Positions 1-64,000 of a stretch of DNA of 64,000 bases are shown here, piece after piece. Made by a program: the position numbers and the translations under genes. Positions within the stretch are counted from its first letter, which is position 1, and each line of letters opens with the position of its first letter. Location of the stretch: positions 1,738,501-1,802,500 of the forward strand of contig NZ_CP151943.1 of NCBI RefSeq assembly GCF_038592905.1. Reading direction: 5' to 3'. Origin of the DNA: Neobacillus sp. FSL H8-0543. GTDB taxonomy: Bacteria > Bacillota > Bacilli > Bacillales > Cytobacillaceae. Below the pieces are notes generated by a model. That model was not told the origin of the DNA. It was given only the letters and a program-made list of their open reading frames with translations, and made no database searches.

Positions 1-3
1 AGG

Positions 4-21
4 ACAGGGAAAAGGCCCTGT
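4..21 (-). terminator. Short hairpin after agaS, at the window edge
   Basis: ACAGGG (4-9) pairs with CCCTGT (16-21) just beyond the agaS stop codon. The U-tract expected on the minus strand would lie outside the window, so its role as a terminator is inferred. Confidence 0.35.
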
Positions 22-24
22 GAT

Positions 25-1191
25 TTACTTATACTCGTGAATAATAACCCCTTTTACAACCCGGTTGACCGTTCCTGTTGGTGATGGGGTATCTGGTGTA
101 TTTTCCGCTTTAATCGCAGCAAGCAGAGCAATCGTTTGGCCAACCATGACAAATGGCAGTGACAGGTAGGCATCTGGAACCGTGCTACTGCCGCTATCAA
201 ATGTGAAGGACTCGCCATCATAATTAACGTCACCATCAGCAGCGATAGCATAAATCGATTGGGCAATTTGGTCATGCTTTAATTCATTTAACATATCCAG
301 ATCGTACTGACGGGTATATGGCTGATTAGAGACAAACACAAACACGGCTGCTTTCTCGTTAACAAACGACTTCGGACCATGGCGGAAACCAAGCGACGAG
401 TCGAATGAAGTAGCAATTTTTCCCGCTGTTAATTCCAAAATCTTCAATTGTGATTCTCGGGCCAGACCTTCAAAGCCTCCGGAACCCAGATAAATAATCC
501 GGTTAAAATCAGCATTTACCACGCGTTGAATTTCAGCTTCTCTGCTAACGACACTCTCGCCCATGCCGCGGATTGCTCCAACAACGGACTGTTTTTCTTC
601 TATTGAAAGTGAATCAAAAATGAGAAGTGCCGTTAAAGTCATACATGTGTAACTTCCAGTCATTGCAAAGCCCTGGTCATTTGATTTTTCAGGCATCAGC
701 AATAACAAGTTGCGATCATCGCCTTTCGCCCGCTGTGCCAGCTTGCCTTCCTTTGAACAAGTAATCGTAATCTGATATAGGCTTGTGACCAGCTGTTCCG
801 CGAGTTCTACCGTCGCTACGCTTTCCGGACTGTTGCCGCTTCTTGCGAACGAAACGAGCAGGGTCGGAATCTCAGCTTTCAGGAATTGGTACGGGTTTGA
901 GACAATCGAAGTTGTTGGGACACTTTGGATATCCCACTGCATTTCATCGATTTTTCCCTTTAAGTACGGGGTAACCGTGTCTCCGACATATGCTGATGTA
1001 CCAGCACCTGTAAAAATGACCCTGACACGGTCATGCTTTTTAGTGATTGATTGTAAAAATGCCTCAATCTTCTCACGTTTCTCGGCATATAATGCAAAAG
1101 TTTCAGCCCATAATTCCGGCTGCTGCTTGATTTCTGCAGTGGTAATAGCTGCACCTAAGGGCTGTAATTGTTCCTGACTTAATGTGAACAT
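25..1191 (-). CDS. agaS: AgaS-type SIS-domain sugar isomerase/deaminase
   Basis: A 388-residue protein with two SIS (sugar isomerase) domains. The first carries the phosphosugar-binding FTGAGTSAYVGD segment near residue 60 and SFARSGNSPES near 115. The second carries YLGSGGFEGLA near 235 and the AgaS-typical LGFRHGPKSFV near 268. AgaS proteins act on amino-sugar phosphates such as galactosamine-6-phosphate, converting them to tagatose-6-phosphate-type ketoses in the cytoplasm. The start ATG has a strong AAAAGGAGTG site about 8 bases upstream. It is the last visible gene of a GntR-ROK-AgaS cluster on the same strand, which suggests a kinase and isomerase acting on one amino sugar under local control. 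The exact substrate cannot be read from sequence; a GlmS-like fructosamine deglycase role is the main alternative. Confidence 0.85.
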   Translation of the reverse strand: MFTLSQEQLQPLGAAITTAEIKQQPELWAETFALYAEKREKIEAFLQSITKKHDRVRVIFTGAGTSAYVGDTVTPYLKGKIDEMQWDIQSVPTTSIVSNPYQFLKAEIPTLLVSFARSGNSPESVATVELAEQLVTSLYQITITCSKEGKLAQRAKGDDRNLLLLMPEKSNDQGFAMTGSYTCMTLTALLIFDSLSIEEKQSVVGAIRGMGESVVSREAEIQRVVNADFNRIIYLGSGGFEGLARESQLKILELTAGKIATSFDSSLGFRHGPKSFVNEKAAVFVFVSNQPYTRQYDLDMLNELKHDQIAQSIYAIAADGDVNYDGESFTFDSGSSTVPDAYLSLPFVMVGQTIALLAAIKAENTPDTPSPTGTVNRVVKGVIIHEYK

Positions 1192-1298
1192 ATTTAGATG
1201 ACACTCCTTTTGATAGTTTCAGACTCTAACCAGGGGGGGATTTTTGTAAAACCTAATAGCTGAATTGCGATTTACAAAGTTTTATTTGCGAATCCATT

Positions 1299-2204
1299 TT
1301 ATACTGCTTCAAATACCCGCAGTCCTGCGCCGACGACGCCGTTGTCCTGCTTTAATGTGCTAATCGACATATGATCTAAAAGATGCTGTTGTTCCAGGAT
1401 TTGATAGTTTTTTAGTTTCTCCTTTACAATTTCCAACAGACCAGGATTATTGGTGATGACACTGCCGCCGAAGACAAGCTTATGTGGGTCCACTAAGCAG
1501 GAAATTGCATATAGCCCTTGGGCCCAGTTGTCTGTTACCTCATCGATAATCGGCTGATACTCCTCAATCCCAGCGAAGTATCGGTTGAAAACATCCTTGG
1601 TCGACAGAGTCGCCACCTGCAATGTTTCTGCAGCCAGCTTTTCGATTGCTGGTCCTGCTGCTGCTTTTTCCAGACGCTCAAGATTCTGACCGGCAGCCTT
1701 TGAAAGAATCGGAAACAACCCTAGCTCTCCGGCAAATCCCGCTCCTCTAAAAAACGAACCATTATGAATGATCGAGCAGGAGATACCCGTACTGATTGTC
1801 ATGTAGACAAACGTTTCCTCACTGCTTCCCCCAGCTGATTTCCACTCAGCAAACGCCGCAGTATACACATCGTTGTCGAGCGTAATTCGCTCAAGCCCGA
1901 ATTGCTCCTGCAAACGCTCTTTGACAGGAAACCCGGCCCATGGAAGATTATTTTGAAAAACAGCAATCCCGTTCTCACGGTCTACCTTGCCTGGTACGCC
2001 TGCACCGATTCCCTCCATGTCCATTATCGAATAAGTAGAATCTGCAAATAGCTGCTGCACTGCTTCTACTACACTGGCAAACATCTTTTCTCTATCTGAA
2101 GGATCGCTTTTGACTTCTGATCGTTTTAGCAGTTTACCAGTTTCGGAAATAATACCGGCTGCAACCTTGGTTCCACCGATATCAATACCAATTGCTTTTT
2201 TCAT
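1299..2204 (-). CDS. ROK-family sugar kinase lacking the usual zinc motif
   Basis: A 301-residue ROK protein. The N-terminal DIGGTKVAAG loop binds ATP phosphate, GAGVPGKVD follows near residue 67, the catalytic Asp lies in ITLDNDVYTAA near 108, and STGISCSIIHNG near 137 is the second phosphate loop. ROK kinases phosphorylate glucose, fructose, ManNAc, GlcNAc or related sugars. Most carry a zinc site with a CxCGxxGCxE motif after GE(I/L)G; here the equivalent stretch after GELGLFP has no cysteines, so the zinc site is missing. No helix-turn-helix precedes the kinase, so it is an enzyme rather than a NagC/Mlc-type regulator. RBS AGAGGTGA precedes the ATG. Its position between agaS and a GntR gene suggests an amino-sugar kinase. 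Confidence 0.8.
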   Translation of the reverse strand: MKKAIGIDIGGTKVAAGIISETGKLLKRSEVKSDPSDREKMFASVVEAVQQLFADSTYSIMDMEGIGAGVPGKVDRENGIAVFQNNLPWAGFPVKERLQEQFGLERITLDNDVYTAAFAEWKSAGGSSEETFVYMTISTGISCSIIHNGSFFRGAGFAGELGLFPILSKAAGQNLERLEKAAAGPAIEKLAAETLQVATLSTKDVFNRYFAGIEEYQPIIDEVTDNWAQGLYAISCLVDPHKLVFGGSVITNNPGLLEIVKEKLKNYQILEQQHLLDHMSISTLKQDNGVVGAGLRVFEAV

Positions 2205-2321
2205 CTACATTCACCTCTACTGTAGGATATGAGCTTCCAGTTTCCTCTGTATTTATAATCGATTTGCATCATTTCATTAAGTTTTTCTTTTAGTTATTAC
2301 GACATAACTATGTAGGGATGT

Positions 2322-2330
2322 CACTACCAG
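2322..2330. promoter_or_regulatory. Possible regulator half-site before the ROK gene
   Basis: CACTACCAG reproduces the right arm of the operator upstream of the GntR gene with one base changed. The opposite arm at the same spacing (2309-2317) matches only about 5 of 9 bases, so this is a weak or half site at best. Confidence 0.3.
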
Positions 2331-2353
2331 TTAATTCGTTAAAAACGCCCGAA

Positions 2354-3079
2354 TTAATTTTCCAGGCGTACGTGATATTTAAATTTATCGCCTCGTGCGA
2401 TGGTATTCGTGTACTCAATCAGTCGGTCTTCCCCGTGGGTAAATCGTTCTATCCGCAATGATGGGATGGATGGAGACATTTGCAATAGCTCCATTTCCTT
2501 CACCCCTGTCATGACCGGCATAAATAACTCTTCTGCCATGACAATCGTTGTTTGAAATCGATTTTTAAAAATATCGTACAAAGCAGTTGATTCGAGATCC
2601 TCTTTCGTCATACCGGGGAATAAATCGTATGGTACAAAAGAAGTTTCAAACATCATCGGAATATTGTCCGCCAATCTCAGTCTTGAAAATTGATACACTC
2701 TGCTGCCAGCAGGAAGGGAAAGCTTCTCAGCGATTTTTCTGTCAGCCTCAATGATGTCAAAAGAAAATACTTTAGAAACTGGTACTTTACCCAGTTTTTT
2801 CATTTCTTCTGTAAAGGAATAGAACTTTATCAGATTCTGTTCGACTCTCTTAGGCGCAACAAACGTACCTTTTCCGTGCACCTTATAAATAAAACCATCT
2901 CGTTCCAGTTCATTTATGGCCTGGCGAACGGTTGTCCGTGATACATCATAGTGTTCACAAATTTCACGTTCAGATGGCAATTGCCCATTTTCTCCAAGTT
3001 CATTTTCCATTCTATCAATCAATATATCCATTAACTGGAGATAAAGTGGAATTCGACTATTTTTATCAATTAATTTCAT
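2354..3079 (-). CDS. GntR/HutC-type transcriptional regulator (UTRA effector domain)
   Basis: 241 residues. The N-terminal winged helix-turn-helix (about residues 8-75) shows the signature LPSEREICEHYDVSRTTVRQAI and the wing KVHGKGTFV. The C-terminal half (about 95-240) is a UTRA ligand domain, typical of HutC-subfamily regulators such as NagR/DasR/AgaR that bind phosphorylated sugars. A 9-bp inverted repeat lies directly upstream (3102-3123) and a half-site lies downstream at 2322-2330, before the ROK gene. This is consistent with autoregulation and control of the ROK-agaS genes. The effector is probably an amino-sugar phosphate (inference from neighbours). Confidence 0.85.
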   Translation of the reverse strand: MKLIDKNSRIPLYLQLMDILIDRMENELGENGQLPSEREICEHYDVSRTTVRQAINELERDGFIYKVHGKGTFVAPKRVEQNLIKFYSFTEEMKKLGKVPVSKVFSFDIIEADRKIAEKLSLPAGSRVYQFSRLRLADNIPMMFETSFVPYDLFPGMTKEDLESTALYDIFKNRFQTTIVMAEELFMPVMTGVKEMELLQMSPSIPSLRIERFTHGEDRLIEYTNTIARGDKFKYHVRLEN

Positions 3080-3101
3080 ACCTAGTCTCCCTTAAGCTCA
3101 C

Positions 3102-3123
3102 CTGGTAGTGTGGTCATTACCAG
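3102..3123. promoter_or_regulatory. Candidate operator of the GntR/UTRA regulator
   Basis: CTGGTAGTG (3102-3110), a 4-base spacer, then CATTACCAG (3115-3123): an inverted repeat with 8 of 9 matching pairs, 22 bases upstream of the regulator start. TGGT...ACCA dyads are typical for NagR/DasR-type HutC regulators, so autoregulation is likely. Confidence 0.6.
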
Positions 3124-3180
3124 TTTACCCCTTCTTCATTTCCCTGTAAAGATAAACAGCTAAATTTCTTATCGCGAGTG

Positions 3181-3222
3181 TCCGCCTGAGGTGGACAGTG
3201 TCCACGAGTGGTGCCTGTCACC
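3181..3222. repeat. Family A repeat, copy 1 (after doxX copy 1)
   Basis: A partial copy with GTGGACAGTGTCCAC at 3191-3205 followed by the core GGTGCCTGTCACC at 3210-3222. It lies just beyond the terminator of the first DoxX gene. Confidence 0.8.
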
Positions 3223-3248
3223 GCAAAATGTCACCGCAACACAACAAA

Positions 3249-3281
3249 AAAGGCGATTCGAGGGGGGTTCGAATCGCCTTT
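3249..3281 (-). terminator. Terminator of doxX copy 1
   Basis: A 13-bp perfect stem, AAAGGCGATTCGA (3249-3261) with TCGAATCGCCTTT (3269-3281), around a G-rich loop. It is followed by a T-run on the minus strand. The stem is nearly the same as at the other two DoxX genes. Confidence 0.85.
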
Positions 3282-3296
3282 GGGAACAGTTGCTTG

Positions 3297-3809
3297 TTAG
3301 GCAGCCGCTTTATTTTTATTTGTGTAGGTTTTAGCTGTTTTGCGGATGAATGGAACCACCCAGCGGTCTAAACCAATGCGTCCTGCGTTGTAGCCTGCAG
3401 TTAAGATGATGAAGCCTAAGAAGATGTCGGTTGGGTTATGTGATACTGTTCCTGCTAAGAAGAAGCTGAAGTTCATCACAAGTCCGAAGAACATCGCTGT
3501 TGTTGTTAAGCAACCAAGAAGTAATCCTAAGCCAATTAGTGTTTCGCCCCAAGGAACGATGAAGTTGAAGACATCAATGTTCGGTAACGCAAAGCTTTCT
3601 AGGAAGTTGACGTACCAGCCGTAAACCATATTGCCGTCTGGGCCTTTTACAGGGTTTGCAATAGCATTTCCTAAGTAACCTGAAGCATCAAATCCACCAC
3701 CTGTTAATTTTCCTAAACCAGCTGTGAACCATGCATATCCAAGGTATAAACGAATAACAGTTAAAATAGCAGCAGAGATTTTATTTTCTCTTAAAAAATT
3801 GATAAACAT
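3297..3809 (-). CDS. DoxX-family membrane protein, copy 1 of 3
   Basis: 170 residues with four predicted membrane segments (about 12-32, 82-102, 105-125 and 128-148), typical of the DoxX/TQO small-subunit family. Conserved features include the RLYLGYAWFTAG segment, the central VPWGETLIGLGLLLG and the SHNPTD loop. DoxX proteins sit in the cytoplasmic membrane. Some are thiosulfate:quinone oxidoreductase subunits and others take part in thiol or quinone redox stress, but the role of this group is unsettled. It differs from copy 3 by one residue only (Ser72 versus Gly). About 130 bp upstream and the terminator downstream are shared by all three copies, so the unit duplicated is a whole cassette. 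It is monocistronic. Confidence 0.85.
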   Translation of the reverse strand: MFINFLRENKISAAILTVIRLYLGYAWFTAGLGKLTGGGFDASGYLGNAIANPVKGPDGNMVYGWYVNFLESFALPNIDVFNFIVPWGETLIGLGLLLGCLTTTAMFFGLVMNFSFFLAGTVSHNPTDIFLGFIILTAGYNAGRIGLDRWVVPFIRKTAKTYTNKNKAAA

Positions 3810-3976
3810 AAGTCATTCCGCCTTTCAAAATTAAGTTGTTCTTTATACTTACACTATATTAGATTTCGAGCGTTAATAACATAGAGATAGTGTTAAGTTC
3901 ACAGTTTGTTAGAAATGTTTTGACTAAAGTTTGAACAGCGTGAAAAATGCCTCTCTTCGCCTGTAGCACCAACAAA

Positions 3977-4012
3977 AATAGGTGTCAGGGCAAATCACCC
4001 CCAACACCTATT
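3977..4012 (-). terminator. Terminator after the sigma/anti-sigma pair
   Basis: A 9-bp stem AATAGGTGT (3977-3985) with ACACCTATT (4004-4012), followed by TTTTTG on the minus strand, just beyond the DUF4179 gene stop. Confidence 0.7.
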
Positions 4013-4025
4013 AATTCCGTATGAC

Positions 4026-5426
4026 TTATTTCAAGTCTACTTTAATCGGCTCCATTTTTATCGGACTATTGGCACTTAATGTACCAAATGGAACCGTTAA
4101 TGAATAATCTCTCACATCAAATTCCTCAACTATAGTAAAAGTCGATAGATAACGGATCTGACCCTCTCCTAAAACTTCTACGCTAGTACTCCGCACTCTG
4201 TCGTCAAGCATGTTCTCCATTTGCAGTTTTCCTTGAGCATCTCTCTGGATATCTTCAGTCTTTATCAGCATAATAAACTCCACGAAATTCTCAATGATAT
4301 CCGCTCGAATGACATCCGTATTAACATTTTGTACAACATAATCAAGGATCAATTTGTTTCCCTTTTGTTTTACACTGTTAACCTTAATCGAATAATCAAA
4401 TCGATTACTTTCCACGATGAACGGAGTGGTTTGGTCGAGAACAGCTACTGTATCTTCTTCATACCTTATGATTTCAGGTTGGAGGGTTAGATACTTTGCC
4501 TGGTCATTAATCTTGCTGTCAAATAGTTCACGTATTTTTTTTTCAACAAATCCACTTTTCTCCTTAGCTGCTAACACTTCCGGATGGTTTTTAGATAACC
4601 GATTTTCATCATTATCAAAAACGGATATTCTAATTTCGTCTTCAGCGCCATCTAATGGGAAGGTTGTTTGATAATTTAAAAATGTCGTAGCTTTCCCTTT
4701 AACAACCGACTCCATCACAAGAGAATAGTCCCCAAGTTTCCCTGCAGCATCCGTTACAATCGTTTCTGAAGGAATTTGCTCAACAGGAACATCGAATTTC
4801 CAAATCCCTTTGGTGCCTGTCACCGAGGTGAAGGTTAACGGCAGAGTATAGTCTTTAGGTAAATTGGCGGATGGATGATAAAATTCCATTGCAGCAGCAT
4901 ATCCATCTTCCGTTTCCGTTAATTGTGTCATCGAACCTGCCCACTGATTTTTTTCCTTACCATCAAACAAGTGAAAATTATATCCCGTTTCAGGTCCCTT
5001 ATCTCCAATCGCGTCCAATGATACCCTTTCACCTTTCGCTGTAAAAGTAATGCCGATCACGTTTCCATCATAGTAAGCACTTGTTACCGTAATATCAACG
5101 CCATTACTCGTTGCTTGCTGATTCAGTTGCGTAATCAAATCACTTTCTAATAATTCATAGCCGATTTGCAGCCCGAATTTTTCGTATAGGCTGCCAACTA
5201 ACGGTACCGCAGCTAAAACATTGGAAACGGGTGCAAAAATTAAACCTGAGGCTAAAAAAGCGGAAGCTGCAACCGTTGAAACCAATCCAACCTTTTTTAA
5301 AGTTAATTTCCTCCTTGGTTTCTTCGCATTTCTCCCTTTTGCTATTCCACCTTTAATCGCAGCAAATACTTCATCCCTCGGGAAGTCTATTTCACTCATT
5401 TTTTTATGTAATTGCTCTTTGTTCAA
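4026..5426 (-). CDS. DUF4179 membrane protein, probable anti-sigma factor
   Basis: 466 residues. A cytoplasmic N-terminus of about 45 residues carries a basic stretch (KKPRRKLTLKK) just before one membrane segment (VGLVSTVAASAFLASGLIFA, about 47-66). A large extracytoplasmic domain follows; the DUF4179 part covers roughly residues 40-135. This layout and the overlap with an upstream ECF sigma gene match anti-sigma factors that hold their sigma factor at the membrane. It starts at TTG (5424-5426) behind GGAAGGAGTG and overlaps the sigma gene by 23 bases, so the two are probably translationally coupled. The repeat core GGTGCCTGTCACC occurs inside the gene at 4812-4824, where it encodes part of SVTGTKG. 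Confidence 0.75.
   Translation of the reverse strand: MNKEQLHKKMSEIDFPRDEVFAAIKGGIAKGRNAKKPRRKLTLKKVGLVSTVAASAFLASGLIFAPVSNVLAAVPLVGSLYEKFGLQIGYELLESDLITQLNQQATSNGVDITVTSAYYDGNVIGITFTAKGERVSLDAIGDKGPETGYNFHLFDGKEKNQWAGSMTQLTETEDGYAAAMEFYHPSANLPKDYTLPLTFTSVTGTKGIWKFDVPVEQIPSETIVTDAAGKLGDYSLVMESVVKGKATTFLNYQTTFPLDGAEDEIRISVFDNDENRLSKNHPEVLAAKEKSGFVEKKIRELFDSKINDQAKYLTLQPEIIRYEEDTVAVLDQTTPFIVESNRFDYSIKVNSVKQKGNKLILDYVVQNVNTDVIRADIIENFVEFIMLIKTEDIQRDAQGKLQMENMLDDRVRSTSVEVLGEGQIRYLSTFTIVEEFDVRDYSLTVPFGTLSANSPIKMEPIKVDLK
4812..4824. repeat. Family A core inside the DUF4179 coding sequence
   Basis: An exact GGTGCCTGTCACC inside an open reading frame, without the flanking second hairpin. It may be chance or an old repeat captured in frame. 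Confidence 0.5.
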
Positions 5427-5943
5427 AATGACTCACTCCTTCCAAAAAACTCCTTAATTCCATTTTTGCACGCCTTAGGTAGGTTTTTACTGTATTTTCG
5501 GGAACCCCCATCGTTTCAGCAATCCCTCGAATCGGGAGGTCATGATAATAAAATAATAGAATTACCGTTTGATAGTTTTGGTTTAACCTAGAGATGGCAT
5601 GAAGTATATCGAGGTTTCCTTCAACATTTGGCCTACTTTCAGCCACAATACTATTCAAAAGCCGTTCATCCAAAACGATCCTCTTCTTTTTCCTAAGGAA
5701 GTCATAGGCCGTACGAATGAGTATTTTCGTTAGCCACGTGGTAAAGTATTCAGGCTGTTTTACTTTATCGATAGAAATAAACGCCTTATAAATCGTTTCT
5801 TGGAGCACATCCAATGCATCGTCTTTATTTCGAACATAAACAAAAGCCGTTTTATACAACTTCTCGCTTTCATTTTTTACAAGCGTTTCAAAAGCCTCTT
5901 CGTCTCCTTTGATTGCTTTTTTTACAAGGTCGATATTCTGCAA
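5404..5943 (-). CDS. ECF-type RNA polymerase sigma factor
   Basis: About 179 residues. Region 2 (about 5-75) shows LVKKAIKGDEEAFETLV and NKDDALDVLQETIYKAF, and region 4 (about 115-170) shows LPIRGIAETMGVPENTVKTYLRRAK. It directs RNA polymerase to stress promoters, normally under control of the anti-sigma protein encoded next. I place the start at TTG 5941-5943 because AAAGGAGG sits 7 bases upstream; the earlier in-frame TTG at 5959-5961 lies before that ribosome site. The gene overlaps the DUF4179 gene by 23 bases. A TGAAAC element on the minus strand (5989-5994) could be the -35 of an autoregulated ECF promoter, but a convincing CGTC -10 is absent. Confidence 0.85.
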   Translation of the reverse strand: MQNIDLVKKAIKGDEEAFETLVKNESEKLYKTAFVYVRNKDDALDVLQETIYKAFISIDKVKQPEYFTTWLTKILIRTAYDFLRKKKRIVLDERLLNSIVAESRPNVEGNLDILHAISRLNQNYQTVILLFYYHDLPIRGIAETMGVPENTVKTYLRRAKMELRSFLEGVSHFEQRAIT

Positions 5944-5988
5944 GTGATAACCTCCTTTCAACAGTTAGTGTCTTGATGCAGTTAAAAA

Positions 5989-5994
5989 GTTTCA
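5989..5994 (-). promoter_or_regulatory. Possible ECF -35 element
   Basis: TGAAAC followed by a T-run, about 45 bases upstream of the sigma start, resembles -35 boxes used by Bacillus ECF sigma factors. The -10 match (GACA after 16 bases) is poor, so this is tentative. Confidence 0.25.
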
Positions 5995-6009
5995 AAAAAA
6001 TAGAATAAA

Positions 6010-6030
6010 GCTAGAGGTAATCCCTCTAGC
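6010..6030 (-). terminator. Terminator of the RimL-like acetyltransferase gene
   Basis: An 8-bp stem GCTAGAGG/CCTCTAGC with a TAATC loop, followed on the minus strand by a T-rich run. Confidence 0.75.
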
Positions 6031-6035
6031 AAGTC

Positions 6036-6575
6036 TTATCGGTAATCATTTTTTAACAAACTAAACGTAATTAGGTCCTCGTAATGATCATATAACCATT
6101 GACCATCGCGGGTAATACCTTCTTGGACAAATCCTAATTTTGTTGGGATGGCGATGCTTTTTAGATTTGTTGCCGCACACTGAATTTCAATTCTATTTAA
6201 ATCCATTTCTTTAAAAAGATAGTTTACTAAGGAACGGACACACTTCGTAATAATACCATTTCCCTGGGCTTCCTCGGACAAAAAATATCCGATACTGGTG
6301 GACTTGTTCTTCCAATCAATATAATGTAGACCAATCATTCCAACCAATTGCCCATTATACCTTATCCCCGCATCAAACCCGTTATTGTTTGCATAATTGG
6401 TAATCCAAATTGGGATAATCGGCACAAAATCCGCAGCGGATTTTCTTTTATCAACCCAAAGCAGCCATTTACGTAAGTGTTCTCGGTTGGAATCAATTAA
6501 GTGGAAAAGTTCCTCTTTATGATGCTGCTGCAATAACTCGATCTCAATTTGTTCATCTACTTTATATGAAAACAC
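6036..6575 (-). CDS. GNAT acetyltransferase, RimJ/RimL type
   Basis: About 179 residues of the GNAT fold, most similar in layout to RimL/YdaF ribosomal-protein N-acetyltransferases. It shows the N-terminal EHLRKWLLWVD typical of that subgroup, the acetyl-CoA loop SEEAQGNGIITKCVRSLVNYLF (about 105-126) and the C-terminal CAATNLKSIAIPTKLGF. I choose the GTG at 6573-6575 because GGGGGGAGGG precedes it by 6 bases; upstream in-frame TTG codons lie before or within that site. A terminator follows. The substrate is unknown; N-terminal acetylation of a ribosomal protein is the family default. Confidence 0.75.
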   Translation of the reverse strand: MFSYKVDEQIEIELLQQHHKEELFHLIDSNREHLRKWLLWVDKRKSAADFVPIIPIWITNYANNNGFDAGIRYNGQLVGMIGLHYIDWKNKSTSIGYFLSEEAQGNGIITKCVRSLVNYLFKEMDLNRIEIQCAATNLKSIAIPTKLGFVQEGITRDGQWLYDHYEDLITFSLLKNDYR

Positions 6576-6630
6576 CGATAACCCTCCCCCCAAGCTCAAT
6601 GATTTGTCTCATTTTAAAACTCCCTTCCTA

Positions 6631-7050
6631 TTATTCTCCGATTGTCTTCCTAAACCCGTAAAAGGGTCGATAACCCTGATCTTCATAGAAGGTATGAGAG
6701 GTACTGGAAGCAAGCATCTCAATTCTAGTCTTTGGGTAAAGCTGATGAACATATTGAAGTAGCTCTTTCCCTACGCCTAATCCACGATATTCTTTGCCAA
6801 TCAATAATTCACAAATATATAGAGTAATTCGGGTATCCGTTAACCCTCGAACATAGCCAACCACGCCGTCTCCTTCCGCTTCGACAACATAGGAAACAGT
6901 TGAATTTTTCCAAGCTTCCTTCGTGTTGTCGTTCTCTATCACTAAGTTCGTCCAACCTTCTTCAGTATTTAATTCCTGTATTTGCTGGAAATCACTCTCC
7001 TGATACGGACGAATCACAGCTGTTTTGTTGTTATGAAAAACGAGTTTCAT
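6631..7050 (-). CDS. GNAT-family N-acetyltransferase
   Basis: 139 residues, close to a minimal GNAT domain. The acetyl-CoA pyrophosphate loop is in LIGKEYRGLGVGKELLQYVHQLYP (about 85-108), and a C-terminal SHTFYEDQGYRPF matches the usual Tyr-containing strand of the family. It lies upstream of the RimL-like gene on the same strand with a gap of about 55 bases, so the two may be cotranscribed. The substrate is unknown. Confidence 0.7.
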   Translation of the reverse strand: MKLVFHNNKTAVIRPYQESDFQQIQELNTEEGWTNLVIENDNTKEAWKNSTVSYVVEAEGDGVVGYVRGLTDTRITLYICELLIGKEYRGLGVGKELLQYVHQLYPKTRIEMLASSTSHTFYEDQGYRPFYGFRKTIGE

Positions 7051-7192
7051 TCGACCAGCCCTCCAGTTTTAACAGACCTTTTTGTAAACACATTTGATTT
7101 TCTTATATTCTACACATTCGATAAGATAACCTTTTATTAAATATATTTGGAGAGACATTTTGATGGTGACATTGATGGTGTAAAAGAAATGC

Positions 7193-7250
7193 GGTGCCTG
7201 TCACCGCTCGTGGACAAATCAGCCTATTTGTCCGTCTCCAGTGGACAGTT
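7193..7250. repeat. Family A repeat, copy 2
   Basis: The core GGTGCCTGTCACC at 7193-7205 is followed by CGTGGACAAAT...ATTTGTCC and a GTGGACAGTT end: a nearly full-length copy between an acetyltransferase gene and the CuA lipoprotein gene. Confidence 0.85.
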
Positions 7251-7266
7251 GAGGCAAAAAAAAAGA

Positions 7267-7282
7267 AAAGTCCGAGGACTTT
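7267..7282 (-). terminator. Terminator of the CuA-type lipoprotein gene
   Basis: AAAGTCC/GGACTTT stem with a 2-base loop and a long T-run on the minus strand. Confidence 0.75.
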
Positions 7283-7303
7283 CCTTTTTTAGGTATCTAA
7301 TTT

Positions 7304-7723
7304 TTATTGTACTACTAATGTTGAAACCATCTCGCCGTGTCCGGTGCCACAGAATACATTACAAATGATTTTGTATTCACCTGGTTCTTCCGGTGTGAAC
7401 GTAACTGAACCATTTGCTTCTTTAATAGAAACATTAAGTCCCTGAATATCGATACCATGGTTACCTTGCTTTGAAGTCAGCTTTACAGTTACCTCTTCAC
7501 CAGCTTTTACAACATATTCCTTCTTGTCAAATTCGAAGTCTGTTGCTATTATCTCAACACCTGAACCATCAGTGCTAGCAGCAGTTTCACTTGAAGTCTC
7601 TGTACTGCTTGTCTCTGTTGCTGTATCTTTTTCAGTGTCACTTGTCTTATCACTGCTACAAGCACTGACGACCAAAAGAACACTCAATAATAAACCTATT
7701 AACATTAATTTCTTCTTAAACAT
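7304..7723 (-). CDS. Cupredoxin lipoprotein with a CuA-type copper site
   Basis: 139 residues. The signal peptide ends in the lipobox VVSAC (Cys22), giving a membrane-anchored lipoprotein facing outside. A Ser/Thr/Glu-rich linker (about 24-52) leads to a cupredoxin domain (about 55-139). Its C-terminus CNVFCGTGHGEM has the Cys-x3-Cys-x3-His-x2-Met spacing of the CuA centre of cytochrome oxidase subunit II. The upstream histidine is in GNHGID near residue 88. No transmembrane hairpin or other oxidase subunit is present, so it is a stand-alone CuA protein. It could shuttle electrons or copper, or act like the soluble CuA domain of a nitrous-oxide-reductase or oxidase assembly factor. Confidence 0.75.
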   Translation of the reverse strand: MFKKKLMLIGLLLSVLLVVSACSSDKTSDTEKDTATETSSTETSSETAASTDGSGVEIIATDFEFDKKEYVVKAGEEVTVKLTSKQGNHGIDIQGLNVSIKEANGSVTFTPEEPGEYKIICNVFCGTGHGEMVSTLVVQ

Positions 7724-7878
7724 ACTAATCTCTCCTTATAATAAATAGTAATAATATGTAACACATCTGCTTTAGCCTTCAGGAAACAACCCCTCTAACC
7801 TCCGCATCTATATATTCGCAAAATCCAAAACAAAAAACCTTGATATAAATCAAGGTTATGAAAGTTTAATATCAATTT

Positions 7879-7950
7879 GGTGCCTGTCACCAACGGTGAC
7901 AGGCACCACTCGTGGACAAATCGTCCATTTGTCCGTCCCAGGTGGACAGT
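7879..7950. repeat. Family A repeat, copy 3 (double core, after doxX copy 2)
   Basis: Two cores face each other: GGTGCCTGTCACC (7879-7891), AAC, GGTGACAGGCACC (7895-7907). They form a 13-bp hairpin followed by the second module CGTGGACAAATCG...TTTGTCC and GGTGGACAGTT. The most complete copy in the window. Confidence 0.9.
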
Positions 7951-7969
7951 TGCAGTTAACGGACGCAAA

Positions 7970-8005
7970 AAAGACGATTCGCAAGGAGGGGGACGAATCG
8001 TCTTT
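7970..8005 (-). terminator. Terminator of doxX copy 2
   Basis: AAAGACGATTCG (7970-7981) pairs with CGAATCGTCTTT (7994-8005), a 12-bp stem with a G-rich loop and T-run on the minus strand. Confidence 0.85.
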
Positions 8006-8019
8006 GGGAAAGTCGCTTG

Positions 8020-8529
8020 TTAGGCGGCTGCTTTATTTTTATTTGTGTAGGTTTTAGCTGCTTTGCGGATGAATGGAACCACCCAGCGGTCTAAACCGAT
8101 TCTGCCTGCGTTGTAGCCTGCAGTTAAGATGATGAAGCCTAAGAAGATGTCGGTTGGGTTATGAGATACCGTTCCTGCTAAGAAGAAGCTGAAGTTCATC
8201 ACTAGTCCAAAGAACATTGCTGTTGTTGTTAAACATCCAAGAAGTAATCCTAAACCGATTAGTGTTTCGCCCCAAGGTACGATGAAGTTGAAGACATCAA
8301 TGTTTGGTAACGCAAAGCTTTCTAAGAAGTTGACGTACCAGCCGTAAACCATATCGCCTTCCGGTCCTTTTACTGGATTTGCAATTGCATTTCCTAAGTA
8401 ACCAGATGCATCGAATCCGCCTGTGAGTTTATGAAAACCAGCTGTGAACCACGCGTAGCCAAGGTATAAACGAATAACAGTTAAAATAGCAGCAGAGATC
8501 TTATTTTCTCTTAAAAATCTAATAAACAT
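8020..8529 (-). CDS. DoxX-family membrane protein, copy 2 of 3
   Basis: 169 residues with the same four-segment DoxX architecture as the copies at 3.3 and 15.7 kb. This is the most diverged copy: residue 4 is Arg instead of Asn, AGLGKLTGGGFD becomes AGFHKLTGGFD (one Gly lost, a His gained), GPDGNM becomes GPEGDM, and one Thr near the C-terminus becomes Ala. The promoter region, ribosome site and terminator are conserved with the other copies. A redox or thiol-stress role is a family-level guess. Confidence 0.85.
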   Translation of the reverse strand: MFIRFLRENKISAAILTVIRLYLGYAWFTAGFHKLTGGFDASGYLGNAIANPVKGPEGDMVYGWYVNFLESFALPNIDVFNFIVPWGETLIGLGLLLGCLTTTAMFFGLVMNFSFFLAGTVSHNPTDIFLGFIILTAGYNAGRIGLDRWVVPFIRKAAKTYTNKNKAAA

Positions 8530-8715
8530 AAGTCATTCCGCCTTTCAAAATTTGTTTGTTCTTTATACTCATACTATATAAGATTCGTAGCGTTAATAAC
8601 ATAGGTATAGTGTTAAGTTCACAGTTTGTTAGAAATGTTTTGACGGAATGTTGAACAGGTATTACATGCTTATTTTTGCTTAAAAAATGGTAAAATAATA
8701 GTAGGGGTGCCAATA

Positions 8716-9444
8716 ATGGCATGGTTTGGACGCAGTTATAACCATTTTAAATTTGAAGTGTATTCTGTCAGTCATATCTTAATCCTGATCATCTTTATTT
8801 TTGTAACAATCGGGATTTTCCTAAGCAGAGGTAAATTTCACGGCCCCAAATGGAGACGGATGGAAATTGGAATTGCCCTTTCTTTGCTCCTGATTGAAGC
8901 GACCTATCATGTATGGTTATTTGTGAATGCAAACTGGAAGGTAAGTCATGCTATTCCATTAGAATTGTGCAGCATCAGCCTTATATTAAGTGTGATCCTG
9001 CTATTAACGGGGAAAACAGTTTTCCTTGAAATACTGCTGTTTACGGCATTATTAGGTTCAACACAAGCAATACTTTTTCCCTCTTTACACTATGGATTCC
9101 CTCATTTCAGGTTTTTCCACTTTTTCTACACACATATGATGGTGGTATGGGTAGCTTTATATTCTATGTATTCAAAGGAATTCCGGCTGACATTCATGTC
9201 TGTTATAAAATTATGGGTTTTTCTAAATATACTGATGCCGATTATTTTATATATTAACAAGCTGACCAACGGTAACTATTTGTACCTAAGTCATAAACCT
9301 TCCCATATGAGTTTATTGGATCTTCTTGGTCCCTATCCTTGGTACATTTTATCAATGGAAGCTTTAGTAATCATTCTAAGCCTTATACTATGGTTGATTT
9401 TTCGAAAAAAAGGAAAAGAGAACCAAAGTAGTAGATACTATTAA
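8716..9444 (+). CDS. YwaF-like (TIGR02206) integral membrane protein
   Basis: About 242 residues with roughly seven hydrophobic segments (near 14-34, 50-66, 78-95, 97-113, 127-147, 159-177 and 211-229 of this form). Conserved polar motifs include HAIPLELCSISL and the aromatic LHYGFPHFRFFHFFYTHM, characteristic of the TIGR02206 family represented by YwaF of Bacillus subtilis, whose function is unknown. Start at ATG 8716 with TAGGGGTG upstream; an in-frame GTG at 8707 overlaps that ribosome site and is less likely. It is divergent from doxX copy 2 and stands alone. Confidence 0.7.
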   Translation: MAWFGRSYNHFKFEVYSVSHILILIIFIFVTIGIFLSRGKFHGPKWRRMEIGIALSLLLIEATYHVWLFVNANWKVSHAIPLELCSISLILSVILLLTGKTVFLEILLFTALLGSTQAILFPSLHYGFPHFRFFHFFYTHMMVVWVALYSMYSKEFRLTFMSVIKLWVFLNILMPIILYINKLTNGNYLYLSHKPSHMSLLDLLGPYPWYILSMEALVIILSLILWLIFRKKGKENQSSRYY

Positions 9445-9551
9445 TAGATGAGTGGGTTCGCGATACCGTGCTCCTTCTATACGATGCGCTCGAAAAGACC
9501 CGACCTTTGCCCGAGCAGAATTACATACATTCTCGGATAATTCTTAATGTG

Positions 9552-9580
9552 TTGACAGCCTTTCAAGGTGTTAGTACGCT
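9552..9580 (+). promoter_or_regulatory. Candidate sigma-A promoter for the D-glycerate dehydrogenase gene
   Basis: TTGACA (9552-9557), 17 bases, TACGCT (9575-9580), about 60 bases before the ATG. Confidence 0.5.
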
Positions 9581-9642
9581 TTAACTAGCATTTTTTTCGA
9601 AAATATTGAAAAATCAAATCCTATCATAAAAGGTGTGTTGAC

Positions 9643-10626
9643 ATGAGATACAAAGTTTTTGTTACACGATCCATTCCTGAAAGCGCACGAAAAAAGCTCG
9701 AAGCCCTGTACGCTGTCGAGATGTGGGACAGCGAAAATACTCCTGTACCAAGGGGAATACTAGAGACAAAGATAGAAGAAATAGATGGATTGTACTGTTT
9801 ACTCACGGAGACTATTGATGAAGAACTGCTTTCCCGTTCGAAAAATCTAAAAGTAGTCAGCAACATGGCGGTAGGATACAACAACATCGACATTACCGCA
9901 GCCTCAAAACGGAGAATCAGCGTCACAAATACGCCAGGGGTTTTGACAGAAACCACCGCAGACCTGACCTTTTCTCTTCTCATGGCGACAGCAAGAAGAA
10001 TCGTCGAAGCATCTGATTATTTGCGAGAGGGACAGTGGCAAACATGGTCGCCAATGCAGTTGACCGGACAGGATATTTTCGGTGCCACTATAGGAATTAT
10101 CGGAATGGGCAGGATTGGTGAAGCAGTGGCAAAGCGCGCCAAAGGCTTCGATATGAGGGTGCTCTATCACAACCGCAGCCGAAAACCAGAGGTTGAAAAT
10201 CACCTAGGAATCGAATACGCTGACCTGCAATCACTGCTAAAGGAGGCAGACTACGTTTGTGTAATGACGCCGCTAACCCCTGAAACAAAGGGGTTAATCG
10301 GAAAAGATGAGCTTTCACTTATGAAAAATTCAGCCATACTCATTAATACCGCTCGCGGTGGGATTGTTGATGAAAATGCCCTCTATGAAGCACTTGTCGA
10401 CGGCACGATTTGGGCAGCAGGGCTGGATGTCTTTGATCAAGAACCAGTGGATCTCAACCACCCATTACTAACACTCCCAAATGTGACCACTCTGCCTCAC
10501 ATCGGCAGTGCTAGTATTAAAACAAGAACAACAATGGCAGAACTGGCAGCAGAAAACTTAATTGAAGTACTTGAAGGTCGGACTTGTAAAAATGTAATAA
10601 ATAGTGAACCGCAAAGAAGAGTGTAA
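9643..10626 (+). CDS. D-glycerate dehydrogenase / hydroxypyruvate-glyoxylate reductase
   Basis: 327 residues of the D-2-hydroxyacid dehydrogenase family. The NAD(P)-binding loop GIIGMGRIGEAVAKRA is near residues 149-164. The active-site Arg is in NTARGGIVDE near 237-243, Glu follows in GLDVFDQEP near 265-273, and His is in PNVTTLPHIGSAS near 285. These are the canonical Arg-Glu-His set. Members reduce glyoxylate and hydroxypyruvate; Bacillus homologues include YvcT. The promoter at 9552-9580 and the terminator at 10613-10637 make it a single-gene unit. Gluconate (2-keto-D-gluconate) reductase is an alternative within the family. Confidence 0.85.
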   Translation: MRYKVFVTRSIPESARKKLEALYAVEMWDSENTPVPRGILETKIEEIDGLYCLLTETIDEELLSRSKNLKVVSNMAVGYNNIDITAASKRRISVTNTPGVLTETTADLTFSLLMATARRIVEASDYLREGQWQTWSPMQLTGQDIFGATIGIIGMGRIGEAVAKRAKGFDMRVLYHNRSRKPEVENHLGIEYADLQSLLKEADYVCVMTPLTPETKGLIGKDELSLMKNSAILINTARGGIVDENALYEALVDGTIWAAGLDVFDQEPVDLNHPLLTLPNVTTLPHIGSASIKTRTTMAELAAENLIEVLEGRTCKNVINSEPQRRV

Positions 10627-10637
10627 AACTCTTCTTT
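10613..10637 (+). terminator. Terminator of the D-glycerate dehydrogenase gene
   Basis: AAAGAAGAGT (10613-10622) pairs with ACTCTTCTTT (10628-10637), followed by a T-run; the stop codon lies in the loop. Confidence 0.85.
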
Positions 10638-10739
10638 TTTTTTACTTAGTCATGTTTCATAATAATCTTCCAATTATTTGGCATGTTTATACTTCTATCC
10701 GTGCATCCTAAAAAAGGAGTGCACTACAGGAGGGATAAT

Positions 10740-11948
10740 ATGAACATAGATGATATCATCATCGCGCGGGAAAAGATGAAGGGAATTGTACACACCACTC
10801 CTCTGGATTATTCCAAAACCTTTAGCAAACTTGCACATAATGAAGTGTATTTAAAACTTGAAAACCTCCAAAAGACTGGATCCTTTAAAGTTCGCGGGTC
10901 TTACAATAAACTAATCTCTCTATCAGCGGAGGAGTGTAAAAGTGGCGTCGTCGCTGCCTCTGCTGGAAACCATGCCCAAGGCGTGGCCTATTCAAGTCAG
11001 ATGCTCGGCGTTTCCGGTACGATCGTGATGCCGAAAACGGCACCGCTTAGTAAGGTGCTGGCAACGAAACAATATGGCGGTCAAGTCATACTGGAGGGCG
11101 CGGTTTTTGATGAAGCCCTTGCCTATGCATTAGAGTTGAAGGATCAAATGAACGCTACCTTTATCCATGCCTTTGATGATGAGGCGGTGATCGCCGGACA
11201 AGGAACCGTCGGTTTAGAAATACTTGATCAACTGCCCGATGTCGAGGCCATCTTCTGTCCTATCGGAGGCGGCGGGCTCATTGCTGGAGTTGCCATGGCG
11301 GTGAAAGAGAAGAATCCACAAATTAAGGTCTATGGTGTACAAACCCTAGCCTGCCCGAGCATGAAACAGTCCTTACTAGAAAATAAACCCGTCATGGTTG
11401 ACGCAGTGCCGACAATGGCAGATGGAATTGCTGTTAAAAAACCGGGCCAAATACCGTTTGAGCTGGTTCAAAAATATGTCGATGATATTTTTTGTGTCGA
11501 TGAAATGGAAATAGCGCGGACGATGCTCATGCTTTTAGAAAGAAATAAGCTATTAGTCGAGGGCTCGGGTGCTGTTTCCCTCTCTTCCCTGCTTTATGAA
11601 AAAATTAAGGTGAAAGAGAAAAAGGTTGCCGCCGTTTTGAGCGGCGGAAATGTGGATATGAACTTTATTTCAAGTATTATTAATCGCGGCATGGTTGAGT
11701 CCGGAAGATATGTTACCTTTACCATTACCATTAAAGATAAACCAGGTGAACTGCAAAAAGTGTTAAGTGCATTAGCCGAATTAGATGCCAACATTCAAAC
11801 CGTTAACCACCAGCGGATGGGTAAGGATATCTATCCTGGGTATACCCAACTGGAAATCTCCGTTGAAACAAAGAATCACGACCATATTCAGCAGCTCTAT
11901 CAGGCACTAACAAAGAAAAACTATAATGTTGAAATGTCGCATTTCTAG
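10740..11948 (+). CDS. ilvA: Threonine ammonia-lyase (PLP-dependent, catabolic-type length with ACT domain)
   Basis: About 402 residues. The PLP lysine lies in the motif KTGSFKVRGSYNKL (about residues 51-64). The glycine-rich phosphate-binding loop CPIGGGGLIAG is near 178-188, and a serine/glycine segment SGGNVDMNF is near 304. The C-terminal 75 residues form one ACT-like domain (KDKPGELQKVLSALAELDANI). The enzyme deaminates threonine to 2-oxobutyrate, the first step towards isoleucine. The length with one ACT domain matches the TdcB/IlvA-short group rather than the 500-residue biosynthetic form. Start chosen at ATG 10740 behind ACAGGAGGG. GtrA follows within 20 bases. Confidence 0.85.
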   Translation: MNIDDIIIAREKMKGIVHTTPLDYSKTFSKLAHNEVYLKLENLQKTGSFKVRGSYNKLISLSAEECKSGVVAASAGNHAQGVAYSSQMLGVSGTIVMPKTAPLSKVLATKQYGGQVILEGAVFDEALAYALELKDQMNATFIHAFDDEAVIAGQGTVGLEILDQLPDVEAIFCPIGGGGLIAGVAMAVKEKNPQIKVYGVQTLACPSMKQSLLENKPVMVDAVPTMADGIAVKKPGQIPFELVQKYVDDIFCVDEMEIARTMLMLLERNKLLVEGSGAVSLSSLLYEKIKVKEKKVAAVLSGGNVDMNFISSIINRGMVESGRYVTFTITIKDKPGELQKVLSALAELDANIQTVNHQRMGKDIYPGYTQLEISVETKNHDHIQQLYQALTKKNYNVEMSHF

Positions 11949-11963
11949 CAGGTGATCCCAGGA

Positions 11964-12383
11964 TTGATAAGAAAACATGCACTCGCAAATAGGATGTCTA
12001 TTCAAAAGTATGAACAGTTTATTAAATTTTGTATTATCGGAATCGCCAACACGACGATTTCATTAGCAGCCTATTACCTTTTATTAAAACTAGATACTCC
12101 TTACCTAATTGCCAGCACCCTCGCCTACTTTCTGGGAATGGCAAATGGATATATTTTCAGCACCTCGTTCGTTTTTAATCAAAGGCATAATGCCTTGCAA
12201 GCTGTAAAATTTATTAGTGTTTCCTTATTCTCGTTAGTCATAAACTTACTGATTCTCTATCTTTTAGTTGATTTTTTTGCCATAGATGCATTTACTTCTC
12301 AAGTAATCGCGACGATTTTCAATGTAATTTATACTTTTTCCTTAAATAAATTCTGGACATTCGGTGGGACGAAAAGTCAATAA
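11964..12383 (+). CDS. GtrA-family membrane protein
   Basis: About 139 residues, four predicted membrane helices, with family motifs FIKFCIIGIANTTISL near the N-terminus, YFLGMANGYIFSTSFVF in the middle and NKFWTF at the C-terminus. GtrA proteins are thought to flip or help transfer polyprenyl-linked sugars across the membrane during surface polysaccharide or teichoic-acid glycosylation. The start is uncertain: TTG 11964 has AGGTGAT upstream at good spacing, GTG 11952 and ATG 11994 lack a clear site. It follows the threonine deaminase gene by 15 bases and may be cotranscribed, although no functional link is evident. Confidence 0.75.
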   Translation: MIRKHALANRMSIQKYEQFIKFCIIGIANTTISLAAYYLLLKLDTPYLIASTLAYFLGMANGYIFSTSFVFNQRHNALQAVKFISVSLFSLVINLLILYLLVDFFAIDAFTSQVIATIFNVIYTFSLNKFWTFGGTKSQ

Positions 12384-12414
12384 AAACAGAGTGTGCACAT
12401 CACACTCTGTTTTT
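12382..12414 (+). terminator. Terminator after gtrA
   Basis: A 14-bp stem AAAAACAGAGTGTG/CACACTCTGTTTTT with a 5-base loop; symmetric A/T tails suggest bidirectional function. Confidence 0.85.
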
Positions 12415-12505
12415 GTATGTTTGATCGTACTACGTACCATCTTTTTTTGTTATTTTTTTGATTTATTGCGCACCTTAATAAAAATGGCTGAAGGGAGATC
12501 AATTT

Positions 12506-13177
12506 GTGAAACTGTATCAAGTAAGAAAAGGACAATTTGTCTATTATAACAATGAGTTACACAAGGTATATGGGGTAAAACCAATGTATAAACAATCCGT
12601 TCATCTTATACGGCTAAGGGATTTAACACAGCTTTTAACCAATGCAGTGAGTGTGGAAAAATACAAGCCAAAGGAACTTGACAGCTTTATTTTTAATCAT
12701 AAAGCGTATACGCTCAAAAATGATCGAAAAGCTGAAAAAGGCGATTTTATTTTAATTCACAATCCAATACCCGATTCCCTGGATACTTATACGTTAAATG
12801 AAATAGATGTTGCTGAAGTCGTTGATAAACAAGGTGTAATTACAAGTAATTCTCACGGGATTAAGCATAACGAGTATTTATTAATGGTACCAGGTCGAGC
12901 TAATGACAGCCATCCTATCGATTATCAAAATATCGAAAGTCTTGATGCTGAAGACCTACAAGACATTAGGTCCAACAATTTTAATAACGAGAACAACGAA
13001 CTGTTCCCTACGTTAGGGGACATATATAAAAAGAAAAGCAATGATGAATCATTCGAAGCGATGGTGGTCGCACTAAAAGGGGAAACGGTTTACCTCGGAG
13101 GCGGTTTGGAGTTGAAACAGGAAGAGTTGATGGACACCGACAAATGGGAATTACTATATAATCTCCATGATAAATGA
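12506..13177 (+). CDS. Conserved-looking hypothetical protein, function unknown
   Basis: 223 residues, soluble, no signal peptide or membrane segment, acidic. It starts with GTG behind GAAGGGAG. The N-terminus (MKLYQVRKGQFVYYNNELHK) and the C-terminus (VVALKGETVYLGGGLELKQEELMD) each resemble a small beta-barrel segment beginning with a short-strand hairpin, so two SH3-like or KOW-like units are conceivable. The central part is charged and Asn-rich (NNFNNENNELF). I do not recognise the family. It is flanked by terminators of gtrA and a transporter gene, so it is probably its own unit. Confidence 0.55.
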   Translation: MKLYQVRKGQFVYYNNELHKVYGVKPMYKQSVHLIRLRDLTQLLTNAVSVEKYKPKELDSFIFNHKAYTLKNDRKAEKGDFILIHNPIPDSLDTYTLNEIDVAEVVDKQGVITSNSHGIKHNEYLLMVPGRANDSHPIDYQNIESLDAEDLQDIRSNNFNNENNELFPTLGDIYKKKSNDESFEAMVVALKGETVYLGGGLELKQEELMDTDKWELLYNLHDK

Positions 13178-13267
13178 ATTTACCTTTGGATATAAAAATA
13201 TTTATTCTTGCTAACAAAATAAAAACCATTTTAAACAACTTACCCTACACCGTAATAGGAGGTTTCT

Positions 13268-14803
13268 ATGGATAGCAAAAGTCTTAAAGAAAACAGTGTA
13301 TTTATTATCTCACTATTACTAACGCTTATTTTTATAATATGGGGGGCCTTTTTTACTGATAATCTCGCCAAAGTCACCGATATTATTTATAATGGTTCAA
13401 TTGATTACCTTGGATGGGTTTATCTAGCTTCCACCCTATTCTTCGTCATTTTTTCCATCTATTTACTGTTCTCTAAATATGGGGATATTCGGCTTGGCAG
13501 GAAAACAGACCGCCCTGATTTTAACACTGCGTCCTGGCTGGCAATGTTATTTGGTGCAGGTATGGGGATTGGAATTGTGTACTGGAGTGTCGCTGAACCT
13601 GTAACTCACTACACATCCCCTCCTTACGGAGAACCTTTAACGATTGACGCAGCCAATACGGCAATGAAATATACCTTTTTTCATTGGGGCCTGGATCCAT
13701 GGGCCATATACACCGTGATTGGTCTAGCCCTTGCCTTTTTTCAATATAATAAAAGGCTGCCGGCAGCCATAAGTTCGGCATTCCATCCGATTTTGGGTGA
13801 TAGGATATACGGTCCGATTGGGAAAACGATAGATGTACTGTCTATCTTTGCAACAGTCTTTGGTATCGCAACCTCTTTAGGCCTAGGCGCTATGCAAGTT
13901 ACCGCGGGACTACATGAAATCTTCGGCGTTCCCAATGAGTTATTTGTCCAGCTGATTGTTATTGCGGTCGCGACAGTCCTTTTTATCATCTCAATCAATA
14001 CAGGCTTAGAGAAAGGAATCCAATTCTTATCTAACACGGCAATGATCTTATCTTTTGCTATCATGCTGTTGATTTTAATTGTCGGTCCCACCGTGACTAT
14101 TATTAAGGTCTTCTTTAATACAACAGGTCTTTATATTAGTGACTTTATACATATGAGTTTAAGGCTAAAACCCTTTGGTGAGGGGGAATGGATTGCATCC
14201 TGGACACTTTTTTATTGGGCTTGGTGGATTGCATGGGCACCATTCGTCGGTATGTTTATTGCCAGAGTCTCAAAAGGAAGAACAGTAAGAGAGTTTGTTA
14301 TTGGCGTGTTAATCGTTCCCACACTCGGAACATGTCTCTGGATGTCAATATTTGGCGGCTCTGCGCTTGAAATAGTTCAAAACACGGATAACAATGATTT
14401 GGCAAAATATATTACCGAAAACGTGTCATTGGCTATTTTTACATTCTTTGATTATTTGCCATTAAGTTCTGTGTTGAGTATTTTAGGGTTTGCTGTCGTT
14501 GCCATTTATTATATAACTGTTGCCGATACAGCCACCTTTGTATTGGGGATGCTAAGTGAAGGTGGAACATTAAACCCCTCAAATAAAATTAAAATGACAT
14601 GGGGCGTCATTCAGTCTGCCCTAGCTGCTGTTTTACTTTTAGCTGGAGGTTTGAACGTTTTGCAAACAGCTTCCATTGCTGCCGCTTTCCCTTTTGCCAT
14701 TATCATGATTGCTATGTGCTTCTCATTACTGAAAGGTTTAAAAAGTGAAGTCGAAGTACAAAAAGGTAATAAAAGACCAATGCAACATTCTGAAAGATCA
14801 TAA
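13268..14803 (+). CDS. BCCT-family transporter (glycine betaine/choline/carnitine type)
   Basis: 511 residues, twelve membrane segments. Family signatures are visible: the glycine-rich segment FGAGMGIGIVYWSVAEP near residue 95 and the conserved aromatic stretch FYWAWWIAWAPFVGMFIARVSKGR near 317-340. BCCT transporters import betaines with Na+ or H+ and serve osmoprotection; OpuD and BetL are Bacillus/Listeria members. The tail after the last helix is short and Lys/Glu-rich (LKSEVEVQKGNKRP), lacking the long regulatory extension of BetP. RBS AATAGGAGG precedes the ATG. The substrate (betaine, choline, carnitine or ectoine) cannot be settled from sequence. Confidence 0.85.
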   Translation: MDSKSLKENSVFIISLLLTLIFIIWGAFFTDNLAKVTDIIYNGSIDYLGWVYLASTLFFVIFSIYLLFSKYGDIRLGRKTDRPDFNTASWLAMLFGAGMGIGIVYWSVAEPVTHYTSPPYGEPLTIDAANTAMKYTFFHWGLDPWAIYTVIGLALAFFQYNKRLPAAISSAFHPILGDRIYGPIGKTIDVLSIFATVFGIATSLGLGAMQVTAGLHEIFGVPNELFVQLIVIAVATVLFIISINTGLEKGIQFLSNTAMILSFAIMLLILIVGPTVTIIKVFFNTTGLYISDFIHMSLRLKPFGEGEWIASWTLFYWAWWIAWAPFVGMFIARVSKGRTVREFVIGVLIVPTLGTCLWMSIFGGSALEIVQNTDNNDLAKYITENVSLAIFTFFDYLPLSSVLSILGFAVVAIYYITVADTATFVLGMLSEGGTLNPSNKIKMTWGVIQSALAAVLLLAGGLNVLQTASIAAAFPFAIIMIAMCFSLLKGLKSEVEVQKGNKRPMQHSERS

Positions 14804-15167
14804 ATCAAAAAAGCGAAAAAGACTCATATAAAAAAAGAGAGACTAACTTTTAAGATAGTCTCTTTTTTTGCATTAAAAAAACCGCCTTAATTTTTTTACA
14901 ATCTGTGCGAGATCCTGCGCACCCATACTGCCTCTTTTGAAGTTGCTGGATATGTTAGAAGACAATCGCCTTTTTCCCATGAACAATATTCCGTAAATAC
15001 ATTTAATCAACCAACCTATGCAAATATTTATAAAAACCCTTGTCGGCAAACTTAAAGTCGGGTTAATTTTCCTAGTCTGTTCGTACCAAGGTCAATTCAA
15101 AAAAATTAAGTACTATCTCTGAAACTTCCTCTATATACTATTACAAATCCAGGGAGGAGGTTTTGAA
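14804..15167. other. Intergenic stretch without a convincing gene
   Basis: Holds the transporter's terminator and the upstream region of the next gene. A 53-codon stop-free frame on the plus strand (roughly 14893-15055) has no start or ribosome site and is probably chance or a decayed remnant. Confidence 0.5.
14838..14863 (+). terminator. Terminator of the BCCT transporter gene
   Basis: AGAGACTA (14838-14845) pairs with TAGTCTCT (14856-14863), followed by TTTTTTG. Confidence 0.8.
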
Positions 15168-15569
15168 ATGCGAATAGGTATCCTGTTTCTTAAAATGGCT
15201 GCACTCTACTTTGTGGTGGGGGTAGGTATAGGACTTACGATGGAGATTATTCAGGATCATCGATTAGCCGGTGCACATGCTCATATTAACCTAGTTGGCT
15301 GGGCTTCAATGGCTATTTTTGGCGTCATTTATGTATTATTCCCAAGAGCGGGCGAAACAACATTAGCCAAGCTGCATTTCTGGCTGTTTAACATTTCACT
15401 GCCATTATTCATGTTAGGACTATGTTTTCTCCTTTTAGGGAATGAATCGTTAATGTTCCTTCTGATGATTTTTCCAAATATCCTTGGAATAAGTGTCCTC
15501 TTATTTGTGATTAACGTATTCATGAATGTAAAAGCAGAAAACGTCGCACAGCTCCTAAAAAAGGATTAA
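15168..15569 (+). CDS. Small four-helix membrane protein resembling part of heme-copper oxidase subunit I
   Basis: 133 residues with four hydrophobic segments. The motif GAHAHINLVGWASMAIFGVIYVLFP (about residues 38-62) contains two histidines spaced HxH in a helix followed by GW. This is the arrangement seen in NnrS-like proteins and in cytochrome c oxidase subunit I-related small proteins that Bacillus genomes often annotate as such. The protein is far too short to be an oxidase on its own and lacks the binuclear-centre helix set. The RBS GGGAGGAGG lies 8 bases upstream. A heme- or quinone-associated role is an inference; its neighbour is doxX copy 3, convergent. Confidence 0.65.
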   Translation: MRIGILFLKMAALYFVVGVGIGLTMEIIQDHRLAGAHAHINLVGWASMAIFGVIYVLFPRAGETTLAKLHFWLFNISLPLFMLGLCFLLLGNESLMFLLMIFPNILGISVLLFVINVFMNVKAENVAQLLKKD

Positions 15570-15574
15570 TAAAA

Positions 15575-15602
15575 AGCCACACAGCACCTAAACTGTGTGG
15601 CT
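15575..15602 (+). terminator. Terminator after the small membrane-protein gene
   Basis: AGCCACACAG (15575-15584) pairs perfectly with CTGTGTGGCT (15593-15602). No U-tract follows on the plus strand, but A-runs on both sides favour activity from the minus strand too. Confidence 0.6.
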
Positions 15603-15608
15603 AAGAAA

Positions 15609-15642
15609 AAAGACGATTCGGGGGGGAGGGGGAATCGTCTTT
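15609..15642 (-). terminator. Terminator of doxX copy 3
   Basis: AAAGACGATTC (15609-15619) pairs with GAATCGTCTTT (15632-15642) around a G-rich loop; same stem as doxX copy 2. Confidence 0.85.
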
Positions 15643-15660
15643 TTTTGATGACGCTTTTTT

Positions 15661-15673
15661 GGTGACAGGCACC
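15661..15673. repeat. Family A core, copy 4 (right after the doxX copy 3 stop)
   Basis: GGTGACAGGCACC lies 2 bases beyond the stop codon of doxX copy 3, between gene and terminator. Confidence 0.8.
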
Positions 15674-15675
15674 AG

Positions 15676-16188
15676 TTAAGCGGCTGCTTTATTCTTATTT
15701 GTGTACGTCTTAGCTGTTTTGCGGATGAACGGAACCACCCAGCGGTCTAAGCCTATGCGTCCTGCGTTGTAGCCTGCAGTTAAGATGATGAATCCTAGGA
15801 ATATATCAGTTGGGTTATGAGAAACAGTTCCTGCTAAGAAGAAGCTGAAGTTCATCACAAGTCCGAAGAACATCGCTGTTGTTGTTAAGCAACCAAGAAG
15901 TAATCCTAAGCCGATTAGTGTTTCGCCCCAAGGAACGATGAAGTTGAAGACATCAATGTTCGGTAACGCAAAGCCTTCTAGGAAGTTGACGTACCAGCCG
16001 TAAACCATGTTGCCATCTGGTCCTTTTACAGGGTTTGCAATAGCATTTCCTAAGTAACCTGAAGCATCAAATCCACCACCTGTTAATTTTCCTAAACCAG
16101 CTGTGAACCACGCATATCCAAGGTATAAACGAATAACAGTTAAAATAGCAGCAGAGATTTTATTTTCTCTTAAAAAATTGATAAACAT
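15676..16188 (-). CDS. DoxX-family membrane protein, copy 3 of 3
   Basis: 170 residues, identical to copy 1 except for Gly in place of Ser at residue 72. The genes nonetheless carry several synonymous differences, so they are not a recent exact duplication; selection or gene conversion has held the proteins together. The four membrane segments and the SHNPTD loop are conserved. The same ribosome site and about 130 bp of upstream sequence are present. A family A repeat core abuts the stop codon and a double copy sits upstream at 16344-16423. Confidence 0.85.
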   Translation of the reverse strand: MFINFLRENKISAAILTVIRLYLGYAWFTAGLGKLTGGGFDASGYLGNAIANPVKGPDGNMVYGWYVNFLEGFALPNIDVFNFIVPWGETLIGLGLLLGCLTTTAMFFGLVMNFSFFLAGTVSHNPTDIFLGFIILTAGYNAGRIGLDRWVVPFIRKTAKTYTNKNKAAA

Positions 16189-16343
16189 AAGTCATTCCGC
16201 CTTTCAAAATTTGTTTGTTCTTTATACTTACACTATATTTGATAGTGAGCGTTAATAACATAGGTATAGTGTTAAGTTCACAGTTTGTTAGAAATGTTAT
16301 GACTAAAAATTGAACACCTAAGAAAAGTACCAATAACTAATGC

Positions 16344-16423
16344 GGTGCCTATCACCAAACCCGCAAACTGTCCACCTCAGGCGGACAAAACAGGTGATTT
16401 GTCCACGAGTGGTGACAGGCACC
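16344..16423. repeat. Family A repeat, copy 5 (two inverted cores)
   Basis: GGTGCCTATCACC (16344-16356, one mismatch) and GGTGACAGGCACC (16411-16423) bracket the second module with CTGTCCACCTCAGGCGGAC and TTTGTCCACG. The whole block is an imperfect palindrome between doxX copy 3 and the kinase fusion gene. Confidence 0.85.
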
Positions 16424-16453
16424 AAAAAAGGAACCAAAAAAAGGCACCAAAAA

Positions 16454-16475
16454 AGCCAGGCAATTATGCCTGGCT
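16454..16475 (-). terminator. Terminator of the GGDEF-EAL-kinase fusion gene
   Basis: AGCCAGGCA/TGCCTGGCT stem overlapping the stop codon, with a T-run on the minus strand. Confidence 0.8.
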
Positions 16476-19400
16476 ATTTTGGTAATGTTACTTCAACGGT
16501 GGTTCCGTGGTTTTCTTTGCTTTGGAAGGTGATGGTTCCGTTGTGTTGTTTGATGATTCGGAAGGATGTGGTTAGGCCTAAACCAGTTCCTTTTTCCTTG
16601 TTGCTGTAGAAGGGTTCTCCTAGTCTTTGGACACGTTCCTCGCTTATTCCAATTCCATTGTCAGAAACCTTGATTGACAGGTAATCACTTTCTGTACTCA
16701 CACGGATCGTTATTCGGCCTTCAGAAATAATCGATTCGATACTATTCTTTATGATGTTAATAAATACTTGTTTTAGCTGGTTTGGATCACATATAATCGG
16801 TGGAATATCCTCGTCCATTTCTTTTGAAATCTGTATATTCATCAGGTTTGCTTCTGATCCCAGCAAGGTAATAACCTCGTTCAATAGGATAGGAATGTTC
16901 ACCAGGCTTGGTTTCATTTCTTGCGTCTTAGCAAGAGAAAGAAATTCTGTAATAATTTCCTCAATCCGGTTAAACTCACCAAGAATTACCTCAAAGTATT
17001 CCTCCTTAATGACGCCTCTTTGGAAAAGCTGGATAAAACCTTTAATCGCTGTAATCGGATTTCTTATTTCATGGGCTACACCTGCAGCTAGCTCGCCAAC
17101 GACCTGGAGCTTTTCTGCTTTCGCTAATTGTTCCTCAGCCCTTCTTTTCTCCGTAATATCTCTGCTTACGATAATCATATGCTCGACCTCGCCATCGTCT
17201 CCGATGACCGGTGTCCCCGAGCACTCCAGCAATTTCCAGTCTCCATTTTTATGCAAATAGCGCACTTCAGACTTAACGGGTGAATTTGTCGCAATCATTT
17301 GCTCGACCAGTGTTAAAAAGGAGGCATCATCATCGGGATGAACGTCCAAAAAAGAATGTCTGTCCATATAATAATCCTGTGGATACCCCAGCACAGCCTC
17401 ATGTGAAGGCGAGACATACATGGATTGGCCATTTCGATCAAGGACAGCAATTAAGTCTGTCATATTGTCAGCAATTAACCGGTAATTTTTCTGACTTTCT
17501 TCTAAATCCTTTTCCATCTGCTTCCGTTCGGTGATATCAATACAAGAGCCAATCACCTCAACGACCTCGCCGCCACGTTTAACAGGACTTAAGGCGGTAA
17601 AATAATGAATACTATTTACTTCATTTTCATAGGTTACGTATTCTTCGCCATTCCAGGCCCTTATATAAAACTCTTCCTTCTCTTCGGCCATTTCCTTTGG
17701 GAGAAATTCACATAACTCCTTGCCAACGATTTGAATCGGAGTCAGACCCAAACGATAGACGAGTTCACCATCACATAAAGAGTGAATGAATCGACCGTTC
17801 AGCATTTTATATTTAAAAATCATTCCTTGCTGCAGGCGGATGGTTTCATTTAATTCTCTTTGTGCTTGCCGGACCATTTCTTCGGCCCACATCCGTTCAT
17901 TCGTTTCCTCAGGAAGCCCAAATTCGTTAACGAGCGTCTGAATTTCACCTAGCTTTCCTTCAAGTTGCTCAGCAGGTAGTGGTCTCGTAAAGAAGTAACC
18001 CTGCCCCTCATCACAAAGGTATTGCTGTAAAAATAATAGTTGTTCCTTCGTTTCGATACCTTCACCGACCACATTCAGGTTTAAGTTATGAGCCATCGAA
18101 ATAATCGTTTTTACAATCGTTTCATCGTTAGGGTTTTGATGAATTTGTTTTACAAACGACTGGTCAATTTTCAATGTATCAATAGGAAATTGCCTTAAGT
18201 AATTCAATGAACTAAAACCGATACCAAAATCGTCAATACTAATGCGCACCCCAAGACGCTTAAGCTTTCTTAATGTGGTGATTGTACGATCAATATCTGC
18301 TGTCATGCTCTCAGTAATTTCTATTTCTAAATATTTAGGGTCCAGTTCTGTTTCCTGTAAAATCTTTTCTATCGTCGTTTCCAGGTTAGATAGACTAAAT
18401 TGTCGCGACGATAAATTAACCGAGACAACCGTCTCAAATCCCTTTTGGTGCCACTCCTTGTTTTGCTGACAGGCAGCCCTTAGCACCCACTCACCAATCG
18501 GAATAATTAACCCTGTTTCTTCCGCAATTGGAATAAAGGTTACTGGTGGTACCGATCCAAAAAGAGGATGAAACCAGCGAAGCAAGGCCTCGACACCGAC
18601 GATTTTGCCTGTTTTTAAATTTACCTTCGGCTGATAATATAGCTCTAGTTCATTACGTGCAATCGCTCGATGAAGCTCCATTTCTAATTTCAACGGATTG
18701 TGTAATAGGATATGAGTGTCTGATGAATAAAACTTAAAGTTGTTTTTCCCCGATTTCTTTGCCTGATACATCGCAAAATCAGCATGTTTAACTAATGTCT
18801 CAACCGATGTCCCATCCTCTGGAAAGACACTGATACCAATACTTGGAGAAGTAAAAATATCGTAGCTGTTTATGTTAAACGGCGACGAAAGGGCGTCTAA
18901 TATCCGTTTCGCTACTGTTGCTACAATCATTTGATTGACATTCGTTAATACAACAATAAACTCATCGCCACCCTGTCTGAAAACAATATCCGTTTCATAT
19001 AAAGAAGACTTCAGCCGTTTCGCCACTTCTTTTAAGAGCAAATCACCCATTTTATGGCCCAGACTGTCATTGATATTTTTAAAACGATCTAAATCAATAA
19101 ACAACAATGCCACACTTTCATTTTTATCAGAAGCATGGGCCAATTCGGTTGAGAGATGCTTACTCAGCATGTTTCTATTTGGAAGCCCGGTTAAATAATC
19201 ATGATAGGCCATATGTTCATTAGCTTTTTCCTTTAATACCTGTTTTGTCGTATCCGTAGAAATCCCAATAATACCCTCTATATTTCCATCCACGATGATT
19301 GGTATCAGCGTGTTATTTAAAAAAAGAATCGCTCCGTCCTTACAAAGAAAGGATATTTGAAAGTTCTGTGTCACTCCCTTTAGACATTGCTGAAAATAGT

Positions 19401-20013
19401 AGGAAGCTTTCTCTTTTTCTGGCGGATTAACAAGATCAAGAAAATGCAAAGACTGTTTAATTTTTGACCCGTTGTACCCGCTTAATTTTTCAGATGCAGT
19501 ATTACACCTTGTATAATAACCGTTTGTATCTAACGAATAAACGGCATTGGCACTTTGTTCAAATAGGGCACGGTAGCGCTGTTCGCTTTCGAGGAATTGT
19601 TCCTGGAGTTTCTTTTTTCCGGTTATATCCTGCCCCACGACCATTACTGCCGGTTTTCCGTTATAGGTAACCTTGGTGCCTGTTGTTTCCAGAAAAACCT
19701 CTTTCCCATCTAACGATAGTAGTTTACATTCGATTACCCCGCCACTCTCGTTGGGTAAGAGGTCCCTTTTTAGCTGTTGTGCAATTTTTGCACGAAATTC
19801 CGGACAAACTAGATCGTCTATGCCTTTGCCTATTAAACTAGTATCTCCCATACCTAAGGTTTTACTGGCTCTTTGATTAGCAAAAACAATTCTCCCCTCT
19901 TGATGAACAAATATAATCGTAGGAGTTTTGTCAATTAAATGAAGATATTGATTTCCGTCATCTGCCATCCGTGTTTTATCCACACCTGAATCTACTAAAT
20001 TATTAATGTTCAT
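16474..20013 (-). CDS. PAS-PAS-GGDEF-EAL-PAS-PAS-histidine kinase fusion
   Basis: About 1,179 residues, cytoplasmic, no membrane segment. Order (approximate residues): PAS 25-135; PAS 145-262; GGDEF 268-435 with intact RQGGDEF near 350; EAL 445-690 with EALLRW near 476, NLSSRQF, EITES, DDFGIGFSSL, LKIDQSF and GEGIE all present; PAS 735-832; PAS 843-957; HisKA 965-1030 with the phosphorylatable His in AAGVAHEIRNPITAIKGF near 981; HATPase_c 1065-1179 with N-box NIIKNSIES, DNGIGI and GTGLGL. The kinase core closely resembles Bacillus KinA-E-type sporulation kinases. It should therefore make and break c-di-GMP and also autophosphorylate. No response regulator gene adjoins, so it is an orphan kinase. 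Start ATG 20013 has GGTGAT upstream; GTG 20022 and ATG 20019 are alternatives. A structured leader precedes it. Confidence 0.85.
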   Translation of the reverse strand: MNINNLVDSGVDKTRMADDGNQYLHLIDKTPTIIFVHQEGRIVFANQRASKTLGMGDTSLIGKGIDDLVCPEFRAKIAQQLKRDLLPNESGGVIECKLLSLDGKEVFLETTGTKVTYNGKPAVMVVGQDITGKKKLQEQFLESEQRYRALFEQSANAVYSLDTNGYYTRCNTASEKLSGYNGSKIKQSLHFLDLVNPPEKEKASYYFQQCLKGVTQNFQISFLCKDGAILFLNNTLIPIIVDGNIEGIIGISTDTTKQVLKEKANEHMAYHDYLTGLPNRNMLSKHLSTELAHASDKNESVALLFIDLDRFKNINDSLGHKMGDLLLKEVAKRLKSSLYETDIVFRQGGDEFIVVLTNVNQMIVATVAKRILDALSSPFNINSYDIFTSPSIGISVFPEDGTSVETLVKHADFAMYQAKKSGKNNFKFYSSDTHILLHNPLKLEMELHRAIARNELELYYQPKVNLKTGKIVGVEALLRWFHPLFGSVPPVTFIPIAEETGLIIPIGEWVLRAACQQNKEWHQKGFETVVSVNLSSRQFSLSNLETTIEKILQETELDPKYLEIEITESMTADIDRTITTLRKLKRLGVRISIDDFGIGFSSLNYLRQFPIDTLKIDQSFVKQIHQNPNDETIVKTIISMAHNLNLNVVGEGIETKEQLLFLQQYLCDEGQGYFFTRPLPAEQLEGKLGEIQTLVNEFGLPEETNERMWAEEMVRQAQRELNETIRLQQGMIFKYKMLNGRFIHSLCDGELVYRLGLTPIQIVGKELCEFLPKEMAEEKEEFYIRAWNGEEYVTYENEVNSIHYFTALSPVKRGGEVVEVIGSCIDITERKQMEKDLEESQKNYRLIADNMTDLIAVLDRNGQSMYVSPSHEAVLGYPQDYYMDRHSFLDVHPDDDASFLTLVEQMIATNSPVKSEVRYLHKNGDWKLLECSGTPVIGDDGEVEHMIIVSRDITEKRRAEEQLAKAEKLQVVGELAAGVAHEIRNPITAIKGFIQLFQRGVIKEEYFEVILGEFNRIEEIITEFLSLAKTQEMKPSLVNIPILLNEVITLLGSEANLMNIQISKEMDEDIPPIICDPNQLKQVFINIIKNSIESIISEGRITIRVSTESDYLSIKVSDNGIGISEERVQRLGEPFYSNKEKGTGLGLTTSFRIIKQHNGTITFQSKENHGTTVEVTLPK

Positions 20014-20052
20014 CGCCATCACCGTTTATCCGTTTATTTGTATATAGAAAAA

Positions 20053-20074
20053 GACTATTCATGGGAGAATAGCC
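20053..20074 (-). terminator. Leader terminator upstream of the kinase fusion gene
   Basis: GACTATTC (20053-20060) pairs with GAATAGCC (20067-20074), followed by a T-run on the minus strand. An alternative hairpin, AGCCT...AGGCT (20071-20087), uses part of the same strand and could act as antiterminator. Confidence 0.6.
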
Positions 20075-20175
20075 TATTTTAAAGGCTCTCTCGGCAACAG
20101 GCTAGTAAGTTCTCCTGAACCCTAAACCCGTATGGCCTTCCCATTCTTGCCCTCGAAACGTTCCACGCTACTATT
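20075..20175 (-). ncRNA. Riboswitch-like structured leader (c-di-GMP-I-like 3' end, class uncertain)
   Basis: Between the predicted promoter (20191-20219) and the leader terminator, the minus strand reads in order: CGAGGGCAAGAATGG, AAGGCCATACGGGTTTAGGG, a GTTC-AGGA-GAAC hairpin, then AGCCTGTTGCCGAG. GGCAA and TTGCC can form a closing stem. The 3' part resembles the (A)GCCxGGTTGCCGA end and the GCC-ACGGG-TCTAA segment of GEMM (c-di-GMP-I) riboswitches, but the ACGCAAAG motif and the first tetraloop hairpin are missing. A terminator with an alternative pairing follows. I call it a structured regulatory leader; membership of a known class is unproven. Confidence 0.5.
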
Positions 20176-20190
20176 AATTATATATCATCT

Positions 20191-20219
20191 AGTATAAAGC
20201 TAATTTTCAATATTTACAA
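20191..20219 (-). promoter_or_regulatory. Sigma-A promoter of the kinase fusion gene
   Basis: On the minus strand TTGTAA (20214-20219), 17 bases, TATACT (20191-20196). It gives a leader of about 160 bases that contains the structured region. Confidence 0.65.
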
Positions 20220-20313
20220 TTGTTTATAAACCCTTGGAACAGTTCGATTCTCGTGCTTCACTAACCAGCTGTGAAGCATGAGAGCCGTCCCCAAGGGCCA
20301 TTTTTAGGATACT

Positions 20314-20739
20314 CTAAATACTGGTTTCACCTTTTATCCCGTTTATTGAATAGCTTGCAGTGATAGTTGCATTCAAGGAATGAGAAACGGAACAATATTT
20401 ATCCTTTGATAATTGAATTGCCCGCACCACCTTATCCTCTGGGAGGTTACCCTCAAGTGCATAATGAATAGAAATTACCGTAAAACGCTTAGGATGATCA
20501 TCTGCACGTTCACCTGAAATCTCCATCTTAAAAGAAGCAGGTTCTAAGCGCATTTTCTGTAATATCGACATAATATCAATACCCGTGCATCCTGCCACCG
20601 CATGCAGTAGCAACTCCGTCGGCCTCGGACCAGTATTCTCCCCACCAATTTCCTGTGCCGCATCCATCTTAATCTCATGACCAGAAGGTGCCACCCCCGC
20701 AAAAGCCATCCTACCCTTCCACTCAACCGTCAAATCCAT
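20314..20739 (-). CDS. OsmC/Ohr-family protein
   Basis: 141 residues, one OsmC-like domain. The two conserved cysteines of the family are in AVAGCTGIDI (near residue 51) and DKYCSVSHSL (near 115), preceded by ENTGPRPTELLLHA. OsmC/Ohr proteins are cytoplasmic thiol peroxidases that reduce organic hydroperoxides; this subgroup resembles YhfA-like OsmC proteins. It is a single gene lying between the kinase fusion gene on the same strand and a divergent TerD-like gene. Confidence 0.8.
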   Translation of the reverse strand: MDLTVEWKGRMAFAGVAPSGHEIKMDAAQEIGGENTGPRPTELLLHAVAGCTGIDIMSILQKMRLEPASFKMEISGERADDHPKRFTVISIHYALEGNLPEDKVVRAIQLSKDKYCSVSHSLNATITASYSINGIKGETSI

Positions 20740-20820
20740 CCCCTACATCCAACCCCTTTCATAATAACTAGACCTTCTTAGCTTTTACCTTTACACAGAA
20801 AAAATTCGGTGCCAATTCGC

Positions 20821-20876
20821 GGTGCCTGTCACCGCGCATGGACAAATCGCCCATTTGTCCACGTGGGGTGGACAGT
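20821..20876. repeat. Family A repeat, copy 6
   Basis: The core GGTGCCTGTCACC (20821-20833) then TGGACAAATCGCCCATTTGT and GGGGTGGACAGT: a full-length copy with a perfect second hairpin, upstream of the TerD-like gene. Confidence 0.9.
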
Positions 20877-20955
20877 GGTTTATAGCCCCTAAACTCCCAT
20901 TTCCAATTATGGTATAATTACCAAAATTAGTTTGAACAAATAAAGGAGTGATTTC

Positions 20956-22176
20956 ATGCCTGCTCTAATTCAAAAGGGTGCGCGAGTCGACATAACGACA
21001 AGCCAAGCGAATATATCAAAGGTAACGGTAGAGATTGGCTGGGAAACCACTGGACCGATTGATATTGATTCTTCTCTCTTTATGCTTGATTCCAACGGAA
21101 GGTGTTTGAATGATGACTCAATGATATTTTACGGAAACAGCACTTCAGCCGATCAATCCGCTACACATGTTGTCCTCAGTAATCCAGGAAAAAAAGTCGA
21201 ACAATTTCATATCCAATTGCAAAAAGTGTCACCTATAACTGAAAAGTTGGTATTAGCCTTAACCATTTATGAAGGTGACAAAAATGGACAAACCTTCTCA
21301 CAAATGAAAAATGCCTATGTAAAAATACTCAATGACCAACAACAAGAGATGATTCATTATCAACTTGATCCATTTACAATTGAAAATTCTCTCGTTCTAG
21401 CTGAGCTCTATCGGAGAAATGGTAATTGGAAACTTTCAACAAATACCGGGGGTTTTGCCGGGGGACTTGCTGCCCTTTGTAATCACTTTGGGCTTGAAAT
21501 TAAAGAGGATGCCAAAGCTTCAGCACCCCTTCAACAAAGTCAACCGGCTTCGCAGCAACTGGTCCCGCAACCAATACCAGCAGCTACTCAGCCAATGGTG
21601 AAGGAAAAGGCAGCAGAACCGCCAAAGCAGCAGGCACCGATAAATTTAGGAAAAGTCACACTAAAAAAACCTGGGGATTTCATCTCTTTACGGAAAGCAG
21701 CTAAAATTAGTAATATCCATGTGAGATTAAATTGGACAAAAGCTGTGGATTTAGACATTCATGCTTTTTACATAACAAAACAAGGGAAGTTCGGACATAT
21801 CTTTTTTGGAAATAAAGGAAAATTAGATCGCTCTCCTTATATTTCCCTCGATAAAGATGCAGGGGTCGGTAATTCGGCTGGGAATAACGAGGAAAACCTG
21901 ATCATCGGAACGCTCGACGACATCGATAAAATAATTATCGCAACAAACATTTTTAGATTTCTAGGCTTTAGAAAAAAGGACGATAACTTTGCAAAATACG
22001 ATGGAAGAGTACTAATAAAAACGAACAACGGCGATGACATTGAAGTCCCGCTAACATCAACAACCACCGGCAGATGGTGCATCATCGCAAAAATCGACCA
22101 TACAAACACAGCAGACACAAAAGTCATAAACATCAACCACGTCCAAGCAACAGAACCAACCGTCAACGACCTTTGA
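20956..22176 (+). CDS. Tandem TerD/TerA-type stress protein
   Basis: 406 residues made of two related beta-rich domains joined by a Gln/Pro/Ala-rich linker (about 190-230). The N-terminal TerD domain (1-185) shows PIDIDSSLFMLDSNGRC and the calcium-associated DD/DxD positions. The C-terminal domain (235-400) shows NWTKAVDLDIHAFYI and LDKDAGVGN, as in TerA-like proteins. The TerD family binds calcium and is linked to tellurite resistance and general envelope or phage stress. No other ter genes (TerC, TerB, TerZ) are in the window, so this is an orphan. RBS AAAGGAGTG precedes the ATG. Confidence 0.8.
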   Translation: MPALIQKGARVDITTSQANISKVTVEIGWETTGPIDIDSSLFMLDSNGRCLNDDSMIFYGNSTSADQSATHVVLSNPGKKVEQFHIQLQKVSPITEKLVLALTIYEGDKNGQTFSQMKNAYVKILNDQQQEMIHYQLDPFTIENSLVLAELYRRNGNWKLSTNTGGFAGGLAALCNHFGLEIKEDAKASAPLQQSQPASQQLVPQPIPAATQPMVKEKAAEPPKQQAPINLGKVTLKKPGDFISLRKAAKISNIHVRLNWTKAVDLDIHAFYITKQGKFGHIFFGNKGKLDRSPYISLDKDAGVGNSAGNNEENLIIGTLDDIDKIIIATNIFRFLGFRKKDDNFAKYDGRVLIKTNNGDDIEVPLTSTTTGRWCIIAKIDHTNTADTKVININHVQATEPTVNDL

Positions 22177-22251
22177 TAGGAATTCTGTACTACTACCATT
22201 TGCACTATAATTTGCAGTACAATCGGCACCCAAATTGGCAGCGCAAATTTG

Positions 22252-22306
22252 GGTGCCTGTCACCGCGCGTGGACAAATCGCCCATTTGTCCACATGGGGT
22301 GGACAT
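22252..22306. repeat. Family A repeat, copy 7
   Basis: GGTGCCTGTCACC (22252-22264) followed by GTGGACAAATCGCCCATTTG and GGGGTGGACA, nearly identical to copy 6. The two full-length copies flank the TerD-like gene. Confidence 0.9.
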
Positions 22307-22421
22307 TTATACAAAATCCTCCCAGTGACAGCGTCATTCCTAACTCTGCATATGAAATGGGACCTTTCTTGAAACTTCTTTTTATTTTCTTCGTATTATT
22401 ATAAGAAGGAAGGTGATGAAA

Positions 22422-24119
22422 ATGAAGAAAAAGTGGTTTATCCCGATTATTTTCCTGGCACTGTTATTCTTTTTCCCGCAACAGATTTTCGCAGTAGAAT
22501 TTACTATATCCAATACAAAAATTGATGCTTACTTACATGAAAACGGAGAGGTCGAAGTAGAAGAAACCCATACGTATCAGTTTGAAGGGAAATTTAACGG
22601 CATCAGCCGGGAACTGATCCCTAAAGAAGGAACGGACATTACTGATTTTTCCGCATCAGAGAATGGAAAAGCCTTAAGGATTGAAAAGGATGATGGCCTT
22701 TATAAGATTCACCGCAAGGGGAAGGATGAAACAATTACGGTGACCCTTCACTATACCATCGTGAACGGTCTTGAGATCTACCAAGATGTCGCGCAGTTTT
22801 ATTGGCCATTTTTCGATGATAGAAACGAGTCCACCTATGGAAATCTATCGATTACGATTCATCCCCCAAAAATAACAGATAACGTGATTGCCTTCGGCTA
22901 TGATGAAGCCTACCAAACTGAAACCATTCAGGATGATGGTGCCGTTCTTTTCGATTTAAAAAAGGTTCCAAGTGATAGGAATGGCGATATTCGTGTTGTT
23001 TATGATACCCGACTTTTTCCCGCAACCACACTAACGGCTGCCAAATCAATGCGGGGGGAAATCCTAAAGGCAGAGCAAGAACTCGCCGATAAGGCGGCCG
23101 CAAAAGCAGAAACAAGAGAAATGCTTTCAAACATTCCCACCATGGGGGTCATCGCTTTCTCGATTGTTCTGCTGTTTCACATGTTAACCGCTTGGCTCCG
23201 AGCACGTGTGAAAAAAGCTGCACTCGAAAGAGAAGGCAGCAGTTTTGCAGCCATACCAAAACAAAACATGAGTCTGCCGGCAACTCTCTTTTATACAAAC
23301 TATTCACAGCTTTCGCCGCAAGCAATGGCAGCAGCATTACTCGATTTGGTGCGCCAAGGATTCGTGACCAAAACGGCAACCGGGCATTTTCAGGCAACCG
23401 GGCAAAAAAGCAACATCCCGCATGAACAGGTGTTGCTGGAGTGGCTATTTGAAAAAATTGGGGCAAATGGCCAGTTTAGCTTTGATGACTTAGCAGCCTA
23501 TACAATGGATAATAAAAACCATACCCAATACCACCAATTCAAGTCCCAATGGATAAAGGCGGTAAAACAAGAGGTGGATGGGCATGCCCTTTATGAGAAC
23601 AAAAAAAGGTCTCGATTTACGATCGGTTTTTCCAGTTTACTGCTGCTCCCGTTTCTGTTCCTGTTCCCTATTTATAATCTTATGGGTTCATTTGCTGCAG
23701 CACTGATTCTGTTTATTACCGTGATTATTTACGCAATTGCGTATAACCCAAGGACACCGAAAGGATTGCAGATTGCTTACGACTGGAAGCTCTTTAAGGA
23801 CCGTTTTAAACAAGTACCGCAGTCAGACTGGGAAAAATGGACCGAAGACGAGCGCATGCGCGCCTACATCTATGGACTCGGAAGTAATGACAAAGACGTT
23901 AGCAAGAAAAATGACGAACTGGTAGAGGCCTTCACTGCTAGAGGAGGCAGTGATTATAGCGGTGTCGCAGGCTTGTATACTTTCGCATATATCGGTCCGC
24001 TGGCTTCCGAAAACTTTCGATCAGCTAACCAATCAACAGAAACCACCGTTAGCGGAGGCTCGAGCTTTGGCGGCGTTGGCGGAACCGGAGGGGGCGGTGG
24101 CGGGTCCGGTGCGTTTTAA
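22422..24119 (+). CDS. DUF2207 membrane protein with Gly-rich tail
   Basis: About 565 residues. An N-terminal signal peptide or anchor (KKWFIPIIFLALLFFFPQ) leads to an extracytoplasmic DUF2207 beta domain (about 28-205) that begins FTISNTKIDAYLHENGEVEVEETH. One membrane helix follows (about 245-262), then a cytoplasmic wing-like domain, two more helices (about 410-445), and a C-terminal tail GGSSFGGVGGTGGGGGGSG. The family is widespread and uncharacterised. I choose ATG 22422 with AAGGAAGGTGAT upstream; ATG 22416 or GTG 22413 are alternatives. It stands alone between a family A repeat and a tandem-repeat region. Confidence 0.75.
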   Translation: MKKKWFIPIIFLALLFFFPQQIFAVEFTISNTKIDAYLHENGEVEVEETHTYQFEGKFNGISRELIPKEGTDITDFSASENGKALRIEKDDGLYKIHRKGKDETITVTLHYTIVNGLEIYQDVAQFYWPFFDDRNESTYGNLSITIHPPKITDNVIAFGYDEAYQTETIQDDGAVLFDLKKVPSDRNGDIRVVYDTRLFPATTLTAAKSMRGEILKAEQELADKAAAKAETREMLSNIPTMGVIAFSIVLLFHMLTAWLRARVKKAALEREGSSFAAIPKQNMSLPATLFYTNYSQLSPQAMAAALLDLVRQGFVTKTATGHFQATGQKSNIPHEQVLLEWLFEKIGANGQFSFDDLAAYTMDNKNHTQYHQFKSQWIKAVKQEVDGHALYENKKRSRFTIGFSSLLLLPFLFLFPIYNLMGSFAAALILFITVIIYAIAYNPRTPKGLQIAYDWKLFKDRFKQVPQSDWEKWTEDERMRAYIYGLGSNDKDVSKKNDELVEAFTARGGSDYSGVAGLYTFAYIGPLASENFRSANQSTETTVSGGSSFGGVGGTGGGGGGSGAF

Positions 24120-24195
24120 ACTCAGGATTCAACCGGATAGATCCTAAAACCATGAGTGCTTACTTTTCAATTTTTCTTTTTCAGACAGCTTGGTT

Positions 24196-24347
24196 GCCAA
24201 TATCCCCGATTGGCGACTGGGCTCTTTCTTTTTCCAAAACTTCGGTCGCCTATCCACCCTATTGGCTACGCTACTCTTCCTTTTTATAAAACTTCAGTCG
24301 CCTATCAGGCCTATTGGCTACCCTACTCCAGAAAAATATGGGTACTA
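24196..24347. repeat. Three tandem 52-bp hairpin units
   Basis: Hairpins GCCAAT...ATTGGC (24196), GCCTAT...ATTGGC (24248) and GCCTAT...ATTGGC (24300) begin exactly 52 bases apart, each followed by a pyrimidine-rich spacer. The TTGGCGAC end of one unit can also pair with the GTCGCC start of the next, giving alternative folds. They lie 120-270 bases upstream of a GGDEF-EAL gene. Confidence 0.75.
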
Positions 24348-24473
24348 TTTCCTGTTCACCGACACATTTCGACAATTTCCACTTTCTGCAAATGGTAAAA
24401 TTATTCCATAATCTTCAAGATCGAGAGATTTGTTCCAATTTTACATATCTTTTTTCATATAGGAGTGGCATTG

Positions 24474-26867
24474 ATGGCTTGGTTAGAAAGAAAAAGGCTA
24501 TTCATTTACTTTACGATACTATATATCCTTGGATATTATATCCTCCTCTACTTCAAAGAAGATTGGTCGAAAACACCAGGCGAAGCTGTTTTCTCAATAG
24601 CTACACCGCTTATTTCTTCTATTATTCTCTTTTTCATTTACAAACAACGTAAAACAAAAGATCATAGCTTTTGGCTGTTCCTCTCGCTAGGCTGCTTTAG
24701 TTTGGTAATCTTACATATAATCTCAAGCTATTATGAGAACCTGCTGCAAAAACCAGTTCCTAACTGGTCGGTTTTCTTCAACCTGCTTCCCGTAGTACTT
24801 TTTCTTACCGCCTTTATCGATAAAATTCTTCAAAGTGCTAAAAAACTGCACCTGATAAAATTCACCTTTGATATCTGCATTATTATGACGGTGGCAATTA
24901 CGTTTAGCTGGCGCTTTCTCATGGAAGATATCATTTCACAAAACAGTCTCACTGCCCTTTTTATACCAATTGGTGATTTGGTTCTCTTATTTGGTGCAAT
25001 CAGTTTCTACATAGGTCGTGAAGCGATTTTTCCTCCAAAGGTCTTATACTTATTGTTGGGAAGTTTATTCCTTCAAGTGATTGCAAATTCTACAGCTCTT
25101 TACATAAATAATACTAATTTAGAAAGTTTGCTAGTCCCATTGACCGAGCTTTCCCTTTTATTACTGGGACTTTCAGGAATATACACCCTTGGTGAAAACC
25201 ATGAAAACACAGCGAAGAAAAAAAGGGGCTATACTAAAAAGGACATTTTTTCATTAAGGCTATTGCTCCCGTATATCAGCGTAATCCTTTTATTTTTGTT
25301 AATGATCTCCCAGCACCAAGGTTCAACCGACTTAATCCTTGGCTCAACAGTTGCCATCCTGCTGGTTTTATCACGGCAAATTTTCACCTCCATAGAAAAT
25401 CAAACGGTGTTATTGAAGTATCATAACCTTACCGAGATACTGGAGCTGAAAATCGACGAAAGAACGGAAGAACTAAGTTCAAAGAATCACCAGCTTGTTA
25501 CTGCCGTACGGAAAATGAAGCAAATGGCCTATCATGATGTCTTGAGCGGCCTGCCAAATAGAAGAATGTTTTTAGAGCGGCTCATCAAGTCAATGGAAGA
25601 AGCAAAACGGAATAACTTTAAACTTGCGGTGATTTTCATCGATTTAGACCGTTTTAAAAATATTAATGATACCCTTGGCCATGATTTTGGCGACTTACTT
25701 TTAAAGCATGTTTCCTCAAAAATGGCAGAGAGTCTGCGTAAAATTGATACGATCTCCCGTCAAGGCGGTGATGAGTTTACGATTATCCTGAACAGAATCC
25801 GTGCGGAAGAGGATGTTGTTCCATTAATTCAACGGATGCAGTCAATCGTTGCCCAGCCTATCGTGATTAAGGACCAAGAGTTACATGTTTCGATGAGCAT
25901 CGGGATTGCCTTTTACCCAAAGGACGGAAAAAATACAGAAGAGCTTATGAAAAATGCCGACCTGGCGATGTATCGTGCAAAAGAAGAAGGAAGAGACAGG
26001 TACAAGTTTTATACGCACGATATGAACAAAAATATATCTAGAAAAGTGACACTAGAAAATGGGCTGCGCAAGGCGTTAAAGAATGGTGAATTCCTGCTTT
26101 ATTATCAACCGCAAGTAAATGCTAAAACGGGCGGGATTGTCGGGGTTGAAACGTTAATACGCTGGAATACTATGGAGGCAGGTATTGTTTTGCCAAGTGA
26201 ATTTATTCCCGTTGCTGAGGAGACCGGATTAATTATTCCTATAGGCGAATGGGTTCTAACCTCTGCATGTACTCAAGCAAAAATTTGGCACGAATCAGGG
26301 CATAACCAATTAAAAGTAGCGGTGAACCTGTCCCCTGTCCAATTCCAGCATGATAATTTGGTGCAAATGATTGCCTCGGTCCTAAAGAAAACTGGATTTA
26401 ACCCGCACTATTTAGAGCTGGAAATTACAGAAACAATTTCTTTTATTGATGCCGAAGAGGCCATTAAGAAAATGGATGCAATAAGGGAATTAGGGGTGCG
26501 AATTTCGATTGACGATTTCGGTACAGGGTATTCCTCGTTAATGTATTTAAAAAGATTCCCAATTAACACCTTAAAAATTGCCAAGCCTTTTATAACAGAC
26601 ATGACAACCAATCAAAAAGATCAGGCATTAGTCGCAACCATCATTTCCATGGCCCATAGCCTGGGACTCTCAGTCATTGCAGAGGGAATAGAAACCGAGC
26701 AACAATTCCTATCCCTGATAGAACTCCGATGCGACGTGATCCAAGGAGATCTATACAGCAAACCGCTAACCATCACCCAACTAAACGCCCTGCTCGAAAG
26801 CAGTGTTGAAGTAGCGGTATCACAAAGCAGTGGTGACAGGCACCAAAGTTTACTAATTGGAAACTAA
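24474..26867 (+). CDS. Membrane-bound GGDEF-EAL protein with a partly degenerate EAL domain
   Basis: About 797 residues. The N-terminal third (about 1-310) has around eight to nine membrane helices, a MASE-like sensor of no clear family. A short coiled segment precedes GGDEF (350-515) with an intact RQGGDEF near 431, so cyclase activity is expected. The EAL domain (525-780) has ETLIRW in place of EAL/EVLxRW, keeps NLSPVQF, EITET, DDFGTGYSSL and AEGIE, but reads LKIAKPF where active phosphodiesterases have LKIDxxF. The Asp to Ala change (codon 26580-26582) may impair c-di-GMP hydrolysis. The last 12 or so residues (SGDRHQSLLIGN) are encoded by a family A repeat core. Start ATG 24474 behind AGGAGTGG; GTG 24465 is weaker. 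Confidence 0.85.
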   Translation: MAWLERKRLFIYFTILYILGYYILLYFKEDWSKTPGEAVFSIATPLISSIILFFIYKQRKTKDHSFWLFLSLGCFSLVILHIISSYYENLLQKPVPNWSVFFNLLPVVLFLTAFIDKILQSAKKLHLIKFTFDICIIMTVAITFSWRFLMEDIISQNSLTALFIPIGDLVLLFGAISFYIGREAIFPPKVLYLLLGSLFLQVIANSTALYINNTNLESLLVPLTELSLLLLGLSGIYTLGENHENTAKKKRGYTKKDIFSLRLLLPYISVILLFLLMISQHQGSTDLILGSTVAILLVLSRQIFTSIENQTVLLKYHNLTEILELKIDERTEELSSKNHQLVTAVRKMKQMAYHDVLSGLPNRRMFLERLIKSMEEAKRNNFKLAVIFIDLDRFKNINDTLGHDFGDLLLKHVSSKMAESLRKIDTISRQGGDEFTIILNRIRAEEDVVPLIQRMQSIVAQPIVIKDQELHVSMSIGIAFYPKDGKNTEELMKNADLAMYRAKEEGRDRYKFYTHDMNKNISRKVTLENGLRKALKNGEFLLYYQPQVNAKTGGIVGVETLIRWNTMEAGIVLPSEFIPVAEETGLIIPIGEWVLTSACTQAKIWHESGHNQLKVAVNLSPVQFQHDNLVQMIASVLKKTGFNPHYLELEITETISFIDAEEAIKKMDAIRELGVRISIDDFGTGYSSLMYLKRFPINTLKIAKPFITDMTTNQKDQALVATIISMAHSLGLSVIAEGIETEQQFLSLIELRCDVIQGDLYSKPLTITQLNALLESSVEVAVSQSSGDRHQSLLIGN
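26832..26844. repeat. Family A core, copy 8, forming the 3' end of a gene
   Basis: GGTGACAGGCACC lies in frame at the end of the GGDEF-EAL gene and encodes GDRH; the stop codon follows 20 bases later. Confidence 0.8.
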
Positions 26868-26916
26868 GTTCACTAAGTGGTACATTTTAGTTATTGCCAA
26901 TAAGGAGGTATGAACA

Positions 26917-27636
26917 ATGAAAGCTGCCTTTATTTCTGATATTCACGGGAATGCTGTTGCACTTGAAGCTGTTTTGCTTGATATAGAGAAAAAGGGTGTG
27001 GATAAGGTTTATGTTTTAGGTGACCTTGTGTTTCGTGGGCCAGAGCCAAAACGGTCTCTTGAGCTCATCCGGTCTTTACATACAGATGTGATTAAAGGGA
27101 ACGCAGATGAATGGGTCATTCGTGGCGTTCGGGAGGGTGAAGTTCCAGAGAACGCCTTGGAAATGATGAATCGCGAGCGGCAATGGACAGTCGAACAACT
27201 TGACGCCTCCGACCTTGACTACCTGCAAAACTTGCCAGCGGAGTTAACAACCAATGTCGGCGGCTTTGAAATCGCCGGATTCCATGCCACACCAGATAGT
27301 TTATTTGAGGTGATTCTTCCAGATGCTGCGAACGAAACAATCAAAACTAAATTAATGCATCGTACTGATGCTCAGGTTTACATTTACGCACATATCCACC
27401 TCCCGTACATTCGCTATATCGGCGGAAAAGTGATTATCAATACTGGCAGCGTTGGTCTCCCTTTCGATGGAATGCCCAAAGCATCCTACGGACTCATTGA
27501 AGTGGAAAATGGGAATTTGCAGACCTCCATTGAACGAGTAAGCTTCGATAATAAAAAGGTCATTGATCTTTATAAAGAAGTCAGCTATCCAAATGCAGAC
27601 ATGATGACCGAGATCATCAAGGATGGTAAAATTTAA
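26917..27636 (+). CDS. Calcineurin-like metallophosphoesterase (YfcE/MJ0936-like)
   Basis: 239 residues. Metal-binding motifs: DIHGNAVALEAVL at residues 7-19, GDLVFRGPEP near 35, GNADEWV near 60, then HATPDS near 128 and the AHIHLPYIR histidine pair near 162. This is the single-domain metallophosphoesterase fold, with phosphodiesterase activity on nucleotide or other substrates (YfcE type). It starts 49 bases downstream of the GGDEF-EAL gene with the ribosome site AAGGAGG, so it may be cotranscribed. A linear dinucleotide (pGpG) or 2',3'-cNMP hydrolase role is conceivable but only a guess. Confidence 0.8.
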   Translation: MKAAFISDIHGNAVALEAVLLDIEKKGVDKVYVLGDLVFRGPEPKRSLELIRSLHTDVIKGNADEWVIRGVREGEVPENALEMMNRERQWTVEQLDASDLDYLQNLPAELTTNVGGFEIAGFHATPDSLFEVILPDAANETIKTKLMHRTDAQVYIYAHIHLPYIRYIGGKVIINTGSVGLPFDGMPKASYGLIEVENGNLQTSIERVSFDNKKVIDLYKEVSYPNADMMTEIIKDGKI

Positions 27637-27644
27637 TGGTTATT

Positions 27645-27674
27645 ATAGTGCCTTGGCCCAGTGCCAGGCACTAT
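27645..27674 (+). terminator. Terminator after the metallophosphoesterase gene
   Basis: ATAGTGCCT/AGGCACTAT outer stem with inner TGG/CCA pairs, followed by a seven-T run. Confidence 0.85.
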
Positions 27675-27861
27675 TTTTTTACAATGAATTAACAACCTGA
27701 GGAGCGAAATAACTCACAAAGGTATACTTTTTGCTTGAACTTTTTTAAAATCGTGTTATTCTAAAGATAAATTTTTATAATTTTCTATATATTCACAATA
27801 GTCATTGGCGCATCATTTAATATTTTTATCAAAAATAATATAAGAAATTGGAGTGGATTAA

Positions 27862-28137
27862 ATGAACAGTACACAAAACGGATCAATTGCTGTCGATTCT
27901 ATCTATGTACAGGAGAAAAAGGAAGGTTCCCTTTACATTGCATTTGGTTGGGTATTCTCCCTGCTTTCGCTGCTGTTTTTCCCTATTATCCTTGGGGCAA
28001 TAGCCTTTTTCTCGGGCTATCAAGTCTTTCACAAAAGGAGCCCCCTTCACGGAATTGCGATCATGTTTTTTGCTATTATAGGTTTTACCCTTGGCTCACT
28101 CTATAGCTTCTTGGTTGCAGGAACAAACTTTATTTAA
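27862..28137 (+). CDS. Small DUF4190-like membrane protein
   Basis: 91 residues. After a hydrophilic N-terminus of about 22 residues come two or three membrane segments (about 26-52 and 60-86). The alternation of Gly-rich helices (LLFFPIILGAIAFFSGYQVF, FFAIIGFTLGSLYSFLVAG) resembles DUF4190-type small membrane proteins. The function is unknown. Possible RBS TTGGAGTG before the ATG; its own terminator follows. Confidence 0.6.
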   Translation: MNSTQNGSIAVDSIYVQEKKEGSLYIAFGWVFSLLSLLFFPIILGAIAFFSGYQVFHKRSPLHGIAIMFFAIIGFTLGSLYSFLVAGTNFI

Positions 28138-28147
28138 TTAAAAAAGC

Positions 28148-28169
28148 ATCCGGTTCATGCGAGCCGGAT
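28148..28169 (+). terminator. Terminator of the small membrane-protein gene
   Basis: ATCCGGTTC/GAGCCGGAT stem (one G-U pair), loop ATGC, then a T-run. Confidence 0.85.
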
Positions 28170-28291
28170 ACTTTTTTTGATTTGCAAATGCGTATGTTTC
28201 CTAGAATTCTATCAAACGTTGCTCATCATCGACCTCACAGTCACCCTGACTGATTGCTTTTGCGTCCTGTGTATCATTGAGGAGCAACAGG

Positions 28292-30391
28292 TTATGACAG
28301 CAGAGCTTTTGGACCAACAGAACCGTCGCCCTGGTTCTTAAAAAACTCTCCGACCTTATCAACGGGGGTAGGTTTGCTAAAGTAGTAACCTTGCATGTTG
28401 TGACAACTTAGGCTACATAGGTAGTGATATTGTTCAAGTGTTTCTACGCCCTCGGCTACTACTTTCATTCCCAGGTTTCTCCCCATTGCGACTAACGCCC
28501 GACACACAGCTTGCTGATTTTTATTACCCAGCCCATGGATAAAGGATTTATCTATTTTTATCGTATTAAAGGGGTATTGTACAAGATAGCTTATTGAAGA
28601 ATAGCCTATCCCAAAATCATCTAAAATGATATCAATCCCGAAATCCTGTAATTTTTTTATTATAGTCAGCGTTTTTTCAACATCTGTCATTGCTGTTCGT
28701 TCAGTAATTTCAATTTTTAATAAGCGAGGCGGCAGCTTATACCGGTCCAATGTATCTTTGATATTCTGGATAAAGGACCCTCGTTGAATATGTCTGGCAG
28801 CGATATTGACGGAGATATAAAACGGTGGCAACCCTTGATCAGCCCAAATGCGCCGTTGCTTGCATGCCGTTGATAATACCCAGTTACTTATCGTAATGAT
28901 TAAATCTGTCTCTTCTGCAATAGGAATAAATTCCCCAGGAGAAATTTGTCCCAAAATAGGGTGCTTCCAGCGTAAAAGTGCCTCTAAACCGATGATTTCC
29001 TTTTGATAAACATCGACAATCGGCTGATACTCTAGATACAACTCGTTTTGTTCAATCGCTTTATTAAGCGATTGCTCAAGGAGCAGCTTTCTTGAAAGCG
29101 ACTTAGCCATTTCCGCTTGATACGGCTGAATGCCTCCTCCATTCTCCTTCGCAAGATACATCGCTTGATCAGCCTTCTGAATTAAGGCATCTGGCTCCTG
29201 GTCATGATCAGGGTAAATACTTATTCCAATACTTGCCCGCAGCACAAATACATGCTCCTTAATCCGTATAGGTTCGGCAATTACCTGATTCAGCCTCGCT
29301 GCCATTTCCGTTATTACTTGTCGGCTTTTCACCGATTTAAGCAAAACGACAAATTCATCCCCGCCTTGACGCGAGATGATATCATCTGACCGTAAGCTGG
29401 CTCTTAACCGGTCGGCAATAATTTGCAGCACCTTGTCACCCATTTTATGACCCAGTGAATCATTTATATATTTAAAACGGTCCAGATCCAAAAATACTAT
29501 TCCGACTATTTGGTCCAGTTCTTGTGCCTCCCGTATCAACTGGTGAAGATCATCATCAAGTTTCCTTCTGTTCGGCAATCCTGTCAAAGAATCATGATAA
29601 GCTAAATAGGTTAACTCTTCCTCTGCCTTTTTCCTTTCTGTTATATCGATAACAATTCGGTCAAGCCTGATTGGGTCATTCGTCACCCCATCAAAAATAG
29701 GAATGATGAAATCAGAAATCCACCTATATTCCCCATTTTTCCGAATAATTCGGTATTCCTGAAGTACAGCTTGGCCTTTTGTTAATAGCTCCCTCTGCTT
29801 AAAAACAACATATTGATCAATGGGATGGATTATTTTTTCACCCAAATAATTATCAAAAAGAAACTCCTCCTCAGAGTAACCAAAAATGGATTGGCATACA
29901 GGAGAGATGGAAATAGTTCCCAGTGTGTGAACATCAAGCGACCACAAGCAAATATCTGTATTCGTAAAATTCTCATACCCATTTCCCGGTATAGCAGGAG
30001 TTGCTTCCAGTCCTTGACTTGCATCAATAATAAATCCGCAAATCCCCTGGATCTGCCCGCCAATTTCCACTGGGGTTGACAAAATATTAGCCATCATCCG
30101 AGAACCGCTGCTATGCGTAATCGGAATCTGAAAGCTTTTCCTCTCACCCTTAAGAACGGCATTTACATGATTAATCGTTTTCCCAATCCCATCCTCTTGT
30201 AAAAGTGAAAGGAAATTCCGATGATTTGCTTTATCCCTTTTATATCCTGTTAACCTTTGTGCAGCCCGATTCGAAAAAACAATATTACCTTCTAAATCTA
30301 GAATATAACAAGGCAGTGGAATACCCTTAAGTAATGGCTCACATTGATCAATGAACAAACTTAAATCAGACTTCTTAATCCCATTCGTCAT
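28292..30391 (-). CDS. PAS-PAS-GGDEF-EAL cyclic-di-GMP signalling protein
   Basis: About 699 residues, soluble. Two PAS domains (about 15-125 and 140-250, the second ending with the PAC-type motif LDRIVIDITERKKAEEEL). GGDEF (255-425) has an intact RQGGDEF near 341. EAL (435-685) has LEALLRW near 470, EITER, LDDFGIGYSSI, IKIDKSFI and AEGVE, so the catalytic metal ligands look complete; the NxSxxQ motif is altered to NIAARHIQ. A bifunctional or signal-switched c-di-GMP enzyme is likely. I place the start at ATG 30389-30391 behind GGAAGGGG; an upstream in-frame ATG at 30556 adds 55 residues of unlikely sequence. Monocistronic. Confidence 0.85.
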   Translation of the reverse strand: MTNGIKKSDLSLFIDQCEPLLKGIPLPCYILDLEGNIVFSNRAAQRLTGYKRDKANHRNFLSLLQEDGIGKTINHVNAVLKGERKSFQIPITHSSGSRMMANILSTPVEIGGQIQGICGFIIDASQGLEATPAIPGNGYENFTNTDICLWSLDVHTLGTISISPVCQSIFGYSEEEFLFDNYLGEKIIHPIDQYVVFKQRELLTKGQAVLQEYRIIRKNGEYRWISDFIIPIFDGVTNDPIRLDRIVIDITERKKAEEELTYLAYHDSLTGLPNRRKLDDDLHQLIREAQELDQIVGIVFLDLDRFKYINDSLGHKMGDKVLQIIADRLRASLRSDDIISRQGGDEFVVLLKSVKSRQVITEMAARLNQVIAEPIRIKEHVFVLRASIGISIYPDHDQEPDALIQKADQAMYLAKENGGGIQPYQAEMAKSLSRKLLLEQSLNKAIEQNELYLEYQPIVDVYQKEIIGLEALLRWKHPILGQISPGEFIPIAEETDLIITISNWVLSTACKQRRIWADQGLPPFYISVNIAARHIQRGSFIQNIKDTLDRYKLPPRLLKIEITERTAMTDVEKTLTIIKKLQDFGIDIILDDFGIGYSSISYLVQYPFNTIKIDKSFIHGLGNKNQQAVCRALVAMGRNLGMKVVAEGVETLEQYHYLCSLSCHNMQGYYFSKPTPVDKVGEFFKNQGDGSVGPKALLS

Positions 30392-30556
30392 AAAATACCC
30401 CTTCCGTCCTGTTACCATAAAGCTAGAATATAATAACTTAAAGCCAAATACAGCAGAAAAGTGAACAATTATTCGACAATTTCCTGACAACTGAGATGAA
30501 TAGTTTTTTGTCTTTGAAAGGGGCTGGATAAGGAGGCAAGCTGTTAATATGTGCAA

Positions 30557-30894
30557 GGTCCAATAGAAAGAAATGAGTTTTGAACTAAAAAAACTCCCCC
30601 CCTAAACTCACCTATTTATCGATCATGATGCGTGCACCTGCTGTCCAATAGGGGTTTAAAAGGGGCTTGTGTTTTCATTATGAATTTTTTCAGGTAATGT
30701 TATACTGCAAAAGCAAAATACAGGAAATATCCCCCAACTTAAACTAGGTATAAACGACTACTTTTTTTATTGGCATTCGTATTTCTGCTTGTTTTGTCTT
30801 TAACTATTGATACCAACTTCAGATATGTGTCATAGTAAGATTGGATAAACATGGCAGTATTTTTTACAATAATAAAAATTGGAGGTCATAAACG
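30557..30894. other. Divergent intergenic region
   Basis: AT-rich spacer between two divergent genes. A TTGATA (30808-30813) with a weak TCATAG 17 bases on could be the aldo/keto reductase promoter; nothing else recognisable. Confidence 0.4.
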
Positions 30895-31812
30895 ATGAGG
30901 AACATGAAGCTTGGAAGCAGTACATTAGAGGTACCGGTGGTTGCCGTCGGGTGCATGCGGATAAATTCGCTGGACAAGAACGAGGCTGAGCGCTTTGTCC
31001 AAACTGCTTTGGAATCAGGAGCAAACTTCTTCGACCATGCGGACATATATGGCGATGGAGCATGTGAGGAAATTTTTGCAGATGCCATCCACATGAATGC
31101 AGCTATTCGCGAAAAAATCATTCTGCAATCCAAATGCGGCATTCGCAAAGGTATGTTCGATTTTTCCAAAGAGCATATAGTAAATTCGGTTGATGGAATA
31201 TTGAAACGGCTAAACACGGATTATCTAGACACCTTACTTCTGCACCGTCCCGATGCGCTTGTTGAGCCTGAAGAGGTTGCGGAGGCATTCGATATCCTGG
31301 AAAGCTCGGGAAAGGTCCGGCATTTTGGCGTTTCTAACCAGAATCCGATGCAAATTGAGCTCCTAAAGAAATATGTGAAGCAGCAGCTTGTTGCGAACCA
31401 GCTGCAATTAAGCATCACCAACGCCAACATGATTTCCAACGGAATCAATGTAAATATGGAAAATGACTCTGCCATCAATCGCGATGGAAGCATCCTTGAT
31501 TATTGCCGGCTGAACGACATCACCATTCAGCCCTGGTCACCCTTCCAGTATGGATTCTTTGAGGGTGTCTTCCTTGATAATGACAAGTTCCCAGAATTAA
31601 ACCAGAGCATTGATGAAATCGCAGCCAAATATGAAGTAAGCAACACGACTATTGCTGTTGCCTGGCTGTTACGCCACCCCGCACAAATGCAGCCGGTCAT
31701 TGGGACGATGAACATCGACAGGCTAAAGGACTGCATCCAAGCAAGCGACATTCAACTGACACGTGAAGAATGGTACAGCATCTACCGTAAAGCAGGCAAT
31801 ATTCTGCCATAG
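30895..31812 (+). CDS. Aldo/keto reductase (YcsN-like)
   Basis: 305 residues, TIM-barrel AKR fold. Catalytic tetrad candidates: Asp50 in NFFDHADIYG, Tyr54, Lys in LQSKCGIRKG (near 81) and His in LLLHRPDAL (near 117). NADPH-binding residues lie in QPWSPFQYG and PVIGTMNIDRL. The AKR class reduces aldehydes and ketones with NADPH; the closest Bacillus subtilis type is YcsN. It has a good ribosome site (TTGGAGG) and its own terminator. The physiological substrate is unknown. Confidence 0.85.
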   Translation: MRNMKLGSSTLEVPVVAVGCMRINSLDKNEAERFVQTALESGANFFDHADIYGDGACEEIFADAIHMNAAIREKIILQSKCGIRKGMFDFSKEHIVNSVDGILKRLNTDYLDTLLLHRPDALVEPEEVAEAFDILESSGKVRHFGVSNQNPMQIELLKKYVKQQLVANQLQLSITNANMISNGINVNMENDSAINRDGSILDYCRLNDITIQPWSPFQYGFFEGVFLDNDKFPELNQSIDEIAAKYEVSNTTIAVAWLLRHPAQMQPVIGTMNIDRLKDCIQASDIQLTREEWYSIYRKAGNILP

Positions 31813-31845
31813 AGCGAAGGGTCAGGGGAACGTTCTCCTGGCTCT
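31811..31845 (+). terminator. Terminator of the aldo/keto reductase gene
   Basis: AGAGC...GCTCT outer stem with an inner CAGGGGAA/TTCTCCTG stem, followed by a T-run; overlaps the stop codon. Confidence 0.8.
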
Positions 31846-31970
31846 TTTTTTTATAATTGACGAGCACAAAATTTGGATCTGCGGCCTTTAATTTTTCCCG
31901 TTATTTGTATTTATAAATAACATCGGCGCAAACTAAGCGGGAAATTATGGGGATAAAGGATGTGTCATTT

Positions 31971-32675
31971 ATGGACTTTTTTCAAAGTCAAGAAACACTT
32001 ACTGCCTTGGAGTGGATTCTTCGAGCGGTTGTTGGTTTTTTCTTTTTAGTAATCGTTGCTAAACTCCTGGGTCAGCGCACGATCTCCCAATTAAGACTCC
32101 TTGATTTCGCCATGGCTTTAGTCATCGGAAACATTATCGCCCATCCATTGTCAGACCAACATCTTGGACTAAAAGGGTCGATGATTACTACCATTGTATT
32201 AGTTATCCTGTATTTGAGTGGGACTTTTTTAATTCTAAAGTGGCAATGGTTTAGAAAGTTGGTGACACCTCCGCCAATCACTCTTGTTCAGAAAGGAGAA
32301 ATCATTTATAAAGGCTTAAAAAAGGCTAGAATTTCCCTGGATGTGCTATTAGAAGAATTAAGGGAAGAAAAAGTGGGCGATTTGAAGAAGGTGGCCTTAG
32401 CCCTTTGGGAAGCGGACGGAAAAATTTCGTTTTTCTTGGATCCGAAATACGAACCGCTTACACCTGCATACTTCCAAATGAAAGTTGAGCCCTTCGAATT
32501 GCCAAGGACGATTATTAAGGAGGGGAAAATAAATTCCGAGGAGTTAAAACAGAGTCAAAAAGATGAATCCTGGGTTGTTTCAAGTTTAGAAAGACTTTAC
32601 CAAACAGAAGTAAAAAACGTCCTCCTAGCAACCCTCGACAGTAAAAGTAATCTTCAGGTTTTTTTATATAAGTGA
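31971..32675 (+). CDS. DUF421 (YetF-type) membrane protein
   Basis: About 234 residues. Three N-terminal membrane helices with the family signature VAKLLGQRTISQLRLLDFAMALVIGNIIA (about residues 30-60), followed by a cytoplasmic alpha/beta domain (about 90-220) with GEIIYKGLKKARISLDVLLEELR. DUF421/YetF proteins include YetF and YrbG of Bacillus subtilis; they are linked to spore or envelope functions but have no settled role. ATG 31971 has AAAGGA 10 bases upstream; ATG 31947 is an alternative adding 8 residues. Confidence 0.75.
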   Translation: MDFFQSQETLTALEWILRAVVGFFFLVIVAKLLGQRTISQLRLLDFAMALVIGNIIAHPLSDQHLGLKGSMITTIVLVILYLSGTFLILKWQWFRKLVTPPPITLVQKGEIIYKGLKKARISLDVLLEELREEKVGDLKKVALALWEADGKISFFLDPKYEPLTPAYFQMKVEPFELPRTIIKEGKINSEELKQSQKDESWVVSSLERLYQTEVKNVLLATLDSKSNLQVFLYK

Positions 32676-32735
32676 TGCGGAGGGGACGCTTTCCCTTGCC
32701 TCATTACCGCAAGTGCGAAACCGCCCCCTGGCTCC
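32676..32735. repeat. Repeat flank left of the aldose epimerase gene (family B relative)
   Basis: Contains CCTCATTACCGCAAGTGCGA (32699-32718), which recurs with one difference at 33687-33708 on the other side of the gene, followed by a family B-like GCCCCCTGGC end. Confidence 0.6.
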
Positions 32736-32742
32736 CACTGCT

Positions 32743-33606
32743 CTATTCTAGTTTAATGCTAAAATCTGTCGTTAACTGCTCGTTTCCATTAACCATCACT
32801 AGCTCGTTTTTTCGATTGAATTCATCGTTCTTTGCCATCCAGGGCTCTACGCAGATGAATTCTTTTCCGCTTTCTGTCCAGATTACGACGTACTTAAACT
32901 CTTCTCCATAGCCCAGCTTGATTTTCCGATCCGGTGCTGACGGCTGAAAGGAAATGGTCGTATGCTTAGCATCGAATAATGCGACCGATTCTGTAATGCT
33001 TGTTATATCAAAACTACCAGTAAATTCTTTATTTTTCCCATCATTATAATCATAGTATTTAGTCGCATCGGTTTCATAGGCGAGAGGCTTTTCGCTTGTT
33101 TTAAAGTAAGGGTGGAAACCTGCAGAAATCGGCATTGGCCGTTCCCCCTTATTCTTATATTCCTGATGGATCGTAAGCTTCCCCTTCTCTAATGAATAGG
33201 TGAACACCACCTCAAAATCAAAAGGGTAGGCCTTCTTCGTCTGTACATTGCTAGTCAGCCGAATCGTTAGCGCTGCTCTATTGTCCGTGTGGCTGTCGAT
33301 GACCTCCCAAATAGCGTTTCGGGCAAATCCATGATTGCCCATTGTATAGTTGGTTCCTTCCCACTCATAAGTCCCGCCGTTCAACTGGCCTGAGATGGGA
33401 AAAAGAATCGGAATTCCACCTCTGACATTCTGATCCTGATGATAAAATGTTTCCTCATTAAGATAGAGCAACTCTTGCCCTCCTACACTATATGAAAAAA
33501 TAATACCGCCCCGCTCTGGAGCTATCTTAACCCTTGAATTGGTTGCCATATCCACTAGCTCGTATATATTATACTTTTTATCTACAACCGCTCTGACATG
33601 ATACAT
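32743..33606 (-). CDS. Aldose 1-epimerase family protein
   Basis: About 287 residues, one galactose-mutarotase-like beta-sandwich. Motifs: NVRGGIPILFP (near 74), GNHGFAR (near 103) carrying the first His, and AGFHPYF (near 176) carrying the second His; the catalytic Glu is likely in FICVEPWMA (near 262). Such proteins interconvert alpha and beta anomers of hexoses or hexose-6-phosphates. Start ATG 33604-33606 with GAAGGAGTG at 8-base spacing; a GTG three codons earlier lies too close to that site. It is flanked by direct copies of a 22-bp repeat. Confidence 0.8.
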   Translation of the reverse strand: MYHVRAVVDKKYNIYELVDMATNSRVKIAPERGGIIFSYSVGGQELLYLNEETFYHQDQNVRGGIPILFPISGQLNGGTYEWEGTNYTMGNHGFARNAIWEVIDSHTDNRAALTIRLTSNVQTKKAYPFDFEVVFTYSLEKGKLTIHQEYKNKGERPMPISAGFHPYFKTSEKPLAYETDATKYYDYNDGKNKEFTGSFDITSITESVALFDAKHTTISFQPSAPDRKIKLGYGEEFKYVVIWTESGKEFICVEPWMAKNDEFNRKNELVMVNGNEQLTTDFSIKLE

Positions 33607-33686
33607 AAACTCCACTCCTTCAATGATAACTACTATTTACTCTACTACTTTTTCACTTCCATTGAAACAAAGTAAAGGTTCTACAG

Positions 33687-33745
33687 CCTCATTACCGCAA
33701 GTACGAAAAAGCCACGAGAACAGTCCTCTCGGTTCACCCCTAGCC
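33687..33745. repeat. Repeat flank right of the aldose epimerase gene (family B relative)
   Basis: CCTCATTACCGCAAGTACGA (33687-33706), then GCCACGAGAACAGTCCTCTC resembling the CCAGGAGAACxGTCC core of family B. Confidence 0.6.
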
Positions 33746-33960
33746 CACTTTTCTCCAACATCCCCCAGCAATCTTCCCATTTTGATAATGAATTTTCTCC
33801 CTTTATCGGAGGACTGCTTGATACCTGGCAGTTTTCAGAGGAAATTGACGATGAAAAGTCCCTTTCTGTTTAAAGGAATTAGCGGACTTCCTCGTGAATT
33901 ATACCTATACAGGGAATAGAATCCCCTGCACCATTTTTGGAAAGGTTGTGAGATGATAGT

Positions 33961-34254
33961 ATGAATTTCTTTAAGCTACATCGAAAGGTTCCTGTCCAGT
34001 CCAACAAATCCGATAGTGATGAAACAATGGAGCCCATCCAGCGGATCCGCCCCAGAGTAAAAATTATGACCAGGTTCAAAACCACCGAAAAAGTGATGAG
34101 TGTGTCCAACAGGCTGGCTTTACAATGCAGCTTGATCGCAAAAGAAGGAAAGCGAGTTTCTAGTTTAATCCGAATACAAATCGAGGAAACGAAGAGAAAA
34201 GTTAGAGTCCAATCCCCTGCGGCATTGCAATTCATCGGTCCAGGTGATCATTAA
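33961..34254 (+). CDS. Possible small basic protein, unknown
   Basis: 97 residues, very basic (many Lys/Arg), no membrane segment or known motif. GGAAAGGTTGTGAG lies upstream at loose spacing. The codon use is plausible but not compelling. A strong terminator follows at 34354, which supports a real transcript. It may be a genuine orphan or a spurious frame. Confidence 0.35.
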   Translation: MNFFKLHRKVPVQSNKSDSDETMEPIQRIRPRVKIMTRFKTTEKVMSVSNRLALQCSLIAKEGKRVSSLIRIQIEETKRKVRVQSPAALQFIGPGDH

Positions 34255-34353
34255 GCAACTTAAATCGGGAAAGGAGGGATAACCAGCGAACCAGTAACAA
34301 AAAAATTAAATAATCAATGAAAAAATTAACATATATTATCCTGTAGACAGCTA

Positions 34354-34393
34354 CTCAAGAAAGCGCTCCCTGGGCCCGGAAGCGCTTTTTGAG
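34354..34393 (+). terminator. Terminator before the 52-bp array
   Basis: CTCAA plus AAAGCGCT (34360-34367) pair with AGCGCTTT (34381-34388) and TTGAG, loop GGGCC-rich, then T-rich sequence. Confidence 0.75.
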
Positions 34394-34450
34394 TTGTTCT
34401 GCAACAGCCTCCAGATACTCTATTTACAAAAGAGCAAAGGGAATGGACAC

Positions 34451-35084
34451 TATGAAGGGTGGGTTCATTAAACCCGTTTAGGCGCAGGTAGGGAAAATGG
34501 AGAGGCGGTCCTCATGAAGGGTTCATGAAGCCTGTTTAGGTAAGAAAAATGAAAAAGTTGTCCTCATGAAGGGTTCATGAAGCACATTTAGGTAAGAAAA
34601 ATGAAAAAGTTGTCCTCATGAAGGGTTCATGAAGCCTGTTTAAGTAAGAAAAATGAAAAAGTTGTCCTCATGAAGGGTTCATAAAGCCCATTCAGGTAAG
34701 AAAAATGAAAAAGTTGTCCTCATGAAGGGTTCATGAAGCCTGTTTAGGTAAGGAAAATGAAAAAGTTGTCCTCATGAAGGGTTCATGAAGCCCATTCAGG
34801 TAAGAAAAATGAAAAAGTTGTCCTCATGAAGGGTTCATGAAGCCTGTTTAGGTAAGGAAAATGAAAAAGTTGTCCTCATGAAGGGTTCATGAAGCCCATT
34901 TAGGTAAGAAAAATGAAAAAGTTGTCCTCATGAAGGGTTCATGAAGCCCATTTAGGTAAGGAAAATGAAAAAGTTGTCCTCATGAAGGGTTCATGAAGCC
35001 CATTTAGGTAAGAAAAATGAAAAAGTTGTCCTCATGAAGGGTTCATGAAGCTCGTTTAGGTAGGAAAAATGGAGGAGCGGTCAC
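34451..35084. repeat. Tandem array of 52-bp units (11 copies plus one degenerate)
   Basis: Regular units start at 34513, 34565, 34617, 34669, 34721, 34773, 34825, 34877, 34929, 34981 and 35033, each opening with CATGAAGGGTTCATGAAG and continuing TTTAGGTAAG(A/G)AAAATG AAAAAGTTGTCCT. A degenerate unit lies at 34451-34512. Units 4-7 alternate in type, giving a 104-bp higher-order pattern. The array carries no long reading frame (52 is not a multiple of 3) and is bounded by terminators on both sides. Confidence 0.95.
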
Positions 35085-35108
35085 TAACCGCCCTTTGCTT
35101 CCAAAACA

Positions 35109-35135
35109 AAAGGTGCGCCAATTGGCAGCACCTTT
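35109..35135 (-). terminator. Terminator of the DUF5667 protein gene
   Basis: AAAGGTGC (35109-35116), inner GCCAATTGGC, GCACCTTT (35128-35135), with T-rich sequence on the minus strand. Confidence 0.75.
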
Positions 35136-35144
35136 ACCTTTTTA

Positions 35145-36401
35145 CTACTTATTATTTCCTTGCTTTTCTTCTGCCTTCCCAGCTGCTTTACCCTGCTTTT
35201 TTTCTGCTTTTTCAGCTGCTTTAACCTGCTTTTCTTCTGCTTTGCCAGCTGCTTTAACCTGCTTTTCTTCTGCCTTTTCAGCTGCTTTAACCTGCTTTTC
35301 TTCTGCTTTTTCAGCTGCTTTAACCTGCTTTACTTCTGCCTTTTGGTTCTTTTTCTCTTGTTCATTAGCAGCATCTTCAGATTCCTCAGCTGATTCATTG
35401 TTTATATCTTCAACATTCCCTGCTTCTTCTTCTTCAATCTTTTGCTCTTTGTTGTTTAATTCTTCTTCTAGCTTGGTCATTTCATGGTTTGCTTCCTCTT
35501 CAGAAATCTGTCCGCTAGCAACCTTTTCTTCAATCTTACTCATTTTTTTTGCGAATTTTGAATTTTCCTTTTCAAACTTTCTTTCTAGTTTTGCAAATGA
35601 TTTTTGAATATTTTTCATAATGGCTTCTTGCGCCCTTGGGTTTTCAATTTTTCCTAAAACTACTAATAATGAATCAATGTTATTAGCAAGCTTGCTTTCT
35701 ACTAATTCTTCTGTTTCATTTATTTCTTCTGTTCCTTCTGTTGTATCAGATTCAATTGCTTCTGTTTCACCGCTTGTTTCCTCTTCAGTTTCGGGTAATG
35801 ATTCCCCTACAAGTTCCTGTGTCTGAATGGCTTCCTTAAGAAGTGTCTCTGCTTCTTCCGTTTTTCCATCTGCAAGTAAAGCATTGGCTTCTGCAATCCG
35901 TTCAGCCGCAAAACCAGCTAATAACTGCGCCTCTTTATAGTCATCAAATGTTACTGCAAGCCGAATACTTTCAGCCATCTTTTTAACAAAATAAAAGAAA
36001 TCACCAGGGATTAAAGAAGGTTCTTCTAGTTCCACTTCTATTTGGCCATCTTCAGAAATTGGTTCTTCTGATCCTGCTTCTGTTTCTTCTTGAGCAATTG
36101 GTTCCTCTGATCCTTCTACTGTTTCTTCTCCAGCAATTGGTTCCTCTGATCCTTCTACTGTTTCTTCTCCAGCAATTGGTTCTTCTGATCCTGCTTCTGT
36201 TTCTTCTCCAACGATTGGTTGTTCTGATCCTGCTTCTGTTTCTTCTCCAGCAATTGGTTGTTCTGTTGTCGTTACAGTTTCTACTTCTACCTCAATTATT
36301 TCAGAATCATTTTCATTGGCAAAAACATTTCCTATTCCAGATGAAAAAATTAGAGTTGAGGTTAAAATACTGCTTGTTACCAACTTAGTAAGTTTATTCA
36401 T
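35145..36401 (-). CDS. Secreted DUF5667 protein with two sets of internal repeats
   Basis: 418 residues. A signal peptide (residues 1-29, LTSTLIFSSGIGNVFA) is followed by acidic repeats of 13 residues (GSEEPIAGEETVE, about 48-115, encoded by 39-bp repeats at 36055-36260). A DUF5667 domain (about 133-205, GDFFYFVKKMAESIRLAVTF) comes next, then a helical charged region, and a C-terminal set of 11-residue Lys/Ala/Glu repeats (KAAEKAEEKQV, about 350-410). DUF5667 is found in cell-surface proteins with unknown role; the Lys-rich end could bind the wall, DNA or teichoic acids. Repeat number is likely to vary between strains. RBS AAAAGGGG precedes the ATG. Confidence 0.75.
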   Translation of the reverse strand: MNKLTKLVTSSILTSTLIFSSGIGNVFANENDSEIIEVEVETVTTTEQPIAGEETEAGSEQPIVGEETEAGSEEPIAGEETVEGSEEPIAGEETVEGSEEPIAQEETEAGSEEPISEDGQIEVELEEPSLIPGDFFYFVKKMAESIRLAVTFDDYKEAQLLAGFAAERIAEANALLADGKTEEAETLLKEAIQTQELVGESLPETEEETSGETEAIESDTTEGTEEINETEELVESKLANNIDSLLVVLGKIENPRAQEAIMKNIQKSFAKLERKFEKENSKFAKKMSKIEEKVASGQISEEEANHEMTKLEEELNNKEQKIEEEEAGNVEDINNESAEESEDAANEQEKKNQKAEVKQVKAAEKAEEKQVKAAEKAEEKQVKAAGKAEEKQVKAAEKAEKKQGKAAGKAEEKQGNNK

Positions 36402-36568
36402 ATCAAATCATTGCCCCTTTTAATGTTATTGTTGATTACTTCAGAATGTTCGTTAAATAAATAGAAATTATGTTGGTAGTAGATTTACTATTTTATATGA
36501 AGCAGGAGAATCACCCCAGTGCATCGAATAATGATTAAAAGAATAACTACTGAGGGGTGTATGAATCT

Positions 36569-36946
36569 TTGGAAACAACTATGATTCAAAAAGTAGGACA
36601 AATTGCTGTTCCAGTTAAGAATTTGGATACGGCCATTGATTTTTATAAAGAAAAGTTAGGTTTACCTCTTCTATTTAATATAAATAATCTAGCATTCTTT
36701 GAATGTAATGGCCTTCGCCTCCTTCTAAGCGTTCCTGAAAGTGAGGATTTTGCTAATGCAAGCTCCGTCATTTATTTTCAAGTGAGTGATATTAATAAAA
36801 GTTATCAGGAGCTAGCAGAAAAAGGCGTCCACTTCATAGATGAACCGCATCTGATAGCAAAAATGGGCCAAACTGAAACATGGATGGCATTTTTTAAAGA
36901 TACGGAAGAGAATACTCACGCATTAATGAGCGAAATTCAAGTTTAA
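36569..36946 (+). CDS. VOC-family (glyoxalase-like) protein
   Basis: About 125 residues, a single vicinal-oxygen-chelate domain. It shows the N-terminal QIAVPVKNLDTAIDFYKEKLGL and C-terminal TWMAFFKDTEENTHALMSE typical of the family, made of two beta-alpha-beta-beta-beta units. Likely a metal-dependent lyase, dioxygenase or antibiotic-resistance-like protein, substrate unknown. The start is probably TTG 36569 with GAGGGGTG 9 bases upstream; an in-frame ATG lies four codons later. The gene is followed within 17 bases by an acetyltransferase gene and may form an operon with it. Confidence 0.75.
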   Translation: METTMIQKVGQIAVPVKNLDTAIDFYKEKLGLPLLFNINNLAFFECNGLRLLLSVPESEDFANASSVIYFQVSDINKSYQELAEKGVHFIDEPHLIAKMGQTETWMAFFKDTEENTHALMSEIQV

Positions 36947-36963
36947 TTTTTTCAGGAGGACCT

Positions 36964-37827
36964 ATGTCTACATACGAGTTTATTAAAGATTATAAAAACA
37001 ATGACCAATATCGGTTGTCCTTTAACAATCTAGCTAAAGAGACTTTTGGCATTGACTTCGAAACCTGGTATCAGCAGGGGCATTGGAATGAAAATTACAT
37101 CTGCTATAGCTACCTAAAGGATGAAAGCGTCATTTCAAACGTTTCCCTCAATACAATGGAGCTTATTACTTATGGAAAAAGACAGAAAGCCATTCAAATT
37201 GGAACGGTGATGACTGATCCGTCCTACAGAAGGCAAGGTTTGGCGCAAAAGCTGATGAACAAGGTATTGGAGGACTATGACCCTACCTATGAATTATACT
37301 TTTTAGCAGCTGATAAGGAGGCAATCCCTCTCTATGAGAAATGCGGGTTCAAACTAAATGCTGAAAATCAGTACATGATTGATTTAACAGGTTACAATAA
37401 AATAACCGAACCACTAAAACCCGTAGAAATTTCACCAAAAAGCATACTGGAAATCAAAAAACAATCGCAACCTCTCTCTACTGTTTTATCGGCGACTGGC
37501 GATGAGCATGTTCTCATGTTTTATTATACCTTAGGGTTTAATCACTCAATCTATCAACCACAGCCGGATGTCACAGCTATTTTTGAAATTGAGGAAGATA
37601 CATTGCATTTATATGAAATCCTCTCACCAAGGAAAGTAGACTTACAGGAACTTATCGAAAAAATAAGCCCGATTGGTGTAAATAAGGTTTGCTGTCATTT
37701 TACACCTGACCAGCCAATCAAAAATCTGCATGCATCGATCGATACCTCAAGCAATTGGATGCTGCGAACAACATCTAATAACAGCTTTCCCAAATTGGCT
37801 CGATATCCAAAAATAGCGCAAACTTAA
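36964..37827 (+). CDS. Two-part GNAT acetyltransferase
   Basis: 287 residues. The N-terminal GNAT domain (about 1-135) shows VMTDPSYRRQGLAQKLMNKVLEDY with the acetyl-CoA loop RRQGLA, and EAIPLYEKCGFKLN with the conserved Tyr-Gly-Phe strand. The C-terminal part (150-287) resembles the second, degenerate domain of Eis-like or ribosomal-type dual GNATs. RBS TCAGGAGG. Substrate unknown. Confidence 0.75.
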   Translation: MSTYEFIKDYKNNDQYRLSFNNLAKETFGIDFETWYQQGHWNENYICYSYLKDESVISNVSLNTMELITYGKRQKAIQIGTVMTDPSYRRQGLAQKLMNKVLEDYDPTYELYFLAADKEAIPLYEKCGFKLNAENQYMIDLTGYNKITEPLKPVEISPKSILEIKKQSQPLSTVLSATGDEHVLMFYYTLGFNHSIYQPQPDVTAIFEIEEDTLHLYEILSPRKVDLQELIEKISPIGVNKVCCHFTPDQPIKNLHASIDTSSNWMLRTTSNNSFPKLARYPKIAQT

Positions 37828-37833
37828 AGAGCT

Positions 37834-37889
37834 AGGGGCTGGTTCTAGTGGCACATTCGAAGTCCTATGATGCACAAGACCTGGCCCCT
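37834..37889. terminator. Shared terminator between convergent genes
   Basis: AGGGGC (37834-37839) pairs with GCCCCT (37884-37889) and inner GGTTCT partly pairs with AGACC, followed by TTTTTG on the plus strand. Confidence 0.5.
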
Positions 37890-37897
37890 TTTTGCTT

Positions 37898-38245
37898 TTA
37901 CTTGCCAATAGCTTCGATGACCTCCCAATCAACCTCTCCATTTAGTTCATTAAATAGATTCTCCAATAGAAGAAACGCCTGTTGGTCCATCCCTCCATCA
38001 TATCCCACTAAAGCAAGATACTGATTTTTAAAATAAACAAACCAATAGTACTGGCTGTATAGAATCTCTTCGTAAGTAAATGGAAAATGAGCGATAATCT
38101 CTTCGGCATACTGCTGTAAAAATAAATAGTATTTAAGTAATTGGGATAAACTATCATCCTCAATTTTTATTATATTAGATTCATTTAAATTGGGACGTAA
38201 TGTCTCAAACATATTTTCAATATCTTCCATAGTAGCTATATTCAT
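37898..38245 (-). CDS. Hypothetical soluble protein, unknown family
   Basis: 115 residues, acidic, aromatic-rich (YYLFLQQYAEEIIAHFPF, YSQYYWFVYFKNQYLALV), no signal or membrane segment. GGAAGGAGC precedes the ATG by 7 bases. I do not recognise the family. Confidence 0.5.
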   Translation of the reverse strand: MNIATMEDIENMFETLRPNLNESNIIKIEDDSLSQLLKYYLFLQQYAEEIIAHFPFTYEEILYSQYYWFVYFKNQYLALVGYDGGMDQQAFLLLENLFNELNGEVDWEVIEAIGK

Positions 38246-38340
38246 TTAGAGCTCCTTCCATGAACCAAAGAACGGTTCACTTTTGGTAGCATAAATTCGA
38301 CATTCATTCTAAAATCCCCTGCTTGCCGATAAAAATAGGC

Positions 38341-38374
38341 TTGGGTTACTTCCACCTTAATGTGGAGAACCCAA
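38341..38374 (-). terminator. Terminator of the tapA-sipW-tasA-like operon
   Basis: TTGGGTT/AACCCAA with an inner CCAC/GTGG stem, followed on the minus strand by TATTTTTATC. Confidence 0.6.
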
Positions 38375-38484
38375 ACCTAGCAATTTATAAAGCTTTGCAT
38401 TTTCTATTAAGAGGTATGTAAACCGTCCTATAATTTCAGAGTTCTTCAATTCGATTTAAAACCTGTACCTCTTAAATTCATTAA

Positions 38485-39045
38485 TCAATTCCAATTTTGT
38501 ACTGCATCACCTGGATCAATCACACCATTATCATTTGCATCTCCATTATTCCGTGATTGTACCGCTTTAACAAATATTTCAATATAGCCATCCGTTGCTC
38601 GTTGATAATGATTAGGTGCATTTTTAGGGAATGAATAGGTTAAATCTAATGTTGCCGTCTCACCTGGTTTTAATAGTTTTACTGCATTATCATAGGTAAC
38701 TTTTAAAGGTGTATCATAACCTTCAAATGCCTCAAATAATTCACCCTGGATTGTTCCATTGGATTGATCCTGATCAAACGCAATCCAAGCATTCAAGTTC
38801 CCATCATTTTTTACCTCAACTTTCACTGTTTCAGAATCTCCTGGTGCTAAATTTTTCATGTGGAGTGATTGTCCAAAGGCTTCTGCTCCATCAGCAGGAT
38901 TAATTTCTAATTTTCCTGGTTTAAAATTATTACCCGATTCAAATGGTGCCTCACCAGTCCACAAGGCAAATGTTCCTGCACTGATTAATGCTGCTCCCAT
39001 AGCTGCAGTTAGTAAAAATGCCCCCATTTTTCTCTTTAAACTCAT
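38485..39045 (-). CDS. tasA: TasA/camelysin-type matrix protein with a C-terminal calcium-loop-like motif
   Basis: 186 residues. The signal peptide (1-27, FLLTAAMGAALISAGTFA) ends in FALW, a SipW-type cleavage region. The mature part is the beta-sandwich shared by TasA (biofilm amyloid) and camelysin (CalY): FESGNNFKPGKLEINP, LAPGDSETVKVEVKNDGNLNAW, and LKPGETATLDLTYSFP. The final segment GDANDNGVIDPGDAV has the DxNxNGxxD spacing of an EF-hand/dockerin-type loop, which is unusual for TasA and may bind calcium. It is third in a tapA-sipW-tasA-like order, so SipW is its likely processing enzyme. The secreted product is predicted to form extracellular fibres. Confidence 0.8.
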   Translation of the reverse strand: MSLKRKMGAFLLTAAMGAALISAGTFALWTGEAPFESGNNFKPGKLEINPADGAEAFGQSLHMKNLAPGDSETVKVEVKNDGNLNAWIAFDQDQSNGTIQGELFEAFEGYDTPLKVTYDNAVKLLKPGETATLDLTYSFPKNAPNHYQRATDGYIEIFVKAVQSRNNGDANDNGVIDPGDAVQNWN

Positions 39046-39123
39046 CTTCCTAGCCTCCCTTTTTTCTTTTATCCAGATATGTATAAGGATAAAGGATATT
39101 ATGTGAACTCCGTTTTCGGAGAT

Positions 39124-39687
39124 TCAACCAGTTGGATTTGCCTCTTTTGGATCTATTTTTGAAATAGCTCTCCAGAAGCTAAATACGGACCACAGTATCA
39201 TTAGAGCTCCTGGGACGATTAGTAGAAAAATGGCACCATTGGTTGATTGGATAAAAGCCAGTAACATTCCCACAAACGGAATAGTGAAACCGCTATATTC
39301 CCCAACTATATTTTTAGCAATGACAGCAGTTCGGTCTTTTGCGTCGTTGCTATCACCCTTTGTTATATACCGAACAGAATCCTTTTCTTTTTGGATTTCA
39401 ACAATTCTATGTGTAATTAATGTGTTAGGATTATCCGCTGCCTTGAAAGTGACCACATCACCCTTTTGAAAACTTGTCTTATTGGAAACTGGCTTTACGG
39501 CGATAATTGAACCAGTCTTTATAGCTGGCTCCATTGAACCTGATAAAACAGTCATCATCTCATAGCCGAAAACTTTTGGCGTACCACCATTTATTTTTGT
39601 GGATATCACTGTAATAACCATGCAAATTAACAACCCATAGATAATGATTGAAGAAATTCTACCCGCCCATTTTATAAAAATTTTCAT
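39124..39687 (-). CDS. sipW: ER-type signal peptidase SipW
   Basis: 187 residues, one N-terminal and one or two C-terminal membrane segments. Catalytic Ser is in LSGSMEPAI (near 51). The general base is His in TLITHRIVEI (near 91), as in eukaryote-type signal peptidases, not the Lys of typical bacterial ones. GDSNDAKD (near 112) is box E. SipW processes TapA and TasA for matrix fibre formation in Bacillus. It lies between tapA and tasA on the same strand. Confidence 0.9.
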   Translation of the reverse strand: MKIFIKWAGRISSIIIYGLLICMVITVISTKINGGTPKVFGYEMMTVLSGSMEPAIKTGSIIAVKPVSNKTSFQKGDVVTFKAADNPNTLITHRIVEIQKEKDSVRYITKGDSNDAKDRTAVIAKNIVGEYSGFTIPFVGMLLAFIQSTNGAIFLLIVPGALMILWSVFSFWRAISKIDPKEANPTG

Positions 39688-39750
39688 TCTTTCACCTACT
39701 CTAGTTTTTTTGACTTACTAGTTTGCTTGATTAATAATCTTTACCGTCTT

Positions 39751-40293
39751 TTAATGATTAACATTGATTTTTTTACTAACAGTTACTGGTGACCCTTCTA
39801 TTATCAAATCCATTCCTATAGGCTTTTCATGATTCTGGAATGCAACAAACATATAAAAACCCTTCTTTTGCGGAATATGTGTAAGCCTGATTGGGTCATC
39901 AGTGGCTGCCATTCTAGGAATTACCCCTTGAAAAACTAGTTCGCCAGTTTCTCCACGGGGACTTACAGGGTTTCCATTCTGACTATAATAAACGTAATAT
40001 TTCGAGTCTCGAATCATATCTTCTGGTCCCTCATTTTTTATGTATGCATTGATTTCATTTGTATCTTTACCAGTGCTTGTAAATGTTAATGAACTATTAT
40101 CAAACCAGCTTCCTGTTTCTAAACTAACTTTGACCTTTGTTTGATCTGTAAAAAGCGCATGTGTTCCATTTAAAGGTATGTTCAGGGATGCAATGATAAA
40201 TAAATTCCAAGTAAGTCCAATAACCAAAAGAACAATGAAGCTTTTATATTTTGCATTCAGCTTCCATAATTTTAAAGATCCGATTGTTCTCAC
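39751..40293 (-). CDS. tapA: TapA-like fibre assembly/anchoring protein
   Basis: 180 residues, shorter than the 253 residues of Bacillus subtilis TapA. An N-terminal hydrophobic segment (SFIVLLVIGLTWNLFIIASL, about 18-37) leads to a secreted beta-rich region with THALFTDQTKVKVSLETGSW, FTSTGKD and NAYIKNEGPEDM, as in the YqxM/TapA family that precedes SipW. The C-terminal extension of Bacillus subtilis TapA is missing, so anchoring may differ. First gene of the operon. Two opposite GTTCTTT boxes lie about 80 and 165 bases upstream. Confidence 0.75.
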   Translation of the reverse strand: MRTIGSLKLWKLNAKYKSFIVLLVIGLTWNLFIIASLNIPLNGTHALFTDQTKVKVSLETGSWFDNSSLTFTSTGKDTNEINAYIKNEGPEDMIRDSKYYVYYSQNGNPVSPRGETGELVFQGVIPRMAATDDPIRLTHIPQKKGFYMFVAFQNHEKPIGMDLIIEGSPVTVSKKINVNH

Positions 40294-40369
40294 TCCTTCA
40301 TAATCGGTTAGTTTAATACGATATTGAGAACGACAGTTAAGTAATCAACCTAAAGATTTAGGGAGTTAT

Positions 40370-40376
40370 GTTCTTT
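40370..40376. promoter_or_regulatory. Candidate SinR box 1
   Basis: GTTCTTT on the plus strand matches the SinR half-site GTTCTYT. About 80 bases upstream of tapA. Confidence 0.35.
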
Positions 40377-40452
40377 ATATTGAACACGTAATTCTAGTAT
40401 AGGTCAAAATAATTATCTTGAAAAACTCCAAATAAAGCCAAATCACTCCAAT

Positions 40453-40459
40453 AAAGAAC
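40453..40459. promoter_or_regulatory. Candidate SinR box 2
   Basis: AAAGAAC, the reverse complement of GTTCTTT, 76 bases from box 1; oppositely oriented pairs are typical for SinR. Confidence 0.35.
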
Positions 40460-40599
40460 GAAAATCGTCCTTTTTAAAGGATTTTCTCGTATTTCCTCTC
40501 TTTTTTATTAAAACCAACTGTTCACTATAATGAATTAATCATTAACAAATGAAACAGTTGAAACCTGCTTCCCTTTTGGACGATTAAATGGAGACCAAC

Positions 40600-40745
40600 G
40601 CTTTCTATTCACACAGGGAACGGGGACGGTTCCACTGGCTCCTTCATTCAGCTAAACCCAAACAGGAGAACGGTCCCGCACTCTTCTTCTGCTTGTCCTG
40701 CACTCAAAAAAACCAGGTGAACTGTAGCTCTGGTTCTGGTTTACC
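40600..40745. repeat. Family B repeat, copy 1
   Basis: A module CCCAAACAGGAGAACGGTCC followed by CTTCTTCTGC...TGCACT, an A-run, then ACCAGGTGAACTG and CTCTGGTT. Lies upstream of the old-yellow-enzyme gene. Confidence 0.65.
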
Positions 40746-40937
40746 AACACCTCCACCTTTTAAACCTTGCGAATCTAGATAAGAAAGATATGTGAAAGAA
40801 CGCTCAAAGGCAAGCAAATTTGGAAGGATATGTACTAAAATAAAGAGGTATTCAACATAAATAAACGGAATATATTGGGCAGTCTTATAAAAGGTTATAT
40901 ACTTATGCTCACTATTTCACAAACTGGAGGTTTATTA

Positions 40938-42851
40938 ATGAAACTTTTACAAACAGGCAACATTGGTAAAATGGAATTAAGAAATCGTGTATTTATGGCT
41001 CCCATGGGAACAGCTACAGAGCCTGATGGTTCATTTTCAGATCGTGCGATTCGTTATTATGAGGAAAGAGCAAAAGGGGGCACTGGTTTAGTTATTACTG
41101 GAGCCAACCAAGTAACCACTAAATATGAAGCAAAAGCGTGCAATATCTTAGAAACTCACCGTTCGTTCGAGCAATTAAGCTTTTTAGCTCGGCGAATTCA
41201 TAATAATGGAGCAAAGCTTTGTATCCAACTCACACCTGGACTTGGCAGAATGCAATTTACAACAGGCACAGTTATTCCCTATTCAGCAAGTGAAACACAG
41301 TCCTTCTGGTTTCCTGAAGTAACCTGTAAACCTTTTTCTGCTGAACAAATTCAAGATATAGTCAAAAAAATGGGCGAAGGCGCAGCTAAAGTGAAGGCCG
41401 CTGGTGGCGATGCCGTCGAAATTCACGGCTATGGCGGCTATTTGCTTGATCAATTCCACTCGACTTTATGGAACAAACGTACAGATGAATACGGCGGAGA
41501 TTTAAGAGGCCGAATGAAATTCACCCTCGACATCATTGCTGAAATCAGAAAAACCTGTGGAAAATACTTCCCGATCCTTGTAAAATTCACTCCTTACCAT
41601 GGTGTAGAAGGCGGACGTGAACTTCCTGAAGGCATTGAAATGGCAAAAATCCTCGAAGAAGCTGGCGTTGATGCCCTTCATGTCGATACTGGCTGCTATG
41701 AGGCCTGGTACAAAGCCATTAACACAGTATATCAAGAATCTCCCACTCAGATAGAAGTGGCCAATGAAATCAAGAAAAATGTAACGATTCCTGTCATGTC
41801 CCAAGGGAAGCTTGGAAATCCAAGTTTAGCGGAAGCCTCCCTGCAGCAAGGAAAGGCCGACTTCATTGGATTGGGCCATCAGTCCCTTGCCGATCCGCAA
41901 TGGGTCAACAAAGTGAAACGCAATGAAACCTATGATATCGTGCCATGCATCGGCTGTAATGAATGCCTGCATGCTGGATTTAGTGGAAAAATCATTCATT
42001 GTGCCGTAAACCCACTTTGCTTCAGTGAAGACTATTATCCAGTCACCCCAGCATCAGGAAAGAAAAAAGTCTTGGTCGTCGGGGCCGGTCCTGGCGGATT
42101 GGAGGCAGCCATTACTGCTGCTGAAAGAGGACTGGATGTAGAACTTTGGGAGAAGTCAAATCAGTTGGGTGGTACCTTGTTAGCGGCAGGAGGGCCTAAA
42201 TTCAAGAAAGACGTCGCAAATTATGTCGAGTATCTTGTGGGCAAAACCTATCGCAGCAATGTCCGCTTGAAATTGATGAAAGAAGCCACAGCAGACCAAG
42301 TCCTTGCTGGCAACTACGACAAAGTCATCCTTGCAACAGGATCGCGGGCATTCTTACCGCCAATCAATGGAATTCAAGAGACTGATAAAGTGGTTGTCGC
42401 CAATGATATCTTAACAGATAAAGTGAAATTCGGTAAAAATGTCGTCGTCATCGGTGGCGGGCTCGTAGGGTGTGAAGCCGCTGCACACTGTGCCGAAACT
42501 GCAGAGAGTGTGACCATTGTAGAGATGCTAGAAGATATATTGGTAACAGCTGACCATTGTTTGAACAACGACCAGGCGCTCCGTCAACTTTTACTCGACA
42601 GAGAAATCCGTGTTGTCGCAAATGCAACCGTAACAAAGCTTAGTGATGAGGCAGTAGAATATGTGCATGAAGGCGAACAAAAAGCCATCGAAGCCGACAC
42701 CTACGTAATCGCATCCGGTTTCAGATCCAATGATGAATTATACAACCAACTAAACGGAAAAATCGACGTAGAAAAAATTGGCGACGCCGTTAGTCCAGAC
42801 AAAATCCTAACAGCCGTCCACCAAGGTTTCCACATCGCACGCGGCATATAA
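40938..42851 (+). CDS. Old-yellow-enzyme / 2,4-dienoyl-CoA reductase-type FMN, FeS, FAD oxidoreductase
   Basis: About 637 residues. An N-terminal OYE TIM-barrel (about 1-330) shows LRNRVFMAPMGT, GVEIHG-type VEIHGYGGYLLDQFHS (near 165) and SQGKLGNP. A 4Fe-4S motif follows near 342: CIGCNECLHAGFSGKIIHC. A C-terminal NAD(P)/FAD domain starts at VLVVGAGPGGLEAAITAAERG (near 375) and contains a second Rossmann fold at VVVIGGGLVGCEAAAH. The layout matches FadH, NADH:flavin oxidoreductases and the Bai bile-acid enzymes, which reduce C=C bonds of enoyl/enone substrates. In that motif Cys2 and Cys3 are two residues apart, whereas FadH-type has three. Start ATG 40938 behind TGGAGG; an earlier ATG at 40875 has no good site. 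Confidence 0.85.
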   Translation: MKLLQTGNIGKMELRNRVFMAPMGTATEPDGSFSDRAIRYYEERAKGGTGLVITGANQVTTKYEAKACNILETHRSFEQLSFLARRIHNNGAKLCIQLTPGLGRMQFTTGTVIPYSASETQSFWFPEVTCKPFSAEQIQDIVKKMGEGAAKVKAAGGDAVEIHGYGGYLLDQFHSTLWNKRTDEYGGDLRGRMKFTLDIIAEIRKTCGKYFPILVKFTPYHGVEGGRELPEGIEMAKILEEAGVDALHVDTGCYEAWYKAINTVYQESPTQIEVANEIKKNVTIPVMSQGKLGNPSLAEASLQQGKADFIGLGHQSLADPQWVNKVKRNETYDIVPCIGCNECLHAGFSGKIIHCAVNPLCFSEDYYPVTPASGKKKVLVVGAGPGGLEAAITAAERGLDVELWEKSNQLGGTLLAAGGPKFKKDVANYVEYLVGKTYRSNVRLKLMKEATADQVLAGNYDKVILATGSRAFLPPINGIQETDKVVVANDILTDKVKFGKNVVVIGGGLVGCEAAAHCAETAESVTIVEMLEDILVTADHCLNNDQALRQLLLDREIRVVANATVTKLSDEAVEYVHEGEQKAIEADTYVIASGFRSNDELYNQLNGKIDVEKIGDAVSPDKILTAVHQGFHIARGI

Positions 42852-42862
42852 CAATAAAAGTG

Positions 42863-42887
42863 ACCACGGGGGATTGATTCTCGTGGT
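42863..42887 (+). terminator. Terminator after the enoate-reductase-like gene
   Basis: ACCACG/CGTGGT stem flanked by AAAG and CTTTC. Confidence 0.6.
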
Positions 42888-42889
42888 TC

Positions 42890-42980
42890 TTTCATTCAGG
42901 TAAACCCAAAGAGGAGAAGTGTCCGCACACTTCTCCTCTTTGTTTTGCACTAAAAAAAACCAGCAGAACCGTCACTTCTA
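42890..42980. repeat. Family B repeat, copy 2
   Basis: CCCAAAGAGGAGAAGTGTCC, then CACTTCTCCTCTTTG (forming a hairpin with it), TTTGCACT, A-run, ACCAGCAGAACCGTC. Confidence 0.7.
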
Positions 42981-43101
42981 TTTTTTGAAACTTTTTCAAA
43001 TTAAGTTCGTATAAAATAGCTAAAGTAAATGCATCCTTATGGAAAAATCTTATTCAATTTTTCTAGCATAAACAAATATATTATAAAAGGGAGGAATAAA
43101 A

Positions 43102-43299
43102 ATGTTCGAATACAAGTTTGTTAAAATAGAGTTTAAAAGATTATCTGGTAAACCTAGTGAAGACTATCGAGAAGTAATAAAAAATCATGCAAATGAGGGA
43201 TGGAGATTTGTTCAAATTTTCTCTCTTGACTTTGCTACTTCAGGAGTTGCAGTAGGTACATACTATGAATTAATCTTTGAAAAACCTATAAAAAAATAA
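43102..43299 (+). CDS. DUF4177 small protein
   Basis: 65 residues: YKFVKIEFKR, then NHANEGWRFVQIF and YYELIFEKP. This is the DUF4177 fold (two beta strands around a helix ending EGWRFV). Function unknown. Strong site AAAGGGAGG. Followed within 40 bases by a lipoprotein gene and possibly cotranscribed with it. Confidence 0.75.
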   Translation: MFEYKFVKIEFKRLSGKPSEDYREVIKNHANEGWRFVQIFSLDFATSGVAVGTYYELIFEKPIKK

Positions 43300-43338
43300 C
43301 AGACAGATACAAATAACAGAAGGAAGGTAGCATTTAAA

Positions 43339-43986
43339 ATGAAAAATAATCGAAAAGTTTTAATGGGGATGTTAACAGTAGGATTAGTAATAATGGTTGC
43401 TTGTGACTCATCTGACAAGTCAAGTGCTACCTTGGACAACCAGTCAAAAACTAATCAATCAACTCAAAATACCAACGGCTATTCTTCTAATGTAGTTTCG
43501 ACTGAGATTGCTTCAACTACCGAGAGCACTAAAAAAGATACCAATGAGCATGATACAAACAAAAAAGCAGAACCATCAAACAATGTCCCTACAAATGAAG
43601 AAGACTCCTCTACAAATAATACAGTGAGTTTGAAGGAAGAGTATCTCAAGAAATTAAATGATACGAAAAAAGAAACGGATGAGATACGAAAAAATTCCGA
43701 GGATGAAATTACATACGTGTTAAAAAGTTTTGAAGGTGATAGATTCGATGTTTGGGATGGATTGTTAAATGAAGTTTATCAAATTCTAAAGCAGCAACTT
43801 CCTTCAGAAGAGATGGAGCAACTAAGAAAAGAACAACGTGAATGGATAGATTACCGAGATAAATCTGCAAAAGAGGCATCTCTAAAATATAAAGGCGGTA
43901 CGATGGAACATTTAGAATATACAACGGTCCTGAACAATCTTACAGAAGAAAGATGCTTTGAATTAGTTGAAGACTATATGAAATAA
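43339..43986 (+). CDS. LprI/DUF1311-domain lipoprotein
   Basis: 215 residues. The signal peptide ends VIMVACDSS (lipobox Cys22). A low-complexity Ser/Thr/Asn/Glu linker (about 23-98) leads to a helical C-terminal domain (about 108-213) with DVWDGLLNEVYQILKQQLPS and LRKEQREWIDYRDKSAKEAS. These are the conserved Leu-Asn and EQRxWxxxRD motifs of the LprI/DUF1311 family, some members of which inhibit host lysozyme. It should be anchored outside the membrane. RBS GAAGGAAGG. Confidence 0.8.
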   Translation: MKNNRKVLMGMLTVGLVIMVACDSSDKSSATLDNQSKTNQSTQNTNGYSSNVVSTEIASTTESTKKDTNEHDTNKKAEPSNNVPTNEEDSSTNNTVSLKEEYLKKLNDTKKETDEIRKNSEDEITYVLKSFEGDRFDVWDGLLNEVYQILKQQLPSEEMEQLRKEQREWIDYRDKSAKEASLKYKGGTMEHLEYTTVLNNLTEERCFELVEDYMK

Positions 43987-44003
43987 TTTTATGCATTCAA
44001 AAT

Positions 44004-44028
44004 AAACCAGGAGAACCGCCCCTGGTTT
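44004..44028. terminator. Bidirectional terminator (family B repeat, copy 3)
   Basis: AAACCAGG (44004-44011) pairs with CCTGGTTT (44021-44028) with T-runs at both ends of a CCAGGAGAACCG core; serves two convergent genes. Confidence 0.8.
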
Positions 44029-44030
44029 TT

Positions 44031-44495
44031 TCATCCCCTAACAACCAAACCAGGAACTCTCGCTTTTAGCTCTTCTATAAATCTTTTTTTATCTTTTGGA
44101 GAAATTTTTATTTCACCCATTAACGCAGTCCTATAGGAAATAGCCAATCCATCCATCGATGACATCAAACGAAAGCCTGTGAAAATATCTTTTGTCGGGC
44201 GAATGCTGGTGATTTCACTGTACGGGATTCGTTTTCTTATTGGTCCACTCTTCACCAGTAAATAATCCTCATGAAACTCATATCTGATATAAAAACTAAT
44301 CCATAAAATAAACCCTGCCGACAAAATGAAGATGGACAACATGATGATAAGAGCAAACTTATCTTTCTCACCCTCTAGGAAAAACGGTAACAGACAGGCT
44401 GCTCCTATAAGGATCATTGCAATAGTAATCATCCATAAAAAATACTTATCAATTTTTGAACGAAATACCACTTGATTCATCCCCCCATGTTTCAT
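44031..44495 (-). CDS. PH-domain-like membrane protein (YyaB-type)
   Basis: 154 residues. Two membrane helices (about 19-38 and 46-67) precede a bacterial PH-like domain (about 70-150: YEFHEDYLLVKSGPIRKRIPYSEI). Such proteins are found in Bacillus as YyaB-type and have no settled role. The ATG at 44495 begins right after the stop codon of the upstream gene, so translation is probably coupled; ATG 44480 is an alternative start. Confidence 0.65.
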   Translation of the reverse strand: MKHGGMNQVVFRSKIDKYFLWMITIAMILIGAACLLPFFLEGEKDKFALIIMLSIFILSAGFILWISFYIRYEFHEDYLLVKSGPIRKRIPYSEITSIRPTKDIFTGFRLMSSMDGLAISYRTALMGEIKISPKDKKRFIEELKARVPGLVVRG

Positions 44496-45149
44496 TTATT
44501 TTAAATATTCATCCCCGATTGAAGGTAGGAACTTATCTAAAATGTCCTCTCTATTACTCACATCTGAATGGATATATTCGAATGCGGAGAGAATCGCTTC
44601 TTTTATTTTTCCCTTTGGCAATACCTGAATAGTTGTTGTAGGTCTAAAGAAAAGGTTCATTGGAAACCCGCCGTTTTTTGTCGGCAGCTCATAGTTAATC
44701 GCTAACTTTTCAGCCCCTAACCGTTCATAAAAGCTGATTCTCCTTTGTTGTTCCGCCCTCGTTGGACCCTCTGTTTCTTCAGGGATTTCTACTTCTAAAA
44801 ATAGACCTAGTATACCTTCTTGTTTAAACTCCGCAATTTTATTAAAAAATATAGACCCATATCCTCCGTTCCTGAACTCTGGAACGATGGCCATATAATC
44901 AAGCCACAATGCTTTTAACTGGGCAATTTCATAGATAAAGGCATACCCAACAATCTCATTAGACAGCTTATGTTTCGCCAACAAAAATTTATACCTTTTT
45001 TTACCTACAAGTATTTCAAGATGTTCGTAGTCCTTCAATTCATCTGCTGCAAAATCGGCCTGAAACCTTGGATAAAATGCCTTTAACTCCTCAAGACTAC
45101 CTTCTACTATTTCGATATCATTTAATTCACTGGTAGGAAACTTAACCAT
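44496..45149 (-). CDS. GNAT-family acetyltransferase
   Basis: About 217 residues. The central GNAT motif is MAIVPEFRNGGYGSIFFNKIAEFKQ (about 91-115) with the acetyl-CoA loop RNGGYG. The N-terminal region is an extra alpha/beta segment and the C-terminus has QRRISFYERLGAEKL. Start at ATG 45147-45149 with CAAGGAGATG upstream; an earlier in-frame ATG at 45194 lacks a site. Stop and next start abut, so it is the first gene of a two-gene unit. Confidence 0.7.
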   Translation of the reverse strand: MVKFPTSELNDIEIVEGSLEELKAFYPRFQADFAADELKDYEHLEILVGKKRYKFLLAKHKLSNEIVGYAFIYEIAQLKALWLDYMAIVPEFRNGGYGSIFFNKIAEFKQEGILGLFLEVEIPEETEGPTRAEQQRRISFYERLGAEKLAINYELPTKNGGFPMNLFFRPTTTIQVLPKGKIKEAILSAFEYIHSDVSNREDILDKFLPSIGDEYLK

Positions 45150-45254
45150 CTTCACATCTCCTTGTAGTAAAATTTCTAGTTGTTTTAAATGCAAATCATC
45201 CTAGTATAACACTAATATTCTATACTAAATAATAACCGACTGCACGGCAACGAT

Positions 45255-45354
45255 TCTCTGTTTCACCAGAAAGCCCCAATTAGGAGAGGTGTCCCGCACC
45301 CTTCTCCTTTAGCTTTGCACAAAAAAAAGCCAGGAGAATTGGTCCACCTGGCTT
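45255..45354. repeat. Family B repeat, copy 4, including a terminator stem
   Basis: CCCCAATTAGGAGAGGTGTC, CTTCTCCTTTAGC, TTTGCAC, an A-run, then AAGCCAGG (45327-45334) paired with CCTGGCTT (45347-45354) around AGAATTGGTCCA. The stem serves as terminator of the DUF4253 gene on the minus strand. Confidence 0.7.
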
Positions 45355-45355
45355 C

Positions 45356-46105
45356 TTAGTCCCACCAAAAATACCATACGGAAGAATTAATAAGTGTTCC
45401 GGCTAGCCCATTTACTGATCCAACCCCCTGCAAGACGATGTCACTGCAAAATCCAAATTGTTCCCATGCTAGAATTTCTGCTTCTTCTTGTGTTTTAGGT
45501 GGGTTCTCAACAAATAATTCCCAAACATCATGGGTTACTAAGGCTGGTCTAGCTCCATATTTTTCGTGCCAGTATTTGAATACTGCAACTTGCTCCTCTG
45601 GCATGGGACATTCATTAAATCCACCCATCGGTATCCAAGCAGCTACTTCCCATGGCTTATTCGTTGGGATTTTTGCGAGAATTATTTTCTTATTTATTAT
45701 ATCTTCACTTGATAAAAAATGGTCCACCTGTTCCTCTAAAGTAAACTCGCCAGCAAGATCCTCTTCTTCGTCCTCCTCTATGGGCATAACTTCATCAAGC
45801 AGTCTCTTTAATAATTCTTTAACATCAATACCCTTCGCTTTGGACAGGATTGTCTCCCGGTCATCAATCGAGTATTCCTGGTCCGCATCAGTATCAATCA
45901 TTTCTGCCAACATTTCTGATGGAATAATGATAAGTGGTATATATCCTTCCTTTTTACCTTCTATGAGAGCTTGATGATACCTCGCCATTACCCCCTTAAC
46001 TTCTTTCTCCTCAATAATCGAACAGTCGCAACCCAATTTAGCAATTAACTTTTCAATATAGCCATTCTTTTCTGTTGATTTCTTGAATCTATCAAATATA
46101 CCCAC
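45356..46105 (-). CDS. DUF4253 domain protein
   Basis: About 249 residues. The C-terminal half carries the DUF4253 pattern: PTNKPWEVAAWIPMGGFNECPMPEEQVAVFKYW and ALVTHDVWELFVENPP. The middle is acidic (PIEEDEEEDLAGEF). No signal peptide. Possibly an immunity-type or SMI1-like protein, but the role is unknown. GTG 46105 has AAGGAG 9 bases upstream; the ATG at 46114 directly abuts that site. Confidence 0.7.
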   Translation of the reverse strand: MGIFDRFKKSTEKNGYIEKLIAKLGCDCSIIEEKEVKGVMARYHQALIEGKKEGYIPLIIIPSEMLAEMIDTDADQEYSIDDRETILSKAKGIDVKELLKRLLDEVMPIEEDEEEDLAGEFTLEEQVDHFLSSEDIINKKIILAKIPTNKPWEVAAWIPMGGFNECPMPEEQVAVFKYWHEKYGARPALVTHDVWELFVENPPKTQEEAEILAWEQFGFCSDIVLQGVGSVNGLAGTLINSSVWYFWWD

Positions 46106-46219
46106 GTTCTTCATCTCCTTAAGGCGTTGTTATTGGAAAAGACAAACATAGTATATATTCAACAAAATCAAATGATTTCCTCTCATAGAACATAGGGAAA
46201 GTTTTTCTATATCATCATC

Positions 46220-46346
46220 AAAATCCGATAAAGTCCCCCTGCTAAAAAAACCATCCCTCTTGGCATCCCGCAACCCTTCTTTCTCTTTAGCTTTAGCTTT
46301 AGCTTTAAACAAAAAAAGCCAGGAGAACTGTCCGTCCTCTTGGCTT
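46220..46346. repeat. Family B repeat, copy 5, with the hexuronate-operon terminator
   Basis: CCCCCTGCTAAAAAAACC, an alternating AGCTTT run, A-run, then AAGCCAGGAG (46317-46326) paired with CTCTTGGCTT (46337-46346). The stem terminates transcription from the GH2 gene on the minus strand. Confidence 0.65.
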
Positions 46347-46353
46347 CCCTGGT

Positions 46354-48657
46354 TTATTTATTAATTTTCGTTAATTCTTTATTAAGCATGTACATGACTT
46401 TGTCTGTGAAGAGATCTTCTGCCATGGAGGCTAGCACATCTATCGGCATTCCTTGAGCCATTCCGAACATTGGGTGCTCTTCGGAGAAGTTACCTAAATA
46501 CTTCTTAATTACTTCTCTTGTTTCTTTCTTTTCCAAAAGCTCGCCAAGAGTCGAACGTGTGGAGTAAACATCATCTGAAATTTCCAACTCCTCAATTTCA
46601 ACTTCTCCCATTTCAGGCATTTGGAACCAGTTGGATACTAAACCGCCTGTTTCAGCCTCAGGTGCAACATAGCTTGGATTAGACTCATCCACTTTATTAA
46701 AGCTAGCACGATCCTCTATCATTAAACCGTCCTGGTTAGAGATAGCCTTAATTTCATTTAGTCCATCTATTAATGGAACATTTTCAAAAACAAAAACTCG
46801 GTCATCACTTGTCTTTGTTTCTATTTCTGACCCATTTGCATAAAGAGTTACTTGATCACAATTAGAATACACTTTAACGGTGATGGTCTCATCTACTCGG
46901 TCCACAAAACGTTTGCTGGTAATATGAACAATTCTTTCACTAGACCAGTTGGCTTTGTACATATAAAAAGCATCTTTTTTTATCCTGCGGTCGTAGGTGA
47001 TTAGTCCCTTGTTATTTCGTCCCTGCACGCCGCCTTCATCGCGGATGTTGGCACCGAAGTCAAACATATTCCAAACATACGTCGCCCAAAGGTAAGGACG
47101 CTTTGAGAAGATCCCCCAAACGGTTTCATGGTAGAGCGCATGATATTCTTCGGTATAATCTTTTACTTTCGGAGTATTGCTGTGATATTGTAAAATACCT
47201 TCTGCCCCATACTCAGAAATAGATAATTTCACCTCTGGGTTTGTTTGGTGGAATCCATCAAGCCAGCCTGCAAAATCTTCCGTTTTTCCCGTGTACCAGC
47301 CGTAATATTTGTTATAACCGACCGTGTCAGTAATAAAGTTATACTCATCCTTATCCTGAACAAACATGACATTTGCCATCGTCGATAGTCTTGTCGGGTC
47401 TTCCTTTTTCGTTAGTTCATTTAGTTCTTTAACAAGACTGCGGACTTCTGGCCTGTCGCCGCCAATTTGAATTTCGTTTTGAATCCCCCAGAAGATAATC
47501 GATGGGTGGTTAAAGTTTTGTCTGATGAGCTCAATCATCTGCTGTTTAGGATTTACTCCTTCAAGCTCCGTTTTGGACATAACGGAAATAAACGGAATCT
47601 CTGCCCAGACCACCATGCCTTCCTGGTCACAAAGATCATAGAAGTATTGGTCATGCTGATAGTGGGCAAGACGAATCGATGTCGCTCCTACCTCTTTAAT
47701 TAATTCCATATCTTCTTTATGTTCTTTTCTAGTGATACCCCAACCCATATCCTTACGGTCCTGGTGTCTAGAAACACCATATAATGGGAGATGCTCACCA
47801 TTTAGGAAGAAGCCCTTCTCGGAATCTACTTCAAAGTACCTGACACCGAAAGGGATGGACAGTTCATCCACCGTATCGTTGAAGCTTTCAAGTGTTACTT
47901 TTGCGTTATAGAGATACGGGTTATTCAACCCATTCCACAAGGTAGGATTTTTAATAACCGCTGGCATCTCAATGACCTGCGTTTCCCCAGCAGCCAATAC
48001 GACTTCCTTTACGGAATAAGCCGCTTTTTTTCCAGTACCATCAAGAATTTCCGCCCAAACTCTTACTTTCTTTTCTTCAGACCTGTCATTGACCACGAGT
48101 GATTTAATCGTTAAGTTCGCTTGTTCATCGGAAACCTGGTCTTGAACAAGGTAAACACCTTGCGAGCCATAATCTAATAAATCAAAATGCACCTGATTCG
48201 TAATCACGAGATTAACATCACGATATATTCCGCCATAGAAAGTGAAATCAGCCATTTGCGGATAGACATCCTCGTAAACCGTGTTATCCACTTTTACCGC
48301 TAACGTATTCTTTTTTCCAAATTCGACTAGATCAGTTATATCAAAACGGAAGATAGAGTATCCCCCACGGTGCTGTCCCAGATGATGTCCATTTACATAT
48401 ACATCCGTAACACTGTTTGAACCGTTGAACTCGATAAAAACTTTGTTTCCTTTTGCTACCGTTTCAATCGCAAATTCTTTACGATACCAACAGGCACCCT
48501 TATAATAGTCAAAACCGTTGGCGCCATCGATGGCATTCCAAGTATGCGGAATATTTACTGATTCCCAGTTATCATCCTGATGAACTCTCGCTAATGCCTG
48601 CTCTTCATCGTGCTGGATAAATTTCCAACCCAGATTCATATTTAAAACTTTTCTCAT
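46354..48657 (-). CDS. Glycoside hydrolase family 2 (beta-galactosidase or beta-glucuronidase)
   Basis: 767 residues, no signal peptide, so cytoplasmic. GH2 order: sugar-binding N-terminal domain (1-165), Ig-like domain (about 165-275) and TIM barrel (about 275-560). Acid/base Glu is in FWGIQNEIQIGGD near 394, nucleophile Glu in LSISEYGAEGI near 489. A further beta domain (about 580-660) and a 100-residue helical C-terminal tail follow. After the barrel, GRNNKGLITYDR contains an NxK triplet like the one that contacts the carboxylate in beta-glucuronidases, although GH2 beta-galactosidases can show it too. Sitting at the end of the hexuronate operon, beta-glucuronidase is the more attractive guess. 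RBS GGGGTGAGG. Confidence 0.8.
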   Translation of the reverse strand: MRKVLNMNLGWKFIQHDEEQALARVHQDDNWESVNIPHTWNAIDGANGFDYYKGACWYRKEFAIETVAKGNKVFIEFNGSNSVTDVYVNGHHLGQHRGGYSIFRFDITDLVEFGKKNTLAVKVDNTVYEDVYPQMADFTFYGGIYRDVNLVITNQVHFDLLDYGSQGVYLVQDQVSDEQANLTIKSLVVNDRSEEKKVRVWAEILDGTGKKAAYSVKEVVLAAGETQVIEMPAVIKNPTLWNGLNNPYLYNAKVTLESFNDTVDELSIPFGVRYFEVDSEKGFFLNGEHLPLYGVSRHQDRKDMGWGITRKEHKEDMELIKEVGATSIRLAHYQHDQYFYDLCDQEGMVVWAEIPFISVMSKTELEGVNPKQQMIELIRQNFNHPSIIFWGIQNEIQIGGDRPEVRSLVKELNELTKKEDPTRLSTMANVMFVQDKDEYNFITDTVGYNKYYGWYTGKTEDFAGWLDGFHQTNPEVKLSISEYGAEGILQYHSNTPKVKDYTEEYHALYHETVWGIFSKRPYLWATYVWNMFDFGANIRDEGGVQGRNNKGLITYDRRIKKDAFYMYKANWSSERIVHITSKRFVDRVDETITVKVYSNCDQVTLYANGSEIETKTSDDRVFVFENVPLIDGLNEIKAISNQDGLMIEDRASFNKVDESNPSYVAPEAETGGLVSNWFQMPEMGEVEIEELEISDDVYSTRSTLGELLEKKETREVIKKYLGNFSEEHPMFGMAQGMPIDVLASMAEDLFTDKVMYMLNKELTKINK

Positions 48658-48695
48658 AATTCCTCACCCCTACGCTTGATATAAATACGGAAAAA

Positions 48696-48715
48696 AGCAA
48701 CTATTTCTAGCTGCT
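48696..48715 (-). terminator. Intergenic hairpin between GH3 and GH2 genes
   Basis: AGCAACTA/TAGCTGCT stem with loop TTTC and a T-run on the minus strand; a partial terminator or RNA-stability element within the operon. Confidence 0.55.
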
Positions 48716-48735
48716 ATTTCCAAAACTATAACTAA

Positions 48736-50478
48736 TTAAAGTCGAGTATCCCACTTATTACACCATACGTTTTCATTTGGTGTTCCTTTGAACTCAGATT
48801 CGCCCATGATTTTATCAATCGTTTTCGTCAGTGTAATTTCGTCATCATTGTAGGCATTAATGTAAGCCTTAACCATTGGAACATCTGTTAAGTGTGTTGT
48901 AAAGTTTAGGGAAACAAACACAGTTGGTACTTCATGTACATACCATGGTATTTCGTTACTCATTGCCAATTTCCATTTGATTCGGTAATTATTCTCTGCG
49001 CCATAGCCGACGATATTCGCAAACACGAGGGCAGCATCTACCTCTTCACGATATTTAAGCGTTGGCCCCTTAATCCGAGTGTTCCCGTCATTTACAGTCA
49101 CACTAAATCCCCGTCTTTCAAGCTCAGCTACGATGAAATCAAGGGTCTTCGAACTCGCTTCGTAAATTCCGCCTTTTTCACCTTCTAAGAAATAAAGACG
49201 AATATTCTTATGAGTTTCGGGACGAATTGGCAGCTGGTCCAATGTATTTTTCACGAGGGTAATACCTTTATCGGCTGCTTCTTTGGCACGATTAATATGG
49301 TCTTCACTACCGATAACCTTTAGGTCTTCTCTTGTGCGTAGTAAAGTTCCCTCTTTTTGGGCATTGTGTAAGCCGATAGAAGCTTTTAATCCTAAAATTC
49401 TCTCTAACGCATCCTGAAGACGTTCCTCTGTAATCACGCCATTTTTGTACCCATTTAACATAAAGCTGAAATCTTCATCGATATTATTAAAGAATAAGAA
49501 CATATCACAACCTGCAGCAATCGATTGCGGGACATAATCTTCACGGCGCATCGCTGCTGTCATCCCTAGCATATGGGTGGCATCTGTTACCACTAAACCG
49601 TTAAAGCCCAATTTATCTTTTAATAAACCGTTAATTAATTCAGGCGCTAATGTTGCTGGCAGGATATCACGGTCCTCTAAGCCAGGAACTAATTGTTTTT
49701 GGTAATGTGGTAAGGCGATATGTCCAGCCATCATAGATTGAACGCCATTTTCAATATGATTGCGATACACTTTACCGAAGGATTCTTCCCATTCCTCTAC
49801 ACTAAGTTCATTGACTCCCAATACTAAGTGCTGGTCGCGTTCTTCCGTTCCATCACCTGGCCAGTGTTTAATACATACGCCAACATTGCTTTCACGTAAC
49901 CCTTTAATATAAGCGTTTGTATGCTTAATAACGGTTTCGGCGTTTGTACCATAGGCACGTGTATTAACGATGGTATTCCGCCAGTTCTTCAAAATATCTA
50001 CACAAGGGTCAAAGTTCCAGTTTACACCAATAGCAACTTCCTCACGACCGCTTACATACCCAGCATCAAATGAAACCTGCTCATCACCAGAAGCTTCACA
50101 CATCGCTGCTTTTGCAACATATGTACCATCTTTCATAGCACCGTTTCCACCAGAATCACAATTAGCCGCCACTAATAAAGGAACTTTGGAATTACCCTGC
50201 AATTCATTAATTAAATCTTGAACCTGCTCGGAAGTTCCGTTCATGTAACGGGCACCACCAATATGATATTTTTTCAATATATCAATATTGGAAAGAGCAT
50301 TGCCGCTAAATTGGTCTCCTCCGAAGAAGAAAAGATTAACAAAGAGCTGGCCGATTTTTTCTTCGTCTGACATATTTGAAATGGTCTCACGAACCCATTT
50401 AATATCTTGATCTGATAAATGATAAGGCTTAGCTTTTAAGTCAACTTTAGGCATTTTGATATCAACTTTTGATGTCAT
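48736..50478 (-). CDS. Glycoside hydrolase family 3 (NagZ-like beta-N-acetylhexosaminidase or beta-glucosidase)
   Basis: 580 residues, no signal peptide. An N-terminal GH3 barrel (about 20-380) carries KHWPGDGTEERDQH (near 207) and the nucleophile Asp in LVVTDATHMLGM (near 307). A C-terminal alpha/beta domain (about 410-570) follows. The DxH pair in the GDGTEERDQH loop corresponds to the His-Asp catalytic dyad of NagZ-type N-acetylglucosaminidases, which other GH3 glucosidases lack. It lies between a HAD gene and the GH2 gene. An intracellular role on GlcNAc- or uronate-containing oligosaccharides is inferred. Confidence 0.8.
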   Translation of the reverse strand: MTSKVDIKMPKVDLKAKPYHLSDQDIKWVRETISNMSDEEKIGQLFVNLFFFGGDQFSGNALSNIDILKKYHIGGARYMNGTSEQVQDLINELQGNSKVPLLVAANCDSGGNGAMKDGTYVAKAAMCEASGDEQVSFDAGYVSGREEVAIGVNWNFDPCVDILKNWRNTIVNTRAYGTNAETVIKHTNAYIKGLRESNVGVCIKHWPGDGTEERDQHLVLGVNELSVEEWEESFGKVYRNHIENGVQSMMAGHIALPHYQKQLVPGLEDRDILPATLAPELINGLLKDKLGFNGLVVTDATHMLGMTAAMRREDYVPQSIAAGCDMFLFFNNIDEDFSFMLNGYKNGVITEERLQDALERILGLKASIGLHNAQKEGTLLRTREDLKVIGSEDHINRAKEAADKGITLVKNTLDQLPIRPETHKNIRLYFLEGEKGGIYEASSKTLDFIVAELERRGFSVTVNDGNTRIKGPTLKYREEVDAALVFANIVGYGAENNYRIKWKLAMSNEIPWYVHEVPTVFVSLNFTTHLTDVPMVKAYINAYNDDEITLTKTIDKIMGESEFKGTPNENVWCNKWDTRL

Positions 50479-50499
50479 ATAAACCTCTCCTCTAATGAT

Positions 50500-51339
50500 T
50501 TATTTTAAATTGGAATGGAATTCTTCAATTAACTGTTTTTGATATTTATCATTAAAAGTCCCATCCAATAACTTCCCTAACGCTTCATTCGCGAGGCGTT
50601 CCCATGAGAACCCTTCTTTACCGACAAGGATTGGATAATAATAAACGTTATTCTTCTCCGCGGCTTCTAGGTCTCCAGGCGCATCACCAACCATTAGGAT
50701 TCTTTTATTGTCATAACCAAATTTCTTTAATTCCCCAATACAATGCGTTTTTGTCCCTGCTTCCTGACCTAGCATTACTTGCACATGTGGAGTCAACTGA
50801 TGTCTTGTCCATTCATCACGTACGGCTCCGCTATTTGCTGAAGAAACAATCGCGACATCCGCATCGGCTTCAATCCTCGCCAATCCTTCCTTCACCCCTG
50901 GGAATGGCTCATCGTCATCAGATAGTTCTGTAATCGCTTGATTAACAGCATGGCTCCACTCAAGCGCTTTCATTAATTGCTCGTCATTTGTTTTAGCAAT
51001 TTCTCTTTCTAATGAAGGGTTAGATAATTCATTAGTTGTTTCCGTCCATTCTTTGACAGAAGCTAAACTAGGGATTTCAAGCCCCTCTTTCGCTGCCAAT
51101 TCAAACGTTAAAACCAAACCTTTAAAACGGTTAATTCCCCGCGTCCTTGAATATAAATTAACGTCGTTCCATATTTCCATAAAGCGGTCAGTGATCGTTT
51201 CAATGCCCCAAACCTCAATCGCTTTCGGTCCAAAGCATTTCTGATGCTTAACATCCATCGTGTCCATCGCACAGCCATCAGAGTCAACGCACACTAAAAA
51301 GTCTTTTGTTTTTATGAATTCTGATATATTTTCTTTCAT
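50500..51339 (-). CDS. HAD-family phosphatase
   Basis: About 279 residues. Motif I is VDSDGCAMDTM (DxD nucleophile, near 15-17), motif II is VSSANSGAVRDEW (near 172), and motif III/IV is ILMVGDAPGDLEAAEKN (near 214). The cap domain resembles beta-phosphoglucomutase-type HADs. It probably dephosphorylates a sugar phosphate in the hexuronate pathway. Start ATG 51339 with GAGGAGAC upstream; the longer in-frame start at 51393 has no site. Confidence 0.8.
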   Translation of the reverse strand: MKENISEFIKTKDFLVCVDSDGCAMDTMDVKHQKCFGPKAIEVWGIETITDRFMEIWNDVNLYSRTRGINRFKGLVLTFELAAKEGLEIPSLASVKEWTETTNELSNPSLEREIAKTNDEQLMKALEWSHAVNQAITELSDDDEPFPGVKEGLARIEADADVAIVSSANSGAVRDEWTRHQLTPHVQVMLGQEAGTKTHCIGELKKFGYDNKRILMVGDAPGDLEAAEKNNVYYYPILVGKEGFSWERLANEALGKLLDGTFNDKYQKQLIEEFHSNLK

Positions 51340-51382
51340 TGTCTGTCTCCTCAAATAAGTAAATTTTTTATAAAATAAAAGC

Positions 51383-51407
51383 CGCCACTCCATAAATAGG
51401 AATGGCG
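51383..51407 (-). terminator. Intergenic terminator between uxuB and the HAD gene
   Basis: CGCCACTCC/GGAATGGCG stem with one mismatch, with a T-rich run on the minus strand; it may split the operon into a catabolic part and a hydrolase part. Confidence 0.55.
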
Positions 51408-51435
51408 ACTCTTTTGTTAGAGGTCAGACCTATTC

Positions 51436-52290
51436 TTAAACTCCAGAATACGCTGCGAATCCTCCGTCAATAGGTAATACAACGCCTGTGATGAAGCTCG
51501 CCGCTTGTTCACTTGCAAGGAACAATAAGCCGCCGATTAATTCTTCAGGTTGTCCAAATCTTTCCATTGGTGTGTTTCTAAGGATTTTCGCTGCTCTTTC
51601 TGTGTAGCTGCCATCTTCATTTAGCAATAATTTTTCATTTTGCTTTGTCACTAAAAATCCAGGAGCGATCGCATTTACCCGAATTCCAGCTTTAGAAAAG
51701 TAAACCGCAAGCCATTGGGTAAAGTTACTGATTGCTGCTTTAGCACCGCTGTAAGCAGGAATTTTTGTTAATGGTGTAAAAGCATTCATAGAAGAGATGT
51801 TGATAATCGAGCTTCCTTTTTTCTGTGTCATTGCCTCACCGAACACTTGAGAAGGAAGTAGCGTTCCTAAGAAGTTCAGGTCGAAAACAAATCCAACACT
51901 TTTTGGATCTAAGTCAAAGAAGGTTTTTAATTCTGGGTTTGCTTTTACTGCTTCTCCGTCATAGAACTCATCATCTGTTGTTCCGCGCGGGTTGTTACCG
52001 CCAGCACCGTTTAGAAGGATATCGCATGTACCTAGTTCTTTCTCAACAATTTCTCTTGCAGCTAATAAGCTTTCTTTTTCTAAAACGTTTGCTGCCACAC
52101 CGATTGCAATTCCGCCAGCTTCTTTAATCTCATTCGCCACTTTATCAGCTGGTTCTTGACGAAGGTCAAGTACAGCTACTTTCGCACCGCATGCTGCTAA
52201 TGCTTTACAGAAATCCGCTCCAAGAACGCCGCCTCCGCCTGTTACAACTGCTACTTTTCCTGTTAAGTCTACTTTAAATGGTACTGTCAT
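51436..52290 (-). CDS. uxuB: D-mannonate oxidoreductase (SDR type, UxuB)
   Basis: 284 residues, short-chain dehydrogenase. NAD-binding TGGGGVLGADFCKALA (near 17), NNAG-type LLNGAGGNNP (near 92), catalytic Tyr-Lys in YSGAKAAISNF (near 178) with the Ser in NISSMNAF upstream. Like YjmF of Bacillus subtilis it oxidises D-mannonate to or from D-fructuronate, and sits between uxuA and the HAD gene. Confidence 0.85.
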   Translation of the reverse strand: MTVPFKVDLTGKVAVVTGGGGVLGADFCKALAACGAKVAVLDLRQEPADKVANEIKEAGGIAIGVAANVLEKESLLAAREIVEKELGTCDILLNGAGGNNPRGTTDDEFYDGEAVKANPELKTFFDLDPKSVGFVFDLNFLGTLLPSQVFGEAMTQKKGSSIINISSMNAFTPLTKIPAYSGAKAAISNFTQWLAVYFSKAGIRVNAIAPGFLVTKQNEKLLLNEDGSYTERAAKILRNTPMERFGQPEELIGGLLFLASEQAASFITGVVLPIDGGFAAYSGV

Positions 52291-52321
52291 GGTTTGGTCC
52301 CCCTTTTATTTGGTACGCTGA

Positions 52322-53371
52322 TTAGTTTTTACGACTTTTTCCTTCTGCTTCCCATAAGCCGTACAAATAGGTAGCTCCTAAAGCACGATCATATAATCCG
52401 TATCCTGGCTTTCCAGTTTCTCCCCAAATCATTCTTCCATGGTCAGGGCGAATCGGTCCAGAATAGTTGAAATCCTTCATCGCTTTAATTACTTCATACA
52501 TATCTATAGAACCATACTTAGATGGATGCGCTGATTCTTCGAATGAAAATCCGCCTGTAAGCTTAACGTTACGAGCATGTACAAAGTTTACACGGTCTTT
52601 CAGTCCGAAATAACGAAGCATTTCTGGAAAATCATTATCTGGATGTGACCCAAGAGAACCGCTGCACATGGTTAAACCATTATTTGGGCTGTCATATAGG
52701 TTAATAAATCTTTCAAGATTTTCTTTGTTTGTAATGATACGTGGTAATCCAAAGATATCAAATGGTGGATCATCTGGGTGGATAGCCATTTTAACGCCAG
52801 CTTCTTCGGCAACAGGAATAATTTCTTTAATGAAATATTCTAGGTTTTCCCAAAGCTTTTCATGATTTACATTTTTGTAATGATCAAATAATCTTTGTAA
52901 ATCTTCTTTTTCATAGCTGGAATCCCAACCAGGAAGAGAAAGTTCACCTGTTAGTGGATCCATTTTTTTAGCCACTTCTTCTACGAAAATAAGAGCGGTT
53001 GAGCCATCTGGAAGACGGTAATCTAGATCCGTACGGGTCCAGTCAAAGATTGGCATAAAGTTGTAGCAGATAACTGGAATGCCGACTTTACCAAGGTTGC
53101 GGATCGTTTCTTTGTAATTCTCGATGTAACGGTCACGAGTCGGCAAGCCGATTTTAATATCCTCATGAACAGGGACACTTTCGATAACAGAAATATGTAA
53201 CCCAGCTTCTTCTACGGTGCTTTTTAATTCCTCAATTTTATCTAACGGCCATGCTTCCCCCACCGGAATATCATAAATGGCAGTTACAATCCCCTCCATC
53301 CCAGGGATCTGACGGATATATTCCAAGGGAATCGAATCTGTTTTACCATACCAACGAAAACTCATTTTCAT
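52322..53371 (-). CDS. uxuA: Mannonate dehydratase
   Basis: 349 residues. It shows [24 protein letters not shown], the [15 protein letters not shown] segment (near 197) and [10 protein letters not shown] (near 313), all hallmarks of UxuA. It dehydrates D-mannonate to 2-keto-3-deoxygluconate using Fe2+/Mn2+. RBS AAGGAGG. It lies between uxaC and uxuB. Confidence 0.92.
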
Positions 53372-53388
53372 TTACGAAAACCTCCTTA

Positions 53389-54804
53389 TTAATTAAGCTC
53401 GATGCTAAAATAGTTTTTTGCATTGTTAAAACAAATATTCTCAATAAGTTTTTGCAGCAATTCTTGGTCATTTGGAACCTCGCCATCCTCTACCCATGTA
53501 CCAACCAAATTACATAGAATCCGGCGGAAATATTCATGACGGCTGTAAGAGATAAAACTGCGTGAATCGGTAAGCATTCCTACAAAATGCATCAACAAAC
53601 CTTGGTCGGCTAAAGCATTTAATTGGCGTAGCATTCCTTGTTTTGTATCATTGAACCACCAACCAGAACCTAACTGGATTTTCCCTGGTACGCCAGCTTC
53701 CGTTTGGAAGTTTGCCAGCGTACTGCCAATCAAATCATTATGAACAGGATTCAAGTTATACAGAATGGTTTTTGGTAAGGCGTTATTTTCATCGAACGCT
53801 GCAAGTAAAGCATTTAGCGTTACAGCTACTTCCCCTTGATCGCTGATCGAATCAAAGCCTGCATCAGGACCCAAGGTTTTAAACATTTTAGTATTATTAT
53901 TCCTAATCGCACCAAAATGTATTTGCATGGCCCAATCGCGCTCTTTGTAACACTTCGCAAGGTGAATAAGCACCGCAGTCTTGAATTTATTCTCCTCTTC
54001 ACTGCTGACAACTTGTCCATTGCGGCCCGCTTGAAAGATCGCATTTATTTCTTCCATTTTAAAAGCAGCAAACGGAATTTCTCCAATACCATGGTCAGAT
54101 AGGCGTCCGCCTTTTTCATGGAAGTATTGAACTCTCTCTTCAAGGGCCGTTAAATATTCTTCAAAGGACGAGATTTTTCTATTGATTACCGCTTCAAGCT
54201 TTTCTACAAACTCTGTAAAGGAATCCTTGTTGATTTCGACACCCTTATCCGGACGGAAGGTTGGGAGTACCTTTACTGGAAAGTCCTTTAATTCCTTAAT
54301 TTGCTCGTGGTAAAACAAATCATCCGTTGGATCGTCTGTCGTACAGATCACCTTTACGTTGGAACGTTTGATTAAACCTTGAACGGAATAATCATCCTGC
54401 TTCAATAATGAATTGCATTGCTCCCAAATTTGTTCGGAGCTAGCTTCATTCAGCAGTTCTTCAATCCCAAAGTATTTTTTTAATTCTAAATGAGTCCAAT
54501 GGAACAATGGATTTCCAACGGTATTCGGAACGGTTTTAGCCCATGCTTCAAACTTCTCTTTATCGCTGGCATTACCAGTGATAAAACGTTCATCGATCCC
54601 GTTAGATCGCATACCTCTCCATTTATAGTGGTCGCCTTCAAGCCAAAGTTCGGTAATCGTGTTAAATTTACGATTTTCAGCAATTTCCTTTGGGGATAAA
54701 TGGCAGTGGTAATCGTAGATAGGCATGTTTTTCGCATAATTATGATACAAATCTATCGCTGTTTTATTCTTCAGCATAAAATTATCATGGATAAATGCTC
54801 CCAA
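53389..54804 (-). CDS. uxaC: Glucuronate isomerase
   Basis: About 471 residues. UxaC signatures: MPIYDYHCHLSPKEIAENR (HxH metal site near 30), GNPLFHWTHLELKKYFGI (near 97) and VKVICTTDDPTDDLFYH (near 155). It interconverts D-glucuronate and D-fructuronate (or galacturonate and tagaturonate). Start is probably TTG 54804 behind AGGAAGGGG; GTG 54813 is immediately adjacent to that site. Cotranscribed with kdgK upstream and uxuA downstream. Confidence 0.92.
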   Translation of the reverse strand: MGAFIHDNFMLKNKTAIDLYHNYAKNMPIYDYHCHLSPKEIAENRKFNTITELWLEGDHYKWRGMRSNGIDERFITGNASDKEKFEAWAKTVPNTVGNPLFHWTHLELKKYFGIEELLNEASSEQIWEQCNSLLKQDDYSVQGLIKRSNVKVICTTDDPTDDLFYHEQIKELKDFPVKVLPTFRPDKGVEINKDSFTEFVEKLEAVINRKISSFEEYLTALEERVQYFHEKGGRLSDHGIGEIPFAAFKMEEINAIFQAGRNGQVVSSEEENKFKTAVLIHLAKCYKERDWAMQIHFGAIRNNNTKMFKTLGPDAGFDSISDQGEVAVTLNALLAAFDENNALPKTILYNLNPVHNDLIGSTLANFQTEAGVPGKIQLGSGWWFNDTKQGMLRQLNALADQGLLMHFVGMLTDSRSFISYSRHEYFRRILCNLVGTWVEDGEVPNDQELLQKLIENICFNNAKNYFSIELN

Positions 54805-54823
54805 CCCAAGCACCCCTTCCTAT

Positions 54824-55837
54824 TTAGCGGTTTATTGAAAATGAACGGCTCATATATTTCTCAACATCTGAGATAGGGATTAAATTAGCATCCCCCTCAA
54901 TCGTATGTTTCAAGGCAAAACAACCGGTGGCAAACTCAACTGCATCTTGAGGCGTATATTCACTAATTAATGAATAAATGATTCCTGCTGAAAAGGCATC
55001 ACCTGTTCCAACTCGGTCGATAATATCGACTTCCACCTCTGTTGATTGATAGAACTGACTGCCATCATACAAAAAGGCCTGCAATTGATTACAATTGACG
55101 GATACATGTTCTCTTTTCGTCATCGCAATATATTTCATTCCATATTGTTGATGAAGCTGGCTCATAATACTCTTAAGATCTTGCGGACTCGGATGTTTTG
55201 GCAGGCGGTCTTTAATATCCTGTCCATCCCTATCCAACAATTGTAAGGGCTCAATCCCAATGCAGACATCTACATCCTTGATTAGTTCGGTCATCTTTTC
55301 ACGAGCTGTTTCAAAGGACCATAACGCACTCCTGTAGTTTAGGTCACAACTGGTAGTTAACCCTTTTTCTTTTGCGACAGATAACGCTTTCTTGGTCAGC
55401 GTAAATAATTCTTCATTTAACGCGGGTGTGATACCGCTGATATGGAACCAATCCGCATCAGCAAAAATGGCATCAAAATCATATTCTTCTACCTTGGATA
55501 AGGCAAACGCTGAATAGTTTCGGTCATAATACACTTTTGAAGGCCGGATGGAATAACCTTTTTCAAAAAAATAAATCCCAAGTCGATCACCGCCATGCAG
55601 AACATGATTGGTCCGAACCCCAAACCGATTTAACTGTTGCTCAGCGCTTGTACCCAGTGCATTTTCAGGCACTTTCGTTACAAATGAGCTGATCAGACCG
55701 AATTTCGCTAAGGAAACGGCTACGTTTGCTTCCCCGCCCCCATAAACAGCATCAAAGGATTGGGCTTGGACAATTTTTTGATAATTTGGTGCCGATAACC
55801 GAAGCATGATCTCCCCAAGAGTAACTACTTTTTTCAT
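54824..55837 (-). CDS. kdgK: 2-dehydro-3-deoxygluconokinase
   Basis: 337 residues, PfkB fold. N-terminal VTLGEIMLRLSAPN and VYGGGEANVAVSLAKFG; C-terminal signature DRVGTGDAFSAGIIYSL with catalytic Asp near 265. It phosphorylates 2-keto-3-deoxygluconate to KDPG. It starts 3 bases after kdgA ends, so the two are tightly coupled. Confidence 0.9.
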   Translation of the reverse strand: MKKVVTLGEIMLRLSAPNYQKIVQAQSFDAVYGGGEANVAVSLAKFGLISSFVTKVPENALGTSAEQQLNRFGVRTNHVLHGGDRLGIYFFEKGYSIRPSKVYYDRNYSAFALSKVEEYDFDAIFADADWFHISGITPALNEELFTLTKKALSVAKEKGLTTSCDLNYRSALWSFETAREKMTELIKDVDVCIGIEPLQLLDRDGQDIKDRLPKHPSPQDLKSIMSQLHQQYGMKYIAMTKREHVSVNCNQLQAFLYDGSQFYQSTEVEVDIIDRVGTGDAFSAGIIYSLISEYTPQDAVEFATGCFALKHTIEGDANLIPISDVEKYMSRSFSINR

Positions 55838-55840
55838 GTT

Positions 55841-56485
55841 TTATTCCGCCCTTAGAGAATTGACCTTGTCGATAAACTCACGGGCAACTCTTTGTACCGA
55901 GCTAAAATCCCCGCCTACAGCATCTTTTGTCAGAGCTCCGCCAATCCCAACAGCAAAAGCTCCATTTTTCATCCATTTATCAACATTATCGAGGCTTACT
56001 CCGCCGGATGGCATCATTTCCACATGTGGGATGGGACCTTTTACATCTTTAATGAATCCAGGGCCTAACAAACTGCCTGGGAAGAGCTTCACTACGTCTA
56101 CACCAAATGAAAGGGCGCTCATTATTTCAGTTACAGAGCCACATCCTGGAAGATAGGGAGTAGCGTAGCGGTTGCACATTGTGGCAATCGCTCCATCAAA
56201 ATGAGGACTTACGATATACCGTGCACCATTCATAATCGCAATACGTGCAGTCTCTGCATCCAATACAGTCCCTGCACCGACAATCATTTGCTGATCACCA
56301 GTTCGTGTAAGTTCAGCAATTGCCTCTTCAGCACCAGGTGTAGTGAAAGTAACCTCAAGGGAACGAATCCCACCCTGAAAGGCTTGTTTGGAAATCTCAA
56401 CTGCTTCTTCTTTACTTTTCCCACGGACCACTGCAACCAAATAACCTTTATGCATTTCGTTAAGTACTTGATATTTTTGCAACAT
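55841..56485 (-). CDS. kdgA: KDPG/KHG aldolase
   Basis: 214 residues, class I aldolase. Schiff-base Lys in GVDVVKLFPGSLLGPGFI (near 132), catalytic Glu region YLVAVVRGKSKEEAVE near 15, and GAGTVLDAETARIA near 72. It splits KDPG to pyruvate and glyceraldehyde-3-phosphate. First gene of the hexuronate operon. Its promoter overlaps an operator at 56629-56640. A hairpin TATAGTG/CACTATA (56575-56597) lies in the leader. Confidence 0.9.
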   Translation of the reverse strand: MLQKYQVLNEMHKGYLVAVVRGKSKEEAVEISKQAFQGGIRSLEVTFTTPGAEEAIAELTRTGDQQMIVGAGTVLDAETARIAIMNGARYIVSPHFDGAIATMCNRYATPYLPGCGSVTEIMSALSFGVDVVKLFPGSLLGPGFIKDVKGPIPHVEMMPSGGVSLDNVDKWMKNGAFAVGIGGALTKDAVGGDFSSVQRVAREFIDKVNSLRAE

Positions 56486-56574
56486 TTAGATCACCTTGTC
56501 TGTTTTTTATGGCCAAGCTATAATCTTACAGGAGTTACATTTTGTTAAAAATCAATAAAAATCGGATACCTTTT

Positions 56575-56597
56575 TATAGTGTCTTTTTGGCACTATA
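56575..56597 (-). promoter_or_regulatory. Leader hairpin upstream of kdgA
   Basis: TATAGTG and CACTATA form a stem around a T-rich loop in the kdgA leader. Function unknown; it may affect RNA stability. Confidence 0.35.
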
Positions 56598-56628
56598 TTA
56601 TACCGACTTAGGTTTACATCTTTTCTAA

Positions 56629-56640
56629 CTTGTATACTAG
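56629..56640. promoter_or_regulatory. Operator at the kdgA promoter
   Basis: CTTGTATACTAG differs by one base from the perfect palindrome at the symporter promoter and resembles GntR-type operators (cf. the gluconate GntR site with CTTGTATACAAG). It overlaps the predicted -10. Confidence 0.6.
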
Positions 56641-56663
56641 CATACTTTCGAATTATTTACCAA
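56634..56663 (-). promoter_or_regulatory. Predicted promoter of the kdgA operon
   Basis: On the minus strand TTGGTA (56658-56663), 18 bases, TAGTAT (56634-56639). Confidence 0.45.
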
Positions 56664-56786
56664 TAATAATATACTTGTTCATAAAAAATTAACAATAAAA
56701 AAACCAGTATCCCTTTATAGGAATACTGGCCAGGCTGTCAAGAAACCTTCGACAGTCTCTTATTGATATAAGCTTTTTGAACATGT

Positions 56787-56919
56787 CTGTTGATTTGCGC
56801 TCCAGGCACTTCGCTTTCCGCGGGCGGTCGGTGAGCCTCCTCGGCGCTGCGCGCCTGTGGGGTCTCACCCTGACCTGCTAGTCCCGCAGGAGTCTCGTGC
56901 CTTCCACGCAAATCAACAG
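56787..56919 (-). repeat. 133-bp GC-rich Bacillus-type repeat, left copy
   Basis: Bounded by a perfect 13-bp inverted terminus CTGTTGATTTGCG/CGCAAATCAACAG. Much richer in GC than its surroundings. I recognise this kind of element as common in Bacillaceae genomes. Confidence 0.85.
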
Positions 56920-57369
56920 GGTTATAAAATCAATAATACACTACTCTTAACACACCAAAAAAAAAGAAAAATATTTAGTAGTTAAATCTATATTTAAACT
57001 AAGTGTATCGGCAAAAATGAATATGAATTTGTTTCTATTAATGAATGGGTTCCTAAGGTTCACATTATCTCTCGAGCCCGATTTGCATGGGATTATTTGA
57101 AGGTTATAATGATTATTAATCTAATTTGAGTAAATGTGAAAACTGTTCACTTCTTCCCCGATATACACTTCCAAAATTAAAGTAAAGGTAGTGACACGTC
57201 ATATTTGGGAAGACTACAAGTAAAAGGTAAGGGAATGTTTCTTATCTAATTTGAAAAAATACTTTATAAATTTAGAAAAGAAAAAGTAGAGCGAAGCTTC
57301 GCAGATTCAATTGCTTTAAACTTAGCTTGGCTAGAATAAGTGTGTGGTAATACTTAGGTCATTTACCCC

Positions 57370-57502
57370 CTGTTGATTACCGCGGAAGGTGCGCAGACTC
57401 CTGCGGGAGTACGGGGCAGTGGGAGACCTGCAAGAGCGCAGCTCTGAGGAGGCTCCCCGGCACGCCCGCGGAAAGCGAAGCATCTGGAGCGGAAATCAAC
57501 AG
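57370..57502 (+). repeat. 133-bp GC-rich Bacillus-type repeat, right copy (inverted)
   Basis: Same length as the left copy and in opposite orientation, sharing ACTCCTGCGGGA, GAGGAGGCTC and CGCGGAAAGCGAAG; ends CTGTTGATT/AAATCAACAG. Confidence 0.85.
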
Positions 57503-57559
57503 GCCTGTTAGCAGAAACAATCTTAATTAAATTTTGTATTAAATCAAGCTAAAACAAAA

Positions 57560-57592
57560 GATTGCCGAGAAAGATACCCTTTCTCGACAATC
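57560..57592 (-). terminator. Terminator of the UxuR-type regulator gene
   Basis: GATTGCCGAGAAA (57560-57572) pairs with TTTCTCGACAATC (57580-57592); on the minus strand TTTTGTTTTA follows. Confidence 0.7.
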
Positions 57593-57606
57593 TGACCAGT
57601 ATTCCT

Positions 57607-58323
57607 TTATAGGAATACTGGCATCTGTTCAGGAAGTTCAAAATAATCTAAGTAAGGACTGTCTTCCCTAAATAGGTCTTCCCAATATTTCATTGGTTCA
57701 ATAATATGCTGTCTAACAACATCTTCTACCCGATCGCAATCCTTTGTTTCAAGGATTTTTAATATTTTCATATGGTCAGTAATCGCTTCATCAAAGCTAT
57801 GCTGCATTTCAGAAAGGAGCCGCATTCGGTTATAGTGAGTACTTATCCGGGTAATCGCTTCCCAAACATGCGCTTTTTGATTCCCTTCAAATATGATCCG
57901 ATGAAATTCTTTGTCAAGTTTATGAAACGCGCGCTCCTGCCCCTTTTGGCCAATTAACTCCTCCTGGAGGGAAACATTCTTTTGTAGGTCAAATAAATTT
58001 CCCTTCGGAAACGACTCACACGTCAGCTTTAATACCTCTTTTTCCAAGGTGTAACGCATAAAAGAGGCTTCTTTAACTAATTGTGGCTTTATTTTTGATA
58101 TATAAGTCCCCACTTGGGGAATAACTTCTATTAAATGTTCTTCTCGTAATTTAGCTAAAACTTCTCTAATTGGAGTACGAGAGATCTTAAGCCCGTCAGC
58201 AAATTCTATTTCACTAATGGATTGGCCTGGTTTTAATTCTAATGACATAATAGAATCCTTTATCACTCTATAGGAATATTCCTTATTATTCTCACCCGGC
58301 AGCCGTGGCGCTATCGTAGCCAT
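57607..58323 (-). CDS. uxuR: GntR-family FCD-type regulator of the hexuronate genes
   Basis: 238 residues. N-terminal winged helix-turn-helix (about 15-80: LEISRTPIREVL-type KISRTPIREVLAKLREEHLIEV) and an all-helical FCD effector domain (about 85-225). In Proteobacteria, UxuR/ExuR-type FCD regulators bind hexuronates; by position between kdgA and the symporter gene this is the likely local regulator. The binding site is predicted to be CTAGTATACTAG. Start ATG 58323. Confidence 0.8.
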   Translation of the reverse strand: MATIAPRLPGENNKEYSYRVIKDSIMSLELKPGQSISEIEFADGLKISRTPIREVLAKLREEHLIEVIPQVGTYISKIKPQLVKEASFMRYTLEKEVLKLTCESFPKGNLFDLQKNVSLQEELIGQKGQERAFHKLDKEFHRIIFEGNQKAHVWEAITRISTHYNRMRLLSEMQHSFDEAITDHMKILKILETKDCDRVEDVVRQHIIEPMKYWEDLFREDSPYLDYFELPEQMPVFL

Positions 58324-58406
58324 ATGTTACACTCCCTATTTTTCCGTTCATTTATATTCTCTCACCATAATAGCATTCAAATCTTCTTCCTACAATACCA
58401 CTTCAA

Positions 58407-58444
58407 AAGAAGAAGATAGTTAACTAAATAACTATCTTCTTCTT
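58407..58444 (-). terminator. Terminator of the symporter gene
   Basis: A 16-bp perfect stem (58407-58422 with 58429-58444), starting AAGAAGAAGATAGTTA, loop ACTAAA. Confidence 0.7.
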
Positions 58445-58462
58445 ATTTCTATAAAGTTTTTG

Positions 58463-59821
58463 TTATTTAGCTGTTTTTCTTTTCTCTGCTAAATCAATAG
58501 CTAATTGCAGAGTACGTTTTTTGTTTAATGGGTAAAGGAATACAAGTATTAAGAAAACCGCTCCAAGTACAAGGGCAGGAACTAATGTTCCAAGGGTATG
58601 AATTCCATCAAGCGTACTAGCTGTTTGTGCCTGAAGCTTTGGATTATATCCAGCTGCAGCGATCACCGCACCACCAAGACCACCAGCTACTGCCTGACCA
58701 ATTTTACGAGCCATTGAGTAGATAGAGTAGACGGTTGCGTCTTCTCGTAAACCTGTTAAATATTCATGATAGTCGATTACGTCCGTAACGAACGCCCAAA
58801 CAACAAGGTTGAAAATACCATAACCAAACATCGCAACAGTTAGAATAGCAATAAATTGTGTGGATGAAAGATTAGGAAGGAAATATAGAACGGCATATAC
58901 AAGAGCTGCTAGTAATAAGCCACCTGAAGCCACTTCTTTTTTACCAAACTTTTTAACTAACGGTTGAATAAACGGCATAGCTACAAAAACTGCACCAGAT
59001 TGCAGAAGACCAACAATACTTAACGCTTTCGCATTGCTGAAGTAATCCTTAAATAAAAATACGTTTACTGTACCAATTAACATAAAGACAATCATGAATG
59101 TTAAGGCAACTACTAGGAACCAAATTAATGGTTTGTTTTTTACTAAACCTTTCATTGTTTTGCCTAAGTTCATTTTTGGTTTTTCCGTTTCATCTAACAC
59201 AATTCGTTCCGTCGATAATTTATAGCAAGCAAGGTAAGATGCAATTGCTAGACCACCAAAAATTAGTGCAGCTAAAAAGAAGCGATCTGCATCAGGACGA
59301 TTGTTAACAAATAGAATCATTGGTCCAACTACGTTAATAACTAAACCAGATACTTGTGCACCTAATGTTCTCCAGCTTGAAAGAGCAGTTCTTTCAACAG
59401 GATCAGCTGTGATAACAGAAGCCATTGATCCGTACGGGATATTTACCGTACTGTATAGAGTTCCCCAAATTATATAGGTTACGTAAGCGTAAGCAAGATA
59501 GAAGCCATCGGACATTCCAGGAATCGTCACGAACATTAAGACACCAGATACTACAAGTGGAACAGACATTCTTAGAATCCATGGTTTAAACTTTCCATTT
59601 TTCGTTGATTTTCTTGTATCTATAAAACGGCCCCAAGTAACATCGGCTACCGCATCCCATAAACGAGCAATTAAAAATAGTAATCCGACATGAGCTGGAT
59701 TAAGTTGGAATACATCTGTATAAAAAACCATTAAGAATGCTGCTACAAGAATAAAGAATAAATCATTACCAAGATCTCCAAACAAATAACCTAATTTGTC
59801 TCTCATTCCAAATTTACGCAT
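58463..59821 (-). CDS. GPH-family (glycoside-pentoside-hexuronide) cation symporter
   Basis: About 452 residues, twelve membrane segments. Signature segments: KLGYLFGDLGNDLFFILVAAFLMVFYTD near the N-terminus, ARLWDAVADVTWGRFID (near 49) and VIDYHEYLTGLREDATVYSIYSMARKIGQAVAGG (near 322). The GPH family includes YjmB of Bacillus subtilis and glucuronide symporters such as UidB. With the operator at its promoter it probably imports hexuronides or hexuronates. ATG 59821 has AGAGGTG upstream; GTG 59830 is an alternative. Confidence 0.85.
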   Translation of the reverse strand: MRKFGMRDKLGYLFGDLGNDLFFILVAAFLMVFYTDVFQLNPAHVGLLFLIARLWDAVADVTWGRFIDTRKSTKNGKFKPWILRMSVPLVVSGVLMFVTIPGMSDGFYLAYAYVTYIIWGTLYSTVNIPYGSMASVITADPVERTALSSWRTLGAQVSGLVINVVGPMILFVNNRPDADRFFLAALIFGGLAIASYLACYKLSTERIVLDETEKPKMNLGKTMKGLVKNKPLIWFLVVALTFMIVFMLIGTVNVFLFKDYFSNAKALSIVGLLQSGAVFVAMPFIQPLVKKFGKKEVASGGLLLAALVYAVLYFLPNLSSTQFIAILTVAMFGYGIFNLVVWAFVTDVIDYHEYLTGLREDATVYSIYSMARKIGQAVAGGLGGAVIAAAGYNPKLQAQTASTLDGIHTLGTLVPALVLGAVFLILVFLYPLNKKRTLQLAIDLAEKRKTAK

Positions 59822-60090
59822 TATTTTCACCTCTTATTATATTGTTGTTACAAAAACCACTTGGTAAAACGGTTACATTTTCTACAAAAAGTAAATTAAC
59901 TCATAAGAAACAAGGTACTAAAATATGACATACATCCAACTATTGCTGTAGCTTGTCCAATCCATTTGCATTAAGATAAACCTCAAATATGAAATAAATA
60001 ATTCCGTTAAAAAGCAATTCTTAGGGACGTGGACTTCTATTAAACAGCTAGTTTGGATATAAGATTTGTTCCCTCCTTTTCTTTGATGTA

Positions 60091-60102
60091 CTAGTATACT
60101 AG
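60091..60102. promoter_or_regulatory. Operator at the symporter promoter
   Basis: CTAGTATACTAG, a perfect 12-bp palindrome overlapping the predicted -10; the kdgA site differs at one position. Confidence 0.65.
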
Positions 60103-60124
60103 CATGCCGAAAGTGGAGTTGCAA
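60096..60124 (-). promoter_or_regulatory. Predicted promoter of the symporter gene
   Basis: On the minus strand TTGCAA (60119-60124), 17 bases, TAGTAT (60096-60101). The start codon lies about 265 bases downstream, so the leader is long and otherwise unexplained. Confidence 0.6.
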
Positions 60125-60131
60125 CAAAAAA

Positions 60132-60146
60132 ATGTAAACGGAAACA
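60132..60146. promoter_or_regulatory. Catabolite-responsive element (CcpA site)
   Basis: ATGTAAACGGAAACA matches the cre consensus WTGNAANCGNWNNCW at every position and lies just upstream of the predicted -35, consistent with glucose repression. Confidence 0.65.
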
Positions 60147-60468
60147 TTTTGTTCAAATTTATTACAAAAGATACTTCCCAACTGAATTTACCTCTTGATT
60201 TTCACCGAATTATCCTTATAATATCTAGATTTATTTTTTTAAAAACCCTCAGCAAATGCTTGAGAGCCTCATACTAAATATAAATATAATGATAGATAGG
60301 GGCGATTCACACGCTTCTATTAAAAAAAAGACCAGCAGAACGCTCCCCTTGGTCCAAAGTTTCCGCTTTACAAGAATACAAGTTAATGAGTATAATCATT
60401 TCATAGTTTAAAATCTTCTGCATATATATTATATTCAGAAAACATTATTATTAAAGGGGGAAAATAAA

Positions 60469-62133
60469 ATGAAGGCCAAACAATGGTTATTATTGTTAAC
60501 ATTTGGATTATTGCTGAGTTTGTTGGCTGCATGTTCTGACGATGAAACAAAGAAACCTGCAAGTAATGAACCAAAAGAAGAGGAACAGGCAAAGGAAAAA
60601 GTACTTAGCTTTATAAATCCTGAAGCGATTCCGTCAATGGATCCGTCTAAAGCTACAGATGAATCTTCTTTTGTTTATCTGGCTGCAACAATGGAAGGTC
60701 TTTACCGTTTAGATGAAAAAACACAAACTGCTCCGGGAATGGCTATCGATCATGAAGTAAGTACAGATGGTCTGACTTGGACCTTTAACTTACGTGAGGA
60801 TGCAAAATGGTCCAATGGCGACCCAGTAACGGCTCATGATTTCGTGTATGCGTGGCAGCGTGCTGTTAATCCTGAAACAGGCTCAGAATATGGCCCGTAT
60901 ATGATGAATGGAGTAATCAAAAATGCTGAAGCGATAAGCAAAGGTGAACTTACACCGGACAAACTAGGTGTAAAAGCAGACGGTGATTATAAATTCGTCG
61001 TTGAATTAGAAAATCCAACACCGTACTTTGAAACATTAACGACATTCGGAACATTCTTCCCGCTAAATCAAAAATTCGTTGAGGAAAAAGGCGCAGATTT
61101 TGCACTTAGCACAGAAAACTTATTAGCGAATGGACCTTACACTATTTCTGATTGGACTAGTACGAGTGATAAGTGGAATCTTGTAAAGAATGAAAAGTAT
61201 TGGGATGCAAAAACAGTTAAAATGGATAAACTGACATTCACTGTTGTAAAAGATCCACAAACAGCTCTAAGCTTATATGAGGAAGGCACAGTTCAACGAA
61301 TAGACCTAACATCCGATTTAGTAGACCAATATTCTACTAATGAAGATTATGCTGTTTCAGCAGATACATTTGTTTATTTCCTAAAATTTAATCAAACCAC
61401 ATCTGATGCATTAGCAAATAAAAATATTCGTGCGGCAATCAGCAGAGCATTTAACAAAGAAGCTCTAGTCGATGAGATTTTGAACAACGGATCAATCGCT
61501 GCGAATGGTCTTATCCCAAAAGACTTTACACCAATACCTGAATCGGGTGAGGATTTCCGTAAAGTAAGCGGTGACCTTGTCACTTATGACCTAGAAGCAG
61601 CAAAAGAACTTTGGGCAAAAGGTCTAGCAGAAATTGGTACGGATTCAGTTGAGATTGAATTTTTAGCTGATGATGACCAAACGACAAAAATTTTAATTGA
61701 ATATGTTGCTAACCAGCTTTCAACTAATTTAGATGGATTGAAGGTTAACATTAAACAGATACCGAAAAAGCAGCGTCTTGAATTAGATAAAAGCATGGAA
61801 TATGAACTTCAACTTACTAGATGGGGCCCAGACTTCCTTGATCCATATACCTATATGTTGCTATTTACGACAGATAGTGGGAACAATATGACAGGATATT
61901 CAAGTCCGGTTTATGACAAATTAGTATTTGATACTGCTTCAACTCTTGCTACAGATAATGTAGCGCGTTATAAAAACTTCCTTGAGGCAGAAAAAGTGCT
62001 ATTTGAAGATGCGGCAATCGCACCTGTTTACCAGGCTTCCAGAGCACAACTAATCTCACCAAAAGTTCAAGGAGTGTTCGTAAACCCATTCGGAGCAACC
62101 TACGAATACAAATGGGCAGATGTAGCGGAATAA
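60469..62133 (+). CDS. Oligopeptide ABC transporter substrate-binding lipoprotein
   Basis: 554 residues. Signal peptide ending LLSLLAACSDD (lipobox Cys near 22), then the SBP family 5 fold. Conserved segments include LTWTFNLREDAKWSNGDPVTAHDFVYAWQRAVNPETGSEYG (about 101-142), the typical OppA/DppE signature. Anchored outside the membrane. No transporter permease or ATPase genes are in the window, so it is an orphan binding protein or partners a distant transporter. RBS AAAGGGGG precedes the ATG. Terminator: the 40-bp palindrome at 62181. Confidence 0.85.
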   Translation: MKAKQWLLLLTFGLLLSLLAACSDDETKKPASNEPKEEEQAKEKVLSFINPEAIPSMDPSKATDESSFVYLAATMEGLYRLDEKTQTAPGMAIDHEVSTDGLTWTFNLREDAKWSNGDPVTAHDFVYAWQRAVNPETGSEYGPYMMNGVIKNAEAISKGELTPDKLGVKADGDYKFVVELENPTPYFETLTTFGTFFPLNQKFVEEKGADFALSTENLLANGPYTISDWTSTSDKWNLVKNEKYWDAKTVKMDKLTFTVVKDPQTALSLYEEGTVQRIDLTSDLVDQYSTNEDYAVSADTFVYFLKFNQTTSDALANKNIRAAISRAFNKEALVDEILNNGSIAANGLIPKDFTPIPESGEDFRKVSGDLVTYDLEAAKELWAKGLAEIGTDSVEIEFLADDDQTTKILIEYVANQLSTNLDGLKVNIKQIPKKQRLELDKSMEYELQLTRWGPDFLDPYTYMLLFTTDSGNNMTGYSSPVYDKLVFDTASTLATDNVARYKNFLEAEKVLFEDAAIAPVYQASRAQLISPKVQGVFVNPFGATYEYKWADVAE

Positions 62134-62180
62134 AACCAAAGGCCTGGTTTTAGTTGCTTATCTGAGGTTACTTAAATGAA

Positions 62181-62220
62181 AAGAGAGGGGGAAATACCAA
62201 TTGGTATTTCCCCCTCTCTT
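62181..62220 (+). terminator. Perfect 40-bp palindrome
   Basis: Two perfect 20-base arms (left arm AAGAGAGGGGGAAATACCAA) with no loop, followed by T-rich sequence; terminator of the oligopeptide-binding gene and possibly of transcripts from the other side. Confidence 0.85.
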
Positions 62221-62636
62221 CTATTTTATTTTCATTTTTTCTATTGCTACTATTTTTATATTCTGATAATATAAAATAGCGTTATTATTGGAAAGCATGT
62301 ATTCTATAATCCAGAGTCTTTGACCACTTCCATAATGAAGTTAAGGCAAAGGTACGCCGGTCAAATGCCGAATGGCAACTTTAGTTGCCTTATTGATTGA
62401 GTTAAAAGCTCAAATTTTATAAGTTGGTTACTTTACAACCAGTGCAATGCACACAACTTGTGAAACGGTCAATAAGAGTAGTAAAAGTAAATTATTTGCT
62501 ATATAGACTCTGATCTTTTGATGATATTAAATGAATATTATAGAGCTTCCTTACATAAGTCCCTAGGACCTTTTGGTAGTAGTATACATATTTTTTTTGG
62601 TATACTTACGCTTTTTTAATATTGATAAAGATATCT

Positions 62637-62676
62637 AAGCAAGTGTTGTGCGCAATTATGCGCTTTGCACTTGCTT
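62637..62676 (+). terminator. Leader terminator just upstream of the CASDH gene
   Basis: AAGCAAGTG (62637-62645) pairs with CACTTGCTT (62668-62676), inner GCGC/GCGC pair, then TTTTTTG. The closest upstream gene ends about 500 bases away, with its own strong terminator, so this suggests attenuation of the norspermidine genes. Confidence 0.7.
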
Positions 62677-62717
62677 TTTTTGTTGTAAAAAATCAATTTA
62701 GTTAGGAGATAAAGGGA

Positions 62718-63953
62718 ATGGGAAAAGCACTTATTATTGGCTGCGGCGGGGTGGCTTCCGTAGCCATACAGAAATGTGTTCAAAACAGTGAGGTATTTGA
62801 AGAGATTTGTATCGCAAGTCGTACAAAGTCAAAATGTGATGACTTAAAAGCAAAACTAGACGGCGGCAAAACGAAAATTACAACGGCACAAGTGGATGCA
62901 AACAATGTTGATGAACTAATTGCTTTAATTGAAGAGGTAAAACCGGATATTGTGATGAACTTAGCTCTTCCATATCAAGATTTAACCATTATGGATGCAT
63001 GCCTGGCAACAAAAACAAACTATATGGATACTGCAAACTATGAGCCGGAAGAGACGGCAAAATTTGAATATAAATGGCAATGGGACTACCGCGAGCGCTT
63101 CGAAAAGGCTGGAATTACAGCACTTTTAGGTAGCGGCTTTGACCCGGGTGTAACTGGGGTATTCTCTGCCTATGCATTGAAACATTATTTTGATGAAATT
63201 GAATATATCGATATTCTTGACTGTAATGGCGGAGATCATGGTTATCCATTTGCAACCAACTTCAACCCTGAAATCAATATCCGTGAAGTTTCTGCAAACG
63301 GAAGGTATTGGGAAAACGGCGAATGGATCGAGACGGAGCCAATGGAAATCAAACGCGTTTACAACTTCGCGGAAGTTGGCGAGAAAGATATGTATTTGCT
63401 CTATCACGAAGAGCTTGAATCTCTTGCTCAAAACATCCCAGGGATTAAGCGTATCCGTTTCTTCATGACCTTTGGCCAAAGCTATATTACTCACTTAAAG
63501 GCCCTTGAAAATGTAGGAATGACTAGCATCGAGCCAATTGAATTCGAAGGAAAACAGATTATCCCGCTTCAGTTCTTGAAAGCTGTATTACCAGATCCAG
63601 CATCACTTGGACCAAGGACAGTCGGAAAAACAAACATCGGCTGTATCTTCCAAGGAAAAAAGGATGGAAAGCCGAAAACTTATTATGTCTACAATATTTG
63701 TGACCATCAGGAATGCTATAAAGAAGTCGGTTCACAAGCCATTTCTTATACAACAGGTGTTCCTGCGATGATCGGTGCCATGATGGTGATGACCGGAAAA
63801 TGGAATAAACCGGGTGTATACAATATTGAGGAATTTAATCCGGATCCGTTTATGGAAGAATTGAATAAATGGGGACTTCCATGGGTTGAAGACTTTAATC
63901 CTGTACTTGTTGATGAGCCAGTTAAAGAAAAAGAGTTGGAGCTCGTTCGATAA
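62718..63953 (+). CDS. Carboxynorspermidine/saccharopine dehydrogenase family protein
   Basis: 411 residues. An N-terminal Rossmann motif ALIIGCGGVASVAIQKC, then VMNLALPYQDLTIMDACLATKTNYMDTANYE (near 93), GSGFDPGVTGVFSAYALKHY (near 139) and a C-terminal catalytic domain: the carboxynorspermidine dehydrogenase (CASDH, Lys1-type) layout. It reduces the imine formed from aspartate semialdehyde and a diamine (1,3-diaminopropane or putrescine) to a carboxy-polyamine. It is directly followed, one base after its stop, by nspC. RBS TTAGGAGAT. A leader terminator precedes it. Confidence 0.85.
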   Translation: MGKALIIGCGGVASVAIQKCVQNSEVFEEICIASRTKSKCDDLKAKLDGGKTKITTAQVDANNVDELIALIEEVKPDIVMNLALPYQDLTIMDACLATKTNYMDTANYEPEETAKFEYKWQWDYRERFEKAGITALLGSGFDPGVTGVFSAYALKHYFDEIEYIDILDCNGGDHGYPFATNFNPEINIREVSANGRYWENGEWIETEPMEIKRVYNFAEVGEKDMYLLYHEELESLAQNIPGIKRIRFFMTFGQSYITHLKALENVGMTSIEPIEFEGKQIIPLQFLKAVLPDPASLGPRTVGKTNIGCIFQGKKDGKPKTYYVYNICDHQECYKEVGSQAISYTTGVPAMIGAMMVMTGKWNKPGVYNIEEFNPDPFMEELNKWGLPWVEDFNPVLVDEPVKEKELELVR

Positions 63954-63954
63954 G

Positions 63955-64000
63955 ATGAAGTTCGAAGAATTACCAACACCATGTTATGTAGTCGATGAAG
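63955..64000 (+). CDS. nspC: Carboxynorspermidine decarboxylase, N-terminal fragment at window edge
   Basis: Only 15 codons are visible: MKFEELPTPCYVVDE, the typical start of NspC-type PLP decarboxylases that make norspermidine or spermidine from the carboxy-polyamine. It begins one base after the CASDH stop codon, so the pair is an operon. The rest lies beyond the window. Confidence 0.7.
   Translation, partial: MKFEELPTPCYVVDE

Follow-up and report, generated by a model that had tools for sequence, protein, structure and literature searches.

A c-di-GMP phosphodiesterase-like protein joined in one frame to a KinA-type histidine kinase in Neobacillus

The histidine kinases KinA to KinE of Bacillus subtilis resemble the protein described here in their HisKA-HATPase type, their orphan genes, their PAS input and, for KinA and KinE, the specificity residues TAGFQL. 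To our knowledge none of the five carries a GGDEF or an EAL domain, whereas in this protein the kinase is preceded by some 690 residues of PAS-PAS-GGDEF-EAL and by two further PAS domains. Table 1 of PMC6136694 lists KinA, KinC and KinE as containing PAS domains. The tandem GGDEF-EAL phosphodiesterases MorA, MucR, PA0575 and DosP have the GGDEF-EAL order in common with this protein and are the nearest solved relatives of that part (in structural alignments, 44-49% identity over EAL to MucR and MorA, and 45% over GGDEF-EAL to PA0575), but their best-scoring stretches end by residue 694 and leave PAS3-PAS4-kinase uncovered. The trigger enzyme YciR (PdeR) of Escherichia coli shares the logic proposed below, in which occupancy of the EAL domain controls a partner; the partners of YciR are separate proteins, while here the partner would lie in cis.

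Histidine kinases have been linked to c-di-GMP in other lineages. SgmT of Myxococcus xanthus is an orphan histidine kinase that has a GGDEF domain in the same chain and binds c-di-GMP (PMC3509222); according to the excerpt of that article, it differs in that its GGDEF domain is C-terminal and sequesters the protein, in having a receiver and a GAF domain, and in its partner, which is DigR and not Spo0F, and the excerpt mentions no EAL domain. In Caulobacterales and Rhizobiales, EAL proteins with HisKA, HATPase, HAMP and Hpt domains have been reported (PMC9756655), which, as here, join EAL and kinase in one chain; these are proteins of Alphaproteobacteria with an Hpt/HAMP context, and the extract of that source describes neither a PAS-PAS spacer nor a Spo0-type kinase. 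The kinase activities of CckA and ShkA of Caulobacter are set by c-di-GMP, which switches CckA from kinase to phosphatase when bound and is bound by ShkA through a pseudo-receiver; the partial text of the source mentions an EAL domain for neither (PMC10333796). For the present architecture in Bacillales we found no description in the open-licence full-text literature, as judged by titles and the starts of abstracts.

The gene and its frame

The window, by which we mean the whole stretch of 64,000 nucleotides analysed from Neobacillus sp. FSL H8-0543, contains a gene at 16474..20022 on the minus strand that encodes 1182 amino acids in one uninterrupted open frame; frame, Pfam matches and homologues support the domain order PAS-PAS-GGDEF-EAL-PAS-PAS-HisKA-HATPase. 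The start codon is GTG, with further ATG codons at positions 2 and 4. A first-pass annotation had given the interval as 16474..20013, which is amended here: its end is the ATG of codon 4, the frame extends to 20022, and it is read from the minus strand, the plus-strand translation of the same interval being full of stops. The GGDEF, EAL and HisKA/HATPase motifs quoted in that annotation were all recovered in the one minus-strand frame, and its four PAS domains correspond to four PAS_4 stretches (Pfam) and four TIGR00229 stretches.

That sequencing or assembly had joined two separate genes is exceedingly improbable, and we found no point in its favour. Against it stand the frame itself, in which the genome search found no stop, the placement of the window within a single 5.3-Mb contig, full-length homologues of 88% identity in other records (P0001, P0002 and L036), and a paralogue in the same genome (L002; 1053 aa, 55% identity) that has the same order with a single PAS ahead of GGDEF. 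Because of these homologues and the paralogue, chance and artefact are excluded, and at the level of sequence the fusion is real with near certainty.

The 5' leader (20023..20200, minus strand) is 82% identical in sequence comparison to the leader of the 88% relative L036, the one homologous leader found; a DNA search of 60 genomes gave, outside the genome itself, matches that were short throughout, the best one spanning 36 bases (E 9e-4). With regard to a possible riboswitch, no Rfam match at gathering was found in the window; the leader and that of L036 matched Rfam only far below the family cut-offs, and the folding z of the leader was -1.47.

Active sites and the likely phosphorelay partner

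The GGDEF domain (residues 272-428; 18739..19209, minus strand; Pfam 5.3e-52) has its active-site motif intact at 351-355, while the position of the RxxD inhibitory site reads YETD. An RxxD site is common in GGDEF cyclases and not obligatory; it is present in 5 of the 82 GGDEF-bearing proteins among 90 de-duplicated fused relatives. In the EAL domain (residues 449-681; 17980..18678, minus strand; Pfam 1.5e-72), 11 of 11 checked catalytic and metal positions are intact (Q464, E478, R482, N536, E571, D597, D598, K618, E654, E657 and Q674). The roles of these positions, as of the GGDEF motif, H984 and the N, G1 and G2 boxes, are presumably those known in general for the families. The entries returned by a second structural search were of GGDEF/EAL proteins throughout, so that it covers the GGDEF-EAL half. 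The initial proposal that one protein both makes and breaks down c-di-GMP thus agrees with the two intact active sites; equal activities are doubtful, given the missing RxxD site and a GGDEF domain that some fused relatives lack (8 of the 90) or have in a non-canonical form. As these fused relatives all keep an EAL domain, phosphodiesterase is the likelier net activity, and we predict it as the probable one.

In the kinase half, HisKA (residues 976-1034; 16921..17097, minus strand; Pfam 1.7e-14) carries the phospho-His H984 (codon 17071-17073), and HATPase_c (residues 1079-1181; 16480..16788, minus strand; Pfam 1.3e-26) follows; H984 and the N, G1 and G2 boxes are all intact. The six partner-choice residues, at H+7, 8, 11, 12, 14 and 15, read TAGFQL, the same residues as in KinA and KinE (Table 1, PMC6136694). 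The gene is that of an orphan kinase, with the nearest listed receiver 89.7 kb away and no receiver gene in the 17-kb stretch around it; of 20 fused loci fetched, 19 likewise have none, the exception being L149, which has one nearby.

The genome as a whole separates its kinases in the same manner. It has 28 HisKA matches, 23 of them with an H-box readable by the search pattern; ten of the 23 are separated by 7.9 kb or more from every one of 39 receiver domains listed down to E 0.001, and nine of these ten have G-F-Q at positions 3-5, as against none of the other 13, which lie at most 2.3 kb from a receiver. The ten orphans, including this kinase and its paralogue, score 144-214 bits with the KinD model, the next kinase 108. 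The full protein scores 189.6 bits with the KinD equivalog NF053867, below the curated cut-off of 775 bits, and KinB ranks first among the solved relatives of the kinase part. Spo0F is encoded in the genome (its best PDB matches are Spo0F, 1.4e-62), as are a Spo0B-type domain and Spo0A_C, both over cut-off.

A sporulation-type kinase, as originally suggested, is therefore borne out by the intact HisKA/HATPase, the orphan gene and the specificity residues identical to those of KinA and KinE, and Spo0F likewise stands as a possible partner, all three relay proteins being encoded. Since TAGFQL also occurs in other orphan kinases of the genome, it marks a type of partner and not a measured transfer; with that reading, Spo0F as phosphotransfer partner is likely and well supported by sequence. 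The kinase might instead phosphorylate another receiver, such as an orphan regulator of motility or matrix encoded far away. Among NCBIfam models the kinase part scores best with AtoS (223 bits, above KinD with 192), and 38 receiver domains exceed the cut-off in this genome, several of them distant from HisKA kinases; the TAGFQL residues, the sharp separation of orphan from paired kinases and the presence of Spo0F, Spo0B and Spo0A nevertheless make such a pathway quite unlikely.

Linkers, distribution and turnover of modules

Two of the four TIGR00229 stretches lie within residues 1-257, where that match and the strand order in a structure model place PAS1 (about residues 24-132; 19627..19953, minus strand), and where TIGR00229 and the model place PAS2 (about residues 146-257; 19252..19587, minus strand), followed by a helix, 259-273, into GGDEF. 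Behind EAL, a linker with model helices 691-701 and 705-731 (17830..17952, minus strand), also marked by its conserved spacing, leads to PAS3 (about residues 734-829; 17536..17823, minus strand) and PAS4 (about residues 847-955; 17158..17484, minus strand), both supported by Pfam, TIGR00229 and the model; a 45-residue helix, 957-1001 (17020..17154, minus strand), whose inter-domain placement in the model is uncertain, then runs from PAS4 to the phosphoacceptor helix. In the model, helices run unbroken across the EAL-PAS3, PAS3-PAS4 and PAS4-HisKA joints; its domain placement is unreliable because the pTM is 0.38.

The spacing of this chain is close to invariant. Among 107 fused proteins, selected for carrying both PAS domains and with near-copies included, the distance from the EAL Gln to PAS3 is 60 in 106, and that from the EAL Gln to the phospho-His is 309-311 residues in all 107, as in all 17 representatives below 60% identity; set aside were six named rows (copies of the query, its 88% relative, or partial) and rows lacking either EAL or a PAS3-PAS4 match over 225 residues. 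Shorter EAL-His spacings, of 69-217 residues, occur in 11 of the 126 EAL-plus-HisKA proteins measured (one further protein was unmeasurable). As proof of mechanical coupling the fixed spacing is weakened, because kinase-less relatives keep a near-identical EAL-PAS4 spacing (280-282 in 29 of 31 measurable).

The fusion, whose two halves the first-pass annotation described as usually separate, is not a one-off: EAL-PAS-PAS-kinase in one frame was matched in 19 of 397 genomes of the order, and the fusion is shared by many soil bacilli, while in a sample of 398 genomes of the phylum the match was confined to the window's own genome. After 43 near-copies were dropped from 186 proteins, 90 have EAL and both kinase domains. 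All 90 keep the phospho-His and 74 have G-F-Q, from which 16 depart; in a tabulation of 100 proteins that have both kinase domains, none lacks the His or the second Asn of the N box. This last conservation, together with the two diverged and intact copies in this genome, argues against lineage-specific domain shuffling without special function, that is, a c-di-GMP protein with an often-lost kinase tail; the tail is often missing or decayed, and just those 19 of the 397 genomes of the order have the architecture, but we hold that account to be very improbable.

The EAL residues are fully intact in 75 of the 90 fused proteins as against 48 of 48 kinase-less relatives (Fisher p 0.0013), and the 15 with changed residues imply that hydrolysis is not required in every member. 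In a 76-row tree (drawn without ten further named rows and without rows of 80% identity or more that agreed in kinase state) all 12 EAL-altered rows are kinase-bearing, with at least nine changes. Relaxation of EAL once a kinase is attached is suggestive only, because the rows are related and an independent-pairs test, with six pairs, lacked power.

Kinase and GGDEF have been gained or lost repeatedly. On the tree, kinase presence changes 12 times, at least six of them forced by strong branches, and GGDEF five times; some kinase-less rows may be cut by contig ends, as in P0090, which lies on a 3.2-kb contig. Stand-alone halves occur as PAS-PAS-kinase (L124) and as EAL-PAS-PAS (L125 and L130), and five proteins have lost HATPase, four of them the His as well, with EAL and GGDEF intact. 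A kinase remnant frameshifted off behind kinase-less relatives was considered and rejected: tblastn of the kinase part (E up to 1) against 19 kinase-less loci, some of them the same place twice and each with about 1.5 kb or more on either side, gave no match, while the positive control L002 matched, so that the tails are gone, and not frameshifted off, within about 1.5 kb.

Such coming and going of modules, with the stand-alone halves, the tree changes and the HATPase-less proteins, would suit an arrangement of two outputs without internal gating, in which the PAS domains drive the c-di-GMP enzyme and the Spo0-type kinase independently and one signal shifts both. The near-invariant spacing counts against it, weakly in view of the kinase-less relatives, as does the fact that some fused proteins with altered EAL or GGDEF still keep the kinase residues, as would follow if the kinase used these domains as its sensors. 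On balance we think two ungated outputs rather unlikely.

A possible c-di-GMP entry into the Spo0 phosphorelay

In the reading that we prefer, to which we would give about an even chance, one chain combines a c-di-GMP phosphodiesterase under the control of PAS domains with a KinA-type kinase that feeds the Spo0 phosphorelay. Signals at PAS1-PAS2 would set the state of the GGDEF-EAL pair, in which EAL would hydrolyse c-di-GMP and GGDEF, having an active site without the inhibitory site, would either bind GTP and serve as an activator or be a cyclase of low activity. The state of EAL, with substrate bound or in turnover, could then be relayed to the phosphoacceptor bundle by way of the helices at 691-731, PAS3, the helix at 831-853, PAS4 and the helix at 957-1001, making EAL a "trigger enzyme" for the kinase of its own chain, and phosphate from H984 would pass to Spo0F, Spo0B and Spo0A. 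Gating of the kinase by c-di-GMP in this way is a slightly less than even proposition, and its direction, with low c-di-GMP favouring the kinase and high c-di-GMP restraining it, is doubtful. Tentatively, we suggest a trigger enzyme in cis, in which the c-di-GMP-occupied catalytic EAL domain sets a KinA-type kinase and gives direct, single-molecule entry into Spo0F-Spo0B-Spo0A; in some branches the EAL/GGDEF pair has lost catalytic residues and may have become a pure sensor of c-di-GMP or GTP for the kinase.

In Clostridioides difficile, c-di-GMP lowers sporulation by a route that PMC8653836 describes as unidentified, and according to PMC5552956 KinA has no confirmed signal. With a KinA/KinE-type kinase joined to an intact phosphodiesterase, a direct link to c-di-GMP becomes testable with one purified protein and Spo0F, and the family supplies natural comparisons in its EAL-altered kinase-bearers, its GGDEF-less and decayed-kinase members, and its stand-alone halves.

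Domain architecture and surroundings of the fused gene

The minus-strand gene at 16474-20022 is a single open frame of 1182 aa that, by Pfam and TIGR models, encodes PAS1, PAS2, GGDEF (residues 272-428), EAL (449-681), PAS3, PAS4, HisKA (976-1034) and HATPase_c (1079-1181), and every catalytic motif named in the first-pass annotation was found in that one frame. All 11 EAL residues checked are intact, the GGDEF motif and the His, N, G1 and G2 boxes of the kinase part are complete, and the inhibitory-site position of the GGDEF domain reads YETD, not RxxD. In a structure prediction based on 43 aligned sequences (mean pLDDT 81, pTM 0.38, with unreliable relative domain placement), helices 691-701 and 705-731 bridge EAL to PAS3, helix 831-853 bridges PAS3 to PAS4, and PAS4 runs into the kinase through a 45-residue helix (957-1001).

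An artefactual joining of two genes, the objection that accompanied the first-pass annotation, is ruled out: judged from sequence, the fusion is real, because a single 5.3-Mb contig contains the whole window, the same genome encodes a paralogue, and the protein database holds two full-length homologues 88% identical to this protein. The paralogue (3565839-3568679 of the genome by genome search; 55% over residues 234-1181) is 1053 aa long and contains three PAS_4 stretches besides GGDEF, EAL, HisKA and HATPase; one PAS precedes its GGDEF, hence one PAS fewer than in the protein of 16474-20022. A Neobacillus metagenome bin also carries an 88% copy of the gene, in which the leader is conserved too. 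This 178-base leader (20023-20200, minus strand) is able to fold and shows higher conservation with the 88% relative, L036, than does the adjoining upstream spacer; it gave no Rfam match over the cut-off, and no homologue was found besides that of L036.

The fused gene is the first of three GGDEF-EAL genes clustered in about 14 kb. The second (24465-26867, plus strand, 800 aa) has a long hydrophobic N-terminal part and no kinase domain by Pfam, and the third (28292-30556, minus strand, 754 aa), identified by genome search, reads through EAL to its end. GGTGCCTGTCACC, a dispersed repeat element, occurs 11 times in the window with at most one mismatch, against 0.04 expected by shuffling; the 13-base copies, on both strands, lie at 3210, 4812, 7193, 7879, 7895, 15661, 16344, 16411, 20821, 22252 and 26832, two of them just behind the fused gene.

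Distribution and turnover of modules

A search of 397 genomes drawn from the order, with the EAL-PAS-PAS-kinase part as query (E <= 1e-110), matched 39 genomes, 19 of which (own genome included, ten family codes) carry it in one frame over query residues 1-3 to 737-738; in a twentieth, G231, the query matched as two pieces within one 1121-aa frame, and the remaining matches were partial. In a phylum sample of 398 genomes, two reached E <= 1e-90, namely G120, with a PAS-kinase piece only, and the own genome. Homologues with EAL and kinase are named from Neobacillus, Niallia, Peribacillus, Domibacillus, Halalkalibacter, Mesobacillus, Psychrobacillus and others. The database names listed for the Bacillaceae proteins are generic ('EAL domain-containing protein', 'PAS domain S-box protein', 'histidine kinase').

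Relatives include GGDEF-less EAL-PAS-PAS-kinase proteins (e.g. L021, L030), GGDEF-EAL-PAS-PAS proteins without the kinase (L017-L020), stand-alone EAL-PAS-PAS (L125, L130) and stand-alone PAS-PAS-kinase (L124). L124 together with L125 or L130 resembles the C-terminal two thirds of the fused protein, and in L127 and L129 EAL-PAS-PAS precedes GGDEF, reversing the usual tandem. A 76-row tree built from EAL-PAS3-PAS4 calls for 12 changes in kinase presence, at least 6 of them on strong branches, and for 5 in GGDEF presence, counts that cannot separate gain from loss.

Removing near-copies reduced 186 rows to 143, of which 90 have both kinase domains and 48 are kinase-less. Among the 90, the phospho-His is present in all and EAL is fully intact (11/11) in 75; GGDEF is absent from 8 and reads GGDEF in 54, SGDEF in 19 and otherwise in 9 of the remaining 82, five of which have RxxD. 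Before de-duplication, the second Asn of the N-box was present in 100 of 100 tabulated proteins with both kinase domains. In kinase-less relatives EAL is intact in 48/48 and RxxD is found in 8. Proteins with both kinase domains thus retain kinase residues while their c-di-GMP parts sometimes degrade, which fits a role of the latter partly as input to the kinase; a tree-aware test of EAL decay against kinase presence had no power. The kinase can be the decaying part too: five proteins (P0038, P0066, P0074, P0077, P0082) keep a HisKA stretch and intact EAL and GGDEF motifs, and since HATPase is gone in all five and the His is replaced by Gln or Tyr in four, they appear to be decayed former kinases behind an intact GGDEF-EAL.

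Candidate partner of the kinase

The first-pass annotation had suggested possible phosphotransfer towards Spo0F/Spo0A. Davidson and others (Table 1, PMC6136694) list six partner-choice residues as TAGFQL for KinA and KinE, TVGFQL for KinB, TSGFQI for KinC and TGGFQL for KinD. In our own mapping of these positions (phospho-His +7, +8, +11, +12, +14, +15), which reproduces that table's pattern, the window kinase reads TAGFQL, as do KinA and KinE, and the paralogue TSGFQL. G-F-Q at positions 3-5 is found in 74 of 90 de-duplicated fused kinases. The own genome has 28 HisKA matches, 23 with an H-box readable by pattern: ten lie at least 7.9 kb from any of 39 listed receivers, with G-F-Q in nine; the remaining 13 have a receiver no more than 2.3 kb away, with G-F-Q in none; and the five unread each lie within 1.4 kb of a receiver. 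The 17 kb surrounding the window gene hold no receiver gene, nor do 19 of 20 fetched fused loci (paralogue included; one just 6 kb long), L149 being the sole exception. As a check, the detector was applied to 27 kinase loci of 3.2 kb from the own genome; it found receivers in 13 of them (one inside the kinase itself) and in none of the ten orphan loci. Ten orphan Kin-like kinases compare with five listed for B. subtilis in that table, and two of the ten carry GGDEF-EAL. Spo0F (best PDB matches, 1.4e-62), a Spo0B-type domain and Spo0A are all encoded. One result counts against a putative Spo0F partner: for the kinase part, KinD scores lower than the general AtoS model.

Proposed working and relation to known systems

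The state of the GGDEF-EAL pair is probably controlled by PAS1-PAS2. Among solved structures, tandem GGDEF-EAL enzymes such as MorA, MucR, PA0575 (with bound GTP, by its entry title) and DosP come closest to this pair. Net c-di-GMP breakdown seems likelier than net synthesis, because EAL is intact and GGDEF lacks the inhibitory site. The kinase would then receive the EAL state by way of the helices, PAS3 and PAS4. Among proteins selected because they have both PAS domains, near-copies counted, EAL-Gln and phospho-His are 309-311 residues apart in 107 of 107, as in 17/17 representatives under 60% identity, and the PAS4 DIT motif lies exactly 29 from the His in all 107. This constancy fits a rigid chain and is no proof of coupling, because EAL-PAS4 spacing is similar in kinase-less relatives and the linker is shorter in 11 of 126 EAL-plus-HisKA proteins. 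Low c-di-GMP would favour phosphate flow to Spo0A, a direction borrowed from C. difficile, in which c-di-GMP lowers sporulation (PMC8653836).

Proteins that combine EAL with kinase domains have been described in Caulobacterales and Rhizobiales (PMC9756655), a kinase-GGDEF combination is mentioned for Geobacter (PMC1183210), SgmT is an orphan kinase that binds c-di-GMP (PMC3509222), and CckA and ShkA respond to it (PMC10333796); none of them is presented there as a Spo0-type kinase. Among open-licence full-text papers, we found none describing this architecture in Bacillales. The fusion makes a direct link from c-di-GMP to Spo0 testable.
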